Shown piece after piece: positions 1 to 64,000 of a stretch of DNA of 64,000 nucleotides. This DNA is from Heliomicrobium modesticaldum Ice1 (GTDB taxonomy: Bacteria; Bacillota; Desulfitobacteriia; Heliobacteriales; Heliobacteriaceae). The notes under the pieces are model-generated. The model worked only from the letters and a program-made list of their open reading frames with translations, was not told where the DNA came from and made no database searches. Numbering within the stretch: the first letter of the stretch is position 1; each line of letters begins with the position of its first letter. The DNA is taken from assembly GCF_000019165.1 (NCBI RefSeq), contig NC_010337.2, positions 227,501-291,500 of the forward strand, written 5' to 3'. Position numbers and translations under genes: made by a program.

Positions 1-662
1 ACCTTAGGCATCAGACTGGCGATGGCCTTCAGGCAATCATCGCCCTGAATATGGCCGTATGTATCGTTATAGGGCTTGAACCAGTCGATATCAAAGAGGA
101 TCAGCGATATCGGCGTACCGTTGCGGATCGCTCTTTTCCACTCCGACGCCAGGTACTCGTCAAAGCGGCGCCGGTTGGCCAGGCCGGTCAGACCGTCGAG
201 GGAGGACAGGTTTTGCAGCTTGCGCACCGCTTCCTCCAGTTCTGCCGTCACTCGGAGCAATTCCTCTTCCCGCTCCTTCCGCCGATCCATTTCCGTTTTC
301 AAGGCAAGGGCCGAACGGATGCGCGCCAGCAATTCCCGTTTTTTGACAGGCTTCATGATATAGTCCATGGCGCCGGCGGCAAAGGCTCGGTCCAGGTCCT
401 CTATGTTCGTCAGCGCCGTCACCATGATGACAGGGACGTCCCGCCACGCCGCATCAGACTTGATTTGTTGGCACAGTTCGATGCCATCGATTCCCGGCAT
501 AATCACATCCAGCAGGATCAGATCGATCGAGGGTCTGTCTTGAAGGTGAGCGAGTGCTTCCTGAGCCGACGCAGTCGCATACACCTCAAAGCCATCAGAT
601 GCCAGGACAGCCTGCAAATACAACCGGGTGTCCTCGGCATCATCAATGATCAAAATCCCCAA
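1..662 (-). CDS. Response regulator with GGDEF domain, C-terminus cut by window edge
   Basis: Reading leftwards from 662, the product opens with a receiver domain: an acidic pocket in GILIIDDAEDT, the phospho-acceptor Asp in LILLDVIMPGIDG and the conserved Lys in YIMKPVKKRELL. A charged helix follows (about residues 120-155, likely coiled coil), then the start of a GGDEF domain (LTGLANRR, DIDWFKPYNDTYGH). The window ends before the GGDEF signature, so diguanylate cyclase activity cannot be checked. I favour a TTG start at 662 because GGGGAGGA lies 7-8 nt upstream; an in-frame ATG at 695 would add 11 residues. It lies 78 nt behind the hybrid kinase gene, so it is probably the output of that phosphorelay, converting phosphorylation into c-di-GMP. 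Family assignment is firm; the pairing with the kinase is inferred from position. Confidence 0.9.
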   Translation of the reverse strand, partial: MGILIIDDAEDTRLYLQAVLASDGFEVYATASAQEALAHLQDRPSIDLILLDVIMPGIDGIELCQQIKSDAAWRDVPVIMVTALTNIEDLDRAFAAGAMDYIMKPVKKRELLARIRSALALKTEMDRRKEREEELLRVTAELEEAVRKLQNLSSLDGLTGLANRRRFDEYLASEWKRAIRNGTPISLILFDIDWFKPYNDTYGHIQGDDCLKAIASLMPK

Positions 663-740
663 TTTGCATTCCTCCCCATCACATCGGCAAGACATCGCGA
701 AAATCTCATCGCATCTTTCTCTCATTGCCTTCGCAAAACC

Positions 741-3470
<2,730 letters not shown>

Positions 3471-3505
3471 AATCTTCTCCTCTTCTGCTTCTCGTTCGGC
3501 GTCGC

Positions 3506-3904
3506 CTAGGGGTTCACAGTAGGGAAACCGCTGTCTCGGATCAGACGAAGACAGGCGCAAGCCCGATCGCATTCACGTTCCAAGGCCGCCTGAATGGCAT
3601 ACGCTTCTGCCAAGGCGCCGTCTTTGGCATACTGCTCTATTTGACGGCTTAACTCAGCCACCTTGTAAATGCCCAACATGGCGCTGCTTGACTTGAGGCT
3701 GTGGGCGCTTTGCCGGGCCTCTGCCGAAGAACCGGTCGCAAATGCTTCCGCCAGGGCCTTGATTCTTTTCGGTGTCTCTTTGAGATAAATCTCGACAAGG
3801 CGGACGAAAAGCTCTCTGCTCTCCTTGGGGTCTACATCTTTCAGCAGCGATATCACTGCCTTTCTGTCGATGACCTCTTCATCACAAAGTCGTTCCAAAG
3901 ACAT
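3506..3904 (-). CDS. Hpt-domain phosphotransfer protein
   Basis: A 132-residue, almost entirely helical cytoplasmic protein with an Hpt signature. The phospho-accepting His lies in [16 protein letters not shown], preceded by a helix of the type [18 protein letters not shown]. The start is ATG 3904 with GGGGAGGAG 6 nt upstream; the open frame extends 40 codons further without a ribosome site. It is the first gene of a three-gene set with the hybrid kinase (35 nt downstream) and a REC-GGDEF regulator, and probably shuttles phosphate between kinase receiver domains and the regulator. Domain call is secure, partners are inferred. Confidence 0.88.
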
Positions 3905-4035
3905 GGCTATCTCCTCCCCGACCCCTGGAAAAACCCTACAATAAGTACCTGTCATTCGCCGTATAGATTTCTTTCCAATCGTACAGAATCCTGCCACTGC
4001 TGTCTGCCCCGATGAGAAAAACATAACAAAAAAAA

Positions 4036-4065
4036 GCGGTCCGAAGCGCCTACGCCTCTGATCGC
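4036..4065 (-). terminator. Rho-independent terminator after pepF
   Basis: Imperfect 13-bp stem (GCGGTCCGAAGCG against CGCCTCTGATCGC) with a CCTA loop. It is flanked by an A-run on the left and a T-run on the right, so it could act on either strand. On the minus strand it closes pepF and separates it from the Hpt-kinase operon. Confidence 0.75.
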
Positions 4066-4123
4066 TTTTTTATGGCCCTGTCTATGTCATCTTCTTTAGG
4101 GTCGCCTTCGATGGGGCTGCCGC

Positions 4124-5938
4124 TCAGTTTGCTCGGGCGGTCAATTTCTCCATCTCATCGAGGAGTTCCCGGAAGACAGAGAGCGCCTTTTCGATAGGCT
4201 CAGCCGTCCCCATGTCCACACCGGCCCGCTTGAGCAGTTCCAGCGGGTAATCGGAGCCGCCGCTCTTGAGGAAGGTCAGGTAGCGCTCGACGGCCGGCTG
4301 CCCTTCGGCGAGGATCTGGGCGGAGAGGGCCGTGGCGGCGGAAAAACCGGTGGCGTACTTGTAGACGTAGAAGTTGTTGTAGAAGTGAGGGATGCGCGCC
4401 CACTCGATGTCGATGTCATCGTCCACGATGATGTCGGGGCCATAGTAATCGACGTTGAGACGGTGGTAGATCTGCTTCAGTTCCTGCAAGGTGAGGGCCT
4501 CCGCCGCCTCGATCTTAGCGTGGACGATCTTTTCAAACTCGGCGAACATGGTCTGCCGGTACAGGGTGCCGCGGAACTGTTCCAGGTAATGGTTGATCAG
4601 GTAGAGGCGGCGGCTCTTGTCCTGCTCTCTTTCCAGCAGGTGGCGGATCAACAGTGTCTCGTTGACAGTGGAGGCCACTTCAGCAACGAAGATGGTGTAC
4701 GCCGAGTAGATGTAGGGCTGTTCCTTGTGGGAGTAGTAGGAGTGCAGCGCATGGCCCATCTCATGGGCCAGGGTGAAGACATCGTCTAGCCGATCCTGGT
4801 AGTTGAGCAACACGTAAGGATGGGTCCCGTAAGGACCCCAGGAGTAGGCACCGCTCGTCTTCCCCTTGTTCTCGTAGACATCGATCCAACCAGTCTTGAA
4901 GGACTCGTCCAGGACACGTCCGTAGTCGTCGCCTAAGGGTTCTAGGCCTTGTTTGACCATCTCCAAGGCCTCCTTATAGGTGACTTTCCAGTCCACATCG
5001 GCCACCATGGGCACATAGAGGTCGTACATATGCAGCTGGTCTACGCCGAGGAGCTTCTTGCGCAGGCGCACATAACGGTGCATGGCGTCGTTGTGTTTGC
5101 GAACGGTCCCGATCAGGTTGTCGTAAACGTCTTTTGGCACATTGTCACCGAAGAGCGCCGCTTCCAAAGCCGAGGGGTAGCGGCGGACGCGGGAGAAAAA
5201 GACATCCCGCTTGATAGCGGATGTGAAGGTGGCTGCCAGGGTGTTTTCCAGCTTCTTATAGGTTCCATAGAGGCCGTAAAAGGCCTCCTTGCGAACGCGC
5301 CGGTCTTTGCTCTCCATCAGTTGACCGTAGCGGCCGTGGGTGATCTCCACCTCGCGACCCTCTTCGTCGCGGATGGTGGGAAAGGTCAAGTCGGCGTTGT
5401 TCAGCATGGTAAAAATCTGCCCCGGTGACTGGCCCAGTTCGCTGGCCTGGGCGAGAATGGCCTCCTCGTCGGCTGTCAGCACATGGGCTTTCTGGCGCTT
5501 CAGATCGTCCAATAAGAAGCGGTATAGGGCGAGGCCCTGCTCTTCTTTCTGGAAACGCTGCAGGATGTCATCAGGGATCGCCAGGATCTCAGGGGTAATG
5601 AAGGATGTCTCCCCGGCGGCCCGGGCGTTCAGGGCGACGGCGCGGTCGGTCAATGCCTGGTAGGTGGGATTGGTATTGTCTTCATCTCGGCGCATGCGGG
5701 CATAGGTGAAGATCTTTTCTAGCCCTTTGCCGAGTTCGTCCTGAAGCTGCAAAACCGCCAGAAGATTGGCGCTCTTCTCCTGAAGCTTACCTTTCAAGGC
5801 CGTTATCTTGTCCAGCAAGGCCGGTACAGCCTGAAAATCCTTCTCCCAGGCGTCGTCTGTGGGGTAGATGTCCTCCAACTTCCACTTGAATTCGGCTGAG
5901 ATGTCCTGGCGCTTGGGCAGCGCTTTTTCTTTTTCCAT
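4124..5938 (-). CDS. pepF: Oligoendopeptidase F (M3B metallopeptidase)
   Basis: A 604-residue cytoplasmic zinc endopeptidase of the M3B family, which degrades short peptides. The zinc motif HEMGHALHSYYS is visible about two thirds along, with the downstream Glu region ASTVNETLLI typical of the family; the N-terminal M3 helical region (about 110-180) precedes it. Length matches PepF of Bacillus and Lactococcus (about 600). Start ATG 5938 has GAGGAG 9 nt upstream. It is monocistronic: a terminator lies downstream and a 124-nt gap separates it from the chemoreceptor gene. Confidence 0.96.
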   Translation of the reverse strand: MEKEKALPKRQDISAEFKWKLEDIYPTDDAWEKDFQAVPALLDKITALKGKLQEKSANLLAVLQLQDELGKGLEKIFTYARMRRDEDNTNPTYQALTDRAVALNARAAGETSFITPEILAIPDDILQRFQKEEQGLALYRFLLDDLKRQKAHVLTADEEAILAQASELGQSPGQIFTMLNNADLTFPTIRDEEGREVEITHGRYGQLMESKDRRVRKEAFYGLYGTYKKLENTLAATFTSAIKRDVFFSRVRRYPSALEAALFGDNVPKDVYDNLIGTVRKHNDAMHRYVRLRKKLLGVDQLHMYDLYVPMVADVDWKVTYKEALEMVKQGLEPLGDDYGRVLDESFKTGWIDVYENKGKTSGAYSWGPYGTHPYVLLNYQDRLDDVFTLAHEMGHALHSYYSHKEQPYIYSAYTIFVAEVASTVNETLLIRHLLEREQDKSRRLYLINHYLEQFRGTLYRQTMFAEFEKIVHAKIEAAEALTLQELKQIYHRLNVDYYGPDIIVDDDIDIEWARIPHFYNNFYVYKYATGFSAATALSAQILAEGQPAVERYLTFLKSGGSDYPLELLKRAGVDMGTAEPIEKALSVFRELLDEMEKLTARAN

Positions 5939-6062
5939 GGGTCGTCTCTCCTCTTTCTCGGAACATCCAGTATATTATAGCGTATCCTTGTCATCCCTAT
6001 CCGCTTCTCATCGACAAAGCTCCCCCTGGACGAACCATGGAGGAGCTGCATACGAAAGGATC

Positions 6063-8087
6063 TTAATGAGCGTCCGTTTTGAACTTGCGCACCGATTGGC
6101 TCAACTGGGCGGCCATGGCGCTGATCTGTTCACTGGCCGCCGCCAGGTTCTCCATCGTGGCGGCGGCCTCTTCACTCGATGCGGCCATGTGGGTGGCAAT
6201 CTGGGACGTCCTCTCGATCACTTTGGCCACTTCGTCGATCAGCTGTAGGATCTTATCGGAGCTGGTCACCTCTTCGTCGGTGATCTCGACGATGCGCGCC
6301 ACTTCTTTGCTGGACAGTTCCACCGCTTGCAGGATCTGTTCAAGCACTTCGCCCGAGTGTCTCACAGCAGCGACGCCCTGTTGCACATCCTCGCGACTCC
6401 GCTGGGTCGCCTGAACGGCATCGGCTGTTCGCGACTGAACTTTTTCGAGGATGGCCGAAACCTCCGCCGCCCCCTGTGTCGATTGCTCGGCCAGCTTGCG
6501 CACCTCATCGGCGACGACAGCAAAACCTCGGCCATGCTCACCGGCCCGCGCTGCTTCGATGGCCGCGTTCAAGGCCAGCAGGTTGGTCTGCGTGGCGATC
6601 GATGTGATCGTGTCGGTGATGGAGCTGATCTGCTGGGTGTACTCGTTCAAGTTCGTGATGATCCCTTCGATCTCCTGAGACCGGTTTTGGATGTTGGTCA
6701 TATCAACCATGGTCTCATGGACAGTAGCCTTGCCTTTTCTCGCCTGCGCCAGCGTCAACTGCGACTTCTCATCGACGACCAGAGCGGCCTGACGGGCGAT
6801 CTGGATGAGTGAGGCCAGTTCGACTAAGACCTGGGAGACCTGGACGATCGATTGACTGCCCAGTTCGGCATCTCTGGCCATCTGTTCCATATGCTTGCTC
6901 ATGTCGGAGATCGTCGCGTTGATCTCGGCGTTGGAGGCGGCCAATTCCTGGGAGGAAGCGGCGAGTTCATCAGAGGACTTGCGCACCGCTCCTACCACCT
7001 GGGATTGGCTCTCCACCATGATATTGAAGGCTTTGGCCAATCCCGCCATCTCATCCTTCGCTTTTATCTTTGCCCGAACCGTCAGATTGCCGGCGGCGCC
7101 GTGAGCCATGGCCGCCCGCAACTGCTTGATCGTGGCAACCAGTTCTTTGGAATAAATGGTCGCCACCGTCCCGGCCAGGATGACCAGCGCCATGGTGACA
7201 CCGGCGATGAGAACAAGCATGTTCGAGAACCGACTGGCGTATTCATCTTGATCGATGGTGCTCAGGAGCAACAAGGGCAGGCCGGGAACGGCCGTATAGG
7301 CGGTAGTGTAGGTGTCTCTATCTACGGGGTGCGTCAACGTGCCAGCGCTTTGGGCAGCCTTCGCAGGGATCTGCTCCAGTCCGTTCGTCATTTTGCTGAT
7401 GTCCAACTCCCAGACCTTGGACGAATCGGGGTGTGCCAGGACCAGCCCTTTTTCGTTAGTGATATAGTTGTATCCCGTCTGTCCGATAGGGCTCTCGATG
7501 ATCGGCTGGGCGATCCGGTTAAACTCGACGGCCATCGCCAGGATGCCCGCCGGTTCGGCCTCTCCTTGATGGCTTCTGATGGGAGTGGAAACGACGACGA
7601 CAGGTCGTTTGGTGATCGGCGATTGGATGACTTGGGACACATAAGACTGTCCGCCTATAGACGGCTGAAAAAAGTCGAAGCTGCGCACGTCGGTACCTAT
7701 GCTGGAACCGCCCACTGCATCGGCATAGATCAACCCGTTGCGGCCGGTGATGAAGATGTTTTCGTACAAGCCTTGATCAGCCCTATAGACGTCCTGCAAA
7801 AAGCGTGAAAGGGCGGAAACCTGCAGACTTGCTCCCTGATTGGCCCCGTTCACCGCTTCCATGATCAGGCCTTCCTGACTGATGATCCTGCCCTTGTTTT
7901 GGGTTTCCTTAAAAATGGTCTCGATCAGCCGGACTTGGTTCTGAAGGTGTTCCGTCAGCCGCTGCTCCTGATTGGCGATCATCTCCGAACGGACCTGCCA
8001 GTACATCAGCGCCAGCGAAATGAGCACAGGAACTAGGGTGATCAAAAGGGAAAAAAAGACCATCTTCTTCAAAAGGCTTTTTTGCAT
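6063..8087 (-). CDS. Methyl-accepting chemotaxis protein with Cache-type sensor
   Basis: A 674-residue transmembrane chemoreceptor. An N-terminal TM helix (about 8-28, [19 protein letters not shown]) is followed by an extracytoplasmic region of about 250 residues with double-Cache features ([32 protein letters not shown]), a second TM near 285-305, a HAMP domain, and a long signalling hairpin. The hairpin tip, which contacts CheA/CheW, is [20 protein letters not shown] followed by [21 protein letters not shown] 8087 is preferred because AGGA lies 6 nt upstream; the open frame begins 12 codons earlier. No chemotaxis genes adjoin it. The ligand cannot be read from sequence. Confidence 0.95.
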
Positions 8088-8302
8088 ATCCGTTCCTTTC
8101 TCCATAGAAAGATATTCCTGCATTGAAACGTCTGGATCATCGACCCGTGACGAGACAGTTGCCCGTCCCCGCCAGAGGAATCTCCACAGGTTACCCTATG
8201 TCATTGTAGACAGGGTTAGAAATACTCTTGAAATAACCATTCGGCAATTATCGATAAATCCCTGCAAAAAATTTCAACGATATGGTTGAGGAAATGCTAA
8301 AT

Positions 8303-8325
8303 CCCCCGTTGCTCAACAACGGGGG
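8303..8325 (-). terminator. Hairpin downstream of the pyrophosphatase gene
   Basis: Perfect 9-bp stem CCCCCGTTG / CAACGGGGG with a 5-nt loop, 17 nt past the stop of the gene at 8342. The U-tract is weak (GGGGGATTTAG on the minus strand), so termination strength is uncertain. Confidence 0.6.
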
Positions 8326-8341
8326 ACGACCAATGAACGGA

Positions 8342-9973
8342 TCAGGTTCCCAGATAAGCCGACAAAGGCGGCACGACCTGCTTCTTGCGGGAGATGACGC
8401 CGGGAAGATAGGCCGACTGCTCCTGGATGGTCACGCCGAAAGCTTTTTCGACAGGCTCCTTCTTCTCGCCGGCCACCAACAACCGCGTCCCTTCCTTGAT
8501 GATGTCGGTCAGCATGAGCAAGGCCAGATCAAGGCCCTTTTTCTTGCGGATCGACTCCATCTCTTCAAGCAGGGTCGCCTGCATGCGGGTGACGCCGTCG
8601 TAATCCATCGTCTCCACCTGGCCGATGCCCAGTTTGAGGGGCCCCAGGTGGAACTCTTTAAAGTCTTGGAAGATGATCTCTTCCGGCGTCCGGCCTTCCA
8701 AAGAGGAACCGGCCGTGAAGAGTTTGAGACCGAAATCCTGCAGGTCGATACCGGCGATCTTGGCCAGTTTCTCAGCAGTCCGCCGGTCGCGGGCAGTGCA
8801 GGTGGGGCTCTTGAAGAGCACCGTATCGGAGAGGATGGCCGCCGTCATCAAACCGGCGATCTCCTTCGGCGGCTCGATCCCGTTCTCTTCATACATCGCG
8901 GCGATGATGGTGCTCGTGCAACCGACCGGTTCGCCCCGGAAGTAGATCGGTTCTCCCGTCTGAACATCGCCGATACGGTGATGGTCGATCACCTCGAGGA
9001 CCTGGGCCTGGTCGAGACCGGCCACGGCCTGGCTCTTTTCATTATGGTCGACGAGGATGACCTGTTTGCGCTGAAGCGCCAGCAGGTGATAGCGAGAGAT
9101 GACACCGAGCAGTTTCTTCTCATGGTCGATAACGGGGTAGTTGCGAAAGCGCGTCTCCAGCATGACCTTGCGGGCATCGTCAGCAAACTCGTCAGGCTGG
9201 AAGCAGACCATATCCTGGTGCATGATCGTGCTGACGGGCGCGCTGAGGCCCAGGAGTCGGGCGGCGTTGAAGGTGTCGTAGGGCACCGTGAGCACAGGAA
9301 TGCCCTTTTGACGGGCTAACCTCTCCACCCGTTCGCTGATGCTGAGACCGCCGGTGACGATCAGGCAGCCGGCACCAGCCTCCAGCGCCGCCAACTGGGC
9401 GTTCTCCCGGTCACCGGTGACGACCGTATCGCCTTCGCCGATGCGCTGGACCATCGTCTCCACATGCATGGCGCCGATGATCGCCTTGCCGCGCAGTTTC
9501 ATATCCAAAGGCGCCGGGACGAGGAATCGGCCGCCCATGGTGCGCAGGATGCCGCCGATGGTGAGGCCCATCCGGTCAAGGTCGTTCAACTCATCCAGGT
9601 TCAGGTAGCGCTGGGCGATGTCGCCGAGGGTGATGATGCCGAGGAGGCGGTTGCGCTCATCGACGACCGGCAGGGACTTGATGTTTTTGTCGCGGGCCAA
9701 GATACCCACCTCGCGGATGGGCGTGTCCGGCGAGATGGCCACCGGCGCCTGACCGCCGAGCATGTCGGCCACACGGGAGCGCACGTCGCAGATGACGCGG
9801 GGCGCTTCGACGTTGAAGTAGCGGAGGACAAAGTCTGTTTCCGGTTTGAGATTGCCGCAGCGGGCGGCTATGTACTCGCGGCCGGTCAGCTTCTCCTTGA
9901 GGTAGGCGTAGCTGATGGCCGAACAGATCGAATCGGTATCGGGGCTGCGATGCCCGATGACAATGACACCCAT
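8342..9973 (-). CDS. ppaC: Manganese-dependent family II inorganic pyrophosphatase with CBS and DRTGG domains
   Basis: A 543-residue DHH-family pyrophosphatase that hydrolyses PPi to phosphate. The N-terminal catalytic half starts with the metal-binding motif GHRSPDTDS. An insertion of about 250 residues follows: a CBS motif (NKNIKSLPVVDERNRLLGIITLGD), a DRTGG region (VVTGDRENAQ), and a second CBS (RFRNYPVIDHEKKLLGVISR). The DHH catalytic motif is VDHNEKSQAVAG / IDHHRIGD, and the C-terminal DHHA2 domain closes the protein. Plain family II enzymes are about 310 residues, so the insertion marks the adenine-nucleotide-regulated CBS-PPase class, inhibited by AMP/ADP and activated by ATP or diadenosine polyphosphates in characterised clostridial members. 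It follows a CDF transporter gene by 23 nt and is probably cotranscribed. Confidence 0.95.
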   Translation of the reverse strand: MGVIVIGHRSPDTDSICSAISYAYLKEKLTGREYIAARCGNLKPETDFVLRYFNVEAPRVICDVRSRVADMLGGQAPVAISPDTPIREVGILARDKNIKSLPVVDERNRLLGIITLGDIAQRYLNLDELNDLDRMGLTIGGILRTMGGRFLVPAPLDMKLRGKAIIGAMHVETMVQRIGEGDTVVTGDRENAQLAALEAGAGCLIVTGGLSISERVERLARQKGIPVLTVPYDTFNAARLLGLSAPVSTIMHQDMVCFQPDEFADDARKVMLETRFRNYPVIDHEKKLLGVISRYHLLALQRKQVILVDHNEKSQAVAGLDQAQVLEVIDHHRIGDVQTGEPIYFRGEPVGCTSTIIAAMYEENGIEPPKEIAGLMTAAILSDTVLFKSPTCTARDRRTAEKLAKIAGIDLQDFGLKLFTAGSSLEGRTPEEIIFQDFKEFHLGPLKLGIGQVETMDYDGVTRMQATLLEEMESIRKKKGLDLALLMLTDIIKEGTRLLVAGEKKEPVEKAFGVTIQEQSAYLPGVISRKKQVVPPLSAYLGT

Positions 9974-9996
9974 GGTTCCTAAGGTTCCCCCTGTCG

Positions 9997-11025
9997 CTAT
10001 GTTTTTTTCTCCGCTTTGACAAGTCGGTTGGCTACTTTTTTGCGTTTCAGCCGGACGAAATCGCGCGATCCCCAGCGGCTCAGTTCGTCATCCTCGTGGA
10101 TGCTGAGGGTGACGTTGTGGATGTTCGGGTAGATCACCTTGAGCCGGCGCTGGATCTCTTCTTTCACATCTTCCGCCTGGCCAACCGACCAGGTTTCCGG
10201 CAGTTCGATCGTGCCGTCCACATCGAGATAAGCGCCTTCCCGCACCACATCCAGGTCGTAGAGGTCTTCGACGCCCTGCACATCCATGATCGTCTCGGCG
10301 ATCTCATCGACCACCTCTTCCGGCGCTGTGTAGCCGATCAGCCCCTTGACATTCTCCCAGGCAACGGAGACGGCGATGCCGAGCAGCAACAGCCCGATGA
10401 CCAGGCCTGCCAGGCCGTCGCCCCAGGGGACGATGCCGAACTGGGTCGCCGTCAGGCCGGCCATGGCCACCAGGATGGCGACCGAGGCGAGCAGGTCTTC
10501 GAAAAAGACGAGCCGCGTCTCTGGCGAAGCCAGGTGGTATTTCTGCAGAGACAGCCGGAAGAGGGCGAACCCCTCCGCTTCTACCTCTGCCTCACGGGCA
10601 ATGTCCTTCATGGCCGTCACCAGCACGATCCCGTCAACGGCGAGGGAAACGGCGAGGACGAACAGGTTCCAGTAAAAACCCGTCGGCAAGTGCGGGTTCA
10701 GCATCGCCGCATAACCGGACGAGATGGCTTTGACGGCGTTGTAGGTCATGAAGATAGCCACAAAGAGCACGATCAGGTTGGAGAGGCGTCCAAAACCGTT
10801 GGGGAAACTGGCAGTCGGTTTGCGAGAGGCAAAGACGGAACCGGCGAAGACCGCCGCCTGGGCGCAGCCATCGTTGAAACTGTGAATCGCCTCGGCCTGC
10901 ATGGCCGATGACCCGGTCCATTGATAGGCCAGGAATTTTACGGCCGCGAGGAAATAGTTCCCCATGGCGCTCTTCAGCGACGTATAATTAGCTTCTCTCA
11001 GCATGGCGATGGCGCGTCTGGGCAC
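9997..11025 (-). CDS. Cation diffusion facilitator transporter, SLC30A9/ZnT9-like
   Basis: A 342-residue membrane protein with about six TM helices and a cytoplasmic C-terminal domain. TM2 carries the CDF metal motif in AEAIHSFNDG (HxxxD). In TM5 the usual HxxxD is replaced by VFFEDLLAS, where Glu-Asp occurs but His is missing; this resembles the ZnT9-like branch rather than YiiP/FieF. The metal (Zn, Mn, Fe or Co) is therefore uncertain. The C-terminal part (VEDLYDLDVVREGAYLDVDG) fits the CDF dimerisation domain. Start GTG 11025 follows AAGGAG by 10 nt. The downstream gene is a Mn-dependent pyrophosphatase, so a link to manganese homeostasis is tempting but unproven. Confidence 0.88.
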   Translation of the reverse strand: MPRRAIAMLREANYTSLKSAMGNYFLAAVKFLAYQWTGSSAMQAEAIHSFNDGCAQAAVFAGSVFASRKPTASFPNGFGRLSNLIVLFVAIFMTYNAVKAISSGYAAMLNPHLPTGFYWNLFVLAVSLAVDGIVLVTAMKDIAREAEVEAEGFALFRLSLQKYHLASPETRLVFFEDLLASVAILVAMAGLTATQFGIVPWGDGLAGLVIGLLLLGIAVSVAWENVKGLIGYTAPEEVVDEIAETIMDVQGVEDLYDLDVVREGAYLDVDGTIELPETWSVGQAEDVKEEIQRRLKVIYPNIHNVTLSIHEDDELSRWGSRDFVRLKRKKVANRLVKAEKKT

Positions 11026-11120
11026 GTCGACCTAACTCCTTATGGATTCTCGAATGCCGAAACCCGACAAGGGTTATTGTATCCGATGCGGTCATGGGAT
11101 GCCAGTGTCCGAAGCGACGA

Positions 11121-11146
11121 AGCGATCAGTTTTTCTACTGATCGCT
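11121..11146 (-). terminator. Hairpin downstream of the SLH-domain gene
   Basis: Perfect 10-bp stem AGCGATCAGT / ACTGATCGCT with a 6-nt loop, 34 nt past the stop codon at 11180. No strong U-run follows on the minus strand, so it may be a weak terminator or an RNA-stabilising hairpin. Confidence 0.5.
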
Positions 11147-11179
11147 CCTTTGCAGGCTTTTGGATAGGCGCCGGAATGA

Positions 11180-12277
11180 TCAATGATTGACTTGGACGAG
11201 GCGAAGCTCCGCGCGCACCGCCTCCAGGCCCTCCACATCGCTTTTCGAAAGCCGGTAATACCGGTAGGCGCCGGTGATGTCAGCCGTTTCGATCAGCCCC
11301 GTCTTTTTCTCCAGGTATACGGTCAGTGTATTCCCCTGCCTGATCATGGCGGTCACCTGGGGCGGGTTGGAACTGGAACTGGCGAATCCGATCAGAGCGA
11401 TGAGCGCCTGGCTGGCAAAATCGATCCCATCGGTGGATAAGACAGGCATGTCCAGCGTCGTGTCGCGCCACTGCTCAGCGAAGGTCCGCGCCTCCGCCTC
11501 GTTGCGGATCAGGACGGCTTGCCGGGGAGTGCTCCACTTGCCGTAATCGGTCCGTCCGTGCAGTGTGAAGGGGATTGAATCGCCTCGGGGCGACAGCTTT
11601 CCTGCCACACGGTTGACGATGACTGCCGCCTGCGCCCGCGTGACCGTCGCCTTGGGTTTAAAATACCCCTCTTCATCGCCTTTGATGAACCCGACGGCCG
11701 ATGCGGCGCCCACGCTTTCCCGGTACGCCGGTTCAATGGCGCCGGCGTCAGAAAAGGGGATTGCCTTAAGGGGAGACGTGGCGTCGACGTTGCCCCCTTT
11801 ATGCCGGTAAGCAGCCCAGACCCACTCGGCCATCACCTCGCGGGTCAGTTCTTCTTCAGGATGAAAGGCCTTGTCGGGAAGGGCCAAAAAGGTATGGGCC
11901 GCCTGGATCAGGTCGCCGGCATACCAGGCGTCGCCGGGCACATCGGCGGCCACATCGCGGACATCGGGCGCTTTGATGAAGACCACCTGAAATTCGAAGA
12001 CCCGCACCAGCAGAGAGACAAACTCCGCCCGGCTCATGGCTTTTTCGGGATGAAAGAGTCCTTGTTCATCGCCGCGGATCCATCCGCGGGCAACCATTTC
12101 CGCGATCTGCGCCTCGGCCCAATGACCGCGGGCGTCAGCGGGAACAGACGTCTTCTCACCGGCCCAGGCCGGGGACGCTGTGATCATGGGCAAGACAGCC
12201 GGCGCGACGGCGCCTGAGAAAAAGACAACTCCTGCCAGCAGCAGCGCGCCGGCTTTTGGACCTACCCTGTATTTCAT
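11180..12277 (-). CDS. Secreted S-layer-homology protein with PrcB-like C-terminal domain
   Basis: A 365-residue exported protein. The first ~40 residues are a signal peptide (charged start, hydrophobic AGALLLAGVVFFSGAVAP, cleavage near SPAWAGE). Three SLH motifs follow (about 45-105, 110-170 and 175-235); each has the family pattern of a conserved Trp/Tyr and a late RAEF/REVM/RAQAAV helix, and such modules anchor proteins to pyruvylated cell-wall polymers. The last ~110 residues (RNEAEARTFAEQWRD, IALIGFASSSSNPPQV, NTLTVYLEKK) resemble the protease-complex-inhibitor PrcB C-terminal fold; this part is less certain. Start ATG 12277 has GGAGG 9 nt upstream. Monocistronic. Confidence 0.9.
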   Translation of the reverse strand: MKYRVGPKAGALLLAGVVFFSGAVAPAVLPMITASPAWAGEKTSVPADARGHWAEAQIAEMVARGWIRGDEQGLFHPEKAMSRAEFVSLLVRVFEFQVVFIKAPDVRDVAADVPGDAWYAGDLIQAAHTFLALPDKAFHPEEELTREVMAEWVWAAYRHKGGNVDATSPLKAIPFSDAGAIEPAYRESVGAASAVGFIKGDEEGYFKPKATVTRAQAAVIVNRVAGKLSPRGDSIPFTLHGRTDYGKWSTPRQAVLIRNEAEARTFAEQWRDTTLDMPVLSTDGIDFASQALIALIGFASSSSNPPQVTAMIRQGNTLTVYLEKKTGLIETADITGAYRYYRLSKSDVEGLEAVRAELRLVQVNH

Positions 12278-12384
12278 CGATGATCGCCTCCAGAGACTAG
12301 ACGCAGCAGTATAAAAATAAGTTGCAGATTTTACAAAAAAAACAGGGAGGAACCATCCCCCCTGCAAAAATATGCTGTTCTCGT

Positions 12385-13041
12385 TCAGTCCCAGTCCCGC
12401 GTGGCCAGAATCCGCACATCCTCGATCCGGATATGGGGGCCCTCAGCTTTTTCCAGGACCATGTTGACCAGTCCCGTATGGTTGAGGCTCATCATGCAAA
12501 AACCGGGCAAAAAGGTCATCCGGCAGCCGAGCGTCGGCTCTTTGCGGATCGCCGTGGCAATCCCTTCAAAACCGATCATATGATAAGCCGATACATCTTT
12601 TACCTCCTGCTGACCGTCGCGGGCAAACTTGGGACCGACCACCCAGGTGGTCAGCAACCCGGTGAGCGGATCGGCATCGATCACCCGCAGCACATGAGGG
12701 ATGGGGCAGCCAGCGCCCATGGGCCGGCCCAACACCAGATCGCCCTCGCGGATCTCCAATTTCTCTACCAGGTCGCCGCGGAAAGGGAGGACGATCTTGC
12801 GCGCCGATATCTCGCCGGGCAAGGGCTGCAAGACAAAATCATAGCGATGGCCGAGAACATCCCCTTCCGGATAGTCGGCTTCCATTTCCCAGTCGGCGGC
12901 GGCGCGGGCGTGCTTCTCATCATAGAAGGGGCAGTCCTCATAAGTTTTTTCCTGCCCATGGACGGCGCGGATGAAGGAGCGGCAGCTATGCTCACCGCAG
13001 AGGCCGCAGTTTTTCCCCGGTGGCAACCAAGAGCGGTTCAT
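12385..13041 (-). CDS. Fe4S-domain protein of the ABC ATPase/GTPase/Fe-S trio
   Basis: About 218 residues. The N-terminus holds a four-cysteine cluster motif (KNCGLCGEHSCRSF, then EDCPFYD), matching the Fe4S module seen in RnfB and in the corrinoid/Fe-S subunits of the acetyl-CoA pathway. The rest is an uncharacterised alpha/beta domain with further Cys (GAGCPIPHVLRV, TLGCRMTFLPGFCMM). The ATG at 13041 is preferred, with GGGGTGA just upstream; a GTG at 13050 would overlap the GTPase gene by 8 nt. It is the last gene of a tight three-gene operon. I infer a role in building or delivering a metal centre; the exact function is unknown. Confidence 0.8.
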   Translation of the reverse strand: MNRSWLPPGKNCGLCGEHSCRSFIRAVHGQEKTYEDCPFYDEKHARAAADWEMEADYPEGDVLGHRYDFVLQPLPGEISARKIVLPFRGDLVEKLEIREGDLVLGRPMGAGCPIPHVLRVIDADPLTGLLTTWVVGPKFARDGQQEVKDVSAYHMIGFEGIATAIRKEPTLGCRMTFLPGFCMMSLNHTGLVNMVLEKAEGPHIRIEDVRILATRDWD

Positions 13042-13042
13042 G

Positions 13043-13753
13043 TCATTCACCCCGATACAAGTAATCGGCGATCTGGCCGTCCAATTTCTTGATCACACCG
13101 AAGTGGTGCTTCCACCCGATCTCCTTCTTGCCGATGCAGATGGTGCAGGTGCCGATGGGCGGGCTGCCTTTGAGCACCAGGTTGTGCTTGTCGATCTCCT
13201 CCGATTTGGCGATCAACTGGTAGAGACGGTTCAACGATGTCCCTTGCAGCGCATTCGTCTCCATGAGGACGATGTGGGGATGGACCTCTTTGATCTTCTG
13301 GATGAAGACCTCCCGCTCGGCCTGGCTGACGAGGTCGATCTTGGTGACGACGGCGATATCGGCCAGGGCGACCATGGCGCCCATCTTCTCCGGCGCATGG
13401 ATGCCGGAGATGGAACTGAGCACAATGACGCCCAACCCCTGGTTCAGGTAGGGAGAGCAACGCAGGCAGAGGCCGGCACTTTCGACGATAAAAAGGTCCG
13501 CTTCATTTTTTTCCGCCCACTCGATGGCGTCGCCGAGGACCATGACGCCGGCGTGGTCGGGACAGAGATCGCCCGAGTAGACCTTTTTCGTCAGGATATT
13601 GAATTCGCGCTGGAGTTCAATGTCCTCAAAGGCTTTGACAACGTCGATCTTCAGATAGGCGATCTTCATCTCATCTTTGAAGCGTCGCACGATCTGTTTG
13701 GTCAGCGCTGTCTTGCCTGCTGAAGGGGGACCGGCAATCACCAGCAGTTTCAT
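13043..13753 (-). CDS. G3E-like (HypB/UreG/CobW-type) GTPase
   Basis: A 236-residue P-loop GTPase: Walker A GPPSAGKTA at 8-16, switch/Walker B region ADLFIVESAGLCLRC, and the guanine-specificity motif TKIDL. Two Cys pairs are notable: AGLCLRCSPY next to the Walker B strand, where HypB and UreG bind metal, and GTCTICIGKKEIGW near the C-terminus. Family members load Ni, Co or other metals into enzymes using GTP. It lies 15 nt after the ABC ATPase gene and abuts the Fe-S protein gene. No hydrogenase or urease genes occur in the window, so the client is unknown. Confidence 0.85.
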   Translation of the reverse strand: MKLLVIAGPPSAGKTALTKQIVRRFKDEMKIAYLKIDVVKAFEDIELQREFNILTKKVYSGDLCPDHAGVMVLGDAIEWAEKNEADLFIVESAGLCLRCSPYLNQGLGVIVLSSISGIHAPEKMGAMVALADIAVVTKIDLVSQAEREVFIQKIKEVHPHIVLMETNALQGTSLNRLYQLIAKSEEIDKHNLVLKGSPPIGTCTICIGKKEIGWKHHFGVIKKLDGQIADYLYRGE

Positions 13754-13768
13754 TTATTCATCACCTGC

Positions 13769-14548
13769 TCACCCAAAATTGACGCTGATCAGTTCTTTTG
13801 TGATGATATCGCCGGCCCGAATTTTTTCCCGGATGATGCCGACCCGCTTATCCAGTTCGATCAGGTTCTGCGCCGCCCGCACCTCCGACTCGTTCTGATC
13901 GATGACCTTGCGCACGGCGCCGTTGCTCATGATCACCCGTTTCTGCGTCAACAGGGCGATGACCGGATCGTGGGTGACGAAGATGACGATCTTGCCGGTG
14001 TTTTGGATCAACCGGACGACCTCCTGCTTGAAGATGCCGGCGTTCTCAATCTCGTCGAGGAGGATGATCGGCGCGGCGCCGATCAATAGGGCGTCGGCGA
14101 TCATCAGCGACCGGGTCTGCCCGCCCGAGAGGATGGTCACCTTAGTCTCTTTCCGGATCCGCTCACCTGTGAACTTGTTGGCCAACTCGATCGTCTTGTC
14201 GATGATGCCCCGCTCGTTGATCCTCCTGGCGCGGGCATGGATTTCGAGAAACTCTTCTGCCGTGAGGTCGGTAAAGCATTTCGTGTTCTGGGTGATCATG
14301 GCGATCGGTTTCATGGCAGGGTTGTAGCGGAGTTCTTCCGGCGGTTCACCACCGTTGATCAAAACATGCCGCCGCGTTGACGTGTCCCCTTGCGCCAGCA
14401 ACTCGATGTCGGTGATGAAGGCGGTTTTGCCGCTGCCTGTGGGCCCGACGATGGACAAGGTCTCACCCGCTTTAAGGGTGATGCCGGAAAAGTTCTCCAG
14501 ACCCCCCGTCTTATCTCGACCTGGAAGAACCATGATTTCCTGGATCAT
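13769..14548 (-). CDS. Stand-alone ABC-type ATPase of the trio
   Basis: A 259-residue soluble ATPase with Walker A GPTGSGKTAFI (about 34-44), a Q-loop-like MITQNTK, the signature replaced by TILSGGQTRSLMIAD, Walker B IILLDEIENAG and the H-loop VTHDP. No membrane subunit or substrate-binding protein is encoded next to it, which argues against a conventional transporter and for a soluble chaperone-like ATPase working with the GTPase and Fe-S protein that follow. ATG 14548 has GGAGAGG closely upstream. A long untranslated leader of about 330 nt precedes it. Confidence 0.85.
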   Translation of the reverse strand: MIQEIMVLPGRDKTGGLENFSGITLKAGETLSIVGPTGSGKTAFITDIELLAQGDTSTRRHVLINGGEPPEELRYNPAMKPIAMITQNTKCFTDLTAEEFLEIHARARRINERGIIDKTIELANKFTGERIRKETKVTILSGGQTRSLMIADALLIGAAPIILLDEIENAGIFKQEVVRLIQNTGKIVIFVTHDPVIALLTQKRVIMSNGAVRKVIDQNESEVRAAQNLIELDKRVGIIREKIRAGDIITKELISVNFG

Positions 14549-14880
14549 AACACCTCTCCTCTTCCAAGTAGTTGCGGCCTGGCAGACGTTGCGAACAGAA
14601 CCGGGGTGTCAACCGGCCTTTCACCGTTCACTTTATGCCTTCCTTCCGACAAGAGCGACCTTTCCCGGCAGCGGTACATTTTTACAGCGGAGCCCGATCC
14701 CCCTTGACGCCCCACCCCGCCGCCCGGCAGGATAGCCTGCCCACGTTGCTGGCCGTCGACCTCACCTCAGCCAGCAAGGAGATGCTGTTGACGGATATAG
14801 TCTATGTCTCTTGATCGTTTGCGCGGCCAGAGGCGGCAAACGATTCGTCGCCAACCGTTCAGGGCCTTCTTCCGGTGACC
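14549..14880 (-). other. Long leader upstream of the ATPase trio, no convincing gene
   Basis: About 330 nt between the flavodiiron terminator and the trio start codon. I see no ORF with a ribosome site. On the minus strand there is a hairpin CGTTTGC...GCAAACG near 14812-14845, and in 14659-14690 the spaced blocks CCGCTGT and CCGGGAAAGG. These weakly resemble the 3-prime core of cobalamin riboswitches (CCACTGT ... GGGAAGG). The resemblance is partial and the other conserved blocks were not found by eye. Confidence 0.3.
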
Positions 14881-14890
14881 GATGACAAAA

Positions 14891-14921
14891 AACGTCCCTG
14901 CCGAAAGACGGCAGAGACGTT
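14891..14921 (-). terminator. Rho-independent terminator after the flavodiiron gene
   Basis: 13-bp stem with one mismatch (AACGTCCCTGCCG / CGGCAGAGACGTT), AAAGA loop, followed on the minus strand by six T. It lies 44 nt after the stop codon at 14965. Confidence 0.88.
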
Positions 14922-14964
14922 CCATGTTACAGCATGACGGTAAGTCCGGCTTCTGCTTTTTCCG

Positions 14965-16131
14965 CTATCCCCCGACGACGGCTTCCACCTGAGCGGTGAT
15001 CTCCTCCAGGGCGCGTTCATCAGGGATGTACTGCGCTTTCACCGGTTTTAGCATATCGAAGCCGGCTGCTTTTAGCGCCTCCTCGATCTGGGCGACACCC
15101 TGACCGCCCCAACCGTAAGAGCCGAAGGCGAGGCCTACGCGTTGCTTCGGCGCCAGGCCTTTCAGGTAGGTCAAAAAGGCAGCCACACTGGGCAGCATGT
15201 TGTTGTTGAGGGTGGGCGAACCGACACAGACGTATTTGGCGGTGATCAACTCGGTCATGATGTCAGACATATGGTTGCTGTCCAGGTTCACCATCTTCGA
15301 GTCGATGCCCTTGTGCTCGAAGGCGCGCTGGATGGCGTAGGCGATCTTTTTCGTCGACTCCCACATGGTGTCGTAGATGATCAACGCCTTCTCCTCCGTA
15401 TAGTTGGCGGCCCACTTGCCGTACTCCTCCAGGATTTCAGGGACGTGGGAACGCCAGAGCAGGCCGTGGCTGGTGGCGATGAGGTCGATCTCGAGGCCGG
15501 CAAGGGCCTGGAGGGCGTTCTGCACCTGGGCGCCATAAGGAAGGACGATATTGGCGTAGTATTTTTTCGCCTCTTCCATGATCAGGTGATAAGAAAACTG
15601 ATCATCGAAGCGCTCCATGGAGGCGATGTGCTGACCAAAGGCGTCATTGGAAAAGAGGATCTTCTCTTCAGGCATGTAGGCGACCATGTTATCGGGCCAG
15701 TGCACCATCTGGGTGAGCACAAAGGAGAGGTTGCGCTTTCCCAGGCTGAGCCTGTCCCCCGTCTTGACGACCTGCATGGGCCAATCGCGCTTGTAATGGG
15801 CCTTCAACCCCCGCTGGCCGTTGGGCGATGTGATGATGGTCGCATTGGGGGCCAGTTCCATGAGCCGAGTAATGCCGCCGGAATGGTCCATCTCCACGTG
15901 GTTACAGATGATATAGTCGATCTTCGACGGATCGACGACATGGGCGATGCGGTCCAACATCTCTTCGACGAGATAGGCTTTGACCGTATCGACGAGGGTG
16001 ATCTTCTCGTCCATGATCAGATAGGCGTTATAGGATGAACCCCGTTGGGTGAGGTAGCCGTGAAAATCACGGAGGTCCCAGTCGACGGCGCCCACCCAGT
16101 AGATATCGTCCTTGACTTTGACGGGTCGCAT
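14965..16131 (-). CDS. Flavodiiron protein (A-type flavoprotein; O2/NO reductase)
   Basis: A 388-residue cytoplasmic enzyme. The N-terminal metallo-beta-lactamase-like domain carries the diiron ligands HVEMDHSGG (about 78-86) and later His/Asp ligands (FSNDAFGQH). The C-terminal flavodoxin domain (about 250-388) has the FMN loop ALIIYDTMWESTKKIA and a GSPTLNNNMLP loop. These proteins reduce O2 to water or NO to N2O and protect anaerobes. There is no fused rubredoxin, the usual clostridial two-domain form. ATG 16131 has GGGAGGAG 7 nt upstream. It is transcribed alone from a strong promoter with an adjacent inverted repeat and closed by a terminator. Confidence 0.96.
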   Translation of the reverse strand: MRPVKVKDDIYWVGAVDWDLRDFHGYLTQRGSSYNAYLIMDEKITLVDTVKAYLVEEMLDRIAHVVDPSKIDYIICNHVEMDHSGGITRLMELAPNATIITSPNGQRGLKAHYKRDWPMQVVKTGDRLSLGKRNLSFVLTQMVHWPDNMVAYMPEEKILFSNDAFGQHIASMERFDDQFSYHLIMEEAKKYYANIVLPYGAQVQNALQALAGLEIDLIATSHGLLWRSHVPEILEEYGKWAANYTEEKALIIYDTMWESTKKIAYAIQRAFEHKGIDSKMVNLDSNHMSDIMTELITAKYVCVGSPTLNNNMLPSVAAFLTYLKGLAPKQRVGLAFGSYGWGGQGVAQIEEALKAAGFDMLKPVKAQYIPDERALEEITAQVEAVVGG

Positions 16132-16191
16132 ATATCCGCTCCTCCCTCGGCGCATCGATGTCAACGAAAGGCCATGATGCTGCCTGGATTA

Positions 16192-16236
16192 ATTGTGCCT
16201 CAAAAAAGAAACTGTGTCAATCAGTAATAGTTACTG
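16192..16236 (-). promoter_or_regulatory. Promoter and candidate operator of the flavodiiron gene
   Basis: On the minus strand TTGACA (16215-16220), a 17-nt spacer and CACAAT (16192-16197) form a sigma-A-type promoter. Immediately upstream of the -35 is an inverted repeat CAGTAA-N3-TTACTG (16222-16236). Its place suggests an activator site or an upstream repressor site; a redox or NO regulator would suit the gene, but the regulator is not identified. Confidence 0.7.
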
Positions 16237-16266
16237 TTTATTTTATCTGTGAGCAGACCGGCGTCT

Positions 16267-17478
16267 CTACCGGACCGACTGGGCGATGCGAACCGCCTCC
16301 TCTTCCGGGAGAATGCCCGTCAGTGTATAGAATGTCTTGTCACGGCGCCATTCGATGCGGAGCAGCCCCTTGGCAAAGAGGACCAGTTTCCCCGGCGCGC
16401 CGGCGATATCGACGTCGCGCTGAGCCTGAACTTCCCCTTCCTCAGGCGGCAAAGGCGCGGCGGAAAGAGTCAGGCGGAAATAATGCGGCGCTGGCCCGAT
16501 ATAGCGAAGCGACGTGGAGGCGGCAGGCTCCCCCTGCTCCCTCTGTTTGGACGCCAAGAGGGTGTACCCGGGCGGAAGATAGGTGACAACAGGTCCCGGC
16601 TGATTGTGTGCTGACGTGATGGAGACGGGTGAAGTATCTGCAGCGTTTGAATGGGCGCCGTCGGCTGGAACCGGAAGGGCCAGGGCGAGCGGCTGCTCTT
16701 CTTTGGGGAATGAAGCGATATCCTTCCACGAAGGTTTTGCCGCGGCCACCCTTTCCCTCGCCCTTCCCGGCGGCGTCATCTCTACCGGCTCAGGGCTGGC
16801 GGTGACGGGCGCCGCTTGTCCGGTGAAGGCAAGGGCGTTTTCCGAAGTAGTCGCGGAACGCTCCGATACAGAAGCAGAACTATCCGATACAGTCGCAGAA
16901 TTCTCCGATACAGCTGCAGAACGCTCCGATACAGTCGCAGAATTCTCCGATACAGCTGCAGAACGCTCCGATACAGTCGCAGAATTCTCCGATACAGCTG
17001 CAGAACGCTCCGATACAGTCGCAGAACTTTCCGAGACGGTGGCGCCGCCGGCAACAGGCGGCGGCGCGGCAGAGGAAGATTGCTCTACCATAAAGGCGGG
17101 CGCACTCGCTTTGTCGAGTGCGCTATTTCCAACAATGCCGGCGGTTCTCATCCCTGTTGTCATGAAACCGACGCCTTGAAAAGACAAGACGCCCCCCACC
17201 ACCAAAACCGCCGCAGCGACAGCCGCCCGGCGCAAATAGAGCAGAGCAAGCCGCCGCTTCGACTTTGGCTGTTCCAGCAGCGACTCTTCTGACGGCGGCG
17301 CTTCCACCCGTGGCTTTTCCAGCCGGTGCTGCCGGAACTGTGCAGACACCTGCTCCCGCCGTTTTTGCTCCAAGCGGGCCCAGGATTCCTCCAGGGGCGG
17401 AACGGGGGCTTCCGTCACCATCTTGCGGACAGTCTTTTCAATTTGCCGAGCCAGAAACCGCTCAGACAGTGTGTTCAT
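16267..17478 (-). CDS. Putative anti-sigma-type membrane protein with heptad Ser/Thr repeats
   Basis: A 403-residue single-pass protein. The N-terminal ~85 residues are soluble and charged (possible sigma-binding segment), then one TM helix near 92-112 (RRAAVAAAVLVVGGVLSF), then an outer region. The outer region begins with about nine 7-residue repeats of the type SATVSER / SAAVSEN encoded by 21-bp DNA repeats. The C-terminal ~100 residues (GYTLLAS, SLRYIGPAPHYFRLTLS, GAPGKLVLFAKGLLRIEWRRD, YTLTGILPEEEAVRIAQSV) resemble the DUF4367 domain that occurs with ECF sigma operons. It follows the sigma gene and a short Cys protein gene. I infer an anti-sigma or envelope-sensing role; no zinc-binding anti-sigma motif is visible. 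Confidence 0.75.
   Translation of the reverse strand: MNTLSERFLARQIEKTVRKMVTEAPVPPLEESWARLEQKRREQVSAQFRQHRLEKPRVEAPPSEESLLEQPKSKRRLALLYLRRAAVAAAVLVVGGVLSFQGVGFMTTGMRTAGIVGNSALDKASAPAFMVEQSSSAAPPPVAGGATVSESSATVSERSAAVSENSATVSERSAAVSENSATVSERSAAVSENSATVSDSSASVSERSATTSENALAFTGQAAPVTASPEPVEMTPPGRARERVAAAKPSWKDIASFPKEEQPLALALPVPADGAHSNAADTSPVSITSAHNQPGPVVTYLPPGYTLLASKQREQGEPAASTSLRYIGPAPHYFRLTLSAAPLPPEEGEVQAQRDVDIAGAPGKLVLFAKGLLRIEWRRDKTFYTLTGILPEEEAVRIAQSVR
16856..17044. repeat. Nine tandem 21-bp repeats inside the anti-sigma-type gene
   Basis: Nine consecutive units of the form GAACGCTCCGATACAGTCGCA. The central six alternate between GAATTC- and GAACGC-type units, giving a 42-bp higher-order period. 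The period is a multiple of three, so length changes keep the frame, adding or removing seven residues of an extracytoplasmic Ser/Thr-rich stalk. Confidence 0.95.
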
Positions 17479-17491
17479 GCAGTTTCAACCC

Positions 17492-17698
17492 TTAGTCTTC
17501 AATGCGGAGCATGCGCAGCCGAATGGCGCAACGACCGTCCGCAGTGCCTTCATAATAACCGAGCACGTTGGGGCAGACCTCGTTGCAGATGGCCTGCCAA
17601 TCAGGGACGCCGTAGCGGTTCATGATAAAATCGATATCCGGCGCGTAGCGGCTTTCCAGGTGGGCGTAAATGGGGCACTTCTCCATCGTCTCGCTCAT
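17492..17698 (-). CDS. Small Cys-containing protein between sigma and anti-sigma genes
   Basis: 68 residues, not recognised as a named family. It has three cysteines (EKCPIYAHL, NEVCPNVLG, DGRCAIRL) and begins MSETMEKCPIY. It starts 2 nt after the sigma-factor stop and ends 13 nt before the next start, so it is clearly part of the operon. It could be a small co-regulator or a metal- or redox-sensing partner; this is inferred only from position and cysteines. Confidence 0.75.
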   Translation of the reverse strand: MSETMEKCPIYAHLESRYAPDIDFIMNRYGVPDWQAICNEVCPNVLGYYEGTADGRCAIRLRMLRIED

Positions 17699-17700
17699 CG

Positions 17701-18321
17701 TTATGGTATCTCCTTTCCAGTCTTTTCAATCTTGACGATAGCCGTCGGTTCATCTATATCCTCTTCATCCTGTAGACGTTTTTCCTGTCCATCCCGTTCC
17801 AGCCAGTGGCGGATTCGCTGCTTGGCACGGCTGAGGCGGGACTTGACGCTTCCCGATGGGATGTCCAAGGTGGCGCTGATCTGTTCAATGCTCTGATCGA
17901 GATAAAAGCGGAGATAAATGACACTGCGGTAGTCGGGCGGAAGCCGGCTGATGCATTGGCGAAGGATGGACGACTGTTCCTGCTTCTCCGTCGCCGCCTC
18001 CGGCGATCCTTCGGCGAAGGCGACACCTTCATCGCGGATCTCGGCGCAAAGGACGTTGCGGCCACGCCGTCGCAAAAGGTCCCGAGCCGAATTGACCGCC
18101 ATCTGGCAGAGCCAGGACTCCAGCTTGGCCGGATCGCGAAGTTGTCCGATCCGTTCCCCCAGCTTTAAAAAAACATCATGGGTCACATCTTCCGCCAGGC
18201 CGGGGTCGCGGAGGATGAAGAAGGCAGCCTGATAGACCGACCTGTAGAATTGCTCGTAAGCGAGGCGCAATCCGTCGGTTCCTCCGGCCTTCAGTGTTTC
18301 GATCAGCTCTTCATAGCACAC
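17701..18321 (-). CDS. ECF-type RNA polymerase sigma factor
   Basis: 206 residues. Region 2 is seen at LAYEQFYRSVYQAAFFILRD...AEDVTHDVFLKLGERI (about 20-60), and region 4 at LPPDYRSVIYLRFYLDQSIEQISATLDIPSGSVKSRLSRAKQRIRHWL (about 130-175), with the usual helix-turn-helix. The C-terminal ~25 residues form an extra acidic tail. GTG 18321 follows GGGGGG by a few nucleotides. The operon is sigma - small Cys protein - membrane protein, the usual plan for a sigma factor held by a membrane regulator. Target promoters are not known; no clear autoregulatory ECF promoter was seen in the 166 nt upstream. Confidence 0.92.
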   Translation of the reverse strand: MCYEELIETLKAGGTDGLRLAYEQFYRSVYQAAFFILRDPGLAEDVTHDVFLKLGERIGQLRDPAKLESWLCQMAVNSARDLLRRRGRNVLCAEIRDEGVAFAEGSPEAATEKQEQSSILRQCISRLPPDYRSVIYLRFYLDQSIEQISATLDIPSGSVKSRLSRAKQRIRHWLERDGQEKRLQDEEDIDEPTAIVKIEKTGKEIP

Positions 18322-18487
18322 ACGCGCCCCCCTACCCCCTGGCCTGTCCTACAGACATGACGCATCTTTCCAACAGATCTATTTTCGCTACGAACGTGCC
18401 ATCCCCTGCACAAGCAGGAAAAAAAGCGCCTCAAGAAAACATCCCTGCGCAGGTAATAAAGGTCTGGAAATTCGCGCCGAACTTTCA

Positions 18488-19285
18488 TTATTGTTCATTC
18501 TCGAAGGGAACGGAAAATTCCCGCCCGCGCTCTCTCAGCCAGCGCCGGTGCAGGGCATAATCGGGCATACACCGCTCCACCAGGGTCCAGAAGCGGGCAG
18601 AGTGGTTCAATTCCTGCAGATGGCAGAGTTCATGGATGATCACGTAATCCATCACCACCGGCGGGAACAGGACGAGCCGCCAGTTGAAGGAGAGGCTTTG
18701 CTTGGACGAACAACTCCCCCAGCGGGTCTTCTGATCGCGAATGGTGACCTTATCATAGGCGCAGCCGAGCCTCCGAGCGATTTCGCCAACCCGCTGCGGA
18801 ATGAGCGCCTCCGCCTGGGCGCGCATCCATTCACCGGCGACTGGCCGCCACTGCCCCTTGCGCTCTGGCTCCAAGCGGATAAAAAGCCGTCCGGCGTCCA
18901 ATTTGACCCGGCCTTCCGCCGGAACAGGGGCATTATCAGTGATGGCGACGATGTCAATAGGCTCGCCTCGAAAAAAGACTCGCTTTTCCTCGGCGACACG
19001 GGCAAGACGTTCCTTCTCCTGCTGAAGACGCCGCCAATGGCGGACGATCCAGTTCCCCTTCCGTCTCAACACCTCCTGGATCTGATCACCAGTCAATGCG
19101 GCCGGTCCCCGCACTTCGAGCCCCCGATCGGTCAACCGCAGGCTGAGATTGCATCGCCCCTTGCGCCGCGCCACGAGCAAGGGAACGGCCTGGTCGTCAA
19201 AAAGGATTTTCCCGCCTTTGCCCCGGGACAGTTCAATCGCCACCCGTTCGTCTCCCGGCCTTGTTTTTGCCTGTCTCCCCGCCAT
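18488..19285 (-). CDS. YgjP-family (DUF45) zinc metallopeptidase
   Basis: 265 residues. The C-terminal half carries IIHELCHLQELNHSARFW, a HExxH motif with a downstream His/Asn, plus the family hallmark TRWGSCSSKQSLSFNWRL. The N-terminal half (LLVARRKGRCNLSLRL, VLRRKGNWIVRHWRRL) matches YgjP/UTP-pyrophosphatase-type proteins. ATG 19285 has GGAGG 5 nt upstream; the open frame starts ten codons earlier without a site. The physiological substrate is not established. It lies 55-60 nt from, and divergent to, the SOS-controlled small gene. Confidence 0.9.
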   Translation of the reverse strand: MAGRQAKTRPGDERVAIELSRGKGGKILFDDQAVPLLVARRKGRCNLSLRLTDRGLEVRGPAALTGDQIQEVLRRKGNWIVRHWRRLQQEKERLARVAEEKRVFFRGEPIDIVAITDNAPVPAEGRVKLDAGRLFIRLEPERKGQWRPVAGEWMRAQAEALIPQRVGEIARRLGCAYDKVTIRDQKTRWGSCSSKQSLSFNWRLVLFPPVVMDYVIIHELCHLQELNHSARFWTLVERCMPDYALHRRWLRERGREFSVPFENEQ

Positions 19286-19343
19286 GACTTCCTCCATAAA
19301 CATAACAGTCCTCAAAAAAACGCTATAGATGTCGGTTGTCCTA

Positions 19344-19391
19344 TTGACATTGGAACATATGTTTTATATGCTGTCGTTAGAACATCAGTTC
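19344..19391 (+). promoter_or_regulatory. SOS promoter with two LexA boxes
   Basis: TTGACA (19344-19349), 17-nt spacer and TATGCT (19367-19372) form a promoter. A near-consensus LexA box GAACATATGTTT (19353-19364) lies in the spacer, and a perfect GAAC-ATCA-GTTC box (19380-19391) lies at the expected transcription start. GAAC-N4-GTTC is the known Gram-positive LexA operator. The lexA gene itself lies 450 bp away. Confidence 0.85.
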
Positions 19392-19409
19392 CAAGGAGCG
19401 TGTGGAACC

Positions 19410-19637
19410 ATGGAAGCAACCGGTTCTGTTCGGGCGTCAGCGGCCCGTCGAGCGCCTGCCGTCCCTCGATTTTCCGCCAAGCCTGCAGTGCGGCGCCGCC
19501 CCGAATCCCTTACGACCCGAACACAGCAATGGCTCGAATCGGCTGACACCATACGTGAAACAGGGATCATCTACGGCGCCTGCGCCTTCGCTTTTCTCTA
19601 CCTGACGGCGAAAGTCCTGCAAAGTCTCCTGTTCTGA
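19410..19637 (+). CDS. Small SOS-regulated membrane protein, candidate division inhibitor
   Basis: 75 residues from ATG 19410 (AAGGAG 11 nt upstream). The N-terminal ~35 residues are Arg/Ala/Pro-rich and basic (ASAARRAPAVPRFS, AVRRRPESL); the C-terminus is one TM helix (GIIYGACAFAFLYLTAKVL). I know no family for it. It lies behind two LexA boxes and points at lexA. In Bacillus the lexA neighbour yneA is a small membrane division inhibitor; Caulobacter SidA is another. This protein has no LysM domain and its TM is C-terminal, so it would be an analogue rather than YneA. Being LexA-controlled is well supported; the function is inferred. A longer open frame back to 19329 would start upstream of the promoter and is rejected. 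Confidence 0.7.
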   Translation: MEATGSVRASAARRAPAVPRFSAKPAVRRRPESLTTRTQQWLESADTIRETGIIYGACAFAFLYLTAKVLQSLLF

Positions 19638-19700
19638 CAAAGAGACAACCACTGCTTCCCGCGCGAAAGGGAAGCCTCGTCAAAAACAAGGTTCATAGCG

Positions 19701-19727
19701 AGAGCCACCGTGAACAGCGGCGGCTCT
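19701..19727 (+). terminator. Terminator after the small SOS gene
   Basis: Stem AGAGCCACCG / CGGCGGCTCT with one mismatch and a 7-nt loop, followed by GTTTTCGTTTT. A second hairpin GCTTCCC / GGGAAGC lies just upstream near 19654-19675. Confidence 0.75.
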
Positions 19728-19845
19728 GTTTTCGTTTTCCGATGGTGGATTGTTTCGTCAACGCCTGTCAAGGTCGTCTGCGGCGACAAGGCCACCGAAG
19801 CGGAGGCGCTGATCGTATGCTGACTTGTCATCGTAGATGGATCGT

Positions 19846-20628
19846 TTAATGGACATTGCGCAAGACCATCACAACTTTGCCGAGGATCGACAGGTCACGT
19901 ACCCGGATCGGTTCAAGAGCGCTGTTCTCCGGCTGCAATCGCACATGATCGGCTTCCTTGAAAAAGCGCTTGACCGTAGCATCGTCATCGATCAGGGCGA
20001 CCACAATCTGTCCATTGCTGGCATGGGCTTGTCTACGGACGATCACCGTGTCGCCGTGCAGGATGCCGGCATCGATCATGCTGTCTCCTTTGACTCGCAG
20101 ACCGAAGAACTCTCCTTCCCCCAGCATCGACTTGGCGATGGGCAGATAGTCCTCCACGTATTCCGCCGCCAGGATAGGCGAACCAGCCGCCACGTTGCCC
20201 AGCAGGGGAACTTGTAGGAAAGGACCAGCCGCCGACTGACTTCTCCCTTCAGCAGCGTTGTCGCCATCGCCGGGTAGCTGTTCTTCCGCCATTTGACCGG
20301 CCGAAGGACCGGCCAAATGGCTGGTCGTCCACACGGGGGATCCTTCCTCAGAGACGCCGACGGCAGCCATAGCGTCAGGGGGATTGTTGCTCCCCCATTC
20401 GCGCCGTTCCTGCCGATCGGCGAGCACCTCGATCGCCCGGGGCTTCGTCGGATCCTTGCGGATCCAACCCTTCTCTTCCAAACGTTTCAGATAGACATGC
20501 ACCGTCGAACTGGAGGCCCAACCCATCTGCAAGCCGATCTCGCGGACACTGGGCGGATACCCCTTCTCACGGACATTTTTTCGGATGACTTCGAAAACTT
20601 CCCGTTCTTTCGGTGTGAGTTGCATCAT
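19846..20628 (-). CDS. lexA: LexA repressor with enlarged linker
   Basis: SOS repressor and self-cleaving protease. A winged-helix DNA-binding domain (about 1-70: LTPKEREVFEVIRKN, YPPSVREIGLQMGWASSSTV) is joined to a S24 domain with cleavage site Ala148-Gly149 (NVAAGSP), catalytic Ser183 (GDSMIDAG) and Lys220 (ATVKRFF). At 260 residues it exceeds the usual ~205 because the linker (about 72-135) is extended by some 50 residues rich in Gly, Ala and Glu. Two ATGs are possible; the second (20625) is better spaced from GGAGG. It converges on the small SOS gene. An imperfect LexA box in its promoter indicates autoregulation. Confidence 0.97.
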   Translation of the reverse strand: MMQLTPKEREVFEVIRKNVREKGYPPSVREIGLQMGWASSSTVHVYLKRLEEKGWIRKDPTKPRAIEVLADRQERREWGSNNPPDAMAAVGVSEEGSPVWTTSHLAGPSAGQMAEEQLPGDGDNAAEGRSQSAAGPFLQVPLLGNVAAGSPILAAEYVEDYLPIAKSMLGEGEFFGLRVKGDSMIDAGILHGDTVIVRRQAHASNGQIVVALIDDDATVKRFFKEADHVRLQPENSALEPIRVRDLSILGKVVMVLRNVH

Positions 20629-20643
20629 CCCACCTCCACTTCC

Positions 20644-20673
20644 ATATTAGCACGTATGTTCCATTGAACTCAA
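20644..20673 (-). promoter_or_regulatory. lexA promoter with imperfect LexA box
   Basis: On the minus strand TTGAGT (20668-20673), an 18-nt spacer and TAATAT (20644-20649). The spacer contains GAACATACGTGC (20650-20661), one base from GAAC-N4-GTTC, consistent with weak autorepression. Confidence 0.7.
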
Positions 20674-20812
20674 GGGAATTCCAAAGAAACCCGGCGCGGC
20701 CAACCTTTTTCGAACAGCCCCGACCGGGTGTGGTCACGGCGCTGGTCTATGGATCGACGGCATCCTTTCCCTCGGGTTACCTGTTGCTTTTGCCGTGCAA
20801 AGGATCAAAAAA

Positions 20813-20855
20813 GCGGCGGTGCCCATCATGAAAGGTCATGAAGCGTCACCACCGC
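20813..20855 (-). terminator. Terminator downstream of the AbrB-type gene
   Basis: Stem GCGGCGGTG / CACCACCGC with one mismatch around a 25-nt loop that can itself pair (CATGA / TCATG), flanked by A6 on the left and T6 on the right. On the minus strand it lies about 170 nt past the AbrB-type stop codon. The intervening stretch 20863-21026 shows no gene. Confidence 0.65.
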
Positions 20856-21026
20856 TTTTTTGATTGCAACATGAATTACTTTTTGTGGAAAATCATTGGG
20901 GTACTGCTACGTCGACTCACGGATTCAGGTTCTGTATCTAACCGTAAGGTCAAGAGAACCGGTGCATACCCACATTGTATTCTCTAGATTCAACAAGGGT
21001 GTGTCTGATCATGACTTATGAACGAC

Positions 21027-21275
21027 TCAGCAGACAAATTTAGACATTTCCCCCGCGCATTCCTTGCAGACGGCCTTTCCCCGATAGTTATGTACATCAG
21101 ATGCACTGCCGCAAAAAACGCAGGCGGGCTCGTACTTCTTCAAAACGATCTTTTCTTCCTCGACAAAAATCTCCAGTCCATCCTTATCTGCGATGCCCAT
21201 GATGCGGCGGAGTTCCATCGGGATGACAACCCGGCCCAGTTCGTCTACTTTCCGAACGATTCCCGTCGATTTCAC
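21027..21275 (-). CDS. AbrB/SpoVT-type transition-state regulator with C-terminal zinc-ribbon-like tail
   Basis: 82 residues from GTG 21275, preceded by GGAGGAGG; the product then begins VKSTGIVRKVDELGRVVIP, the classical AbrB N-terminus. The SpoVT-AbrB fold occupies about residues 1-50. The tail holds ACVFCGSASDV and KAVCKECAG, a CxxC...CxxC zinc-ribbon pattern seen in clostridial AbrB proteins. AbrB proteins repress stationary-phase and sporulation genes by binding AT-rich DNA. The gene has its own promoter and terminator. Confidence 0.93.
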   Translation of the reverse strand: MKSTGIVRKVDELGRVVIPMELRRIMGIADKDGLEIFVEEEKIVLKKYEPACVFCGSASDVHNYRGKAVCKECAGEMSKFVC

Positions 21276-21321
21276 GAACCCTCCTCCTTCCACCCTCTTC
21301 GACATTCATCTGCTTATCTTT

Positions 21322-21350
21322 ACTATACCGCCCAAGCTCTACATCGTCAA
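21322..21350 (-). promoter_or_regulatory. Promoter of the AbrB-type gene
   Basis: On the minus strand TTGACG (21345-21350), a 17-nt spacer and TATAGT (21322-21327), about 50 nt before the GTG start. Confidence 0.8.
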
Positions 21351-21469
21351 CCTTATTTTTCCATAAAATTGCCGATTTTTTTCTCTAACCCTAATTTATT
21401 GTAGAATGAGTAAAAAAACGTTCGCTGGGTTATGCTAGGCATAAATGCAAAAGAAAGGAGCATGATGGA

Positions 21470-21616
21470 GTGGAAAATAACATCGAGCGCAAGAGCGATA
21501 ATGTGTTGAACGGCACCACCTGGGAATTCCTCAAAACCGGCTGGTGGGTGTGGCACGTCTTCGCCATCGCTTTGGTCTTTTACCTGGGTCACTTGCTCTG
21601 GCCTATCTACCGTTAA
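21470..21616 (+). CDS. 48-residue membrane protein, divergent from abrB
   Basis: GTG 21470 has AAAGGAG 9 nt upstream; the frame ends at TAA 21614-21616 and is followed by a strong terminator. The peptide starts VENNIERKSDN, then NGTTWEFLKTGWWVWHV, then a hydrophobic helix FAIALVFYLGHLLW. An amphipathic start and one Trp/His-rich TM helix suggest a small inner-membrane protein. The His- and Trp-rich helix superficially resembles pigment- or cofactor-binding single helices, but I cannot show that. An ATG at 21461 opens only a 15-codon frame and is rejected. No family recognised with confidence. Confidence 0.75.
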   Translation: MENNIERKSDNVLNGTTWEFLKTGWWVWHVFAIALVFYLGHLLWPIYR

Positions 21617-21622
21617 ACATGC

Positions 21623-21652
21623 GGAAAGGCTCCGGTTCACCGGGGCCTTTCC
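21623..21652 (+). terminator. Terminator after the 48-residue gene
   Basis: Stem GGAAAGGCTCCGG / CCGGGGCCTTTCC with a TTCA loop, followed by TTTTGT, 6 nt after the stop codon. Confidence 0.9.
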
Positions 21653-21658
21653 TTTTGT

Positions 21659-21780
21659 CTGAACATCGCTTTTTGCCTAAGCATCGCTTTTTAGCCTAAG
21701 CATCACTTTTTGCCTGAACATCACTTTTCCCTGAACATCACTTTTGCCTGAACATCGCTTTTCCCTGAACATCACTTTTC
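21659..21780. repeat. Seven degenerate 17-19 bp tandem repeats
   Basis: Units of the form CTGAACATCACTTTTGC with variants (CTAAGCATCGC..., CTTTTTAGC). The rightmost unit contains the last codon and stop (AAG TGA on the minus strand) of the neighbouring small gene, so the array may have grown from the 3-prime end of that gene. Confidence 0.9.
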
Positions 21781-21978
21781 GTCAGCGTCGAGACCGTATT
21801 TGTTCTGCAGGATGTCCTTGATCTGATTGGCGCGCAAAGCGTCCTTCTCGGCATAGTCCAAGAAGATTTTCGCCACTTCCTTGTCTTCGGTCGTCTGCGC
21901 AAACTTCTGATAGTCGCGGACAAGTTCCTGTTCATTGAGCAGCGACTTCATCAAGAAATCCCGGGTGCTCAGTTGCAT
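21772..21978 (-). CDS. Small helical ferritin-like / CotF-like protein
   Basis: 68 residues, nearly all helical: MQLSTRDFLMKSLLNEQELV then a second helix TEDKEVAKIFLDYAEKDA. The layout of an N-terminal KSLLNEQ helix and ExxxRANQI is like small spore-coat F or ferritin-like two-helix proteins of Bacillota, but no metal-binding EXXH pair is visible. ATG 21978 has GGAGGTGA 5 nt upstream. It follows the U32 peptidase gene by 17 nt and may share its transcript. Confidence 0.75.
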   Translation of the reverse strand: MQLSTRDFLMKSLLNEQELVRDYQKFAQTTEDKEVAKIFLDYAEKDALRANQIKDILQNKYGLDADEK

Positions 21979-21995
21979 AGACGTCACCTCCACCA

Positions 21996-23450
21996 TTAGT
22001 TTGGCGGAGATGACAGGATTTCATCCTCATCACCCACCCAAAGAGCCGGCCAGGGCAGGCTTTCCAGCACCCGGATAACTTCTTCCCTTGTGTCCGGCGT
22101 CGTCCGGATCAGCACGAGGCCGGCTTCCTTGTCAACGGTTGTCGGCACGCCGAGATGGCCAAAACCCTCCAAGATGATGTCAAGGTAGAAGATGTGGGAA
22201 GGGTTGATGCGCACCTTCAGGAAAGCGTCCTCGCCGCCGTCTTTAGGTCGGCGAACAAGATCGAGGGGGGCCACGGGACGGGGCAGGCGGATGAAGATGC
22301 GTTGGTGGGGTCGAGGCGCCTTGTCGATGGCGTTGCCCTCATCATCGCGCATCTCGTTGACGATGGTCAAAAAGGGCGCTGTGCCGGGGCCGGCCAGTTC
22401 CAGGATATCGCCGAGGCGGATGCGGTTGCGCACCTCGATCTCGGCGACGCGCTTCTGGGCGTCATAAGCCTGGACGACACCGACGAAGTCATAGTCGCGC
22501 CGGTACGGGAGAGCGGGCTCCTGTCCCGGCGGACCATGGAGAAAGCCGCGCGTATAGGGCCGGTGGCTGATCTTGGCCAGTTCCTCCCACCAGGAGGTTA
22601 AGGTGCGCGCCGGCCGCCCGGCAGCCTGGGCGGCGAGGGCGCTGTCGACGGCGCGGCGGTAGACCTGGGTGACGGTGGCCACATAGTGGACGCTCTTCAT
22701 GCGGCCTTCGATCTTGAAGCTGTTTACACCGGCGTCGATCAGGGCGGGAATGTCGGGGAGCAGGCAGAGGTCCCGGGCGTTAAATACGTAGGAGCCCCGC
22801 TCGTCCTCCTCCACGGGCAGGTAGAGGCCGGGTCGCGTCTCTTCCACGAGGGCGTATTTCCAGCGGCAGGCCTGGGCGCACTCGCCGCGGTTGGCGCCCC
22901 GCCCCGTCAGGTAGTCGCTGATCATACAGCGGCCTGAGTAGGACATGCACATGGCGCCGTGGACGAAGACCTCCAACTCGATGTCGACGGCCTGGCGGAT
23001 CGCTCGGATCTCGGCCAAGGAGAGTTCCCGGGCCAGGACGATGCGCTTAGCGCCCTGGTCGGCCCAGAAGCGGGCCGATTCGGCGTTGGTCACATTGGCC
23101 TGAGTGCTGATGTGAATGGGCAGGTCGAAAACGGTCCGGCGGGCGACAGCAAAGACGCCGGGGTCGGAGACGACGATGGCGTCAGCGCCCATGTCCCGCA
23201 GTTCTGTCAGATAAGCGGGCAGGTTGGCAAAGTCGCGGTTGTGGGCGAAGATGTTGACCGTCACATAGACCTTTTTGCCCTGTTCATGGGCAAGGGCGAT
23301 GGCCCGGGCCATCTCCTCAGAGGTGAAATTGCCGGCGTAGGCGCGCAGACCCAGTTCCTTGCCGGCCAGGTAGACGGCGTCAGCGCCGTAGTGAAGGGCC
23401 ATGGCCAGCTTCTCCGGGTTGCCGGCCGGCGCAAGCAGTTCAATTCCCAT
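21996..23450 (-). CDS. Peptidase U32 family protein (TrhP-like tRNA hydroxylation factor)
   Basis: 484 residues. It starts MGIELLAPAGNPEKLAMAL, the hallmark of U32 proteins, with ADAVYLAGKELGLRAYAGNF after it. The family signature ELEVFVHGAMCMSYSGRC lies near 165-185, and four cysteines (MCMSYSGRC, GECAQAC) fit the Fe-S-type Cys set of TrhP/YegQ relatives. Such proteins support prephenate-dependent 5-hydroxyuridine formation in tRNA. It overlaps the mltG stop by 11 nt (ATGGGAATTGA), so translation is likely coupled; no strong ribosome site is visible at this start. Confidence 0.92.
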   Translation of the reverse strand: MGIELLAPAGNPEKLAMALHYGADAVYLAGKELGLRAYAGNFTSEEMARAIALAHEQGKKVYVTVNIFAHNRDFANLPAYLTELRDMGADAIVVSDPGVFAVARRTVFDLPIHISTQANVTNAESARFWADQGAKRIVLARELSLAEIRAIRQAVDIELEVFVHGAMCMSYSGRCMISDYLTGRGANRGECAQACRWKYALVEETRPGLYLPVEEDERGSYVFNARDLCLLPDIPALIDAGVNSFKIEGRMKSVHYVATVTQVYRRAVDSALAAQAAGRPARTLTSWWEELAKISHRPYTRGFLHGPPGQEPALPYRRDYDFVGVVQAYDAQKRVAEIEVRNRIRLGDILELAGPGTAPFLTIVNEMRDDEGNAIDKAPRPHQRIFIRLPRPVAPLDLVRRPKDGGEDAFLKVRINPSHIFYLDIILEGFGHLGVPTTVDKEAGLVLIRTTPDTREEVIRVLESLPWPALWVGDEDEILSSPPN

Positions 23451-24456
23451 ATTTGGCGACCGCCCGGAGGTGTTCGTTGAAGGTGCGGCTGAACTGATGG
23501 TAGCCATCCCCTTTGGCCACAAAATAGAGATAGTCGGTCTTGGTTGGGTACAAAGCGGCCTGCAGGCTGGCCTTGCCCGGGTTGGCGATGGGGCCTGGTG
23601 GCAGACCAGCATACTTGTAAGTGTTGTAAGGCGACTCGATCTGCAAGTCTTTATAGTACAGTTTGGCCTTCGGCTGGCCCAGCAAGTACTGGATCGTCGA
23701 ACAGGCTTCGAGCTTCATGCCTTTGTTCAGGCGGTTGTGGAAGACGGCGCTGATGACGGGGCGGTCTTCCGCCTTCTGGGCTTCCCTCTCGATCAGCGAA
23801 GCCAGCACCACCGTGTCACGGACACTGATATTCAATTCCTTCATCCGCGCCCGCACCTCAGGGGTCATCTCCTGGTCAAAGCGGCTGACGAGCATACGCA
23901 CGATCTCTTCCGGCGAGGTGTCGCGCCGGATGCGATAGGTGGCCGGAAAAAGGAACCCTTCCAGGCGGTTTTCATTGGCAGGGAGTTTTTTTAGGTAATC
24001 ATACTCCAGCGGCGTCTGGGCCAGGGCTTTGCGAAAAGCGTCGCGGTCAACCAGCCCCTTGCCGGTGAGCAGGTCCACGATCTGGCGCGTCGTGTAGCCC
24101 TCAGGGATGGTGAAGCTATAGAGGCGCGTCTTTCCTTCGATCAGCACTTGTAAGATATCCGGCACGGAGAGACTGGGACTGAGCAGATATTCGCCAGCCT
24201 TGAGGGACTCACCGCCATGCCCGCGGGCGTAGTTGGCGAAGGCGCGGCTGCTGCGGATCACCTTTTTGACCTCCAGTATGTCCCCGATATCCCGGGCAGT
24301 CACATTGGCGGGGATCTCGACAATGATCTCCTGCTTGTTTCCCGGCTCCAGGGGCTCCAATCCCTGCCGGTACGATTGGAATGCGATCACGGCGGCGATG
24401 ATGCCGATGATGGCCAGGATCCCGAAGGGCCAGGCTTTTTTTCTTCTGCTCCGCAC
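23440..24456 (-). CDS. mltG: Endolytic murein transglycosylase MltG
   Basis: 338 residues. A cytoplasmic RSRRKK start and one TM helix (about 10-27) are followed by a LysM-like region (about 40-110) and the YceG catalytic domain. Visible marks are FTIPEGYTTRQIVDLL, the catalytic Glu in LASLIEREAQ, and SPYNTYKYAGLPPGPIANPG. MltG cuts nascent glycan strands outside the membrane and sets chain length. GTG 24456 has GGAGG 7-9 nt upstream. In Bacillota it normally lies between the alaS-ruvX-DUF1292 cluster and U32 genes, as here. Confidence 0.96.
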   Translation of the reverse strand: MRSRRKKAWPFGILAIIGIIAAVIAFQSYRQGLEPLEPGNKQEIIVEIPANVTARDIGDILEVKKVIRSSRAFANYARGHGGESLKAGEYLLSPSLSVPDILQVLIEGKTRLYSFTIPEGYTTRQIVDLLTGKGLVDRDAFRKALAQTPLEYDYLKKLPANENRLEGFLFPATYRIRRDTSPEEIVRMLVSRFDQEMTPEVRARMKELNISVRDTVVLASLIEREAQKAEDRPVISAVFHNRLNKGMKLEACSTIQYLLGQPKAKLYYKDLQIESPYNTYKYAGLPPGPIANPGKASLQAALYPTKTDYLYFVAKGDGYHQFSRTFNEHLRAVAKYGN

Positions 24457-24604
24457 CGTTGGGCCTCCTCAAAAAAAATCCCCCGCTGCCACGGAGGAGG
24501 TCAGTCACCATTATAGGCAGAGCGGGTGGGAAAAACAAGATTGATCAGGGCGGGGAAAGAGGCGGCTGTCGAAAAAAGAAAAAGAAATTCGCCCCATGCA
24601 AAAA

Positions 24605-24626
24605 GCCATCCGAATATTCGGATGGC
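24605..24626 (-). terminator. Terminator after the DUF1292 gene
   Basis: Perfect 22-nt palindrome (GCCATCCGAAT / ATTCGGATGGC) followed on the minus strand by TTTTTGC. It separates the DUF1292 gene from mltG. Confidence 0.9.
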
Positions 24627-24649
24627 CTTCCATACAAGGGGTTACCGGG

Positions 24650-24919
24650 TTACTCTTCTTCGCCGTCTTCTTCGCTCAGTTCCTGCCAGAAGTCGGCGAC
24701 CTTCTCCCATTCTTCGTCGTCTTCGATATGGCTGAACACTTCTTCGCCGTTTTCCTCATACTCAACGCGGAGGATGATGGCTTCATCCTCTTCATCGTCG
24801 AGAGGCAGGAGGATGGCGTACTCCTTGCCATCGACTTCGACGCGGTCCAGTTCCTCAAACTCCAGTTCGTTACCGTCTTCATCAGTCAGGACGATGATGT
24901 TTTCTTGTTCCTGATCCAC
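24650..24919 (-). CDS. DUF1292 acidic protein (YrzB family)
   Basis: 89 residues, strongly acidic: MDQEQENIIVLTDEDGNE, EFEELDRVEVDGKEYAILLP, and an acidic Glu/Asp tail. This is the conserved DUF1292 family found next to ruvX and alaS in most Bacillota; its biochemical function is unknown. It has its own promoter and terminator, so it is expressed independently of ruvX. Confidence 0.93.
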   Translation of the reverse strand: MDQEQENIIVLTDEDGNELEFEELDRVEVDGKEYAILLPLDDEEDEAIILRVEYEENGEEVFSHIEDDEEWEKVADFWQELSEEDGEEE

Positions 24920-24954
24920 CGGTAATCACCTCTATTCGCTACGAAACTAAAGCC

Positions 24955-24983
24955 ATTGTATACCAGGGGACACCCCTTGTCAA
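24955..24983 (-). promoter_or_regulatory. Promoter of the DUF1292 gene
   Basis: On the minus strand TTGACA (24978-24983), a 17-nt spacer and TACAAT (24955-24960), 36 nt before the start codon. Confidence 0.85.
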
Positions 24984-25070
24984 CGAACGCTCAAGGTAAG
25001 TATATCCCGCAAGGCCGGTGGATAACCGTTTTTTTACCCTGTCCGATTGTGTCGAAGGGCTGGACGGTCG

Positions 25071-25520
25071 TCATTCGGAGGTTTCCTTCGACTGTTCCTT
25101 CGCCGCAAGATGGGCCTTCGCGTCCATATAGTTCTGCAGGATCAGCACGGCCGCCAGCTTGTCGACGACCTGCTTGCGCTTGGCCCGGGACAGGTCCCCG
25201 GCGATCAGCGTCTTCTGGGCGGCCACGGTGGTCAGCCGCTCGTCCCAGTAGTCGACGGGAATGTTCAGCTTTTTCTCGACAAGGCTACCGAATTTGCGGA
25301 TGCCTTCCGCCCGCGGGCCGTAGGTGCCGTTCATGTTGCGCGGCAGACCGCAGACGATCCGCTCGACCTCATAGGTCTTCACCAGTTCTCTCAGGTGTTC
25401 CAGATCGGCGGCAAGGCGGCTGCGCCGAATAGTCGCAACGCCTTGGGCCGTCCAGCCCATCAAGTCAGAAACGGCCACGCCGATGGTCTTGTCCCCTACG
25501 TCCAGCCCCATGATCCGCAA
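25071..25520 (-). CDS. ruvX: RuvX / YqgF resolvase-like nuclease
   Basis: 149 residues with the RNase H-like fold. The first acidic residue is in MGLDVGDKTIGVAVSD, the second in ERIVCGLPRNMNG, and the family motif is VDYWDERLTT, followed by a conserved Asp in QVVDKLAAVLIL. YqgF proteins act in pre-16S rRNA maturation and are also called putative Holliday junction resolvases. The start is 4 nt after the aldo/keto reductase stop, so the two are cotranscribed. Confidence 0.95.
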   Translation of the reverse strand: MRIMGLDVGDKTIGVAVSDLMGWTAQGVATIRRSRLAADLEHLRELVKTYEVERIVCGLPRNMNGTYGPRAEGIRKFGSLVEKKLNIPVDYWDERLTTVAAQKTLIAGDLSRAKRKQVVDKLAAVLILQNYMDAKAHLAAKEQSKETSE

Positions 25521-25524
25521 TGGT

Positions 25525-26568
25525 TCATACCACCTTAATGCAAAAGTCCCGGCACATGCGCGCGCAATAGCCGCAGAGGAGACAGCGGGCCTGGTCGACG
25601 ACGACGCGCTCCTCTAACCGCAGCGCCCCCTGGGGACAGGCCGGCACGCAAGCACCGCAACCGGTACACCAGTCCTCAATATGGAGCCGTCTCTCCCGCC
25701 TCCGCACCTCACACCAGTTCGCCTCGGCGACTGATTCCCCGGCAAAGAGACGCAGGTTCACTTCCAGTTCCCCTTCGGACTGCATGCCGATAGCGATGGC
25801 GTCCAGGTGGGGCTGGGCGAGCGCCCAGGCGAGAGCCTCCGGCGCTCTGGCGTGAAGATTGCCGCCACCGAGGACCTTCATACCGTAAATCCCTTTCCCC
25901 GCCTGATGGGCTTCGGCGATGGCGGCGAGCATGTCCGAGGCCGTGCCGTCGAGGATGCCGATGCCCTCCATATTGATGAGCGGGTGAATCACGTCGACCT
26001 CATCCATAGCGGCGGCGGCACGGACGGCGGCGACGGCGTGGGTCGAGATGCCGACAGCCTTCACCCATCCCCGCGCTTTCGCCTCCAGCAGATATTCGAA
26101 GGCTTCCCAGTGGCCTCTGATGGTATGCTCACTCTCCTGCTCATGAAGCAGGAAGATGTCGACCACGTCCCGGTCCAGTTCCCGCCGTGCCTCTTCGAGG
26201 GCATCCTGCATCCCTTCGGCGCTGTAGGCGTAAGACTTGGTGGCGATGACCACGTCGCCCATATTGCCCCCGTCGCCTTTGTAGCCGCGCAAAGCCTCCC
26301 GGATGTAAGGGTACGTCCCATAAATCTGAGCTGTGTCGACAAAAGTAACGCCTGACCAAAAGGCCCGTCGCAGCAACGCCGCTCCCCGGTCAAGGGGAAG
26401 CGACGCTTGCAGCGGGCCGATCGTCAGGCTGCCAAAACAGAGGCGGGAGACATCCAGTCCCGATTTGCCGAGCCTCTTCTTGCCCAGCTCTGTTTTACGG
26501 AGTGAGCCAAGACCGGGTTCACCGAATGGTGAATGTTCGGCTGATTTACTGAGCTTTCTCCTCATCAT
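25525..26568 (-). CDS. Aldo/keto reductase with C-terminal 2[4Fe-4S] ferredoxin domain
   Basis: About 347 residues. The TIM-barrel reductase part shows [14 protein letters not shown], the catalytic Asp/Tyr region [18 protein letters not shown], and [13 protein letters not shown]. The C-terminal ~60 residues hold two clusters: [14 protein letters not shown] and [11 protein letters not shown]. Fe-S fused reductases of this kind are common in anaerobes; their substrates are unknown. The start at one of two adjacent ATGs (26568 or 26565) after GGAG overlaps the end of ireB by about 20 nt. It is an insertion relative to the alaS-ireB-ruvX order seen in Bacillus. Confidence 0.92.
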
Positions 26569-26824
26569 GGCTCTCCAAGTAAAAACGTACAAGTTCTTCT
26601 AATAGATCATCTCGCTCCAAACGGCGGATCAGGCTGCGGGCGTTTTTGTGGCTGGTGATATAGGCGGGGTCCCCGGAGAGAAGGTAGCCCACCAACTGGT
26701 TAATGGGGTTGTAGCCTTTCTCCTTCAACGCTTCATAGACGGTGCGGAGAATATCGCTGGTAGCCAGCTCATCTTCTGCCTTCGCCAGGAACATCATCGT
26801 CTGGTCAAAGGTTTCGTTTGCCAT
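26546..26824 (-). CDS. ireB: IreB-family regulatory phosphoprotein
   Basis: 92 residues, DUF965/YrzL family: [60 protein letters not shown]. IreB of Enterococcus is phosphorylated by the Ser/Thr kinase IreK on N-terminal Thr residues and affects cephalosporin resistance. ATG 26824 is chosen because the product then begins MANETFDQT as in other IreB proteins. It follows alaS, the classical order. Confidence 0.94.
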
Positions 26825-26986
26825 CGGTCCCAACCCCCCAACGGAATCACGCTCGAACAAACAGCTTGGGCAGCGAGAAAGCTTAAGCAGAAAGGGGCTC
26901 TCCCATGGTCACCATCAGATAGTCACCAAATCGCTCTATACAACCATATTATTCTGCGCCAGTTTCTATTTTCCTCTACTTTTGCG

Positions 26987-29686
<2,700 letters not shown>

Positions 29687-29702
29687 CTAAAACGCCGGCC
29701 AG

Positions 29703-29806
29703 GGACGAGTCAATCTACATTCTTATCCAGACTGGATCATCGCTCGACTCGTCCTGTCGATATGTGTCCAATCTGTAATATAGCCTGTTGGGGAGGGGGC
29801 TGTCAA
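29703..29806 (-). promoter_or_regulatory. alaS promoter and structured leader
   Basis: On the minus strand TTGACA (29801-29806), an 18-nt spacer and TATATT (29777-29782). The transcript then contains a perfect 9-bp stem GGACGAGTC / GACTCGTCC whose arms lie at 29746-29754 and 29703-29711. This could be an attenuator; T-box hallmarks were not found. Confidence 0.7.
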
Positions 29807-29822
29807 GGCACATAAGGAGGAC

Positions 29823-30037
29823 TCCTCAATGCAAAGCGTAGCATATTATCATCAGTTTAAAGACTGAAGGACTTTCCTCCACCGCGCATTTCTCCCATAT
29901 TCAATACAAACGATCACATCCTGCCGGGCCAACCGGTTGATTTTCATTTCGGAAAGACATCATGAGGGATATCCCCTTAAACTATATGCCAATCGACTTA
30001 AATATATATAATTATAACCTGAATTTTGCTCCCGTGG
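29823..30037. other. AT-rich intergenic stretch with transposase-start relic
   Basis: Positions 29823-29843 match the start region of the IS4-like transposase gene at 47490 in 20 of 21 bases (TCCTCAATGCAAAGCGTAGCA). Here the frame reads MQSVAYYHQFKD and stops. The rest, to the cbiK stop, is AT-rich with no ORF; nothing else is seen. Confidence 0.5.
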
Positions 30038-30859
30038 CTATCTCCAGGCTTTCTTCAGGTGGTCTACCATCATCTCGACGATGGCATCGTTCTCCCCCAA
30101 CCCCTGCATGTGAAGGCTCACATCATAACCCTTAGCCTCCAGCCGGCTTTTCCAGGAATGGGGCGCATCGCCGGCCATGTCCTTTTGGGCATGGCTGCCA
30201 GCCACGACCAGAAAGGGCGCGACCTTGACCTTTTTCACGCCGCTGGCGGCCAGGTCATTTAGGGCATGTTGCAGTTTCGGATAGCCCTCAACGGTGGCGA
30301 GCATCACATTCTTGCCCCGGTACTGATGGCGCAGGAGATCATTGAGGCAGCCGAAAACGCTCAAGGACCGGTGATCGGTCCCATGGCCCATGAGCAGCAA
30401 CGCTTCCTCATCGCTGTTTTCGGGGATGAGGCCGGCGATAGCTTCACAGGCCCGCCGGTAATCGTCGAATTCATGAAGGAGCGAGTCGCTGAGGACGAGT
30501 CTGTCAAAGACAGGACCGTCGCTGGTCTTCATCGCTTGCAGGCTCCTGACGATATCCTCAAGATCACAGTACTCCCGGCCGGGGAAAATATGTAGGGAGT
30601 GAACAACCACCTGGTTGTAGCCGTCATCTCTCAGTTTGGCCAGCGCCGTCAGCGGGCTGTCGATGAACACCTGTTGCTCCCGGGAGATTTTTTTGCGGAT
30701 CATGGAGGAGGTATAGGACCAGCGCACCTCCACGCCGGGGAAGGCCGCTTTGACCTTGGCCTCGATATGATCCAAGGCCGCCCGCCCTTCGGGCGCACTC
30801 GTGCCGAAGGCGACGAGGAGAATGGCCGGTATGTCGGCTTTTGCTTTGGCATTCACCAT
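30038..30859 (-). CDS. cbiK: Sirohydrochlorin cobaltochelatase CbiK
   Basis: About 273 residues. It inserts Co2+ into sirohydrochlorin in the anaerobic cobalamin pathway. Visible motifs are ILLVAFGTSAPEGRAAL, the catalytic His in LLLMGHGTDHRS, and VVAGSHAQKDMAGD; the length equals that of CbiK of Salmonella and Desulfovibrio. Start uncertain: ATG 30859 after GGGAGCG, or a GTG at 30880 just inside the IS-proximal sequence. An IS1182 copy begins 34 nt upstream of the chosen start, so the native promoter has been displaced and expression may now depend on the IS end. Confidence 0.93.
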   Translation of the reverse strand: MVNAKAKADIPAILLVAFGTSAPEGRAALDHIEAKVKAAFPGVEVRWSYTSSMIRKKISREQQVFIDSPLTALAKLRDDGYNQVVVHSLHIFPGREYCDLEDIVRSLQAMKTSDGPVFDRLVLSDSLLHEFDDYRRACEAIAGLIPENSDEEALLLMGHGTDHRSLSVFGCLNDLLRHQYRGKNVMLATVEGYPKLQHALNDLAASGVKKVKVAPFLVVAGSHAQKDMAGDAPHSWKSRLEAKGYDVSLHMQGLGENDAIVEMMVDHLKKAWR

Positions 30860-30892
30860 ATCAGAAATCGCTCCCATCACAAAAAACTTTTA

Positions 30893-32806
30893 GAGTCTGT
30901 CTAAAAACCCCCTCAAGAGAGGGCAAAAAGCAAGACGTTTTTATATGGAAATTGGTGGAATTTAAAGGGAATTCGACTCTTCGCGTCGAAGGATATAGGT
31001 ACAAAGACTGTTTATAGCGAGGCGATGTACCTTGTTTCGATTCGATGTGGACCCCCAAGTTAGCTTTTACGACTTTGCAGCCCTCTGGGACCAACTTGTG
31101 CCTGCCGATTCCGTCTTTCGCCTGTTTCGTGAATTGGCGCCCCTATTAATACAACCGGAGGATTTTACAGGTCTCTATTGCCTTGACAACGGACGTCCCA
31201 GTCATGCGGCCCGGCAGATGACGATGGCCTGCATGTTACAGGAAATGCTGGGCGAAACAGACCGGGGGATGGAAGCACAGACACGTGTGAACATCGAGGT
31301 CAAGTTTGCGTTAGGAATGGCCCTCGATGAACCGGGCATTGATCACGCCAATTTTGGCGTCCACCGGCAACGGCTCATCCAAAAGGAACTTGATAAGGTC
31401 TATCTCGATCGCTTTATCCGGTTGATGTACTACCTGGGCGTTTTGACAGGGAAAGAACCTTGGATAACGGACACGACCCATGTCATAGCTCCCATCAGTG
31501 CCCCCACGACCATCGAACTGATCCGCCAAGCCATGCGCCTGTTGGTGCGTCTTTTGGCGAAGCAATACAGTGTTCCATGGCATGCAATCCCCCATGCCCC
31601 TCGGGCGGTACGTTACCTGGAAACAGTGACGGAAGTGAAAGAGCATAACCTGGACGATAAGGCCAAAATGGAACGGCTTGTTGAAGTGGTCAGCGAGGCT
31701 GACGAACTGCTGGCCTACGTGGAGTCATCGGAGGCTTCGTGGAAGAAGAAGCCCGATGTCATTCATTACGCCCTTTTGCTTTGCCGTATCCTCCGTGAAC
31801 GAATCATTCGGAAAGATGATGGAACTCTTGAGATAGCCCCCGGCGGTTCTGTCAAAGATATGATAGTTTCGGCTGTAGACAGCGAAGCCCGTTTCGGTTG
31901 TAAGGGCAAGACGAAATGGCGCGGGTATAAGATGGCCATCGTCGAAGTCGGAAATTCCGGATTTATCGCCGCCGCCGAGGCCATGAAAGCCAACGACTAT
32001 GACGGCTCCAGTCTGGTGCCGTTAGCGGATCAGCTTCCCACCGATTGTGTAGAAAACCCGACGATCATTGGAGATACCCACTATGGTGCGGGCGATGACC
32101 GTGTCACCCTCAAGGAAAAAGGCATTGACGTAGTGGCGCCACTTTCACCAAAGACAAAATGTGATATCCTCGCGGGCGAGGGATTTCAAGTTTCCGAAGA
32201 CCAAACACAACTGATCTGCCCGAGAGGAAAAGTCATCACCACCTATTCGGAAGTGGCAGATGGGAAGAACTTCGTGCTTCGCGCCAAGGACCATGATTGC
32301 AAGCACTGCCCTCGTTACACGACCTGTTTTAAAGAAAAGAAACATCGGCGCACGATTTTTATTCACAACGCCTATGGTGTCATGCTCGAGGCGGCAAAGC
32401 ACTCCCAAACGAAAATCTATAAGGAACAGATGCGTCTTCGCAGCCGCATCGAAGCCAAGCAAAATGAACTGGTCAACCGTTACGGACTGCGCCGGGTTCG
32501 CCGTATCGGAAAACGAAATCTGGCTTATGCCGCCCGGCTCAGCGCGTTAGCGGCGAACTTTCAAAAACTCAACCGTCTACGAAATGATAAGAATGCAACC
32601 ATGGTGTTGGAGGTGAGTGCCTTACGCGGTGTTGCTTTCAAAAAAGCCGCATAAGGTGCAAGGGGGAGATCTGCCCTTTTTGAGGAAAATCCTCAAAAAG
32701 GGCCGGTGAGACCGATAAAAAGACTCTAGTTTTTTGCTGTTTGTATTAAAAAATCATGCTTTTGCAAGGGCTGGCTAGGGAATTTGCTTATTTTCTAGAC
32801 GGCCTC
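30893..32806 (+). mobile_element. IS1182-type insertion sequence, copy 1
   Basis: 1914 bp. Ends are imperfect inverted repeats GAGTCTGTCTAAAAA (left) and GAGGCCGTCTAGAAAA (right, read inwards). A hairpin of the form CCCTTTTTGAGG / CCTCAAAAAGGG lies after the transposase stop. Flanks are TTTTA on the left and TCTTA on the right, so a 5-bp target duplication is probable with one mutation. Boundaries were set by comparing the four copies in the window. Confidence 0.92.
31032..32654 (+). CDS. IS1182-type DDE transposase, copy 1
   Basis: 540 residues, starting at TTG 31032 after GAGG. The N-terminal helical region (FYDFAALWDQLVPADSVFRLF; QMTMACMLQEMLGETDRGM) is typical of IS1182/DUF772 proteins. 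DDE candidates are Asp in WITDTTHVIAP, Asp in IIGDTHYGAG and a late Glu in the region before RLRSRIEAKQ. A Cys-rich segment (DHDCKHCPRYTTCF) is also usual for this family. The protein is identical in all four copies here, so activity was recent. Confidence 0.93.
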   Translation: MFRFDVDPQVSFYDFAALWDQLVPADSVFRLFRELAPLLIQPEDFTGLYCLDNGRPSHAARQMTMACMLQEMLGETDRGMEAQTRVNIEVKFALGMALDEPGIDHANFGVHRQRLIQKELDKVYLDRFIRLMYYLGVLTGKEPWITDTTHVIAPISAPTTIELIRQAMRLLVRLLAKQYSVPWHAIPHAPRAVRYLETVTEVKEHNLDDKAKMERLVEVVSEADELLAYVESSEASWKKKPDVIHYALLLCRILRERIIRKDDGTLEIAPGGSVKDMIVSAVDSEARFGCKGKTKWRGYKMAIVEVGNSGFIAAAEAMKANDYDGSSLVPLADQLPTDCVENPTIIGDTHYGAGDDRVTLKEKGIDVVAPLSPKTKCDILAGEGFQVSEDQTQLICPRGKVITTYSEVADGKNFVLRAKDHDCKHCPRYTTCFKEKKHRRTIFIHNAYGVMLEAAKHSQTKIYKEQMRLRSRIEAKQNELVNRYGLRRVRRIGKRNLAYAARLSALAANFQKLNRLRNDKNATMVLEVSALRGVAFKKAA

Positions 32807-32896
32807 TCTTAGGTGTAATCTACCCTACGTGCTTCCTTGCGGAGCGACAATCTGGAGTGCACCAGGCTGCTGAGGTCCGTCTAATCATCGGGCTGT

Positions 32897-33004
32897 AACG
32901 CACCATAGTATTACGACCTCTCTTCGCCAACCGTATGTGGGGTGATTCGACAAATTCTGTTTTCATTCTCTTGAGCGCCCCGTGGCAGGACATGTTTGTC
33001 TAAT
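32897..33004 (-). repeat. Left arm of a 108-bp inverted repeat
   Basis: Reverse complement of 35608-35715 with about 105 of 108 bases matching. Each arm contains a GC hairpin (the right arm reads GCCCCGCCACGGGGCGC) at its inner end. The pair encloses the dGTPase unit. The inner edge of this arm fuses to an IS3 fragment through a shared TCTAATG. Confidence 0.9.
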
Positions 33005-33341
33005 GTCTTTTCGCCGAGTAGCTTTTTCAGTGCTATGTTTTCGGATTCCAATCGCTTAAATTCTTGTGCGGACGGCACATACGGAGCAGTTTGTTTTGCG
33101 TCCGCCGGTGCTTCTTGGAAGCCCTTGTGTTGTGATTCTCGAATCCAGTAATACAGTCGTTTCGGGTCGATCCCATGTCGGCGGGCCACTTGTGTTGCAT
33201 TTCCCGCTTCCATGGCTTCTTGGATCAGCTGTTCCTTCAGTTCTTTTGGGTATCGATTTCGTCTCATATTCTTGACCCCTCCATGTGTTCTCATTGTAGC
33301 CCACTAGGGGGTCTTTGCTCAAATTCAATTAGGGGGCTTGA
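33001..33341 (-). pseudogene. Truncated IS3-type element: end plus N-terminal part of orfA
   Basis: Nearly identical to the right end of the complete IS3 copy at 35904-37501. It carries the start of orfA (MRRNRYPKELKEQLIQEA, a helix-turn-helix protein) down to LLGEKTL, after which the reading frame runs into the inverted-repeat arm and ends in unrelated residues. orfB is absent. It cannot be active, but it provides one IS end. Confidence 0.88.
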
Positions 33342-33558
33342 TAGATGTGTACGTCCTCCCTAAAGGCTTTTTATAATTATACTCCTTTAGGTCCTACGAC
33401 AACTAGCCTAACACAGGGGTAAATCTTGGCTAGCTAACAAACAGATGGCTCCATTCGTGCGTCTGGCCTCGTCGGTTCGATACCCTGACCTACGGTGTGT
33501 TGCCATTCTGGCTGGGTTGACTTTACATAATTTACGCTTCCGACGCTTACATGTAAAT

Positions 33559-34155
33559 TTATTTAACCACTCGACATTCGTAAAAGACAAAATAGGGATC
33601 ACCAACGGGCATGTGATTAACGTTCGTATTTAAAGCTAGACTCCATTCAACCATTACAGAAGTGTAATTAAAAATGTAATCTTTATATTTCACCCTTACG
33701 CGAGCACCATAACGAAAAAGCCGTTCGATTTCTTTTTTGTTTAAAAAGTTTTTTTGACCGTGTTCAGTTACAGTATGTGTTAAACGATCAACAAAAATTG
33801 TTACTGCTCTTCGACCTTTCGTTGTTAAGTTCCATAAGTCACCGTCGACCGATTCGATAATGGTAACTTTTTCTTTTAATTCCATGATTCCGCTTTTTAA
33901 AGCGATAAAATACGGGTAGTATATGACAATCCCGTTACTTCCAAACTGGGAAAGAAATTGAGTTCCTTTCTCCATCGCTTTTTCGGCTGTAACCCCAACT
34001 GCTCTAGGGAGATTGATATCATCGCCAGTTTTTACAGCCACCCGTATTGTCCATAGTAAACCGGGGTCAAGAAAGGTATTTTTCGAAAATATATTCCAAG
34101 GAGCGGCAGGAATTCCAATATGACGAAGTTCGTAAAATCCCTGTAATTTGTTCAC
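33559..34155 (-). CDS. Unknown 198-residue protein paired with the dGTPase
   Basis: Starts at GTG 34155 with AAGGAG 8 nt upstream and lies 66 nt after the dGTPase gene on the same strand, so the two form an operon. No domain recognised. Visible pieces: NKLQGFYELRHIGIPAAPWN, FSKNTFLDPGLLWTIRVAVK, a central basic/hydrophobic part (LTTKGRRAVTIFVDRLTH), and a C-terminal NVNHMPVGDPYFVFYE. It has no signal peptide or TM helix and few cysteines. Codon use is AT-rich compared with the core genes around it, suggesting transfer. A partner or inhibitor of the dGTPase, or a sensor, is possible, but nothing in the sequence proves it. Confidence 0.72.
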   Translation of the reverse strand: MNKLQGFYELRHIGIPAAPWNIFSKNTFLDPGLLWTIRVAVKTGDDINLPRAVGVTAEKAMEKGTQFLSQFGSNGIVIYYPYFIALKSGIMELKEKVTIIESVDGDLWNLTTKGRRAVTIFVDRLTHTVTEHGQKNFLNKKEIERLFRYGARVRVKYKDYIFNYTSVMVEWSLALNTNVNHMPVGDPYFVFYECRVVK

Positions 34156-34221
34156 AAGTAAATCTCCTTAATGCTATATAATCTAGGTATTCTACAGGGA
34201 TTTTAAAAATCCTACTTGATG

Positions 34222-35571
34222 CTAGTGAGATTGATCCCAATATAACTTTGAGAGTGCGTGGGACCCAAATAACTTTTTATAGGCTGCAATTGCGTAGGAA
34301 TCCATCATGCCAGAAATATAATCAATTACGTTCCGCCCCCTAGTGCAATAATTATTGTGTCCCTTTCGAAACTCAGGCGGCATAAGGTGGCAATCTTTAT
34401 TAAACTTCGTATCCATTAATACTTCAAACAATCCTCTAATTATTCTTTCACCCTGCAATTCGTATTGTTGAACGATGTCTGTCCGTTGAATACAGCGAAA
34501 TGTAATCGTTTTAAGTGCTTTTGCTAATTTACCATATTGGCCAAAAGTAAATTCCATCACGTTTTCGCTGCCTGTTTTCTTTTTAAAATCATCACTTATT
34601 TTTGCATACGTAACGTCTCTCATCAGTATATGAATTAGAAGAGAGGTAATCTCTTTAATGAAAATTGAGTTAAATTCTTCCGAGGTCTTCGCTTTATTTG
34701 CTTTCTCTTTTGCATTCTCGACAATGGAAGAGAACGTATTTAACAGAAGTTCTTTTTCCTTATCTGATAGTTTATTTTCCAGAAAGTACAACTGTAGTTC
34801 GTGTTGAAGTTCATCTATTGTAAATAGCCTGAGATTAAGTGAATCTTCTAAATCGTGCCCGGCATAGGCGATTTCATCGGCTAAATCCATTAATTGAGCA
34901 TCTATGGTTCTCAGCTTAAAATCACGAGAGCCTTTAAGCTGATTTATCATTTGGAAATCATTATCATAGATAAATTTATCTTTGTTAGCACTCCGTTGAT
35001 TATAATACTTAACTGTGCCAAGCAAAGTTCTATATGTCAAGTTAAGCCCACCATGATCTGGTATTTTCTTTTCGAGTGTCGTCAAGACCCTCAATGTTTG
35101 AGCATTTCCTTCAAAACCACCAAAGTCCTTCGAAATTTCATTCAGCACTCGTTCACCGCTGTGACCAAAAGGCGGATTTCCGATATCGTGCGCTAGCGCA
35201 CAGGCTTCGATCGCGTAGATATCTTCGTGCGAATATCCAAACTCATACGCAAAAGACCGGGCAATTTGTGCTACTTCTAAACTATGTGTTAATCTGTTTC
35301 TAAAGAAATGTTCATGACTTACGCCTAACAATTGCATTTTCCCCTGTAAGCGACGAAAAGATGAGGAGTAAAGAACTCTCGTATAATCTCTTTCAAGGGC
35401 ATGGCGGCTCCGTTGTGTGCTTGGCATATCGACACTGCTTTGACGCATATCATTAAAAAATGATACTTCGTCAAGAAGTTTCCGAGTTACTTCTTTTAAC
35501 TCCGAGAGTTTCTTTTCGCGGTCTTCGATCTGTCCCAAAAATTCAGGTAGTTCTTTCCGCTCGTCATTCAT
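34222..35571 (-). CDS. dGTPase-like HD-domain dNTP triphosphohydrolase
   Basis: 449 residues. HD-fold ligands are visible: His in NRLTHSLEVAQIARS (about 93), His-Asp in ALAHDIGNPPFGHSGE (about 127-128), and Asp in DLADEIAYAGHDLED. The dGTPase hallmarks FEGNAQTLRVL and LERDYTRVLYSSSFRRLQGK are also present. The family removes triphosphate from dGTP or other dNTPs; some members protect bacteria from phage by emptying the dNTP pool. Its gene is AT-rich, lies inside a 108-bp inverted-repeat unit beside CRISPR-Cas and IS elements, and is followed by an unknown gene. ATG 35571 has TAGGAG 9-10 nt upstream. A defence role is inferred from context. Confidence 0.9.
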   Translation of the reverse strand: MNDERKELPEFLGQIEDREKKLSELKEVTRKLLDEVSFFNDMRQSSVDMPSTQRSRHALERDYTRVLYSSSFRRLQGKMQLLGVSHEHFFRNRLTHSLEVAQIARSFAYEFGYSHEDIYAIEACALAHDIGNPPFGHSGERVLNEISKDFGGFEGNAQTLRVLTTLEKKIPDHGGLNLTYRTLLGTVKYYNQRSANKDKFIYDNDFQMINQLKGSRDFKLRTIDAQLMDLADEIAYAGHDLEDSLNLRLFTIDELQHELQLYFLENKLSDKEKELLLNTFSSIVENAKEKANKAKTSEEFNSIFIKEITSLLIHILMRDVTYAKISDDFKKKTGSENVMEFTFGQYGKLAKALKTITFRCIQRTDIVQQYELQGERIIRGLFEVLMDTKFNKDCHLMPPEFRKGHNNYCTRGRNVIDYISGMMDSYAIAAYKKLFGSHALSKLYWDQSH

Positions 35572-35607
35572 TTTATTCCACTCCTATTAAAAAGTGATTG
35601 AAATAAT

Positions 35608-35715
35608 ATTAGACAAACATGCCCCGCCACGGGGCGCTCAAGAGGATGAAAACAGAATTTGTCGAATCACCCCACATACGGTTGGCGAAGAGAGGTCGTA
35701 ATACTATGGTGCGTT
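35608..35715 (+). repeat. Right arm of the 108-bp inverted repeat
   Basis: Starts ATTAGACAAACATG, then the GC hairpin and AT-rich sequence ending GTCGTAATACTATGGTGCG. It lies 36 nt upstream of the dGTPase start, so the arm may hold its promoter. It contains no ORF of its own. Confidence 0.9.
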
Positions 35716-36015
35716 CATGAGTGATCGGTTAACCACTAATTTCCACAAGCTCGGTTTGACCAATAACAACTATGCAATGCTAATATCCTTTTGCAAATGA
35801 TGTAATCAACGCTAGAAAGTTCTCTTTTCGCAAAACATTCGGGTCAATCGCTTCCGCAACAAAGATACCCAATAGAAGATTGTATCCCTTAGGATGAATC
35901 GGTTCAACCCCCTAATTCTAGAGCGTAGACCCCTTATTCGCTGTTTTTCGTAGAGTCTCACAAAATTGACGATTGCGCTGATTCGGGGGGCTGCCGTCAC
36001 CGCCTCTTACAGGGT

Positions 36016-36095
36016 CCTATACAGACCAACGTCTATCAAGGGCAAGGGCTTCGCCACGCCTTCGGCGTCCCTTGACAGACGTCGGCCTGTATAGG
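36016..36095 (-). repeat. Long foldback hairpin between orfB and the left end of the IS3 element
   Basis: Two 27-nt arms (36016-36042 and 36069-36095) match at 24 positions. All three mismatches are A-C on the plus strand and therefore G-U pairs in minus-strand RNA. A second small hairpin (ACGCC / GGCGT) sits in the loop. This points to an RNA structure on the transposase strand, downstream of orfB. Confidence 0.85.
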
Positions 36096-36165
36096 GAACG
36101 TCAATTAGGCGGTCGACGTCGGGCTTTGCGCTTTAGCCTGCCTGGTCTATAGTGCGGCACCTATG

Positions 36166-37050
36166 CTACAGCGTGACAATAAAAGCGGGTACGTTCCCAT
36201 CCGCCAGCTGTCGACAAAACTCCGCAGGGGACATATTGTAGAGGCTGCCGTGGATTCGCCTCTGGTTGTAAAAGTCAATGTATTCTCCGACCACCTGGTA
36301 GGCGTCTTGGTAGGATTCAAAGGCATGCTTGATGTAGCACTCGCGTTCCAGATTTGCATGAAACGATTCGATATGGGCGTTTTTGTTCGGCGTCTTTGGG
36401 GGAATTCGTTCGTGTTCAACCTGGTATTGTTCGCACGTTTCCTCAAACACACGGCTGATAAACTGCGATCCATTGTCGGTTCGCACAATTGGCTTCTTTT
36501 CTTTTTCAAAGCAGTTTCGTTTCCACAACGCCCGTTTCAGCGTATTGGCTGCGTCAGCACCTTCACAATTTAACCCGATATGGTAATCTACAATCGAGCG
36601 ATCATAGACATCGATGAGCGACATGAGATAGAAGAAGCGATCTTCGCCGGCGATGTAGCCGTATTTGATGTCCATCTCCCAAAGTTCGTTGGAGGCGGTA
36701 ATGGTTCGGTTGCGCGCCATCCGGCGCGGATGTTTGGCCTTGATCTGACGTTGTGGCGATAGGATGTCTAACTCTTTGCATAGTCGATAGGTTTTTTTAT
36801 GGTTGATGATCAACTGATGCTGTTTATGAAGGCAGAGCCCCAGCTTTCGATATCCGTAGACGCTTTCTTCGCCAGCGATGAGCTCCATCAGGTATTCCTT
36901 AATTTGTTCATCGCTGATTCGCTTTCCGTCTTGTGTCCATGAATACCCTGGTTGCGGCCGTCCGCCATTGTATGCGCGCTCTTTCGGTTCTCTCTGTAGA
37001 CGTTGGCGCCGAGCGTAGTAGGTGGCTTCGTGAATGCCGATGACACGCAA
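36166..37050 (-). CDS. IS3-family transposase OrfB (rve/DDE)
   Basis: About 295 residues as an isolated frame. An HTH_21 segment (GEESVYGYRKLGLCL) is followed by the integrase core with Asp in LWEMDIKYGYIAGEDRF, Asp in IVRTDNGSQFIS, and Glu in NAHIESFHANLERE. It is normally made as an OrfAB fusion by -1 frameshifting: a CTTTTTT run on the plus strand (37128-37134; A6G on the coding strand) near the end of orfA puts the ribosome into the OrfB frame, which stays open from there. Confidence 0.93.
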   Translation of the reverse strand: MRVIGIHEATYYARRQRLQREPKERAYNGGRPQPGYSWTQDGKRISDEQIKEYLMELIAGEESVYGYRKLGLCLHKQHQLIINHKKTYRLCKELDILSPQRQIKAKHPRRMARNRTITASNELWEMDIKYGYIAGEDRFFYLMSLIDVYDRSIVDYHIGLNCEGADAANTLKRALWKRNCFEKEKKPIVRTDNGSQFISRVFEETCEQYQVEHERIPPKTPNKNAHIESFHANLERECYIKHAFESYQDAYQVVGEYIDFYNQRRIHGSLYNMSPAEFCRQLADGNVPAFIVTL

Positions 37051-37100
37051 GATAAAGGCAGTGCTGGCTTCCTCCCGAGCTACCCATTCATCGGCAACTT

Positions 37101-37427
37101 CTAATTTTTCCGATAGCTCGGGTTCTTCTTTTTTATTAAATCTTGCAATATTTGGATTTCTAATGTCTTTTCGCCGAGTAGCTTTTTCAGTGCTATGTTT
37201 TCGGATTCCAATCGCTTAAATTCTTGTGCGGACGGCACATACGGAGCAATTTGTTTTGCCTCCGCCGGTGCTTCTTGGAAGCCCTTGTGCTGTGATTCTC
37301 GAATCCAGTAATACAGCCGTTTCGGATCGATCCCATGTCGGCGGGCCACTTGTGTTGCATTTCCCACTTCCATGGCTTCTTGGATCAGCTGTTCCTTCAG
37401 TTCTTTTGGGTATCGATTTCGTCTCAT
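37101..37427 (-). CDS. IS3-family OrfA (helix-turn-helix)
   Basis: 109 residues: MRRNRYPKELKEQLIQEAME, ARRHGIDPKRLYYWIRES, and a leucine-zipper-like end RLESENIALKKLLGEKTLE. It binds the IS ends and forms the N-terminus of the OrfAB transposase. The slippery A6G (37128-37134) lies nine codons before its stop. Confidence 0.92.
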   Translation of the reverse strand: MRRNRYPKELKEQLIQEAMEVGNATQVARRHGIDPKRLYYWIRESQHKGFQEAPAEAKQIAPYVPSAQEFKRLESENIALKKLLGEKTLEIQILQDLIKKKNPSYRKN

Positions 37428-37501
37428 ATTCTTGACCCCTCCATGTGTTCTCATTGTAGCCCACTAGGGGGTCTTTGCTCAAATTCAATTAGGGGGCTTG
37501 A

Positions 37502-38241
37502 TAGAAACCACCGTCGCCCAACGATTGATCCGACGTATGGCCGAGACCTATGGAAAAATAACGGATGTATACACGTTAGACGCGCTGTTTGCCAAAGCAC
37601 CCGTCATTCATGCCGCTCTGGATGCAGGCGCTCATGTAGTTGTTCGCATGAAAGAAGAACGTCGACGGATAATGAAAGAGGCAAATGCCTGCTTTGCGAA
37701 CCGGCTTCCGGACTCCACTTGGGAAGAAAGAGATGGAAAAGGGAATACCGTTTACGTTCAAGCTTGGGACGAAGAGGGATTGGCACAATGGCCGCAAGTT
37801 CGCGTGCCCATGCGAATCGTAAAAATCATTCGTCATACCAACAAGACAGTCATCGAAGCAAACAAAGAAGTCTTTGTCACTGATGTGGTGGAGCGCTGGA
37901 TAGCAACCACATGCTCATCCGAAAAAGCGGATACCCAGACGATCGCACAAATTGCCGCCGCTCGTTGGGATATTGAGAATATTGGATTTCGCAACCTTAA
38001 GACGTTCAACGCCTTGGACCACTGCTTCGTGCACGATTCGGTGGCGATCAAAGCAATGATCGGATTTCAAGTGCTGGCTTTTAATCTTAAGCGATTGTTT
38101 TTCTTTCACCACCTCCCTGCCTCTTCTCGTAATCGAGATGTGCCGCTTCGATATCTCATTGATGAGATGCGCGAAGCGACGAGGTGGTTATCTTTACATC
38201 TATATCGTTGGGTCTGGGAGTGGGGCTTATCTACTGCCTAG
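37502..38241 (+). pseudogene. 3-prime fragment of an IS4-like transposase
   Basis: Nearly identical to the C-terminal 247 residues of the intact transposase at 47495-48856, beginning at ETTVAQRLIRRMAETYGK and ending WEWGLSTA. The 5-prime part is lost at the junction with the IS3 right end. The 3-prime untranslated part continues to 38394, is split by IS1182 copy 2, and resumes at 40309-40362 where the IS4-like terminal repeat ends (GCGTAGGTTCTG). Confidence 0.92.
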
Positions 38242-38394
38242 CTGACCAAGGGTGAAAGGGTGGGATTGCCTATCGAAGCACTGGTATAAACAAGGTGTTT
38301 TTTTCCATAAACTTGCGTAGGATAAATGCAACTGTCGACTGGATAATTTAAACATTTAAAGAGGGAATTGGTAAAGCCCTTAAATCGGTTAACC

Positions 38395-40308
38395 GAGTCT
38401 GTCTAAAAACCCCCTCAAGAGAGGGCAAAAAGCAAGACGTTTTTATATGGAAATTGGTGGAATTTAAAGGGAATTCGACTCTTCGCGTCGAAGGATATAG
38501 GTACAAAGACTGTTTATAGCGAGGCGATGTACCTTGTTTCGATTCGATGTGGACCCCCAAGTTAGCTTTTACGACTTTGCAGCCCTCTGGGACCAACTTG
38601 TGCCTGCCGATTCCGTCTTTCGCCTGTTTCGTGAATTGGCGCCCCTATTAATACAACCGGAGGATTTTACAGGTCTCTATTGCCTTGACAACGGACGTCC
38701 CAGTCATGCGGCCCGGCAGATGACGATGGCCTGCATGTTACAGGAAATGCTGGGCGAAACAGACCGGGGGATGGAAGCACAGACACGTGTGAACATCGAG
38801 GTCAAGTTTGCGTTAGGAATGGCCCTCGATGAACCGGGCATTGATCACGCCAATTTTGGCGTCCACCGGCAACGGCTCATCCAAAAGGAACTTGATAAGG
38901 TCTATCTCGATCGCTTTATCCGGTTGATGTACTACCTGGGCGTTTTGACAGGGAAAGAACCTTGGATAACGGACACGACCCATGTCATAGCTCCCATCAG
39001 TGCCCCCACGACCATCGAACTGATCCGCCAAGCCATGCGCCTGTTGGTGCGTCTTTTGGCGAAGCAATACAGTGTTCCATGGCATGCAATCCCCCATGCC
39101 CCTCGGGCGGTACGTTACCTGGAAACAGTGACGGAAGTGAAAGAGCATAACCTGGACGATAAGGCCAAAATGGAACGGCTTGTTGAAGTGGTCAGCGAGG
39201 CTGACGAACTGCTGGCCTACGTGGAGTCATCGGAGGCTTCGTGGAAGAAGAAGCCCGATGTCATTCATTACGCCCTTTTGCTTTGCCGTATCCTCCGTGA
39301 ACGAATCATTCGGAAAGATGATGGAACTCTTGAGATAGCCCCCGGCGGTTCTGTCAAAGATATGATAGTTTCGGCTGTAGACAGCGAAGCCCGTTTCGGT
39401 TGTAAGGGCAAGACGAAATGGCGCGGGTATAAGATGGCCATCGTCGAAGTCGGAAATTCCGGATTTATCGCCGCCGCCGAGGCCATGAAAGCCAACGACT
39501 ATGACGGCTCCAGTCTGGTGCCGTTAGCGGATCAGCTTCCCACCGATTGTGTAGAAAACCCGACGATCATTGGAGATACCCACTATGGTGCGGGCGATGA
39601 CCGTGTCACCCTCAAGGAAAAAGGCATTGACGTAGTGGCGCCACTTTCACCAAAGACAAAATGTGATATCCTCGCGGGCGAGGGATTTCAAGTTTCCGAA
39701 GACCAAACACAACTGATCTGCCCGAGAGGAAAAGTCATCACCACCTATTCGGAAGTGGCAGATGGGAAGAACTTCGTGCTTCGCGCCAAGGACCATGATT
39801 GCAAGCACTGCCCTCGTTACACGACCTGTTTTAAAGAAAAGAAACATCGGCGCACGATTTTTATTCACAACGCCTATGGTGTCATGCTCGAGGCGGCAAA
39901 GCACTCCCAAACGAAAATCTATAAGGAACAGATGCGTCTTCGCAGCCGCATCGAAGCCAAGCAAAATGAACTGGTCAACCGTTACGGACTGCGCCGGGTT
40001 CGCCGTATCGGAAAACGAAATCTGGCTTATGCCGCCCGGCTCAGCGCGTTAGCGGCGAACTTTCAAAAACTCAACCGTCTACGAAATGATAAGAATGCAA
40101 CCATGGTGTTGGAGGTGAGTGCCTTACGCGGTGTTGCTTTCAAAAAAGCCGCATAAGGTGCAAGGGGGAGATCTGCCCTTTTTGAGGAAAATCCTCAAAA
40201 AGGGCCGGTGAGACCGATAAAAAGACTCTAGTTTTTTGCTGTTTGTATTAAAAAATCATGCTTTTGCAAGGGCTGGCTAGGGAATTTGCTTATTTTCTAG
40301 ACGGCCTC
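38395..40308 (+). mobile_element. IS1182-type insertion sequence, copy 2
   Basis: 1914 bp, inserted in the 3-prime tail of the truncated IS4-like element. Flanks give a 5-bp target duplication TAACC; the uninterrupted version of the target is seen at 49005-49015 in the intact IS4-like copy (GGTTAACCGTAAG). This shows both the exact IS boundaries and the order of insertions. Confidence 0.95.
38534..40156 (+). CDS. IS1182-type DDE transposase, copy 2
   Basis: 540 residues, identical to the protein of copy 1 (31032-32654). TTG start, intact. Confidence 0.93.
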   Translation: MFRFDVDPQVSFYDFAALWDQLVPADSVFRLFRELAPLLIQPEDFTGLYCLDNGRPSHAARQMTMACMLQEMLGETDRGMEAQTRVNIEVKFALGMALDEPGIDHANFGVHRQRLIQKELDKVYLDRFIRLMYYLGVLTGKEPWITDTTHVIAPISAPTTIELIRQAMRLLVRLLAKQYSVPWHAIPHAPRAVRYLETVTEVKEHNLDDKAKMERLVEVVSEADELLAYVESSEASWKKKPDVIHYALLLCRILRERIIRKDDGTLEIAPGGSVKDMIVSAVDSEARFGCKGKTKWRGYKMAIVEVGNSGFIAAAEAMKANDYDGSSLVPLADQLPTDCVENPTIIGDTHYGAGDDRVTLKEKGIDVVAPLSPKTKCDILAGEGFQVSEDQTQLICPRGKVITTYSEVADGKNFVLRAKDHDCKHCPRYTTCFKEKKHRRTIFIHNAYGVMLEAAKHSQTKIYKEQMRLRSRIEAKQNELVNRYGLRRVRRIGKRNLAYAARLSALAANFQKLNRLRNDKNATMVLEVSALRGVAFKKAA

Positions 40309-40362
40309 TAACCGTAAGAGGTCGCTAACCCACTTGGCATTATTTGGATTGCGTAGGTTCTG

Positions 40363-40529
40363 TCAATCCCCTACATAGCGGGTCATCCAGTGAAACCTCT
40401 AGTAAGTCGACCCTTCATCGAAAAACCTCTTCCCCTTTCAATCCCCTACATAGCGGGTCATCCAGTGAAACTTCGTTATGAGAACTCGTATATAGACTTG
40501 CGGCGGGTCACCTTTCAATCCCCTACATA
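40363..40529 (-). CRISPR. Leader-distal end of the CRISPR array, cut by IS elements
   Basis: A 34-bp partial repeat (40363-40396) directly abuts the terminal repeat of the truncated IS4-like element. It is followed by a 38-bp spacer, a full repeat (40435-40471), a 40-bp spacer, and the first 18 bp of a third repeat that is interrupted by IS1182 copy 3. The array once reached further left or ended here. Confidence 0.97.
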
Positions 40530-42442
40530 GAGTCTGTCTAAAAACCCCCTCAAGAGAGGGCAAAAAGCAAGACGTTTTTATATGGAAATTGGTGGAATTT
40601 AAAGGGAATTTGACTCTTCGCGTCGAAGGATATAGGTACAAAGACTGTTTATAGCGAGGCGATGTACCTTGTTTCGATTCGATGTGGACCCCCAAGTTAG
40701 CTTTTACGACTTTGCAGCCCTCTGGGACCAACTTGTGCCTGCCGATTCCGTCTTTCGCCTGTTTCGTGAATTGGCGCCCCTATTAATACAACCGGAGGAT
40801 TTTACAGGTCTCTATTGCCTTGACAACGGACGTCCCAGTCATGCGGCCCGGCAGATGACGATGGCCTGCATGTTACAGGAAATGCTGGGCGAAACAGACC
40901 GGGGGATGGAAGCACAGACACGTGTGAACATCGAGGTCAAGTTTGCGTTAGGAATGGCCCTCGATGAACCGGGCATTGATCACGCCAATTTTGGCGTCCA
41001 CCGGCAACGGCTCATCCAAAAGGAACTTGATAAGGTCTATCTCGATCGCTTTATCCGGTTGATGTACTACCTGGGCGTTTTGACAGGGAAAGAACCTTGG
41101 ATAACGGACACGACCCATGTCATAGCTCCCATCAGTGCCCCCACGACCATCGAACTGATCCGCCAAGCCATGCGCCTGTTGGTGCGTCTTTTGGCGAAGC
41201 AATACAGTGTTCCATGGCATGCAATCCCCCATGCCCCTCGGGCGGTACGTTACCTGGAAACAGTGACGGAAGTGAAAGAGCATAACCTGGACGATAAGGC
41301 CAAAATGGAACGGCTTGTTGAAGTGGTCAGCGAGGCTGACGAACTGCTGGCCTACGTGGAGTCATCGGAGGCTTCGTGGAAGAAGAAGCCCGATGTCATT
41401 CATTACGCCCTTTTGCTTTGCCGTATCCTCCGTGAACGAATCATTCGGAAAGATGATGGAACTCTTGAGATAGCCCCCGGCGGTTCTGTCAAAGATATGA
41501 TAGTTTCGGCTGTAGACAGCGAAGCCCGTTTCGGTTGTAAGGGCAAGACGAAATGGCGCGGGTATAAGATGGCCATCGTCGAAGTCGGAAATTCCGGATT
41601 TATCGCCGCCGCCGAGGCCATGAAAGCCAACGACTATGACGGCTCCAGTCTGGTGCCGTTAGCGGATCAGCTTCCCACCGATTGTGTAGAAAACCCGACG
41701 ATCATTGGAGATACCCACTATGGTGCGGGCGATGACCGTGTCACCCTCAAGGAAAAAGGCATTGACGTAGTGGCGCCACTTTCACCAAAGACAAAATGTG
41801 ATATCCTCGCGGGCGAGGGATTTCAAGTTTCCGAAGACCAAACACAACTGATCTGCCCGAGAGGAAAAGTCATCACCACCTATTCGGAAGTGGCAGATGG
41901 GAAGAACTTCGTGCTTCGCGCCAAGGACCATGATTGCAAGCACTGCCCTCGTTACACGACCTGTTTTAAAGAAAAGAAACATCGGCGCACGATTTTTATT
42001 CACAACGCCTATGGTGTCATGCTCGAGGCGGCAAAGCACTCCCAAACGAAAATCTATAAGGAACAGATGCGTCTTCGCAGCCGCATCGAAGCCAAGCAAA
42101 ATGAACTGGTCAACCGTTACGGACTGCGCCGGGTTCGCCGTATCGGAAAACGAAATCTGGCTTATGCCGCCCGGCTCAGCGCGTTAGCGGCGAACTTTCA
42201 AAAACTCAACCGTCTACGAAATGATAAGAATGCAACCATGGTGTTGGAGGTGAGCGCCTTACGCGGTGTTGCTTTCAAAAAAGCCGCATAAGGTGCAAGG
42301 GGGAGATCTGCCCTTTTTGAGGAAAATCCTCAAAAAGGGCTGGTGAGACCGATAAAAAGACTCTAGTTTTTTGCTGTTTGTATTAAAAAATCATGCTTTT
42401 GCAAGGGCTGGCTAGGAATTTGCTTATTTTCTAGACGGCCTC
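40530..42442 (+). mobile_element. IS1182-type insertion sequence, copy 3, inside a CRISPR repeat
   Basis: 1913 bp. It splits a repeat, and TACATA of the repeat is present on both sides, a 6-bp target duplication. It differs from the other copies by a few bases (an AATTTGACTC variant upstream of the gene, GAGCGCC for GAGTGCC near the end, one base missing in GGCTAGGAATTT), so it is the most diverged copy. Confidence 0.95.
40669..42291 (+). CDS. IS1182-type DDE transposase, copy 3
   Basis: 540 residues, same protein as the other three copies; the single coding change noted near the C-terminus is silent. Confidence 0.93.
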   Translation: MFRFDVDPQVSFYDFAALWDQLVPADSVFRLFRELAPLLIQPEDFTGLYCLDNGRPSHAARQMTMACMLQEMLGETDRGMEAQTRVNIEVKFALGMALDEPGIDHANFGVHRQRLIQKELDKVYLDRFIRLMYYLGVLTGKEPWITDTTHVIAPISAPTTIELIRQAMRLLVRLLAKQYSVPWHAIPHAPRAVRYLETVTEVKEHNLDDKAKMERLVEVVSEADELLAYVESSEASWKKKPDVIHYALLLCRILRERIIRKDDGTLEIAPGGSVKDMIVSAVDSEARFGCKGKTKWRGYKMAIVEVGNSGFIAAAEAMKANDYDGSSLVPLADQLPTDCVENPTIIGDTHYGAGDDRVTLKEKGIDVVAPLSPKTKCDILAGEGFQVSEDQTQLICPRGKVITTYSEVADGKNFVLRAKDHDCKHCPRYTTCFKEKKHRRTIFIHNAYGVMLEAAKHSQTKIYKEQMRLRSRIEAKQNELVNRYGLRRVRRIGKRNLAYAARLSALAANFQKLNRLRNDKNATMVLEVSALRGVAFKKAA

Positions 42443-43732
42443 TACATAGCGGGTCATCCAGTGAAACTTGAACAGGAAGAAGGGGTGGGCCCCAACCGGG
42501 AGCCTTTCAATCCCCTACATAGCGGGTCATCCAGTGAAACTTATCCATCGTTCCATCATTCATTCCGCCTCCCTGTACCCTTTCAATCCCCTACATAGCG
42601 GGTCATCCAGTGAAACAGCGGCCGCCCGGTAAGCCCCCGGTTGCTGCCGTAGGCTTTCAATCCCCTACATAGCGGGTCATCCAGTGAAACTGACAGCAAG
42701 TATGAAAGTGGTGGTGGAGATCGCTTTTCTTTCAATCCCCTACATAGCGGGTCATCCAGTGAAACCTCAATCTGCTACCGAATAGCCCTTTTTCGGCTTT
42801 ACCTTTCAATCCCCTACATAGCGGGTCATCCAGTGAAACCATTGTCAGCCATTACACCACTTCCCCTCTGGGTTAAACTTTCAATCCCCTACATAGCGGG
42901 TCATCCAGTGAAACGATGGCATAGGTTCCCGTGGCTTGCGTGGGCACATGGGCTTTCAATCCCCTACATAGCGGGTCATCCAGTGAAACTCTCTCTCTTA
43001 GCGTTAATCTTCTCGACCAAAGACTTCTTTCAATCCCCTACATAGCGGGTCATCCAGTGAAACGCCCCGGCCCTCACGCTGTTTAGTAGGGATCCGGTTC
43101 TTTCAATCCCCTACATAGCGGGTCATCCAGTGAAACGCGTTGGAGGATACCTCCTCGATAGACTGAGAAATCCTTCTTTCAATCCCCTACATAGCGGGTC
43201 ATCCAGTGAAACTGATTAAAGACCCCAAGGGAAAGGTACTTATTGATACTAACTTTCAATCCCCTACATAGCGGGTCATCCAGTGAAACGATCTTGGACA
43301 CTCGTGCGGATCATTACCTTGAATCTTTCAATCCCCTACATAGCGGGTCATCCAGTGAAACGTTGCGCCCGGCAGTTCCCTCAGGTCTGCCATGCAGTCT
43401 TTCAATCCCCTACATAGCGGGTCATCCAGTGAAACCGCGATTATTCCATACTTGTCTCTGAGCATCTGATACCCTTTCAATCCCCTACATAGCGGGTCAT
43501 CCAGTGAAACTCGTTGATTTTCTGGTCGAGATGCCACAGTCGCTGTTCTTTCAATCCCCTACATAGCGGGTCATCCAGTGAAACGTATTCTGCCGTCCTT
43601 GAGCACGATGAAATTCCCGCCGCTTTCAATCCCCTACATAGCGGGTCATCCAGTGAAACAGTAATCCCCGGTGTTCGTGGCCGCCGAGCGAGCCCCTTTC
43701 AATCCCCTACATAGCGGGTCATCCAGTGAAAC
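42443..43732 (-). CRISPR. Main part of the CRISPR array
   Basis: Begins with the remainder of the split repeat (42443-42467) and continues with 17 full 37-bp repeats; spacers are 35-40 bp. With the left part the array has 20 repeats and 19 spacers. The plus-strand repeat begins CTTTCAATCCCCTACATAGC and ends GGGTCATCCAGTGAAAC. Read on the minus strand it starts GTTTCACTGG and ends GGATTGAAAG, the usual 5-prime-handle form. So I infer transcription right to left, with the leader at 43733 onward next to the cas genes. Repeats are essentially identical up to the right end. Confidence 0.97.
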
Positions 43733-43929
43733 CGCACGGGGTCAAGTCGAAAAAAACCAGTAAGATCAAGGCTTCCGAGCCTCTTCACCTCCCTGAAAAC
43801 CGCCACTTTTTTCGAAAGGCCGACTTCTGCACGAACTCCCCCACCCTTTGCGAAAACACCATAGTTTGGAAAAGCCTACCCTTATTGTACCCCAATGAAG
43901 GCCTTTCGACAATCGCCGATTTTTCTCCT
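43733..43929 (-). promoter_or_regulatory. Probable CRISPR leader
   Basis: About 200 nt between the first (right-most) repeat and the csa1 stop codon, with no ORF. Runs of T occur on the minus strand near the array (GGTTTTTTTCGACTTGACC). Position beside adaptation genes and the repeat polarity support leader identity; the exact promoter was not resolved. Confidence 0.65.
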
Positions 43930-44862
43930 TTAAGAACAACGGTTGGCAAAGGGGCAAGACTGCGGGCAATCCTTGGCGAGTCCCGGATCGATCTCTTCGT
44001 AGACCATGCGGGCCTTCTCATCCCGCGCCTCGACGAACCACTGGCGCAGTTCGTCATCGATCAGGTGGATGTCTCGCCGTATGATCACCCGGTCCCCTTT
44101 AAAGGTCACACAGACGAGACAACCCACATCGACCGGATGCTCATAGACCGCCTCCATGACAAGGGCATACCCGGCGGTGGCCAGACGGTGAAAATCGCGG
44201 GGCTCACCGAACTTCACCTCCACGATCATCGGTTGACCGATGTTGTAGGCGTCGGCGCTCAGATGGGCGCTCAGCCCCAAAAAGGATCCATCTAACTTTT
44301 GCTCCACCACCACCGGAACGGCCAGGGCCGTCAGCGCGTCCTCGCCGATGTAGGGCTGCTTGACCAGGGCTTCCTGCAACCTCGCAATAAGTCTTCCCCG
44401 CTCAAACTCCAGCAACAACCGGCTCTTGCGCTCCAGTTCCTCCCGATCGGCCTCCGCCAGAGAAGCCAGTTCAAACACCAACCCTTCATCGAGCAGTTCC
44501 GACAGGGTCATCTCCTGTAGCTTGCGCAGGATTTCCCGGTATCCGTCGACCCCCTCCTGGTAAATCAAGCCTTTTGTAGCCACGATGAAGCGCGCCGCGA
44601 GCCCGTGCAGCAGCGACCCCTGAAACATGGCCCCGTTGGGCTTGCTCCGAGCGCCCTCGACGCGGCGAAGGTAGACATCGCGAGAAGAACTGCAATACCC
44701 GCTCGCCACCTCAAAGACCCCTAGCGGGCAGTCGTACACCGGCGACAAGGGCGGCTGGGACCAGTTCCAGCCGCGCAGTTCCTCGGCCACGCCTTCTCGC
44801 CGCGCCTTCGGCAGATAATAATGAAGCAGTTTTTTGCGTTCCTCGTCCGATAAAAAATACAC
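43930..44862 (-). CDS. csa1: Csa1/Cas4a-type CRISPR adaptation protein
   Basis: About 310 residues, a Cas4-superfamily (PD-(D/E)XK, Fe-S) protein of the Csa1 type found with type I-A loci. Cysteines are spread as in Csa1: SPVYDCPLGVFEVASGYCSS near the N-terminus and DCPQSCPFANRC at the very end. The nuclease core includes VVEQKLDGSFLG and PMIVEVKFGEPRDFH. Cas4-like proteins trim prespacers and select PAM and orientation. GTG 44862 is preferred (GGGAG 8 nt upstream). It is the last cas gene before the leader. Confidence 0.87.
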   Translation of the reverse strand: MYFLSDEERKKLLHYYLPKARREGVAEELRGWNWSQPPLSPVYDCPLGVFEVASGYCSSSRDVYLRRVEGARSKPNGAMFQGSLLHGLAARFIVATKGLIYQEGVDGYREILRKLQEMTLSELLDEGLVFELASLAEADREELERKSRLLLEFERGRLIARLQEALVKQPYIGEDALTALAVPVVVEQKLDGSFLGLSAHLSADAYNIGQPMIVEVKFGEPRDFHRLATAGYALVMEAVYEHPVDVGCLVCVTFKGDRVIIRRDIHLIDDELRQWFVEARDEKARMVYEEIDPGLAKDCPQSCPFANRCS

Positions 44863-45064
44863 AACACTCACTCCCAACAAACATCAGCGACCAGCCCCAC
44901 ACATTTTGTCCCTGCCGGGGCAGCCCTTCATAAGGCAGGCCCCCGCCTGGGACAGCCCCGCCGAGGCTCTGAAGCTTTTTCGCCCTCAATCCAGTCTCGC
45001 CGCCAAGGCAGCCGCTACCCGAGGTTGCCGCTGCCCACGGCAACCCCTATCGAGCGCCGCCCGG

Positions 45065-45685
45065 CTACCGCACCACATCCCCCAAGTCCAGGCAATAGAC
45101 GCGATACTCGCAATCGCGGCAGCGGTTTCCCGGACGTTTCGGCGACGGCAGGCTTTCCTGCTTCACCATGGCGCGGATGCGCCGCAGCACATCCTTCACA
45201 AAGTCGCGCATCGGGACGGTGATCTCCACCGGCAATGTGATCTCGCTTTTTTCCGGCCGCGCCCCATCGGCCAGAGGGTTCACCAACTTGAAATAGCCCC
45301 GCCGCACCGGCTTTTGGTACAGTTCCTCCAGCAGCATGGCGTAGGCCGTCAACTGGTATTTGTGATTGAGCCCTGGGCGGCGCGATGTGGACTTGAACTC
45401 GACCGGAAAAATCTCTCCCCGGTGAACCAGGTGCAGATCGAGCTTTCCCTCCAGCCCGAGCCGGGCCGAATGGATGTAGGTGTGAAACTTCCGCTCCCCC
45501 GCCTCCAGTTCGGGATAGGCGGCCAGGGTGCGCCGCTTTTCGAGCTTGTCCAGCCGCGCATGGGCGTCCTTGCCAAAATCCATCTTCGCCGTCGGCCGGG
45601 GCTTGAGCGGCTGCACGTAGGTAAAATAGGGGATGCGCGGGCAGTAGACGTACTGCTTCACATCGGTCACTCTGAGGGTCAGCAT
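45065..45685 (-). CDS. cas4: CRISPR-associated exonuclease Cas4
   Basis: 206 residues, with the Fe-S cysteines of Cas4: first Cys in VKQYVYCPRIPYFTY, and the C-terminal trio in NRCRDCEYRVYC. The nuclease core contains GLEGKLDLHLVHRGEIFPVEFKSTSRRPG (D, E, K in the PD-(D/E)XK order) and KYQLTAYAMLLEE (QhxxY). It overlaps cas2 by 7 nt. Together with csa1 this locus has two Cas4-type proteins. Confidence 0.95.
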   Translation of the reverse strand: MLTLRVTDVKQYVYCPRIPYFTYVQPLKPRPTAKMDFGKDAHARLDKLEKRRTLAAYPELEAGERKFHTYIHSARLGLEGKLDLHLVHRGEIFPVEFKSTSRRPGLNHKYQLTAYAMLLEELYQKPVRRGYFKLVNPLADGARPEKSEITLPVEITVPMRDFVKDVLRRIRAMVKQESLPSPKRPGNRCRDCEYRVYCLDLGDVVR

Positions 45686-45966
45686 GAGGCTTCTCCGTCG
45701 TCGCCGTCGACGAGCAACTCGGGAAGGTTCATCACCTGCATGACGAGGCGCAGATCCTTGTCACAGATCGGAAAAAAATGAATGCGCCCCACCGTCCGCC
45801 CCAGCGTTTTCTTGATCCGCTGGCGGAGTTCCTCGCGCCGATTCGTATTCAACTCGCCGAAAAAGGCGCTGTACTGGATCCGCTGCAATCCGTAATCCTT
45901 GCAAAGCTCAGAGACTTTCGTTCGCACCTTGTCCAGTTCAATGTCGTAAATCACCAACGTCTTCAT
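45679..45966 (-). CDS. cas2: CRISPR adaptation protein Cas2
   Basis: 95 residues from ATG 45966, two nucleotides after the cas1 stop (TGACGATG), typical coupling. The ferredoxin-like fold begins TLVIYDIELDKVRTKVSELC with the conserved first-strand Asp, then YGLQRIQYSAFFGEL and RIHFFPICDKD. It forms the integrase complex with Cas1. Confidence 0.95.
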   Translation of the reverse strand: MKTLVIYDIELDKVRTKVSELCKDYGLQRIQYSAFFGELNTNRREELRQRIKKTLGRTVGRIHFFPICDKDLRLVMQVMNLPELLVDGDDGEASC

Positions 45967-45968
45967 CG

Positions 45969-47021
45969 TCACCAACTGCAGACAAAGGGCTTGTACTTCT
46001 GATCGCCCCGGAGATAAGAAGCCATCCGCCGGGCCTGCCGGAGCAGGATCGACTGCAAGGGATACTTTTTGCCGTCAAAACGCTCCGTCGCCGCCAGGCG
46101 CTGTTGAATCCGCTCCAGCAAATCCCGCTTCGTCCCATCGGCAAGCCGTTCCCCTTCCATGCCGATCTCCACCCCGGCGATCACCATCGCCAGGACGGGC
46201 CGGTCAATCACCGGCTGGCGAAACTCTTCAATGAAGTCATAGACTAGGCTGGTCTTTCCCGGTCGGTCCACATGTAAAAAACCGGCATAGGGGTCAAGCC
46301 CGGCTTGCAGCACCGCGCCCAGCACCCGGGCCTCCAGCACGGCGTAGCCGTAGTTGAGCAGCGAGTTCACCGGATCGGTGGCCCCCCGGTTCTCCCGACC
46401 GGGAAAAACCACATACCCCTTCAATAAAAAGGCCACTGCGTCCCAGTACCGCGTCGCCGCCCGTCCTTCCACCGACATGAGGGGACCGCGCACCGCATCG
46501 ATGTTCAGCCCGTCAATGCCGGTCAGTTCCTGCAGGTTCTTTTCCATCAACAGGGCGGCGTCTTGCAGGTAGGCGTAGACCTCCTGGCGGGCCGACTTGC
46601 GGTACTTGGCGAAGTACTTCAAGGTATTGATCTGGTTTTGGATCTTGCCCCGCACAAAGGCCTTGGCCAGAAAAATGCTCCGCTGGTCATTGAAGGCCAG
46701 CAGTTGTTCCCGTCGCGTCTTCACCGTCGCCGTCAATCCTGGGGCAAACAACTTGGCATAAGGCGATCCCCGGAAGTCGAGAAGGTTGATCTCGATCCCG
46801 TGGCGGACGCATTCCTCGATGGCGTCCGTGGAGAGCGACGCGCCGGAGGTGATCACCGTCACCTGCTCCACCCGATCAAAGGGGACTTCCGTGACAACCT
46901 GCCCCTTCTCGCGGACGACGAGCCGGCCGCTCTTCTTGCCCAAGCTGGCACCGAACTGGGAGATGATGATATGTTGTTTTTCCGATTCACTGGCGTCAAG
47001 GATGAGGTCGAGGGGTTTCAT
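45969..47021 (-). CDS. cas1: CRISPR integrase Cas1
   Basis: 350 residues. The C-terminal helical domain holds the metal ligands: Glu in LLNYGYAVLEARVLG, His in GFLHVDRPGKTSLVYD, and Asp/Glu in the same segment (DFIEEFRQPVID). The N-terminal beta domain shows VVREKGQVVTEVPFDRVEQV. ATG 47021 has AGGTGA 5 nt upstream; the frame opens 14 codons earlier. It integrates new spacers. The gene is now separated from cas6 by an IS4-like insertion. Confidence 0.97.
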   Translation of the reverse strand: MKPLDLILDASESEKQHIIISQFGASLGKKSGRLVVREKGQVVTEVPFDRVEQVTVITSGASLSTDAIEECVRHGIEINLLDFRGSPYAKLFAPGLTATVKTRREQLLAFNDQRSIFLAKAFVRGKIQNQINTLKYFAKYRKSARQEVYAYLQDAALLMEKNLQELTGIDGLNIDAVRGPLMSVEGRAATRYWDAVAFLLKGYVVFPGRENRGATDPVNSLLNYGYAVLEARVLGAVLQAGLDPYAGFLHVDRPGKTSLVYDFIEEFRQPVIDRPVLAMVIAGVEIGMEGERLADGTKRDLLERIQQRLAATERFDGKKYPLQSILLRQARRMASYLRGDQKYKPFVCSW

Positions 47022-47132
47022 GGGGATCACCTGCAATAAAAGTCTTATCTCAAAATTTTCCAATTAATCGCAAATCTATTCAAGTATGCGTAAAATCATC
47101 CCCAAGCCTAATACATTCAAAGTAAATTTAGA

Positions 47133-47157
47133 GGCCACGTCTATAGTAGACGTGGCC
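47133..47157. terminator. Perfect hairpin between cas1 and the IS4-like element
   Basis: 11-bp perfect stem GGCCACGTCTA / TAGACGTGGCC with a 3-nt loop. It might end transcription of the effector operon, insulate the adaptation genes, or be a dispersed repeat. No long U-run adjoins it. The rest of 47022-47293 shows no gene. Confidence 0.45.
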
Positions 47158-47293
47158 TGGTACGACAGGGGCTTTGTAAGAAAGAGTTTTCACTAGCCTA
47201 TCTATAGGATATACTAATCTCCCCTAGCATCGAGTCATTTTTAAATGGGCTCTAGTTACTTTCTGGGTTAACTTCAGTCTCCTAAAAATCGGA

Positions 47294-49058
47294 CAGAACC
47301 CACGCATCTTTAATAAAAAAGTCTGCTAATCCCCTGTCTGAGGCGCTGTTGGAGAATTGTCATGAAAACGCGACAATTCCCACGGGGAAATGGATATAAT
47401 TAGATTAATTTCCAGAAAATTTTAAAGGATTCCCGTTACCTTTGTCGAAGTGAGTTGTTGCAAAGCAAAACACTGAACAAAGGGGGAATCCTCAGTGCAA
47501 AGCGTAGCACAGCCACTCGAAGAAGTCCAGAAAATTTTTTGTAGAACACCTGGTGGAAAAAAAGCGGGCCGACTAATTCAACATTTTACGCAGTACGCCT
47601 CAAAGGTATATGGCTTTTCGCAGATGGTCCGTCAAGCAAAGGATGGTCGCAAACAACCCCGTATCAAAGCCCCAGCCATTTTTACCGTCGCTTTTTTTGG
47701 CGCCTTTTTCTGTATGGAAAGTATGGAGCAGATGGACCGTTGGCAAAAAACCGGGGTATTCCGTCAATTGGTTCCCAAAAACATTCGATTGCCATCACAT
47801 GATACGGTGCGACAAGCCTTGATGAAATGGGATCTAAAAGAGCAACGAAAGCAGCATAACTGTGTGATCCAGCGATATAAGGAGCAACGCGGCCCGCAGA
47901 AGGAAAGCATCAATGGTTGGCGAGTGACTGCCATCGATGGCGTGGAGTTATTCCACACCAAGGCCTATCGTTGTCCCGAATGCCTTACGCGCGAACACCG
48001 CGACAAAACCACCGACTATTATCATGCGGTCGTAGTCGCTCAACAGGTTGGCGGCAACGCGAACCTGATTTATGACTGGGAAATGCGAAAGCCTCAGGAT
48101 GGGGTGGACAAGGATGAAGGAGAAACCACCGTCGCCCAACGATTGATCCGACGTATGGCCGAGACCTATGGAAAAATAACGGATGTATACACGTTAGACG
48201 CGCTGTTTGCCAAAGCACCCGTCATTCATGCCGCTCTGGATGCAGGCGCTCATGTAGTTGTTCGCATGAAAGAAGAACGTCGACGGATAATGAAAGAGGC
48301 AAATGCCTGCTTTGCGAACCGGCTTCCGGACTCCACTTGGGAAGAAAGAGATGGAAAAGGGAATACCGTTTACGTTCAAGCTTGGGACGAAGAGGGATTG
48401 GCACAATGGCCGCAAGTTCGCGTGCCCATGCGAATCGTAAAAATCATTCGTCATACCAACAAGACAGTCATCGAAGCAAACAAAGAAGTTTTTGTCACTG
48501 ATGTGGTGGAGCGCTGGATAGCAACCACATGCTCATCCGAAAAAGCGGATACCCAGACGATCGCACAAATTGCCGCCGCTCGTTGGGATATTGAGAATAT
48601 TGGATTTCGCAACCTTAAGACGTTCAACGCCTTGGACCACTGCTTCGTGCACGATTCGGTGGCGATCAAAGCGATGATCGGATTTCAAGTGCTGGCTTTT
48701 AATCTTAAGCGATTGTTTTTCTTTCACCACCTCCCTGCCTCTCGTCATCGAGATGTGCCGCTTCGATATCTCATTGATGAGATGCGCGAAGCGACGAGGT
48801 GGGTATCTTTACATCTATATCGTTGGGTCTGGGAGTGGGGCTTATCTACTGCCTAGCTGACCAAGGGTGAAAGGGTGGGATTGCCTATCGAAGCAATGGT
48901 ATAAACAAGGTGTTTTTTTCCATAAAATTGCGTAGGATAAATGCAACTGTCGACTGGATAATTTAAACATTTAAAGAGAGAATTGGTATCGCCATTAAAT
49001 CGGTTAACCGTAAGAGGTCGCTCATTTGCTTGGTGCTATTTCGATTGCGTAGGTTCTG
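47294..49058 (+). mobile_element. Intact IS4-like insertion sequence between cas6 and cas1
   Basis: 1765 bp with terminal inverted repeats CAGAACCCACGCA (left) and CAGAACCTACGCA (right, read inwards) and a perfect 9-bp target duplication AAAATCGGA on both sides. It is oriented against the cas genes and could block cotranscription of effector and adaptation genes. Confidence 0.93.
47495..48856 (+). CDS. IS4-like DDE transposase
   Basis: 453 residues, starting at GTG 47495 after GGGGGAAT. The first Asp of the triad is probably in VTAIDGVELFHTK, the second in ITDVYTLDALFAKAPV, and the Glu in AARWDIENIGFRNLKTF, which fits the YREK-like segment of IS4-type enzymes. The ECPECLTR-like Cys pair (RCPECLTREH) follows the first Asp. 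A truncated copy of the same gene lies at 37502-38241. Exact IS family left open. Confidence 0.88.
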   Translation: MQSVAQPLEEVQKIFCRTPGGKKAGRLIQHFTQYASKVYGFSQMVRQAKDGRKQPRIKAPAIFTVAFFGAFFCMESMEQMDRWQKTGVFRQLVPKNIRLPSHDTVRQALMKWDLKEQRKQHNCVIQRYKEQRGPQKESINGWRVTAIDGVELFHTKAYRCPECLTREHRDKTTDYYHAVVVAQQVGGNANLIYDWEMRKPQDGVDKDEGETTVAQRLIRRMAETYGKITDVYTLDALFAKAPVIHAALDAGAHVVVRMKEERRRIMKEANACFANRLPDSTWEERDGKGNTVYVQAWDEEGLAQWPQVRVPMRIVKIIRHTNKTVIEANKEVFVTDVVERWIATTCSSEKADTQTIAQIAAARWDIENIGFRNLKTFNALDHCFVHDSVAIKAMIGFQVLAFNLKRLFFFHHLPASRHRDVPLRYLIDEMREATRWVSLHLYRWVWEWGLSTA

Positions 49059-49183
49059 AAAATCGGAGTGTATCTTCCAGTCAACTGGACGGGTAAGATT
49101 TCCATCCCCATTATTGCATATTACCCTTTAGAGATCAGTATACTCATTTTATTTTTAAGATTATGGTTTTTTACTATAGCATA

Positions 49184-50197
49184 TTACCTAACAACATGCT
49201 TGTTTTTTATCCATATTTTTCCTAAACCAAAAACTGTTGATTTACCCACGTGGGTTAATTCTGCCCATAAGATTAAGGGTAAAAAAGAGGGCAATACTTC
49301 TCCTTCTAGACTAGCACTACCGATAATCCCACCTAATTTCAAACGACTTTCTTGCCTACTCGAATATCGCTCCCAATCCACCCAACTGTAATGTTCGTCA
49401 CAAAATGCTAGGCCCGAGGAATGTTCGATATATTCCTGAAAGGGAAATTCCCATCGACCTTGTCCATGAAACATCGACAATAAGGATAACCTCCGGAGTA
49501 CAGATCTCACGAATAAAACCGGATCAACGGAATGCTGCAAGCGACTATCCGATTTAAGCCGTAAAGGCGTCACATACTCCATCGTTACCTTACCGTCAAA
49601 GTTCTGCAACACGTCCCGTACTCTTTGATCAACATCCTTCCCGCCCAACGTCGGCGCCCCATCCATCCGCCATTGGTTGTCCACAAAAACCGCAACCGAC
49701 TCTCCCGTAAAGGGATTCTCCCCAAACACCCGCACCATTTTAGCGGGACGCTTCCCCTTCCCTAGACCACCTTCCATGGCGACAGACAGCGCGGACAGCA
49801 GGTACGGCGCGTAGTCACAGCCTTTTCCGAACAGATGGACGGCCAACTCGAAGGTCTCTCCCGGACGCCACTCCGTCTTCCCGCCCGTGAGGGGACGCAA
49901 CACGAAAGGCGGTGGGAGCTCCTGCGCGCGCCCGAAGAAGCCTTCCTGCCGTTCGGGAGCGACAGGCTGAAACAAGATAGTGACAAGACAGACCTTTTGG
50001 AACAAGCAGAAGGAGCACTCCTGCTGGGGTCCTGCCGTGCAGGCGATCTTCCGGAGTCCGTGGCCTAACACACCCCGAAAGGTAGAGCCGGGGTAAGGCG
50101 GCAGAAGCAGACCGCGAGGGCCTGCTTCCGCCACGATCCGGTAGCATTGCACGTTAAGCGGGGGATGGAGAAAGGGCGCGATAGAGCGTATATCCAC
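49184..50197 (-). CDS. cas6: CRISPR pre-crRNA endoribonuclease Cas6
   Basis: About 337 residues, Cas6 of the large PF10040-like type. The N-terminal part has GSTFRGVLGHGLRKIACTAG and a Cys cluster (QQECSFCLFQKVC); the C-terminal RAMP part has KLGGIIGSASLEGEV and the Gly-rich loop ELTHVGKSTVFGLGKIWI. It cleaves the repeat RNA to give the 5-prime handle. GTG 50197 with AAGGAGG 9 nt upstream is chosen; it overlaps the cas5 end by 44 nt. Confidence 0.92.
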   Translation of the reverse strand: MDIRSIAPFLHPPLNVQCYRIVAEAGPRGLLLPPYPGSTFRGVLGHGLRKIACTAGPQQECSFCLFQKVCLVTILFQPVAPERQEGFFGRAQELPPPFVLRPLTGGKTEWRPGETFELAVHLFGKGCDYAPYLLSALSVAMEGGLGKGKRPAKMVRVFGENPFTGESVAVFVDNQWRMDGAPTLGGKDVDQRVRDVLQNFDGKVTMEYVTPLRLKSDSRLQHSVDPVLFVRSVLRRLSLLSMFHGQGRWEFPFQEYIEHSSGLAFCDEHYSWVDWERYSSRQESRLKLGGIIGSASLEGEVLPSFLPLILWAELTHVGKSTVFGLGKIWIKNKHVVR

Positions 50198-50861
50198 GAG
50201 AAGAGGCCTCCTTGACGCTGACGAGTACGATCGGTCGGAAAATCCGGTCTTCGTGCAGTTTTTGCCGCGATGAGGAATAGGAATTGAAGGCGTCAAAGCC
50301 GCTGCTGCCGCCCATGTCATCCATCATCTGAATGAGCATCTCCCGGCTGAGCGGACCGTTTCCAGGCTTGCGGGGCTCGTTCATGTCGAAGGAAAACCCG
50401 GCTTCCAACTCCGCCGTGATTTCCTGTCCCCGGTACTGAACGAAACTACCGCGCTTGCCGAAATAGTTGACTAGGGTAACCAGTCGACTCAACCGTTCCC
50501 GCTGCAGCTCCGATAGCCCACCGATCTCGAAAGCGATGCGGATCGGTCCGTGCCAGTACACATATTGGCGCAGCCCCACCGTCTGTTGGTAGGTTTCGTC
50601 GCCATCGCGGGCTTCTTTTAACACTTTGACGAAGTTGTTGTTGACGACCACCGCCTCGGGAACCTGAAACGCAATCGTCAACGGACGGATCCAGGCAAAA
50701 TCCTCTTCGCCCCGCCCATCCAGCCGGAACGACGCGTCAATGAGCGCCATTTTGACCACATAGGGCGTAGGGATGAGATGACTTTTGCCGCCCGAACTGG
50801 TTGCGCCGGATACTTTCAGGGAAAACAGGTTGCTCGCCGAAAAGGCGGCTAGGAGCCACAT
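50154..50861 (-). CDS. cas5: Cascade subunit Cas5
   Basis: About 235 residues. The N-terminal RAMP strand and loop are WLLAAFSASNLFSLKVSGATS, then SHLIPTPYVVKMALIDASF, the Cas5 pattern with a Pro-Thr-Pro turn. Cas5 caps the crRNA handle in the Cascade complex. ATG 50861 has AGGGGAG 8 nt upstream; an upstream GTG at 50879 overlaps the cas7 stop. Confidence 0.88.
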   Translation of the reverse strand: MWLLAAFSASNLFSLKVSGATSSGGKSHLIPTPYVVKMALIDASFRLDGRGEEDFAWIRPLTIAFQVPEAVVVNNNFVKVLKEARDGDETYQQTVGLRQYVYWHGPIRIAFEIGGLSELQRERLSRLVTLVNYFGKRGSFVQYRGQEITAELEAGFSFDMNEPRKPGNGPLSREMLIQMMDDMGGSSGFDAFNSYSSSRQKLHEDRIFRPIVLVSVKEASSRGYTLYRALSPSPA

Positions 50862-50875
50862 CGGGGTCACTCCCC

Positions 50876-51820
50876 TCACAGCTTTTTGGCCAGGTCTGTC
50901 ACCAGCCTGGCGAATTGGGACAGGCTGTCAAATTTATAGCAATTGATTTCGTTGCCCTTCCAGCGATTCAACTCTTGGACGACGGCCTGTATTTCCTCTC
51001 GGTATCCATCGGCCAGAGGAGAGATGGTCGGGGCCGGCGTCTTGTTATAGGAAACAGAAATCACGCCCGCCATATTGACCATATGCGGGTGCTGGGTGTT
51101 GCGGTGGGCGCCATTCAATTTGACGAAGGTGTGCAGGATGCTTTGCAGCATGGCCCGTTTGCGCTTCGACCGCTCCGCTTCATCGAGCACGTACTCACGG
51201 GTTACATCGTGAAAGCCGATGCGATCCAGTTCCACGTTCAAAACGAGGGCGTACTCGCCGGAGTTGGCCGGGCGATAGAAGATGTTCTGTCCCGTGTTGG
51301 AGCCGTCTTCCGAACCGGAGCCGCCACTGCGGCTTTCGGCGTCGAACTTGACGTGGAAATAGGACTCAGTCCTCGTTTTCTCCGGCACGCCGACGAGCCA
51401 ACCGAACTCGATCACGGACTTACGGGCAACGGACCGTTTTCCCTCGGTGATCAGGATCCCTTCCAGATCGTCGACAGTGCAGTAGCGGATCAACTCGCGC
51501 AGGGTTCCGATATTGTCTTTCGTGTCCAGTTTCTCGATGGATTTGAAAAAGTCGCGGTCCACGTTGATTCGGTTCGCATTGACCCGTTTGCAGCCCGAAC
51601 AGATGGGCAGGCCCATCTCGGAGGCGATCTGGGCCAGGTTTTCATTTTGGATATGTTTAAGCATGTCCCCGCTGATGGCGTTGGTAACGGCCAACTGGCC
51701 CGTTTGATCGACAATATGCACCATGCGGGTTTGAAGTTGGTTTCCCTCGGCCCCTTCGTTGTTCAGGCTGTGCATGTCCAGGGTGACCCGGGCGCAGAGC
51801 GAAATTGACGAAATCGTCAT
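50876..51820 (-). CDS. cas7: Cascade backbone subunit Cas7 (DevR/Cst2 family)
   Basis: 314 residues. The hallmark SLNNEGAEGNQLQTRMVHIVD occurs near residue 17, the pattern of the Cas7/Cst2/DevR autoregulator family of type I-A/I-B systems. A Cys pair (PICSGCKRVNANR) and a Gly-rich loop (SRSGGSGSEDGSNTGQNI) follow, then VELDRIGFHDV. It forms the crRNA-binding filament. ATG 51820 has AAGGTGA 7 nt upstream. Confidence 0.93.
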   Translation of the reverse strand: MTISSISLCARVTLDMHSLNNEGAEGNQLQTRMVHIVDQTGQLAVTNAISGDMLKHIQNENLAQIASEMGLPICSGCKRVNANRINVDRDFFKSIEKLDTKDNIGTLRELIRYCTVDDLEGILITEGKRSVARKSVIEFGWLVGVPEKTRTESYFHVKFDAESRSGGSGSEDGSNTGQNIFYRPANSGEYALVLNVELDRIGFHDVTREYVLDEAERSKRKRAMLQSILHTFVKLNGAHRNTQHPHMVNMAGVISVSYNKTPAPTISPLADGYREEIQAVVQELNRWKGNEINCYKFDSLSQFARLVTDLAKKL

Positions 51821-51854
51821 CGATGATTCACCTTCCCTTTCATCTTCACTCTCT

Positions 51855-53693
51855 CTAATCTCCAGTATCTTTGCCGTTCTCCGTATCTGCGCTGGTTTCG
51901 GTCTTCACGCTTGTTTCGGTCTTCCCATCCGTTTTCGTCTCTTTTTTCGTTTCCGTTTTTGCCGAACCGAAAGCGGCCAGCAGCATGGCCACCGGTTCCG
52001 AACCAAAGATGTCGATCAGCGCAACCACCTTTTCGATGGCGTCATCGGAAACACTCGGCCGCCGGTACAACTCGCCGGCGCCTTTTTCAACCGCTTTTTT
52101 CGCCCGCACTTCCTCTTTGCGGGCGTTTTCTTTGTTGTAATCGCTGACGAAATCGCCGATGAGACAAATCAGTTCCTGCTTGGAACGGGATTTTCGCTTT
52201 AGGTCGCTAAACAGACCGTACCGGATCTCATACTCCTGCCGTCCTTGGCTCTTGCGGTATTGCTCCACGACGGTTGATCGGCGAATGGCGTCGGCTATCG
52301 CACGAAATCCTTCATCTTTTACGATGTCGCTGAATGGCTTGCTCAAAGATGTCACCAACCTTTCCAAGTGCCTCTGTGAAAGACCGAGGTAACCCCGCTT
52401 CTGGTTGGCCGCCTGTTTGAACACAAAAGCCCCGTAGCTGGCGGCAAAATCCAGGAGGTTTTTCAGCTGTCCTGATGAGATGAAGTCACGGTATTGGTAG
52501 AGCAGTTCCGCCTCTTCCGAGTGCTCTTCATCAAGACCATACATGATGCGCCGGTGCTCTTCCAGGATCTGCTTCCAATCGTCGGCGTCTTGAATGGTTT
52601 CGATAGGGAACCAGCCCGGAAGTCCGATGGTATTCACGTTGGTCAGCGCCTTGCCCGAACCCAGGCTTTTGAAGTAGGCTGTGGCAATGCCCGCGATGAC
52701 CTGTTTGGGGAGTTTCCAGCGGGTCTGTCGCTCATTATGTTCCTGGAGTTGCCGTGAATGGTCGATTAACTTTTCCGCCAGTCCGATGGCGTTGTGAATA
52801 TCCAACTGGCAGGAAGTCCGTTTCCCCAACGGCAGCCGGACAAAGTCGTCGGCAAGCTTTTTCAGTTCGTTGAAACTCACCTCGCCTGGAACGAGAACAG
52901 CGTATTTGATATCATCGCCGACATTAAATGCATTGGCGATGCAGTGAACCGCCAGGTAACGAAGGTATTCGGCAAACCAGTCCACATAGGCGCTGGGGAG
53001 TCCGGCCAGGCCCGTGCCGGTCGGCTTGTTCCGGTTGATGCCCTTGCCCACGATAGGGTTGAGGGCTTGAACGGCTGTAAGATCCGGGGCAAACCGTTGC
53101 GCCTTGCTCGACCGCTTCGCTTCCTTCGGGATAGGGTCAGGCGCGTCCAGAGTCTTTAAGCATCCGTGGCAATATGTTCGAAGTTTTTCGATGATGGCAT
53201 CTTTTACGGCTTCCGGATCGGCGGCAGCAAATTCGCTCAAAAGCCGGTTATGGGAGTTGAATGCCTGAAGCACGTACATGTTCTTCAGCAGGTTATGACG
53301 CGGATTGGGCTCGGCGCCTTGCATCGTCTGGGCGACGTCGGACGTGACCGTGGCGGTTTTTTTGGCTTTTTGTTTCTTATACTGCTCCCAGTAGGTATTG
53401 GCGATCTTCTTCTCTTCTTCATAATCGTAGAGCAAATAACCGGCGGGCACATTCTTATCCTTCGCCGTCATGAAGTAGGGATATCCCGGGTCATAGGGAA
53501 GCACTTGGTCGACTGGCAATTCTTCCAATATCAGTGGCTCGTTGAGTTGGATCTCGAAGTAGGGTCCGCTGTCTTTGATTGTCGATACGGAGTCTCCAGA
53601 TAGATTGTCGAGCAGGAGGGCCAATCCGACCGCCTCCAGCGCGTCGGCATAGGTTCCCGTAGAGTGGGGGACAAAAAAGCGTTCAACAATCAC
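51855..53693 (-). CDS. Cascade large subunit, Cas8a-like
   Basis: About 612 residues from GTG 53693, which overlaps the cas3 stop and has GGAGGTGG upstream. The start is VIVERFFVPHSTGTYADALE, followed by YLLYDYEEEKKIAN, a possible zinc site (RTYCHGCLKTL), GLAGLPSAYVDWFAEYLRYL and a helical C-terminus. Place and length fit a Cas8a1/Csx13-type large subunit, which recognises PAM and recruits Cas3. The last ~35 residues are a low-complexity Lys-Thr-Glu tail (KTETKKETKTDGKTET). The subtype name is tentative because these proteins diverge strongly. There is no separate small subunit gene. Confidence 0.82.
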   Translation of the reverse strand: MIVERFFVPHSTGTYADALEAVGLALLLDNLSGDSVSTIKDSGPYFEIQLNEPLILEELPVDQVLPYDPGYPYFMTAKDKNVPAGYLLYDYEEEKKIANTYWEQYKKQKAKKTATVTSDVAQTMQGAEPNPRHNLLKNMYVLQAFNSHNRLLSEFAAADPEAVKDAIIEKLRTYCHGCLKTLDAPDPIPKEAKRSSKAQRFAPDLTAVQALNPIVGKGINRNKPTGTGLAGLPSAYVDWFAEYLRYLAVHCIANAFNVGDDIKYAVLVPGEVSFNELKKLADDFVRLPLGKRTSCQLDIHNAIGLAEKLIDHSRQLQEHNERQTRWKLPKQVIAGIATAYFKSLGSGKALTNVNTIGLPGWFPIETIQDADDWKQILEEHRRIMYGLDEEHSEEAELLYQYRDFISSGQLKNLLDFAASYGAFVFKQAANQKRGYLGLSQRHLERLVTSLSKPFSDIVKDEGFRAIADAIRRSTVVEQYRKSQGRQEYEIRYGLFSDLKRKSRSKQELICLIGDFVSDYNKENARKEEVRAKKAVEKGAGELYRRPSVSDDAIEKVVALIDIFGSEPVAMLLAAFGSAKTETKKETKTDGKTETSVKTETSADTENGKDTGD

Positions 53694-56196
53694 CCTTTTC
53701 CACCTCCTTTTCCGGGTGTGCTCTTTCCATAGAAGCCCAGTCGGCCATGCGTAGCCGACGGACCAGGTATAAGTAAAACAGCCACGCCAGTTCTTTGAGC
53801 ACATTGTTTCCACATTCATTGAGTTTCGGATCGACCAATAGTTTGGCGAAACGATTCCGGTCGAAACTGGATTCACTTTTCCAGGCGGACTGCAATCCAA
53901 TATTCTCTAGAATGGCGGTGTCGACCGGCATCGTCTTCACCTGTTCTGACAACCAGTTCGCCACTGCGTCCGGCATCCCGCAAAACTCGATCTGCCGGTT
54001 CAACTCTTTTACGTGCGGTCCATGATGCCGGGCGATTGCCGTCATCACAGATCGCGCGATGATTTCCGCCTTCGGCAGATCGTCGGGGATCAGGCCATCT
54101 GCCACCGGCTGAAGCAATCGATCAAAGAGGTAATAGGCTCCTTCAGCGGCATGGCTCGGCTTTCTCTTGCTCTTTTCCGCTTCTTTCACGCGCGGATTTT
54201 CAGGATCGTAATCGGTATGGGCAAGGCATTCCTCTTCGACTTTTCCGGTCAGGACAAATTGATAATTCCTCGCCCAGGTCTGCCATTGCAGAGACGCCTT
54301 GCCCGCATCATGACCTGCCGCCCCAAGCCAGCTAAACGATTCGATTGTATCTGTGCGAAGACACAATAACTCTGCCCAACGCGCTACCGCAGCCTGATTG
54401 CGTTTGCCCTGCTGCTCGCACTCGCCGGCAACGGCCTGAAGGTGATCGGACAATAATTCCTTGCGGTAGCGAAATCGCTCATAGACAGGAGGCTTATCCA
54501 GCTTTTCCTTGCACTGAAAGGTTCCACTTTCCATTGTTAGGCCGATTTCTGGATGGTACGCAGCCAGTTGGGGAGATACGGCGAAGAAATACCGCCCATC
54601 CAGATCTTTTTCGTTCTTGATCTCCATCCAGATGATTTCGTCGTTTTCTCGAAAGTCCATGAACCACATGGCGCCATCTTGTTCACCTCTTAACACACGG
54701 CGAACGATCCGTCGAAAAACGCCGGGATGAAGCGAGAACAGTGGGGGCTGCCTACGCATATCCAACGTATTCGGGTCGGGATGAACAAGAAGATTGATAG
54801 ACGCCGCGTTGCGAACCAGGTCACGGAGAAAATGGCTTGATTGGCTCCGCATGGCCGCGTTTACGTCATCGATGACTTTTCGCTCTGTTCGACTACGCAG
54901 CGCCCGCTGTTCTACAGCGGCGTGGATTTCGTTTACCCACGCCAACTCTTGCGTAAAGCCGATGACTTTTCCGTCCCATTTTTCCAGGCTGTCCCAGGTA
55001 GCATCCATGATTCTTCTCGCTTCTGCTTCGTCACTTGATGCATTTATGTCATTTGTTGCACTTGACGCATTTGCGGCAATAGAGACGCCGAAGTAGGGCG
55101 CGTAGTTTCTCTTCCCGTCTTCAGTGATGTCGTAGACGAAGATTGAGCCCAAGCCTCCATAACGGGCAACCCGTCCACTGCGTTGAACAATTGCGTTTGC
55201 CGGAGCGAGTTCCGTATGCAGGACATCGGCTGAGATGTCGACGCCTGCTTCCAGGACTTGTGTGGAGATAATGATCCCCCGTCCGGTGCGATCCGGTCCG
55301 AACTGTTCAGTGATCCGCCGTTCTAATCTCGCTCTGTCCTCCGGTAAAAACCGCGAGTGTAGAAGAAATAGAGGGATGTCCGATTTATTTTCGCCGAGCA
55401 TCTTTTTTAGCGTTTGATAAAAACGAACCGCGCGGTCAACTGTATTGCATACGACAAGGCTGCTCGTGCGATGTTCGCTGAGAACGGCTTCCGGCGACAG
55501 GGGGATTGTCATGCGATGAATTCGACGCTCTGGCTTGACTTGACGTGATTGCGGATCGCTTTCCATTTGTTCTTCTGTGACAGTAATGGTTTTTGCTTTG
55601 CAGCGGCGAGCCACCTCATCCATCACCGTATCCGGCATCGTCGCGGTCATGAAGAGTGCAGTCATCAGCCCCTGGTAACGGCGGACCATATCCACAGCCG
55701 TCGCTAGCGATTCTCGAGGCGTCAGCAGATGAGTTTCATCAATGACTACGTATGCCCCTGACAATGCGCCGGCGACAACATTAGCCCTTCGGGGACCGAC
55801 AGCGTAGGGATGAAGGATGTAGGCAGACAACAGTTGGTCAACGGTGCAGAGGATGATATCCCCCTCGAAGAGGGGATCGTCGGGAACGTCTCCGGTCTGC
55901 ATCGTCACCCGATACTTGCCAGGAAACTGATCATCTAGACGTTTTTTGATTGTGGAATATAAGTTTTTTCCGAGCGTTCGAAGCGGAACGGCATAGATGA
56001 GGCGATCAGCCCAAGGCGTCCTGTTCTCCTTTGCGTATAAAAACGGCAATAGGGCTGCCCAAGTCTTACCGGAACCTGTCGGGGCGCGAAGTATGACACG
56101 TTCCTGTTCTAAAACCTCTCGGGCCACCTGTGTTTGAAACCCATAGGGTTTTTTTCCGGTAATTTGAGTGAACAGTGCCGTCAATTCGGGCTGCAT
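53683..56196 (-). CDS. cas3: CRISPR effector nuclease-helicase Cas3, helicase first and HD last
   Basis: 837 residues. Helicase at the N-terminus: Walker A APTGSGKT (38-45), DETH box (153-156), motif III MTATMP, motif VI QRSGRVARYGG. The HD nuclease is at the C-terminus: His in LLSDHLQAV (about 585), His-Asp in GAAGHDAGK (629-630), His in KPSHAAEG (682), His-His in IARHHGPH (724-725) and Asp in LRMADWAS (819). Most Cas3 proteins have HD first; this order is seen in a minority. ATG 56196 has AAGGGG upstream. It degrades target DNA recruited by Cascade. Confidence 0.95.
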   Translation of the reverse strand: MQPELTALFTQITGKKPYGFQTQVAREVLEQERVILRAPTGSGKTWAALLPFLYAKENRTPWADRLIYAVPLRTLGKNLYSTIKKRLDDQFPGKYRVTMQTGDVPDDPLFEGDIILCTVDQLLSAYILHPYAVGPRRANVVAGALSGAYVVIDETHLLTPRESLATAVDMVRRYQGLMTALFMTATMPDTVMDEVARRCKAKTITVTEEQMESDPQSRQVKPERRIHRMTIPLSPEAVLSEHRTSSLVVCNTVDRAVRFYQTLKKMLGENKSDIPLFLLHSRFLPEDRARLERRITEQFGPDRTGRGIIISTQVLEAGVDISADVLHTELAPANAIVQRSGRVARYGGLGSIFVYDITEDGKRNYAPYFGVSIAANASSATNDINASSDEAEARRIMDATWDSLEKWDGKVIGFTQELAWVNEIHAAVEQRALRSRTERKVIDDVNAAMRSQSSHFLRDLVRNAASINLLVHPDPNTLDMRRQPPLFSLHPGVFRRIVRRVLRGEQDGAMWFMDFRENDEIIWMEIKNEKDLDGRYFFAVSPQLAAYHPEIGLTMESGTFQCKEKLDKPPVYERFRYRKELLSDHLQAVAGECEQQGKRNQAAVARWAELLCLRTDTIESFSWLGAAGHDAGKASLQWQTWARNYQFVLTGKVEEECLAHTDYDPENPRVKEAEKSKRKPSHAAEGAYYLFDRLLQPVADGLIPDDLPKAEIIARSVMTAIARHHGPHVKELNRQIEFCGMPDAVANWLSEQVKTMPVDTAILENIGLQSAWKSESSFDRNRFAKLLVDPKLNECGNNVLKELAWLFYLYLVRRLRMADWASMERAHPEKEVEKGDC

Positions 56197-56233
56197 TTAA
56201 AGCACCCCTTTTTCAGCGGACTTAATTACACTA

Positions 56234-56539
56234 TTACATAAAACGCTCCTCCACCGCTCGCACTTTCCCTTCCATCGACAGCGGCTTGTCCCGGCGGTCA
56301 TCGATGCGGATCGTCGTCGACACCCGCAGGGCGCCGGCTGTAAAGGGCGCTTCATGCATCTTTCGGACGACCTCGACCACACGGTCCAGTTCCCCTTCGA
56401 TCACCGTCGACATGGGCGTCAACTGGTATCGGATCCCCTCGGCCTCCCGGAGCAACTGGTGGCAATCGGCCACATAGCGGCTGAGACTCGGCGAGCCAGT
56501 TCCAAGCGGAACGACGGTAACTTCTGCGATTACCGGCAT
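56234..56539 (-). CDS. MTH1187-family thiamine-binding-type protein
   Basis: About 101 residues: PVIAEVTVVPLGTGSPSLSRYVADCHQLL, YQLTPMSTVIEGEL, VVEVVRKMHEAPF. This is the YqgV/MTH1187 family; a relative binds thiamine, and some stand next to thiamine-related ABC genes. The second ATG (56539) is better spaced from GGGGAGGAGG than the first (56545). The stop lies 37 nt before cas3, so cas3 may be read through from here. Confidence 0.85.
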   Translation of the reverse strand: MPVIAEVTVVPLGTGSPSLSRYVADCHQLLREAEGIRYQLTPMSTVIEGELDRVVEVVRKMHEAPFTAGALRVSTTIRIDDRRDKPLSMEGKVRAVEERFM

Positions 56540-56541
56540 CT

Positions 56542-56805
56542 TCATCCCTCCTCCCCTCGCAGCTCCTTTACTCCAACTCGCTCCCTACTGCGGTGTGGGC
56601 ACCCGCATCGGCCTGTCGGTTTATCCATCTCTTCGATGCGATTTCCCAGGCGCACCTGGATGGCGACCCATTTCGATACCGGCCCCATTTCCTCCAAGTC
56701 ATTGAATTGAACGAACAACTCATTTCCTTTGATCACACTCGCTTGGAACCGTTTGTCCCGCAGCAATAGATCCGAAAGGAGCTCCGCCATTTCCTGGCTG
56801 TTCAT
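56542..56805 (-). CDS. Small hypothetical protein upstream of the thiamine-binding-type gene
   Basis: 87 residues, not recognised. The first ~58 residues look like a compact alpha/beta unit (MNSQEMAELLSDLLLRDKRF, VIKGNELFVQFNDLEEMG); the end is basic with CGCPHRSRERVG. It overlaps the next gene start by a few bases. Could be genuine or partly spurious. Confidence 0.5.
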   Translation of the reverse strand: MNSQEMAELLSDLLLRDKRFQASVIKGNELFVQFNDLEEMGPVSKWVAIQVRLGNRIEEMDKPTGRCGCPHRSRERVGVKELRGEEG

Positions 56806-57093
56806 TCGATCATTCCACCTTTTCTCTGGAAATCCTTCACGCTCAAAGGAAAAAACGCCCTATCTTTTTTCGTCCTTCATAATCATCCTTCATATTCATC
56901 CTTCTTATTTCATCCCTCTCATTCATCTCTCTTGATCCCGGATTCACTCTCCCTATCAGCGGAGATTCGCTCGTCTTGCCGTCGATCGTCCTCATCGACG
57001 GCACTTCGGATTCACCATCCTCATCAGCAGGGAATTGCTCCCGCTCTATTCAGCCTGTCCACTTCCAACCGTTACATATCCCAATTCGGCGCC
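56806..57093. other. Intergenic region with degenerate repeats
   Basis: Positions 56871-56932 hold about five degenerate units of TTCATCCTTC. A hairpin GCCGTCGAT / ATCGACGGC lies at 56978-57002. A degenerate direct repeat of about 32 bp starting GATTCAC occurs at 56941 and 57009. No ORF with a ribosome site is seen. Confidence 0.7.
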
Positions 57094-57828
57094 CTACTTC
57101 TCAATCAAGTGTTTCCAATACCGCGCCGGCATGCACCGTCGCTGAAGGCGCTGGTTGATCCGTCCGGTGATCGTCACGCTCCGGAAATAGTCGCGCCAGA
57201 GATCCTGGTATACCTGTTCCATTGTCGACTGCGTAAAGTCAACAATGCCGTCCAGTTCTGTCAAGATCCACTCCTTCTGGTTATACAGGGCTGCCAACCC
57301 CCGCCGGAGGTCATGGATGATCCAGTTCTGATCGCCGAGCCGATCGACAAAATGGGGCGCCAGCAACCCGGTGATGTTGTGATCAGGCTCCATGGGCGCG
57401 TAGTAAACGTTTCCTTTTAAAAGGCGAAAGCGGAGCAATCCGAGCATGCGATGCCGTTCCGTCCGCACCTTCTGGCTCAAGCGGTGGACCTGCAGCACCC
57501 GCTCGTCGGTCAGGTGGGTATCTACGGCGGCTCCCATGCGAAAGCCAAGGCGAAGGTATTCATAGATCGCCTTTTCCATGCCCGGCAGCTCAGACAGAAA
57601 GGCATAGGCCGTGTGGCGGCGGGCATCAGGCGAGATTTTGACCGCCATGGCCGTGAAGACTTTTTCTGCCTTTTCCGGATCGGTGGTGATCGCCACCTCC
57701 TCGGCGAAGAGATTCGTCTCAGCCCAACCCGACGGGCGGATATCGTCGGGGACCTGTCGGCGATAATAAGCCTCATAGATGGCCGTCAACAAACCATCAA
57801 ACTCGCCGTCGTAACGGTAATGCAGCAT
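57094..57828 (-). CDS. TIGR03915/DUF4130 putative DNA repair protein
   Basis: 244 residues: MLHYRYDGEFDGLLTAIYEA at the start, FLSELPGMEKAIYEYLRLGF in the middle, then RFRLLKGNVYYAPMEPDHNI and APHFVDRLGDQNWIIHDLRR. This family is usually encoded beside a radical-SAM partner and is sometimes fused to a uracil-DNA-glycosylase domain; here neither is nearby. The function is called DNA repair by association only. It is 71 nt downstream of queC. Confidence 0.85.
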   Translation of the reverse strand: MLHYRYDGEFDGLLTAIYEAYYRRQVPDDIRPSGWAETNLFAEEVAITTDPEKAEKVFTAMAVKISPDARRHTAYAFLSELPGMEKAIYEYLRLGFRMGAAVDTHLTDERVLQVHRLSQKVRTERHRMLGLLRFRLLKGNVYYAPMEPDHNITGLLAPHFVDRLGDQNWIIHDLRRGLAALYNQKEWILTELDGIVDFTQSTMEQVYQDLWRDYFRSVTITGRINQRLQRRCMPARYWKHLIEK

Positions 57829-57899
57829 CCCTATCTCAGCTCCTCGCGCTTCGAACGGAAATACGCTTGCGGGCCAGGTGAGTCTATGCCTGTCTCAAA

Positions 57900-58643
57900 C
57901 TATCCCTTCCGATAAGCGATCGGATCGCCTTTCCCCAGCAGCCGAAACCCTTCCAGGCGCAACCGGCAACTGTTGCACTCCCCGCAGGCCGGTCTTTCAC
58001 CGTAATAGCAGGTGAGGGTCAAGTGCAGCGGTGCGTCCAGATCCAAGGCAAGGCGGATGATGTCAGCCTTGTTCATCTCGATCAGCGGCGTGAATACTTC
58101 CACGCTCCGCCCCTCTGTACCCGCCTTCGTCCCTACGTCGATCATCCGTTGAAAGGCAGCGATGAATTCAGGCCGGCAGTCGGGATAACCGGGGTTGTCC
58201 AGGGCGTTCACGCCGGTGTAGATCCGCCGGGCACCCACCTTTTCGGCAAAGGACAAGGCATAGGCCAAAAAAAGAATGTTTCTTGCCGGCACATAAGTGG
58301 CCGGAATGGCAGTCGCAATTGCAACCGGGTTCTTTTCTGCACAGCCCATCGCTTCCATTTTGGCGACAGCGGACCCGCCCAAAGGAGCGGCCACCTCCGG
58401 TCGGATTTCCGTCGATGTCAGCGCGCTGGCGGCGAAGACCGCGCCCAGATCGATGATCTGATGGTGCGCCCCATAATGACAGGCCACTGCCTGCGCCGCT
58501 TCGATCTCCCGGATATGCCGCTGATTGTAAGCGAAGGTGAGCGCAAAAATATCTTCACCCCGGCAGTCGGCCAAGGCCATGCAGGTGGTCGAATCCAATC
58601 CACCGGACAGGATGACGACGGCTCGTTCGCGATAAGCATCCAT
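57900..58643 (-). CDS. queC: 7-cyano-7-deazaguanine synthase QueC
   Basis: 247 residues. The PP-loop ILSGGLDSTTCMALA lies near residue 10, FALTFAYNQRHIREI follows, NPGYPDCRPEF is the middle motif, and the zinc site CYYGERPACGECNSC lies near the C-terminus. It converts CDG to preQ0, the precursor of queuosine and of deazaguanine DNA modification. The ATG at 58643 follows GGAGAGGG; the frame continues into the IS1182 end, which is not part of the gene. No other queuosine gene is present. IS1182 copy 4 starts 80 nt upstream. Confidence 0.95.
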   Translation of the reverse strand: MDAYRERAVVILSGGLDSTTCMALADCRGEDIFALTFAYNQRHIREIEAAQAVACHYGAHHQIIDLGAVFAASALTSTEIRPEVAAPLGGSAVAKMEAMGCAEKNPVAIATAIPATYVPARNILFLAYALSFAEKVGARRIYTGVNALDNPGYPDCRPEFIAAFQRMIDVGTKAGTEGRSVEVFTPLIEMNKADIIRLALDLDAPLHLTLTCYYGERPACGECNSCRLRLEGFRLLGKGDPIAYRKG

Positions 58644-58723
58644 GCTCTGTTCCAACCCTCTCCTGCACATCTTGCTGTAACGTTCGTTCCCTCCCAAATG
58701 TACACGACTTGACGGCGCTTTTA

Positions 58724-60637
58724 GAGTCTGTCTAAAAACCCCCTCAAGAGAGGGCAAAAAGCAAGACGTTTTTATATGGAAATTGGTGGAATTTAAAGGG
58801 AATTCGACTCTTCGCGTCGAAGGATATAGGTACAAAGACTGTTTATAGCGAGGCGATGTACCTTGTTTCGATTCGATGTGGACCCCCAAGTTAGCTTTTA
58901 CGACTTTGCAGCCCTCTGGGACCAACTTGTGCCTGCCGATTCCGTCTTTCGCCTGTTTCGTGAATTGGCGCCCCTATTAATACAACCGGAGGATTTTACA
59001 GGTCTCTATTGCCTTGACAACGGACGTCCCAGTCATGCGGCCCGGCAGATGACGATGGCCTGCATGTTACAGGAAATGCTGGGCGAAACAGACCGGGGGA
59101 TGGAAGCACAGACACGTGTGAACATCGAGGTCAAGTTTGCGTTAGGAATGGCCCTCGATGAACCGGGCATTGATCACGCCAATTTTGGCGTCCACCGGCA
59201 ACGGCTCATCCAAAAGGAACTTGATAAGGTCTATCTCGATCGCTTTATCCGGTTGATGTACTACCTGGGCGTTTTGACAGGGAAAGAACCTTGGATAACG
59301 GACACGACCCATGTCATAGCTCCCATCAGTGCCCCCACGACCATCGAACTGATCCGCCAAGCCATGCGCCTGTTGGTGCGTCTTTTGGCGAAGCAATACA
59401 GTGTTCCATGGCATGCAATCCCCCATGCCCCTCGGGCGGTACGTTACCTGGAAACAGTGACGGAAGTGAAAGAGCATAACCTGGACGATAAGGCCAAAAT
59501 GGAACGGCTTGTTGAAGTGGTCAGCGAGGCTGACGAACTGCTGGCCTACGTGGAGTCATCGGAGGCTTCGTGGAAGAAGAAGCCCGATGTCATTCATTAC
59601 GCCCTTTTGCTTTGCCGTATCCTCCGTGAACGAATCATTCGGAAAGATGATGGAACTCTTGAGATAGCCCCCGGCGGTTCTGTCAAAGATATGATAGTTT
59701 CGGCTGTAGACAGCGAAGCCCGTTTCGGTTGTAAGGGCAAGACGAAATGGCGCGGGTATAAGATGGCCATCGTCGAAGTCGGAAATTCCGGATTTATCGC
59801 CGCCGCCGAGGCCATGAAAGCCAACGACTATGACGGCTCCAGTCTGGTGCCGTTAGCGGATCAGCTTCCCACCGATTGTGTAGAAAACCCGACGATCATT
59901 GGAGATACCCACTATGGTGCGGGCGATGACCGTGTCACCCTCAAGGAAAAAGGCATTGACGTAGTGGCGCCACTTTCACCAAAGACAAAATGTGATATCC
60001 TCGCGGGCGAGGGATTTCAAGTTTCCGAAGACCAAACACAACTGATCTGCCCGAGAGGAAAAGTCATCACCACCTATTCGGAAGTGGCAGATGGGAAGAA
60101 CTTCGTGCTTCGCGCCAAGGACCATGATTGCAAGCACTGCCCTCGTTACACGACCTGTTTTAAAGAAAAGAAACATCGGCGCACGATTTTTATTCACAAC
60201 GCCTATGGTGTCATGCTCGAGGCGGCAAAGCACTCCCAAACGAAAATCTATAAGGAACAGATGCGTCTTCGCAGCCGCATCGAAGCCAAGCAAAATGAAC
60301 TGGTCAACCGTTACGGACTGCGCCGGGTTCGCCGTATCGGAAAACGAAATCTGGCTTATGCCGCCCGGCTCAGCGCGTTAGCGGCGAACTTTCAAAAACT
60401 CAACCGTCTACGAAATGATAAGAATGCAACCATGGTGTTGGAGGTGAGTGCCTTACGCGGTGTTGCTTTCAAAAAAGCCGCATAAGGTGCAAGGGGGAGA
60501 TCTGCCCTTTTTGAGGAAAATCCTCAAAAAGGGCCGGTGAGACCGATAAAAAGACTCTAGTTTTTTGCTGTTTGTATTAAAAAATCATGCTTTTGCAAGG
60601 GCTGGCTAGGGAATTTGCTTATTTTCTAGACGGCCTC
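58724..60637 (+). mobile_element. IS1182-type insertion sequence, copy 4
   Basis: 1914 bp with a 5-bp target duplication TTTTA. It separates queC from the plus-strand Gly-rich gene and is in the same orientation as copies 1-3. Confidence 0.95.
58863..60485 (+). CDS. IS1182-type DDE transposase, copy 4
   Basis: 540 residues, identical to copies 1 and 2. Confidence 0.93.
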   Translation: MFRFDVDPQVSFYDFAALWDQLVPADSVFRLFRELAPLLIQPEDFTGLYCLDNGRPSHAARQMTMACMLQEMLGETDRGMEAQTRVNIEVKFALGMALDEPGIDHANFGVHRQRLIQKELDKVYLDRFIRLMYYLGVLTGKEPWITDTTHVIAPISAPTTIELIRQAMRLLVRLLAKQYSVPWHAIPHAPRAVRYLETVTEVKEHNLDDKAKMERLVEVVSEADELLAYVESSEASWKKKPDVIHYALLLCRILRERIIRKDDGTLEIAPGGSVKDMIVSAVDSEARFGCKGKTKWRGYKMAIVEVGNSGFIAAAEAMKANDYDGSSLVPLADQLPTDCVENPTIIGDTHYGAGDDRVTLKEKGIDVVAPLSPKTKCDILAGEGFQVSEDQTQLICPRGKVITTYSEVADGKNFVLRAKDHDCKHCPRYTTCFKEKKHRRTIFIHNAYGVMLEAAKHSQTKIYKEQMRLRSRIEAKQNELVNRYGLRRVRRIGKRNLAYAARLSALAANFQKLNRLRNDKNATMVLEVSALRGVAFKKAA

Positions 60638-60732
60638 TTTTAAATGGTTTACCAGAAAACTCCTCGGTTACCGTCTTTCCCTGCGGGGAATTGTATGGCT
60701 AGACCATCCCATTCAAAACAGGAGGAGTCTAC

Positions 60733-61884
60733 GTGAACCAACAGATCACCCAGCAGATTCAAAACATGCAATCCACACTCCGTCAAGTCGATTCCGTCGT
60801 CGGTCAAATTCGCCAGATCGAGCGGAGCAATGAACAACAGTTGACTTCGCTGGCCCAGCGCGAGGCACAAGCCCAGTCCCAGCTGCAGCAGTTACAGAAC
60901 CTGTGCTCCCAAATGACACAGCAACTGCAAAACCTGTCGAATCAGTCTCAACAGTACAGCTCCACAGTCATGCAGACGACCTCTCCCTCCGTAAGCATCG
61001 CTTCCGGTTCGGGCCTCGCCTACGGTTTCTCCTCTGGTGCGGGCTCCACAGCTTCCTACGGCGTCACCCCCTTTGGGACTACTTCCGGCTACGGCGGGAC
61101 TTCCGGCTACGGCGGGACTTCCGGCGCTTTCGGCAGCACCATCGGGATGGGCACTGCTGCTCCCTTCGCTCCCACCCCCGGTTTTGTAGGCGAACAAAGC
61201 CCCTATGCGCAAGGTTCGTCCCTGTCCGCCTCCACCTTCAGTCCCACAGCCGGCTTTATAGGTGATCCTCCCTCCAACCAAGGCGGCACCGCCATGACAG
61301 CCTTGGGAAGCAGCGGCATGGGGATGTCGATGGGTGGATCCGGTATGGGCATGTCCATGGGCGGCAGCGGCGGCTTCAGTTCCACCGGCGGCAGCGGCGG
61401 CTTCAGTTCTACCGGCGGCAGCGGCGCCACCAGTTCCATCGGCATGGGCGGCATGGGCAGCGGCGCTTTGATGAGCGCCTCGGGCGGTTTCTCCTCCATC
61501 GGCGGATCCGGTCTCTCTGCCACCACCACGATGAGCACCCCCGGTTTCGTAGGCTCCCCCTCGCCTTATGCCCCTTCGGGCAGTCTGTCACCTACCTCTT
61601 TTGCCCCTTCACAAGGTTTTGTCGGTGATCTCTCGCCTTATGCCCCTTCGAGCGGTCTGTCAGCTACCTCCTTAACCCCTTCACAAGGTTTTGTCGGCGA
61701 TCTCTCGCCTTACGCGATGGGGGCCGCCAGCGGCGCTTCGAGCCTCGGCAGCGCCGGCATGGGCGGTTCCAACTTTGGCGGCGCCACGATGGGCACTTCC
61801 GGCTTCGGCGGCAGCAGCACCGGCTTCGGCGGAACAGGCATGAGCACTTCGGGCTTCAGCGGTTTTAGCGGCTCCCTTCAGTAA
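60733..61884 (+). CDS. Coiled-coil protein with Gly/Ser-rich repeat region
   Basis: 383 residues from GTG 60733 (AGGAGGAG 5 nt upstream). The first ~80 residues are a Gln-rich coiled coil (NQQITQQIQNMQSTLRQVD, AQSQLQQLQNLCSQMTQQLQ). The rest is low-complexity Gly/Ser/Thr with two repeat types: four or more copies of a PGFVG..SPYA unit (TPGFVGEQSPYAQGSSLSA, PSQGFVGDLSPYAPSSGLSA) and GGSGGFSSTGGSG blocks. There is no signal peptide. Such composition is usual for spore-coat or exosporium proteins or self-assembling structural proteins; for a spore former that is a reasonable guess only. The IS1182 copy 95 nt upstream may have removed native regulatory sequence. Confidence 0.8.
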   Translation: MNQQITQQIQNMQSTLRQVDSVVGQIRQIERSNEQQLTSLAQREAQAQSQLQQLQNLCSQMTQQLQNLSNQSQQYSSTVMQTTSPSVSIASGSGLAYGFSSGAGSTASYGVTPFGTTSGYGGTSGYGGTSGAFGSTIGMGTAAPFAPTPGFVGEQSPYAQGSSLSASTFSPTAGFIGDPPSNQGGTAMTALGSSGMGMSMGGSGMGMSMGGSGGFSSTGGSGGFSSTGGSGATSSIGMGGMGSGALMSASGGFSSIGGSGLSATTTMSTPGFVGSPSPYAPSGSLSPTSFAPSQGFVGDLSPYAPSSGLSATSLTPSQGFVGDLSPYAMGAASGASSLGSAGMGGSNFGGATMGTSGFGGSSTGFGGTGMSTSGFSGFSGSLQ

Positions 61885-61987
61885 CACCCGCCAGCAGTCG
61901 CACCCCAAAAAGACACCCCGCCCGACCGCATCCAACCGACCCTTCCCCTTCACCTTCGCACACACCAGCCAACAGAGGTGACGATAC

Positions 61988-62125
61988 TTGGACAGTAAGG
62001 ACAAATGCAGCCAACAGGCTGCCAACACCAACGCCCACCAGATGGAAGCCGCCAATGAACTGACTCCCAACAAGCAAGTGGACAACTGCCCGGCCTGCAA
62101 AGAACCTGAAGTCGAAACGTGGTAA
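61988..62125 (+). CDS. 45-residue CxxC peptide
   Basis: Starts at TTG 61988 with AGGTG about 7 nt upstream. The peptide begins LDSKDKCSQQAANTNAHQ and ends VDNCPACKEPEVETW, with a CPAC pair that could bind metal. It follows the Gly-rich gene by 103 nt on the same strand. Not recognised; a small gene of the same unit is plausible. Confidence 0.55.
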   Translation: MDSKDKCSQQAANTNAHQMEAANELTPNKQVDNCPACKEPEVETW

Positions 62126-62127
62126 TC

Positions 62128-62358
62128 ATGGACGCGCTGGAAGATCTGCCGGAGGAATCCCCGGAAGGCTTGCCGGAGGAATCGTCGGAGATCTTGCCGA
62201 AGGAATTGTCGGAGCCACAGTCCCGGTTTACCCGTCTGGATCATATGGCGGTCACGGAAGAAGCTAACAACCTGGGCGACGACCTCCTGATCGACAACCA
62301 ACCGGCCGTCGACAAGCCGAGCGACCCTGGTCTACGGCCGAGCCAACAGCCAAGATAG
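62128..62358 (+). CDS. Doubtful acidic ORF with LPEES repeats
   Basis: 76 residues beginning MDALEDLPEESPEGLPEES, with a DNA-level repeat (CTGCCGGAGGAATC-like, three times). The ribosome site is poor (ATG 62128, 2 nt after the previous stop), so it depends on coupling. It is followed by a strong terminator on the same strand, which supports transcription through it. Confidence 0.4.
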   Translation: MDALEDLPEESPEGLPEESSEILPKELSEPQSRFTRLDHMAVTEEANNLGDDLLIDNQPAVDKPSDPGLRPSQQPR

Positions 62359-62387
62359 CCGCATAACAGCCAATCAACAGGAAAAAA

Positions 62388-62417
62388 GGGATCCCTGAGC
62401 CGATGCTCGGGGATCCC
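62388..62417 (+). terminator. Terminator of the Gly-rich gene unit
   Basis: 13-bp stem GGGATCCCTGAGC / GCTCGGGGATCCC with one mismatch, CGAT loop and T5 after it, preceded by A6, so it may serve both strands. Confidence 0.9.
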
Positions 62418-62505
62418 TTTTTCAACCTCTCCATAATTAGCGAAACAGCCACGCCGAAACAGGCCGGCTCCGTTGCCGCGCAGCCCTTTTCATCCTTTCC
62501 ATAAA

Positions 62506-63861
62506 TTAGCGGAACGGCCCGCTCCGTCCATCGTCGCCCTTGCGCACGCCCAATAAGGCGTCTACCGACTCTATAACAGCATAAGCGGAAAAGAAAAAGA
62601 TGATCGGCAGAAAAGGGATATTGTAGCGCGGAAATCCGAAGTAGAGGTTGTGCACCGCCGTGTAGTAGATGGGCATCGACAACAGCAGCAGCAGTCCTGT
62701 CAGCCGTCCCCCGGCGCCCCAGCGATCACCGGGAACCTCGTCCCGCAACAAACCGCCCTGGGCGCGCAGCTCCTCCCGCCGGTTCCACCAGCGCCAAAGT
62801 GCCATCGCTATCCCGCCCAGCGCAAGCACCATCAACAACTGGTGAATGAGATCGACCAAGTGGCGGATGGACCACCAGATAGGTTCCCACATGAAAGCGC
62901 CGCCCCACATGAGCAGGAATTTGCCCCAAGTATACCACTTCAGATAGCGAAGCGGCTCCTTGGGCACATTCTCCTTCAACCGCTCAATGGCGAACTCCTT
63001 GTACTTCTGCTGGGTGTCCAACTCGTCCATCCCGACAGGCCAGTCCGGCGCCGAACCGTTGACCAGCCCCTCCATGTCGACATAAGTGCCGAGCAGCAGC
63101 GGCTCCCCGGCGCCCGAAGAAAAGGGGATGAAGCGGTCAAAGGCGATGTAATTGCGAACCCACCAGGGAGACATGGACAGAGCAAACACCATCAGCACGA
63201 TCAGCCCGTTGCGCAGCCAGCTCCGGAAGGCGTACCGCCGCCGCCAAAGCAGGTAGACCATGAAGACGAGCGGAAAAAGGGCAGCCGTTGCCCGCGTCAA
63301 CGTCAAGAGCGCCGTATAAGCCCCCAAGAGCCCGAAGAGGAACATCTCCGCCTTTTCGCTGCCTTGTTCCCCGTGGCTCAGTTTCACCAGCAGGAAAAGA
63401 TAACCGAGATTCAAGACAGTGAACAGCGTCTCCGTCAGGATCAGCCCGTTGACCAGAATGTTGGAGGGATAGACAGCCATAAAAAAAGCTGCCAGAAGAG
63501 CCGTGCGGCGTTCGCTCAACAGCTCCACGAGGCGGTACGTGAGAAAGACGGAGAGCAGGCCGAGCAACGCCTGGGCGTAGCGGACCGCCTGCACCCCGGC
63601 GTCATCACTGCCGAAAAAGGCGAAGATTATGGCCACAAAACCGGGAAACAGGGGACCCACGAAGGCGGTCGGCCGGTCCGAGCCAAAGGTCATGACACCT
63701 GTCTCGAGCCATTTAGCGGCGCAACGGATATACCCCGCGTCGTCGCTATTTAAAAAGAGGGCCGAGCCCTGCAGGGAAATCACGGTGACGCGAAGGACAA
63801 AGGCCAGCGCCAAGATGCCGAGCAGGAGCCCCTGAAGGGGTTTGTTTTCTTCGTTGAACAC
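62506..63861 (-). CDS. GT39-type membrane glycosyltransferase (ArnT/PMT-like)
   Basis: 451 residues with about ten TM helices. The first loop carries the catalytic acidic pair in LFLNSDDAGYIRCAAKWLETG, with RPTAFVGPLFPGF after it; RYAQALLGLLSVFLTYRLVEL and YPSNILVNGLILTETLFTV are typical of PMT_2 proteins. These enzymes move sugars from polyprenyl-phosphate donors to lipids or proteins outside the membrane; acceptor unknown. GTG 63861 has GGAGAGG upstream. It lies 23 nt after the preceding gene. Confidence 0.9.
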   Translation of the reverse strand: MFNEENKPLQGLLLGILALAFVLRVTVISLQGSALFLNSDDAGYIRCAAKWLETGVMTFGSDRPTAFVGPLFPGFVAIIFAFFGSDDAGVQAVRYAQALLGLLSVFLTYRLVELLSERRTALLAAFFMAVYPSNILVNGLILTETLFTVLNLGYLFLLVKLSHGEQGSEKAEMFLFGLLGAYTALLTLTRATAALFPLVFMVYLLWRRRYAFRSWLRNGLIVLMVFALSMSPWWVRNYIAFDRFIPFSSGAGEPLLLGTYVDMEGLVNGSAPDWPVGMDELDTQQKYKEFAIERLKENVPKEPLRYLKWYTWGKFLLMWGGAFMWEPIWWSIRHLVDLIHQLLMVLALGGIAMALWRWWNRREELRAQGGLLRDEVPGDRWGAGGRLTGLLLLLSMPIYYTAVHNLYFGFPRYNIPFLPIIFFFSAYAVIESVDALLGVRKGDDGRSGPFR

Positions 63862-63884
63862 GGCAGCCTCTCCAAAAACAGTTC

Positions 63885-64000
63885 TTATCCGTTCTCTCCG
63901 GAACGCTCCCCGGAACGAATCGAGGCAGGCTTACGGGATTTTTTCGCCTGTTTCGACGATTCTTGCCACTTTTCCTCCATGCGCAGCAGTTTTTCCGTTA
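63885..64000 (-). CDS. C-terminus of an unknown gene, cut by window edge
   Basis: The open minus-strand frame ends at TAA 63885-63887. The visible 37 residues are charged (EKLLRMEEKWQESSKQAKKS, IRSGERSGENG), a soluble tail of a larger protein. It is close upstream of the GT39-type gene and probably in its operon. Function cannot be judged. Confidence 0.6.
   Translation of the reverse strand, partial: TEKLLRMEEKWQESSKQAKKSRKPASIRSGERSGENG

Follow-up and report, generated by a model that had tools for sequence, protein, structure and literature searches.

A 75-residue membrane protein encoded beside lexA in Heliomicrobium modesticaldum Ice1 belongs to a family of small proteins, present in many anaerobic bacteria and apparently undescribed so far, whose direct control by LexA is strongly supported by conserved predicted operators in comparisons across genomes, in agreement with the LexA control that an earlier note on this DNA had proposed. 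The stretch of DNA analysed here (the window) is 64,000 nucleotides long and comes from a genome assembled as one contig of 3,075,407 bases.

A promoter with two LexA boxes beside lexA

The features of the small gene and its surroundings are collected in Table 1. The promoter, the box in its spacer and the perfect box at the start site lie in the sequence at the positions claimed by the earlier note, and the 75-residue open reading frame with its C-terminal transmembrane (TM) helix was likewise recovered from the ATG at 19410. As the small gene is on the forward strand and lexA on the reverse strand, the small gene points at the 3' end of lexA, the convergent arrangement that had been described.

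Table 1. Coordinates of the small gene, its promoter and the neighbouring genes in the window (position 1 is the first letter of the window).
Feature	Position	Strand	Basis or remark
YgjP-type metallopeptidase, divergent neighbour of the small gene	18488-19315	-	
-35 hexamer TTGACA	19344-19349	+	sequence; identical in 6/6 Heliobacteriaceae copies
LexA box 1, GAACATATGTTT	19353-19364	+	7/8 of GAAC-N4-GTTC, within the 17-nt promoter spacer
-10 hexamer TATGCT	19367-19372	+	orthologs: TATCCT, TATTCT or TATAAT
LexA box 2, GAACATCAGTTC	19380-19391	+	8/8 of GAAC-N4-GTTC, at the expected transcription start
Shine-Dalgarno AAGGAG	19393-19398	+	immediately 3' of box 2
Small membrane protein gene, 75 aa	19410-19637	+	ATG to TGA; orthologs; purifying selection
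Codons 34-50, amphipathic juxtamembrane helix, motif WLExxD	19509-19559	+	column conservation; AlphaFold model
Codons 52-74, single C-terminal TM helix	19563-19631	+	G56, Y64 and polar residue 71 conserved
lexA (LexA-B paralog)	19846-20628	-	LexA DNA-binding domain and S24 peptidase; convergent with the small gene
LexA autoregulation box, GAACATACGTGC	20650-20661	-	7/8, upstream of lexA-B

The sigma-70-type promoter TTGACA-17-TATGCT has a hexamer score of 10/12, and two promoter-like sites were counted in the small-gene stretch compared with 0.6 in shuffled sequences. One perfect box is not significant by itself. The exact GAAC-N4-GTTC form is not enriched, with 47 occurrences in the genome, a number equal to that of the reversed control, and the flanked CGAAC form showed no enrichment within the window. 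Genome-wide box counts were dropped as evidence owing to the lack of enrichment of the exact form. The pair of boxes is significant because boxes, spacer and offset are conserved across six genomes.

Conservation in the Heliobacteriaceae

The small gene adjoins the same lexA in six of the nine Heliobacteriaceae genomes; a lack of conservation beside lexA, which would have counted against the earlier note, is thus not seen in this family. The six genomes in which the two boxes, their offset of 27 bp and the spacer of 17 nt are unchanged span three genera; in every one of the six promoters a 7/8 box lies 9 nt past the start of the -35 hexamer and an 8/8 box lies at +36, 27 bp from the first. Related loci were found in Heliobacterium mobile, H. 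chlorum and a Heliobacteriaceae MAG. Two further genomes (G003 and G007) carry LexA-B and lack the small gene, and a third (G006, 99% complete) gave no match to the LexA DNA-binding domain and also lacks the small gene.

The dN/dS ratios of the small reading frame in four ortholog pairs were 0.29, 0.24, 0.23 and 0.16, and the synonymous/nonsynonymous excess between the window genome (G000) and G002 gave a Fisher p of 5e-5. Judged by these substitution patterns, the small reading frame is under purifying selection, which marks it as a real gene. The N-terminal MEA-x-G and the residues R49, E50, G56, F60, Y64, L65 and Q71 are invariant in the Heliobacteriaceae copies, and these copies form one group (98/99) in a tree of the small proteins that is otherwise mostly unresolved.

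A wider family in a second class

A profile built from the six Heliobacteriaceae sequences yielded weak matches elsewhere in the phylum, and two of these early remote matches, L171 and L173, are preceded by a promoter whose start site carries a LexA-type box. With the extended profile and a threshold of E <= 1e-3, remote homologs were detected in 59 of 113 genomes of a second class, which we take to be the Desulfotomaculia. In a sample of 398 genomes drawn evenly from the phylum, only the Heliobacteriaceae and genomes of this second class had the family. Alignment with hhalign of the Heliobacteriaceae profile to a Desulfotomaculia-only profile, which was built without Heliobacteriaceae rows, gave a probability of 98.4% and an E value of 6e-15, while controls with shuffled columns reached at most 0.6% and a reversed control 4.8%.

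The shared core of the family is WLExEDT-x8-YGxC-x5-Y plus one membrane helix, with W41, L42, E43, D46, T/S47, Y55, G56, C58, Y64 and a basic or polar residue 71 conserved over 31 sequences. Across the same 31 sequences the N-terminus varies in length, sequence and charge; members are 55-106 aa long and their N-terminal charge ranges from -10 to +7. The basic, Arg/Pro-rich N-terminus to which the earlier note drew attention is thus a property of the Heliobacteriaceae proteins and not of the family. Searches of family members against Pfam, NCBIfam and PADLOC gave no significant match, and neither the family against solved structures (PDB) nor the Heliobacteriaceae set against PHROGs gave a match. 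In the open-licence literature no earlier description of the family was found, nor did the literature search return any SOS study of heliobacteria or Desulfotomaculum-like sulfate reducers.

In the AlphaFold model (pTM 0.34) of the window protein, a disordered N-terminus precedes one helix spanning residues 34-74 that is confidently predicted only from about residue 51, with pLDDT values of 89-95 in the C-terminal TM helix. Conservation within the TM helix shows no clear helical-face periodicity. Insertion of the protein into the membrane is highly probable. Most Heliobacteriaceae copies and the phage-type copies have basic N-termini, which suggests an N-in orientation; in most Desulfotomaculia copies the N-terminus is acidic and a basic residue lies close to the C-terminus.

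Evidence for LexA control across the family

Seventy loci were read and sorted by their neighbour genes. The 42 chromosomal copies fall into five settings, with the lexA setting of the Heliobacteriaceae as a sixth: beside a DUF523 gene (the 2-thiouracil desulfurase family), a patatin gene, a lysine 2,3-aminomutase-like gene, a ZnDPC-like/phosphomannomutase pair (named by eye), and one unnamed setting. In 40 of the 42 chromosomal copies, spread over several unrelated neighbourhoods, a LexA box and a strong promoter overlap. A box was counted when it matched at least 7/8 positions, lay within the 250 bp upstream and overlapped a promoter; by this definition 8.2% of 391 background windows from the same loci contain one. 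The separation of chromosomal from phage-type copies was made post hoc, in that neighbour classes were defined after the loci had been viewed, with the boxes playing no part in the definition. The two chromosomal exceptions without a box look like reading-frame artefacts of locus extraction.

About half of the boxed second-class copies repeat the layout seen in the window, with one box in the spacer and one at the start site. Many promoters, among them those of L191, L203, L215, L229 and L237, have the spacer box, then the start-site box 27-34 bp away, then a Shine-Dalgarno sequence, and both boxes are present in 27 promoters when 6/8 start-site boxes are counted and the six Heliobacteriaceae promoters are included. 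No lexA gene occurs in the listed second-class neighbourhoods of boxed copies. Adjacency to lexA, as noted earlier, therefore stands within the Heliobacteriaceae and falls as a feature of the family.

Of the 85 genomes with a strong LexA hit, 41 have a chromosomal copy, against 2 of the 28 without such a hit, and both of these two are incomplete; the Fisher p value of 8e-5 for this co-occurrence ignores kinship among the genomes, whose counts are not independent because the genomes are related. One genome without a LexA match, G485 (of the class of G451), is 100% complete, and its only match to the family is a frame broken by a stop. In total, the recurrence of the predicted operators makes direct LexA control of the small-gene family strongly supported, and binding of LexA to the two boxes in the window may be strongly inferred.

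Phage-type relatives

A further 20 copies lie beside phage-type genes, and only one of them has a box-like match, which equals the background rate. These copies directly adjoin DnaD-like helicase loaders and O-like initiators, and five sampled neighbours matched PHROGs, three of them replication-initiation or helicase-loader families, one RecT-like and one of unknown function. Examples of box-less relatives beside RecT-like, helicase-loader and O-like initiator genes are L166, L176, L198, L223 and L231. A tblastn search of phage and plasmid records with three phage-type queries returned no match, and a hit on a viral contig (L175) was discarded, as merely 18 residues were in common and these lay inside another frame.

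LexA paralogs and the slot beside lexA

Eight of the nine Heliobacteriaceae genomes carry LexA, each of them with at least two paralogs. LexA-A lies at a D-Ala-D-Ala ligase locus and has a Bacillus-like recognition helix, and LexA-B has the variant helix WASSSTVHVYL with its cleavage site and Ser/Lys pair intact. The tree separates LexA-A together with Desulfitobacteriia LexA from LexA-B together with Desulfotomaculia LexA (100/99; the class names are inferred). In the window genome the paralog pair consists of G000:C1:2534009-2534614 (L039) and the lexA of the window, the latter grouping with the Desulfotomaculia LexA. The GAACATACGTGC box of lexA-B is identical in G001 and G002 and has a close variant in G004, G008 and G005, whereas the promoter of LexA-A itself has no box above 6/8. 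These sequences are most simply read as a joint arrival of LexA-B and the small gene from the Desulfotomaculia system, or as their shared descent with it.

Outside the Heliobacteriaceae, 10 of 22 lexA loci in the class of the window have a YneA-type TM-LysM gene that is divergent from lexA and has three boxes; the 29 Desulfotomaculia lexA loci that could be read contain no such gene. The window genome contains no small LysM gene, and a YneA elsewhere in it was rejected since its 11 LysM matches all fall in frames of at least 240 aa. From this reading of lexA neighbourhoods there is a circumstantial case that the small gene took a slot beside lexA that YneA had vacated. Where YneA is absent, a protein of about 265 aa with an N-terminal TM and the motif LHRPP...DVYPYL is found divergent from lexA (L119, L121-L124, L128, L132 and L135), and in L131 it lies just beyond YneA.

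Other SOS-type sites

No LexA box was found near the start of recA in eight of the nine Heliobacteriaceae genomes (G008 being counted without a separate reading); among the family recA loci, L094 included, that of G005 has a 7/8 box, GAAAATATGTTC. At L069 (G000:C1, about 2503945) the LexA-type boxes GAATATATGTTC and GAACACCAGTTC lie upstream of a small gene, which with the Y-family-polymerase-like gene that follows is likely a second SOS operon of the window genome. At L084 (G000:C1:3011957 and 3012044) the Bacillus-type boxes CGAACATATGTTCG and CGAACAAATGTTCG lie upstream of small genes that by eye resemble DUF1659/DUF2922, and these genes are possible targets of LexA-A. Downstream of a sigma-70-type factor gene, the window also encodes a 403-aa protein (16267-17478, reverse strand) that contains SATVSERSAAVSEN-type tandem repeats.

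Proposed function and alternative explanations

Inhibition of division in the SOS response is usually the work of small single-TM proteins, which are commonly encoded next to lexA (PMC6851548, PMC13396833). The SOS-induced small membrane proteins known so far intervene at a late stage of division, several of them being predicted FtsW binders (PMC13396833). By analogy with such small SOS membrane proteins beside lexA, a division-inhibitor role was proposed for the window protein, and we give about even weight to the prediction that it acts through the membrane as an SOS checkpoint effector and so arrests division. In an undamaged cell, LexA, most likely the neighbouring LexA-B, would occupy both operators, and with these placed between the -35 and -10 hexamers and at the start site, RNA polymerase could neither bind nor leave. 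RecA filaments would then bring about LexA self-cleavage, upon which the strong promoter would open and the 75-residue protein would be made, with its variable disordered N-terminus, its conserved amphipathic WLExxD helix and its one C-terminal membrane helix. The protein would enter the membrane and block division until LexA recovers, most likely through helix-helix contact of the conserved residues with a membrane protein of the divisome such as FtsW. Our confidence in a cell-division block is moderate, and an FtsW-type target is a weak suggestion. In favour of such a block we count the boxed YneA-type genes beside lexA in sister lineages, their absence from the readable Desulfotomaculia lexA loci, the lack of a small LysM gene in the window genome, and the relatives that adjoin phage replication initiators, phages being known to encode inhibitors of host division. 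Against the model stand the two Heliobacteriaceae genomes with LexA-B but no small gene, the spread of N-terminal charge over the family, and the lack of a clear helical face in TM conservation.

YneA of Bacillus subtilis blocks septal peptidoglycan synthesis through FtsW, and YneA-type genes are likewise small, encode a single TM, have boxes in a strong promoter and lie beside lexA. This shared regulator, size class and location speak for the window protein being a diverged member of the YneA or SosA family, but in YneA the TM comes first with an extracellular LysM domain after it and the gene is divergent from lexA, whereas the window gene is convergent and its product has the TM last and no LysM. 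With an hhalign probability of only 0.3% against class-level YneA-type proteins as well, such membership is highly improbable, and the description of the protein as not YneA-like was borne out. SosA of Staphylococcus aureus is closer in that it has about 77 aa, one TM, no LysM, LexA control and a place beside lexA, but its TM spans residues 10-30 and is followed by an extracellular C-terminal domain (PMC6851548), whereas the TM of the window protein spans residues 52-74 with no C-terminal domain. FtsW is also the target of SidA, a small membrane protein under LexA control in Caulobacter (PMC13396833), which comes from an unrelated lineage. Phages carry host division inhibitors such as lambda Kil, a small protein that stops host division (PMC3961180); Kil inhibits FtsZ assembly through ZipA, whereas the phage-type relatives described here are single-TM proteins.

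A different product, an SOS toxin resembling TisB or DinQ that lowers proton motive force and causes dormancy with no specific divisome target, would also be small, hydrophobic and under the predicted SOS control, and two tight operators would be expected for a harmful protein. We consider this unlikely, as the conserved WLExxDT juxtamembrane helix and the specific TM residues point to a protein partner and the family members, at 55-106 aa, are longer than TisB, which has 29 aa. TisB and DinQ of E. coli are likewise SOS-induced small membrane peptides, the latter being a single-TM peptide (PMC3567139), but they are type I toxins with antisense RNAs, and an Rfam scan of 18400-20800 found no RNA of a known family and no obvious antisense gene was seen. 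A little less unlikely, though still doubtful, is a membrane factor under SOS control that serves some other purpose, such as regulation of a membrane protease, envelope synthesis or DNA replication at the membrane. The phage copies beside replication initiators fit this explanation, as phages might use their copy for their own replication, and so do the diverse, uninformative chromosomal neighbours and the YgjP-type metallopeptidase divergent from the gene in the window. YgjP is however missing beside the gene in G005 and was rejected as a functional partner, not being a constant one, and division arrest is the usual role beside lexA (PMC6851548, PMC13396833). That a spurious reading frame coincides with chance boxes, as the lack of enrichment of the exact motif might allow, is scarcely credible given that frame and boxes are kept in six orthologs and the boxes in 40 of 42 remote chromosomal copies.

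Implications

We tentatively suggest, with rather less than even confidence, that this family, with its soluble part first and TM last and so the reverse of YneA and SosA in layout, is an SOS checkpoint family and the main division brake of the Desulfotomaculia, is shared with phages, and entered the Heliobacteriaceae as a portable module with a Desulfotomaculia-type LexA, replacing YneA there. The phage-side relatives suggest that the same tool is used by host and phage. SOS division inhibitors evolve fast, so that every lineage needs its own discovery, and here one family without a Pfam or NCBIfam model is linked to LexA over dozens of genomes by operator layout. How heliobacteria and Desulfotomaculum-like sulfate reducers halt division after DNA damage thereby becomes testable.
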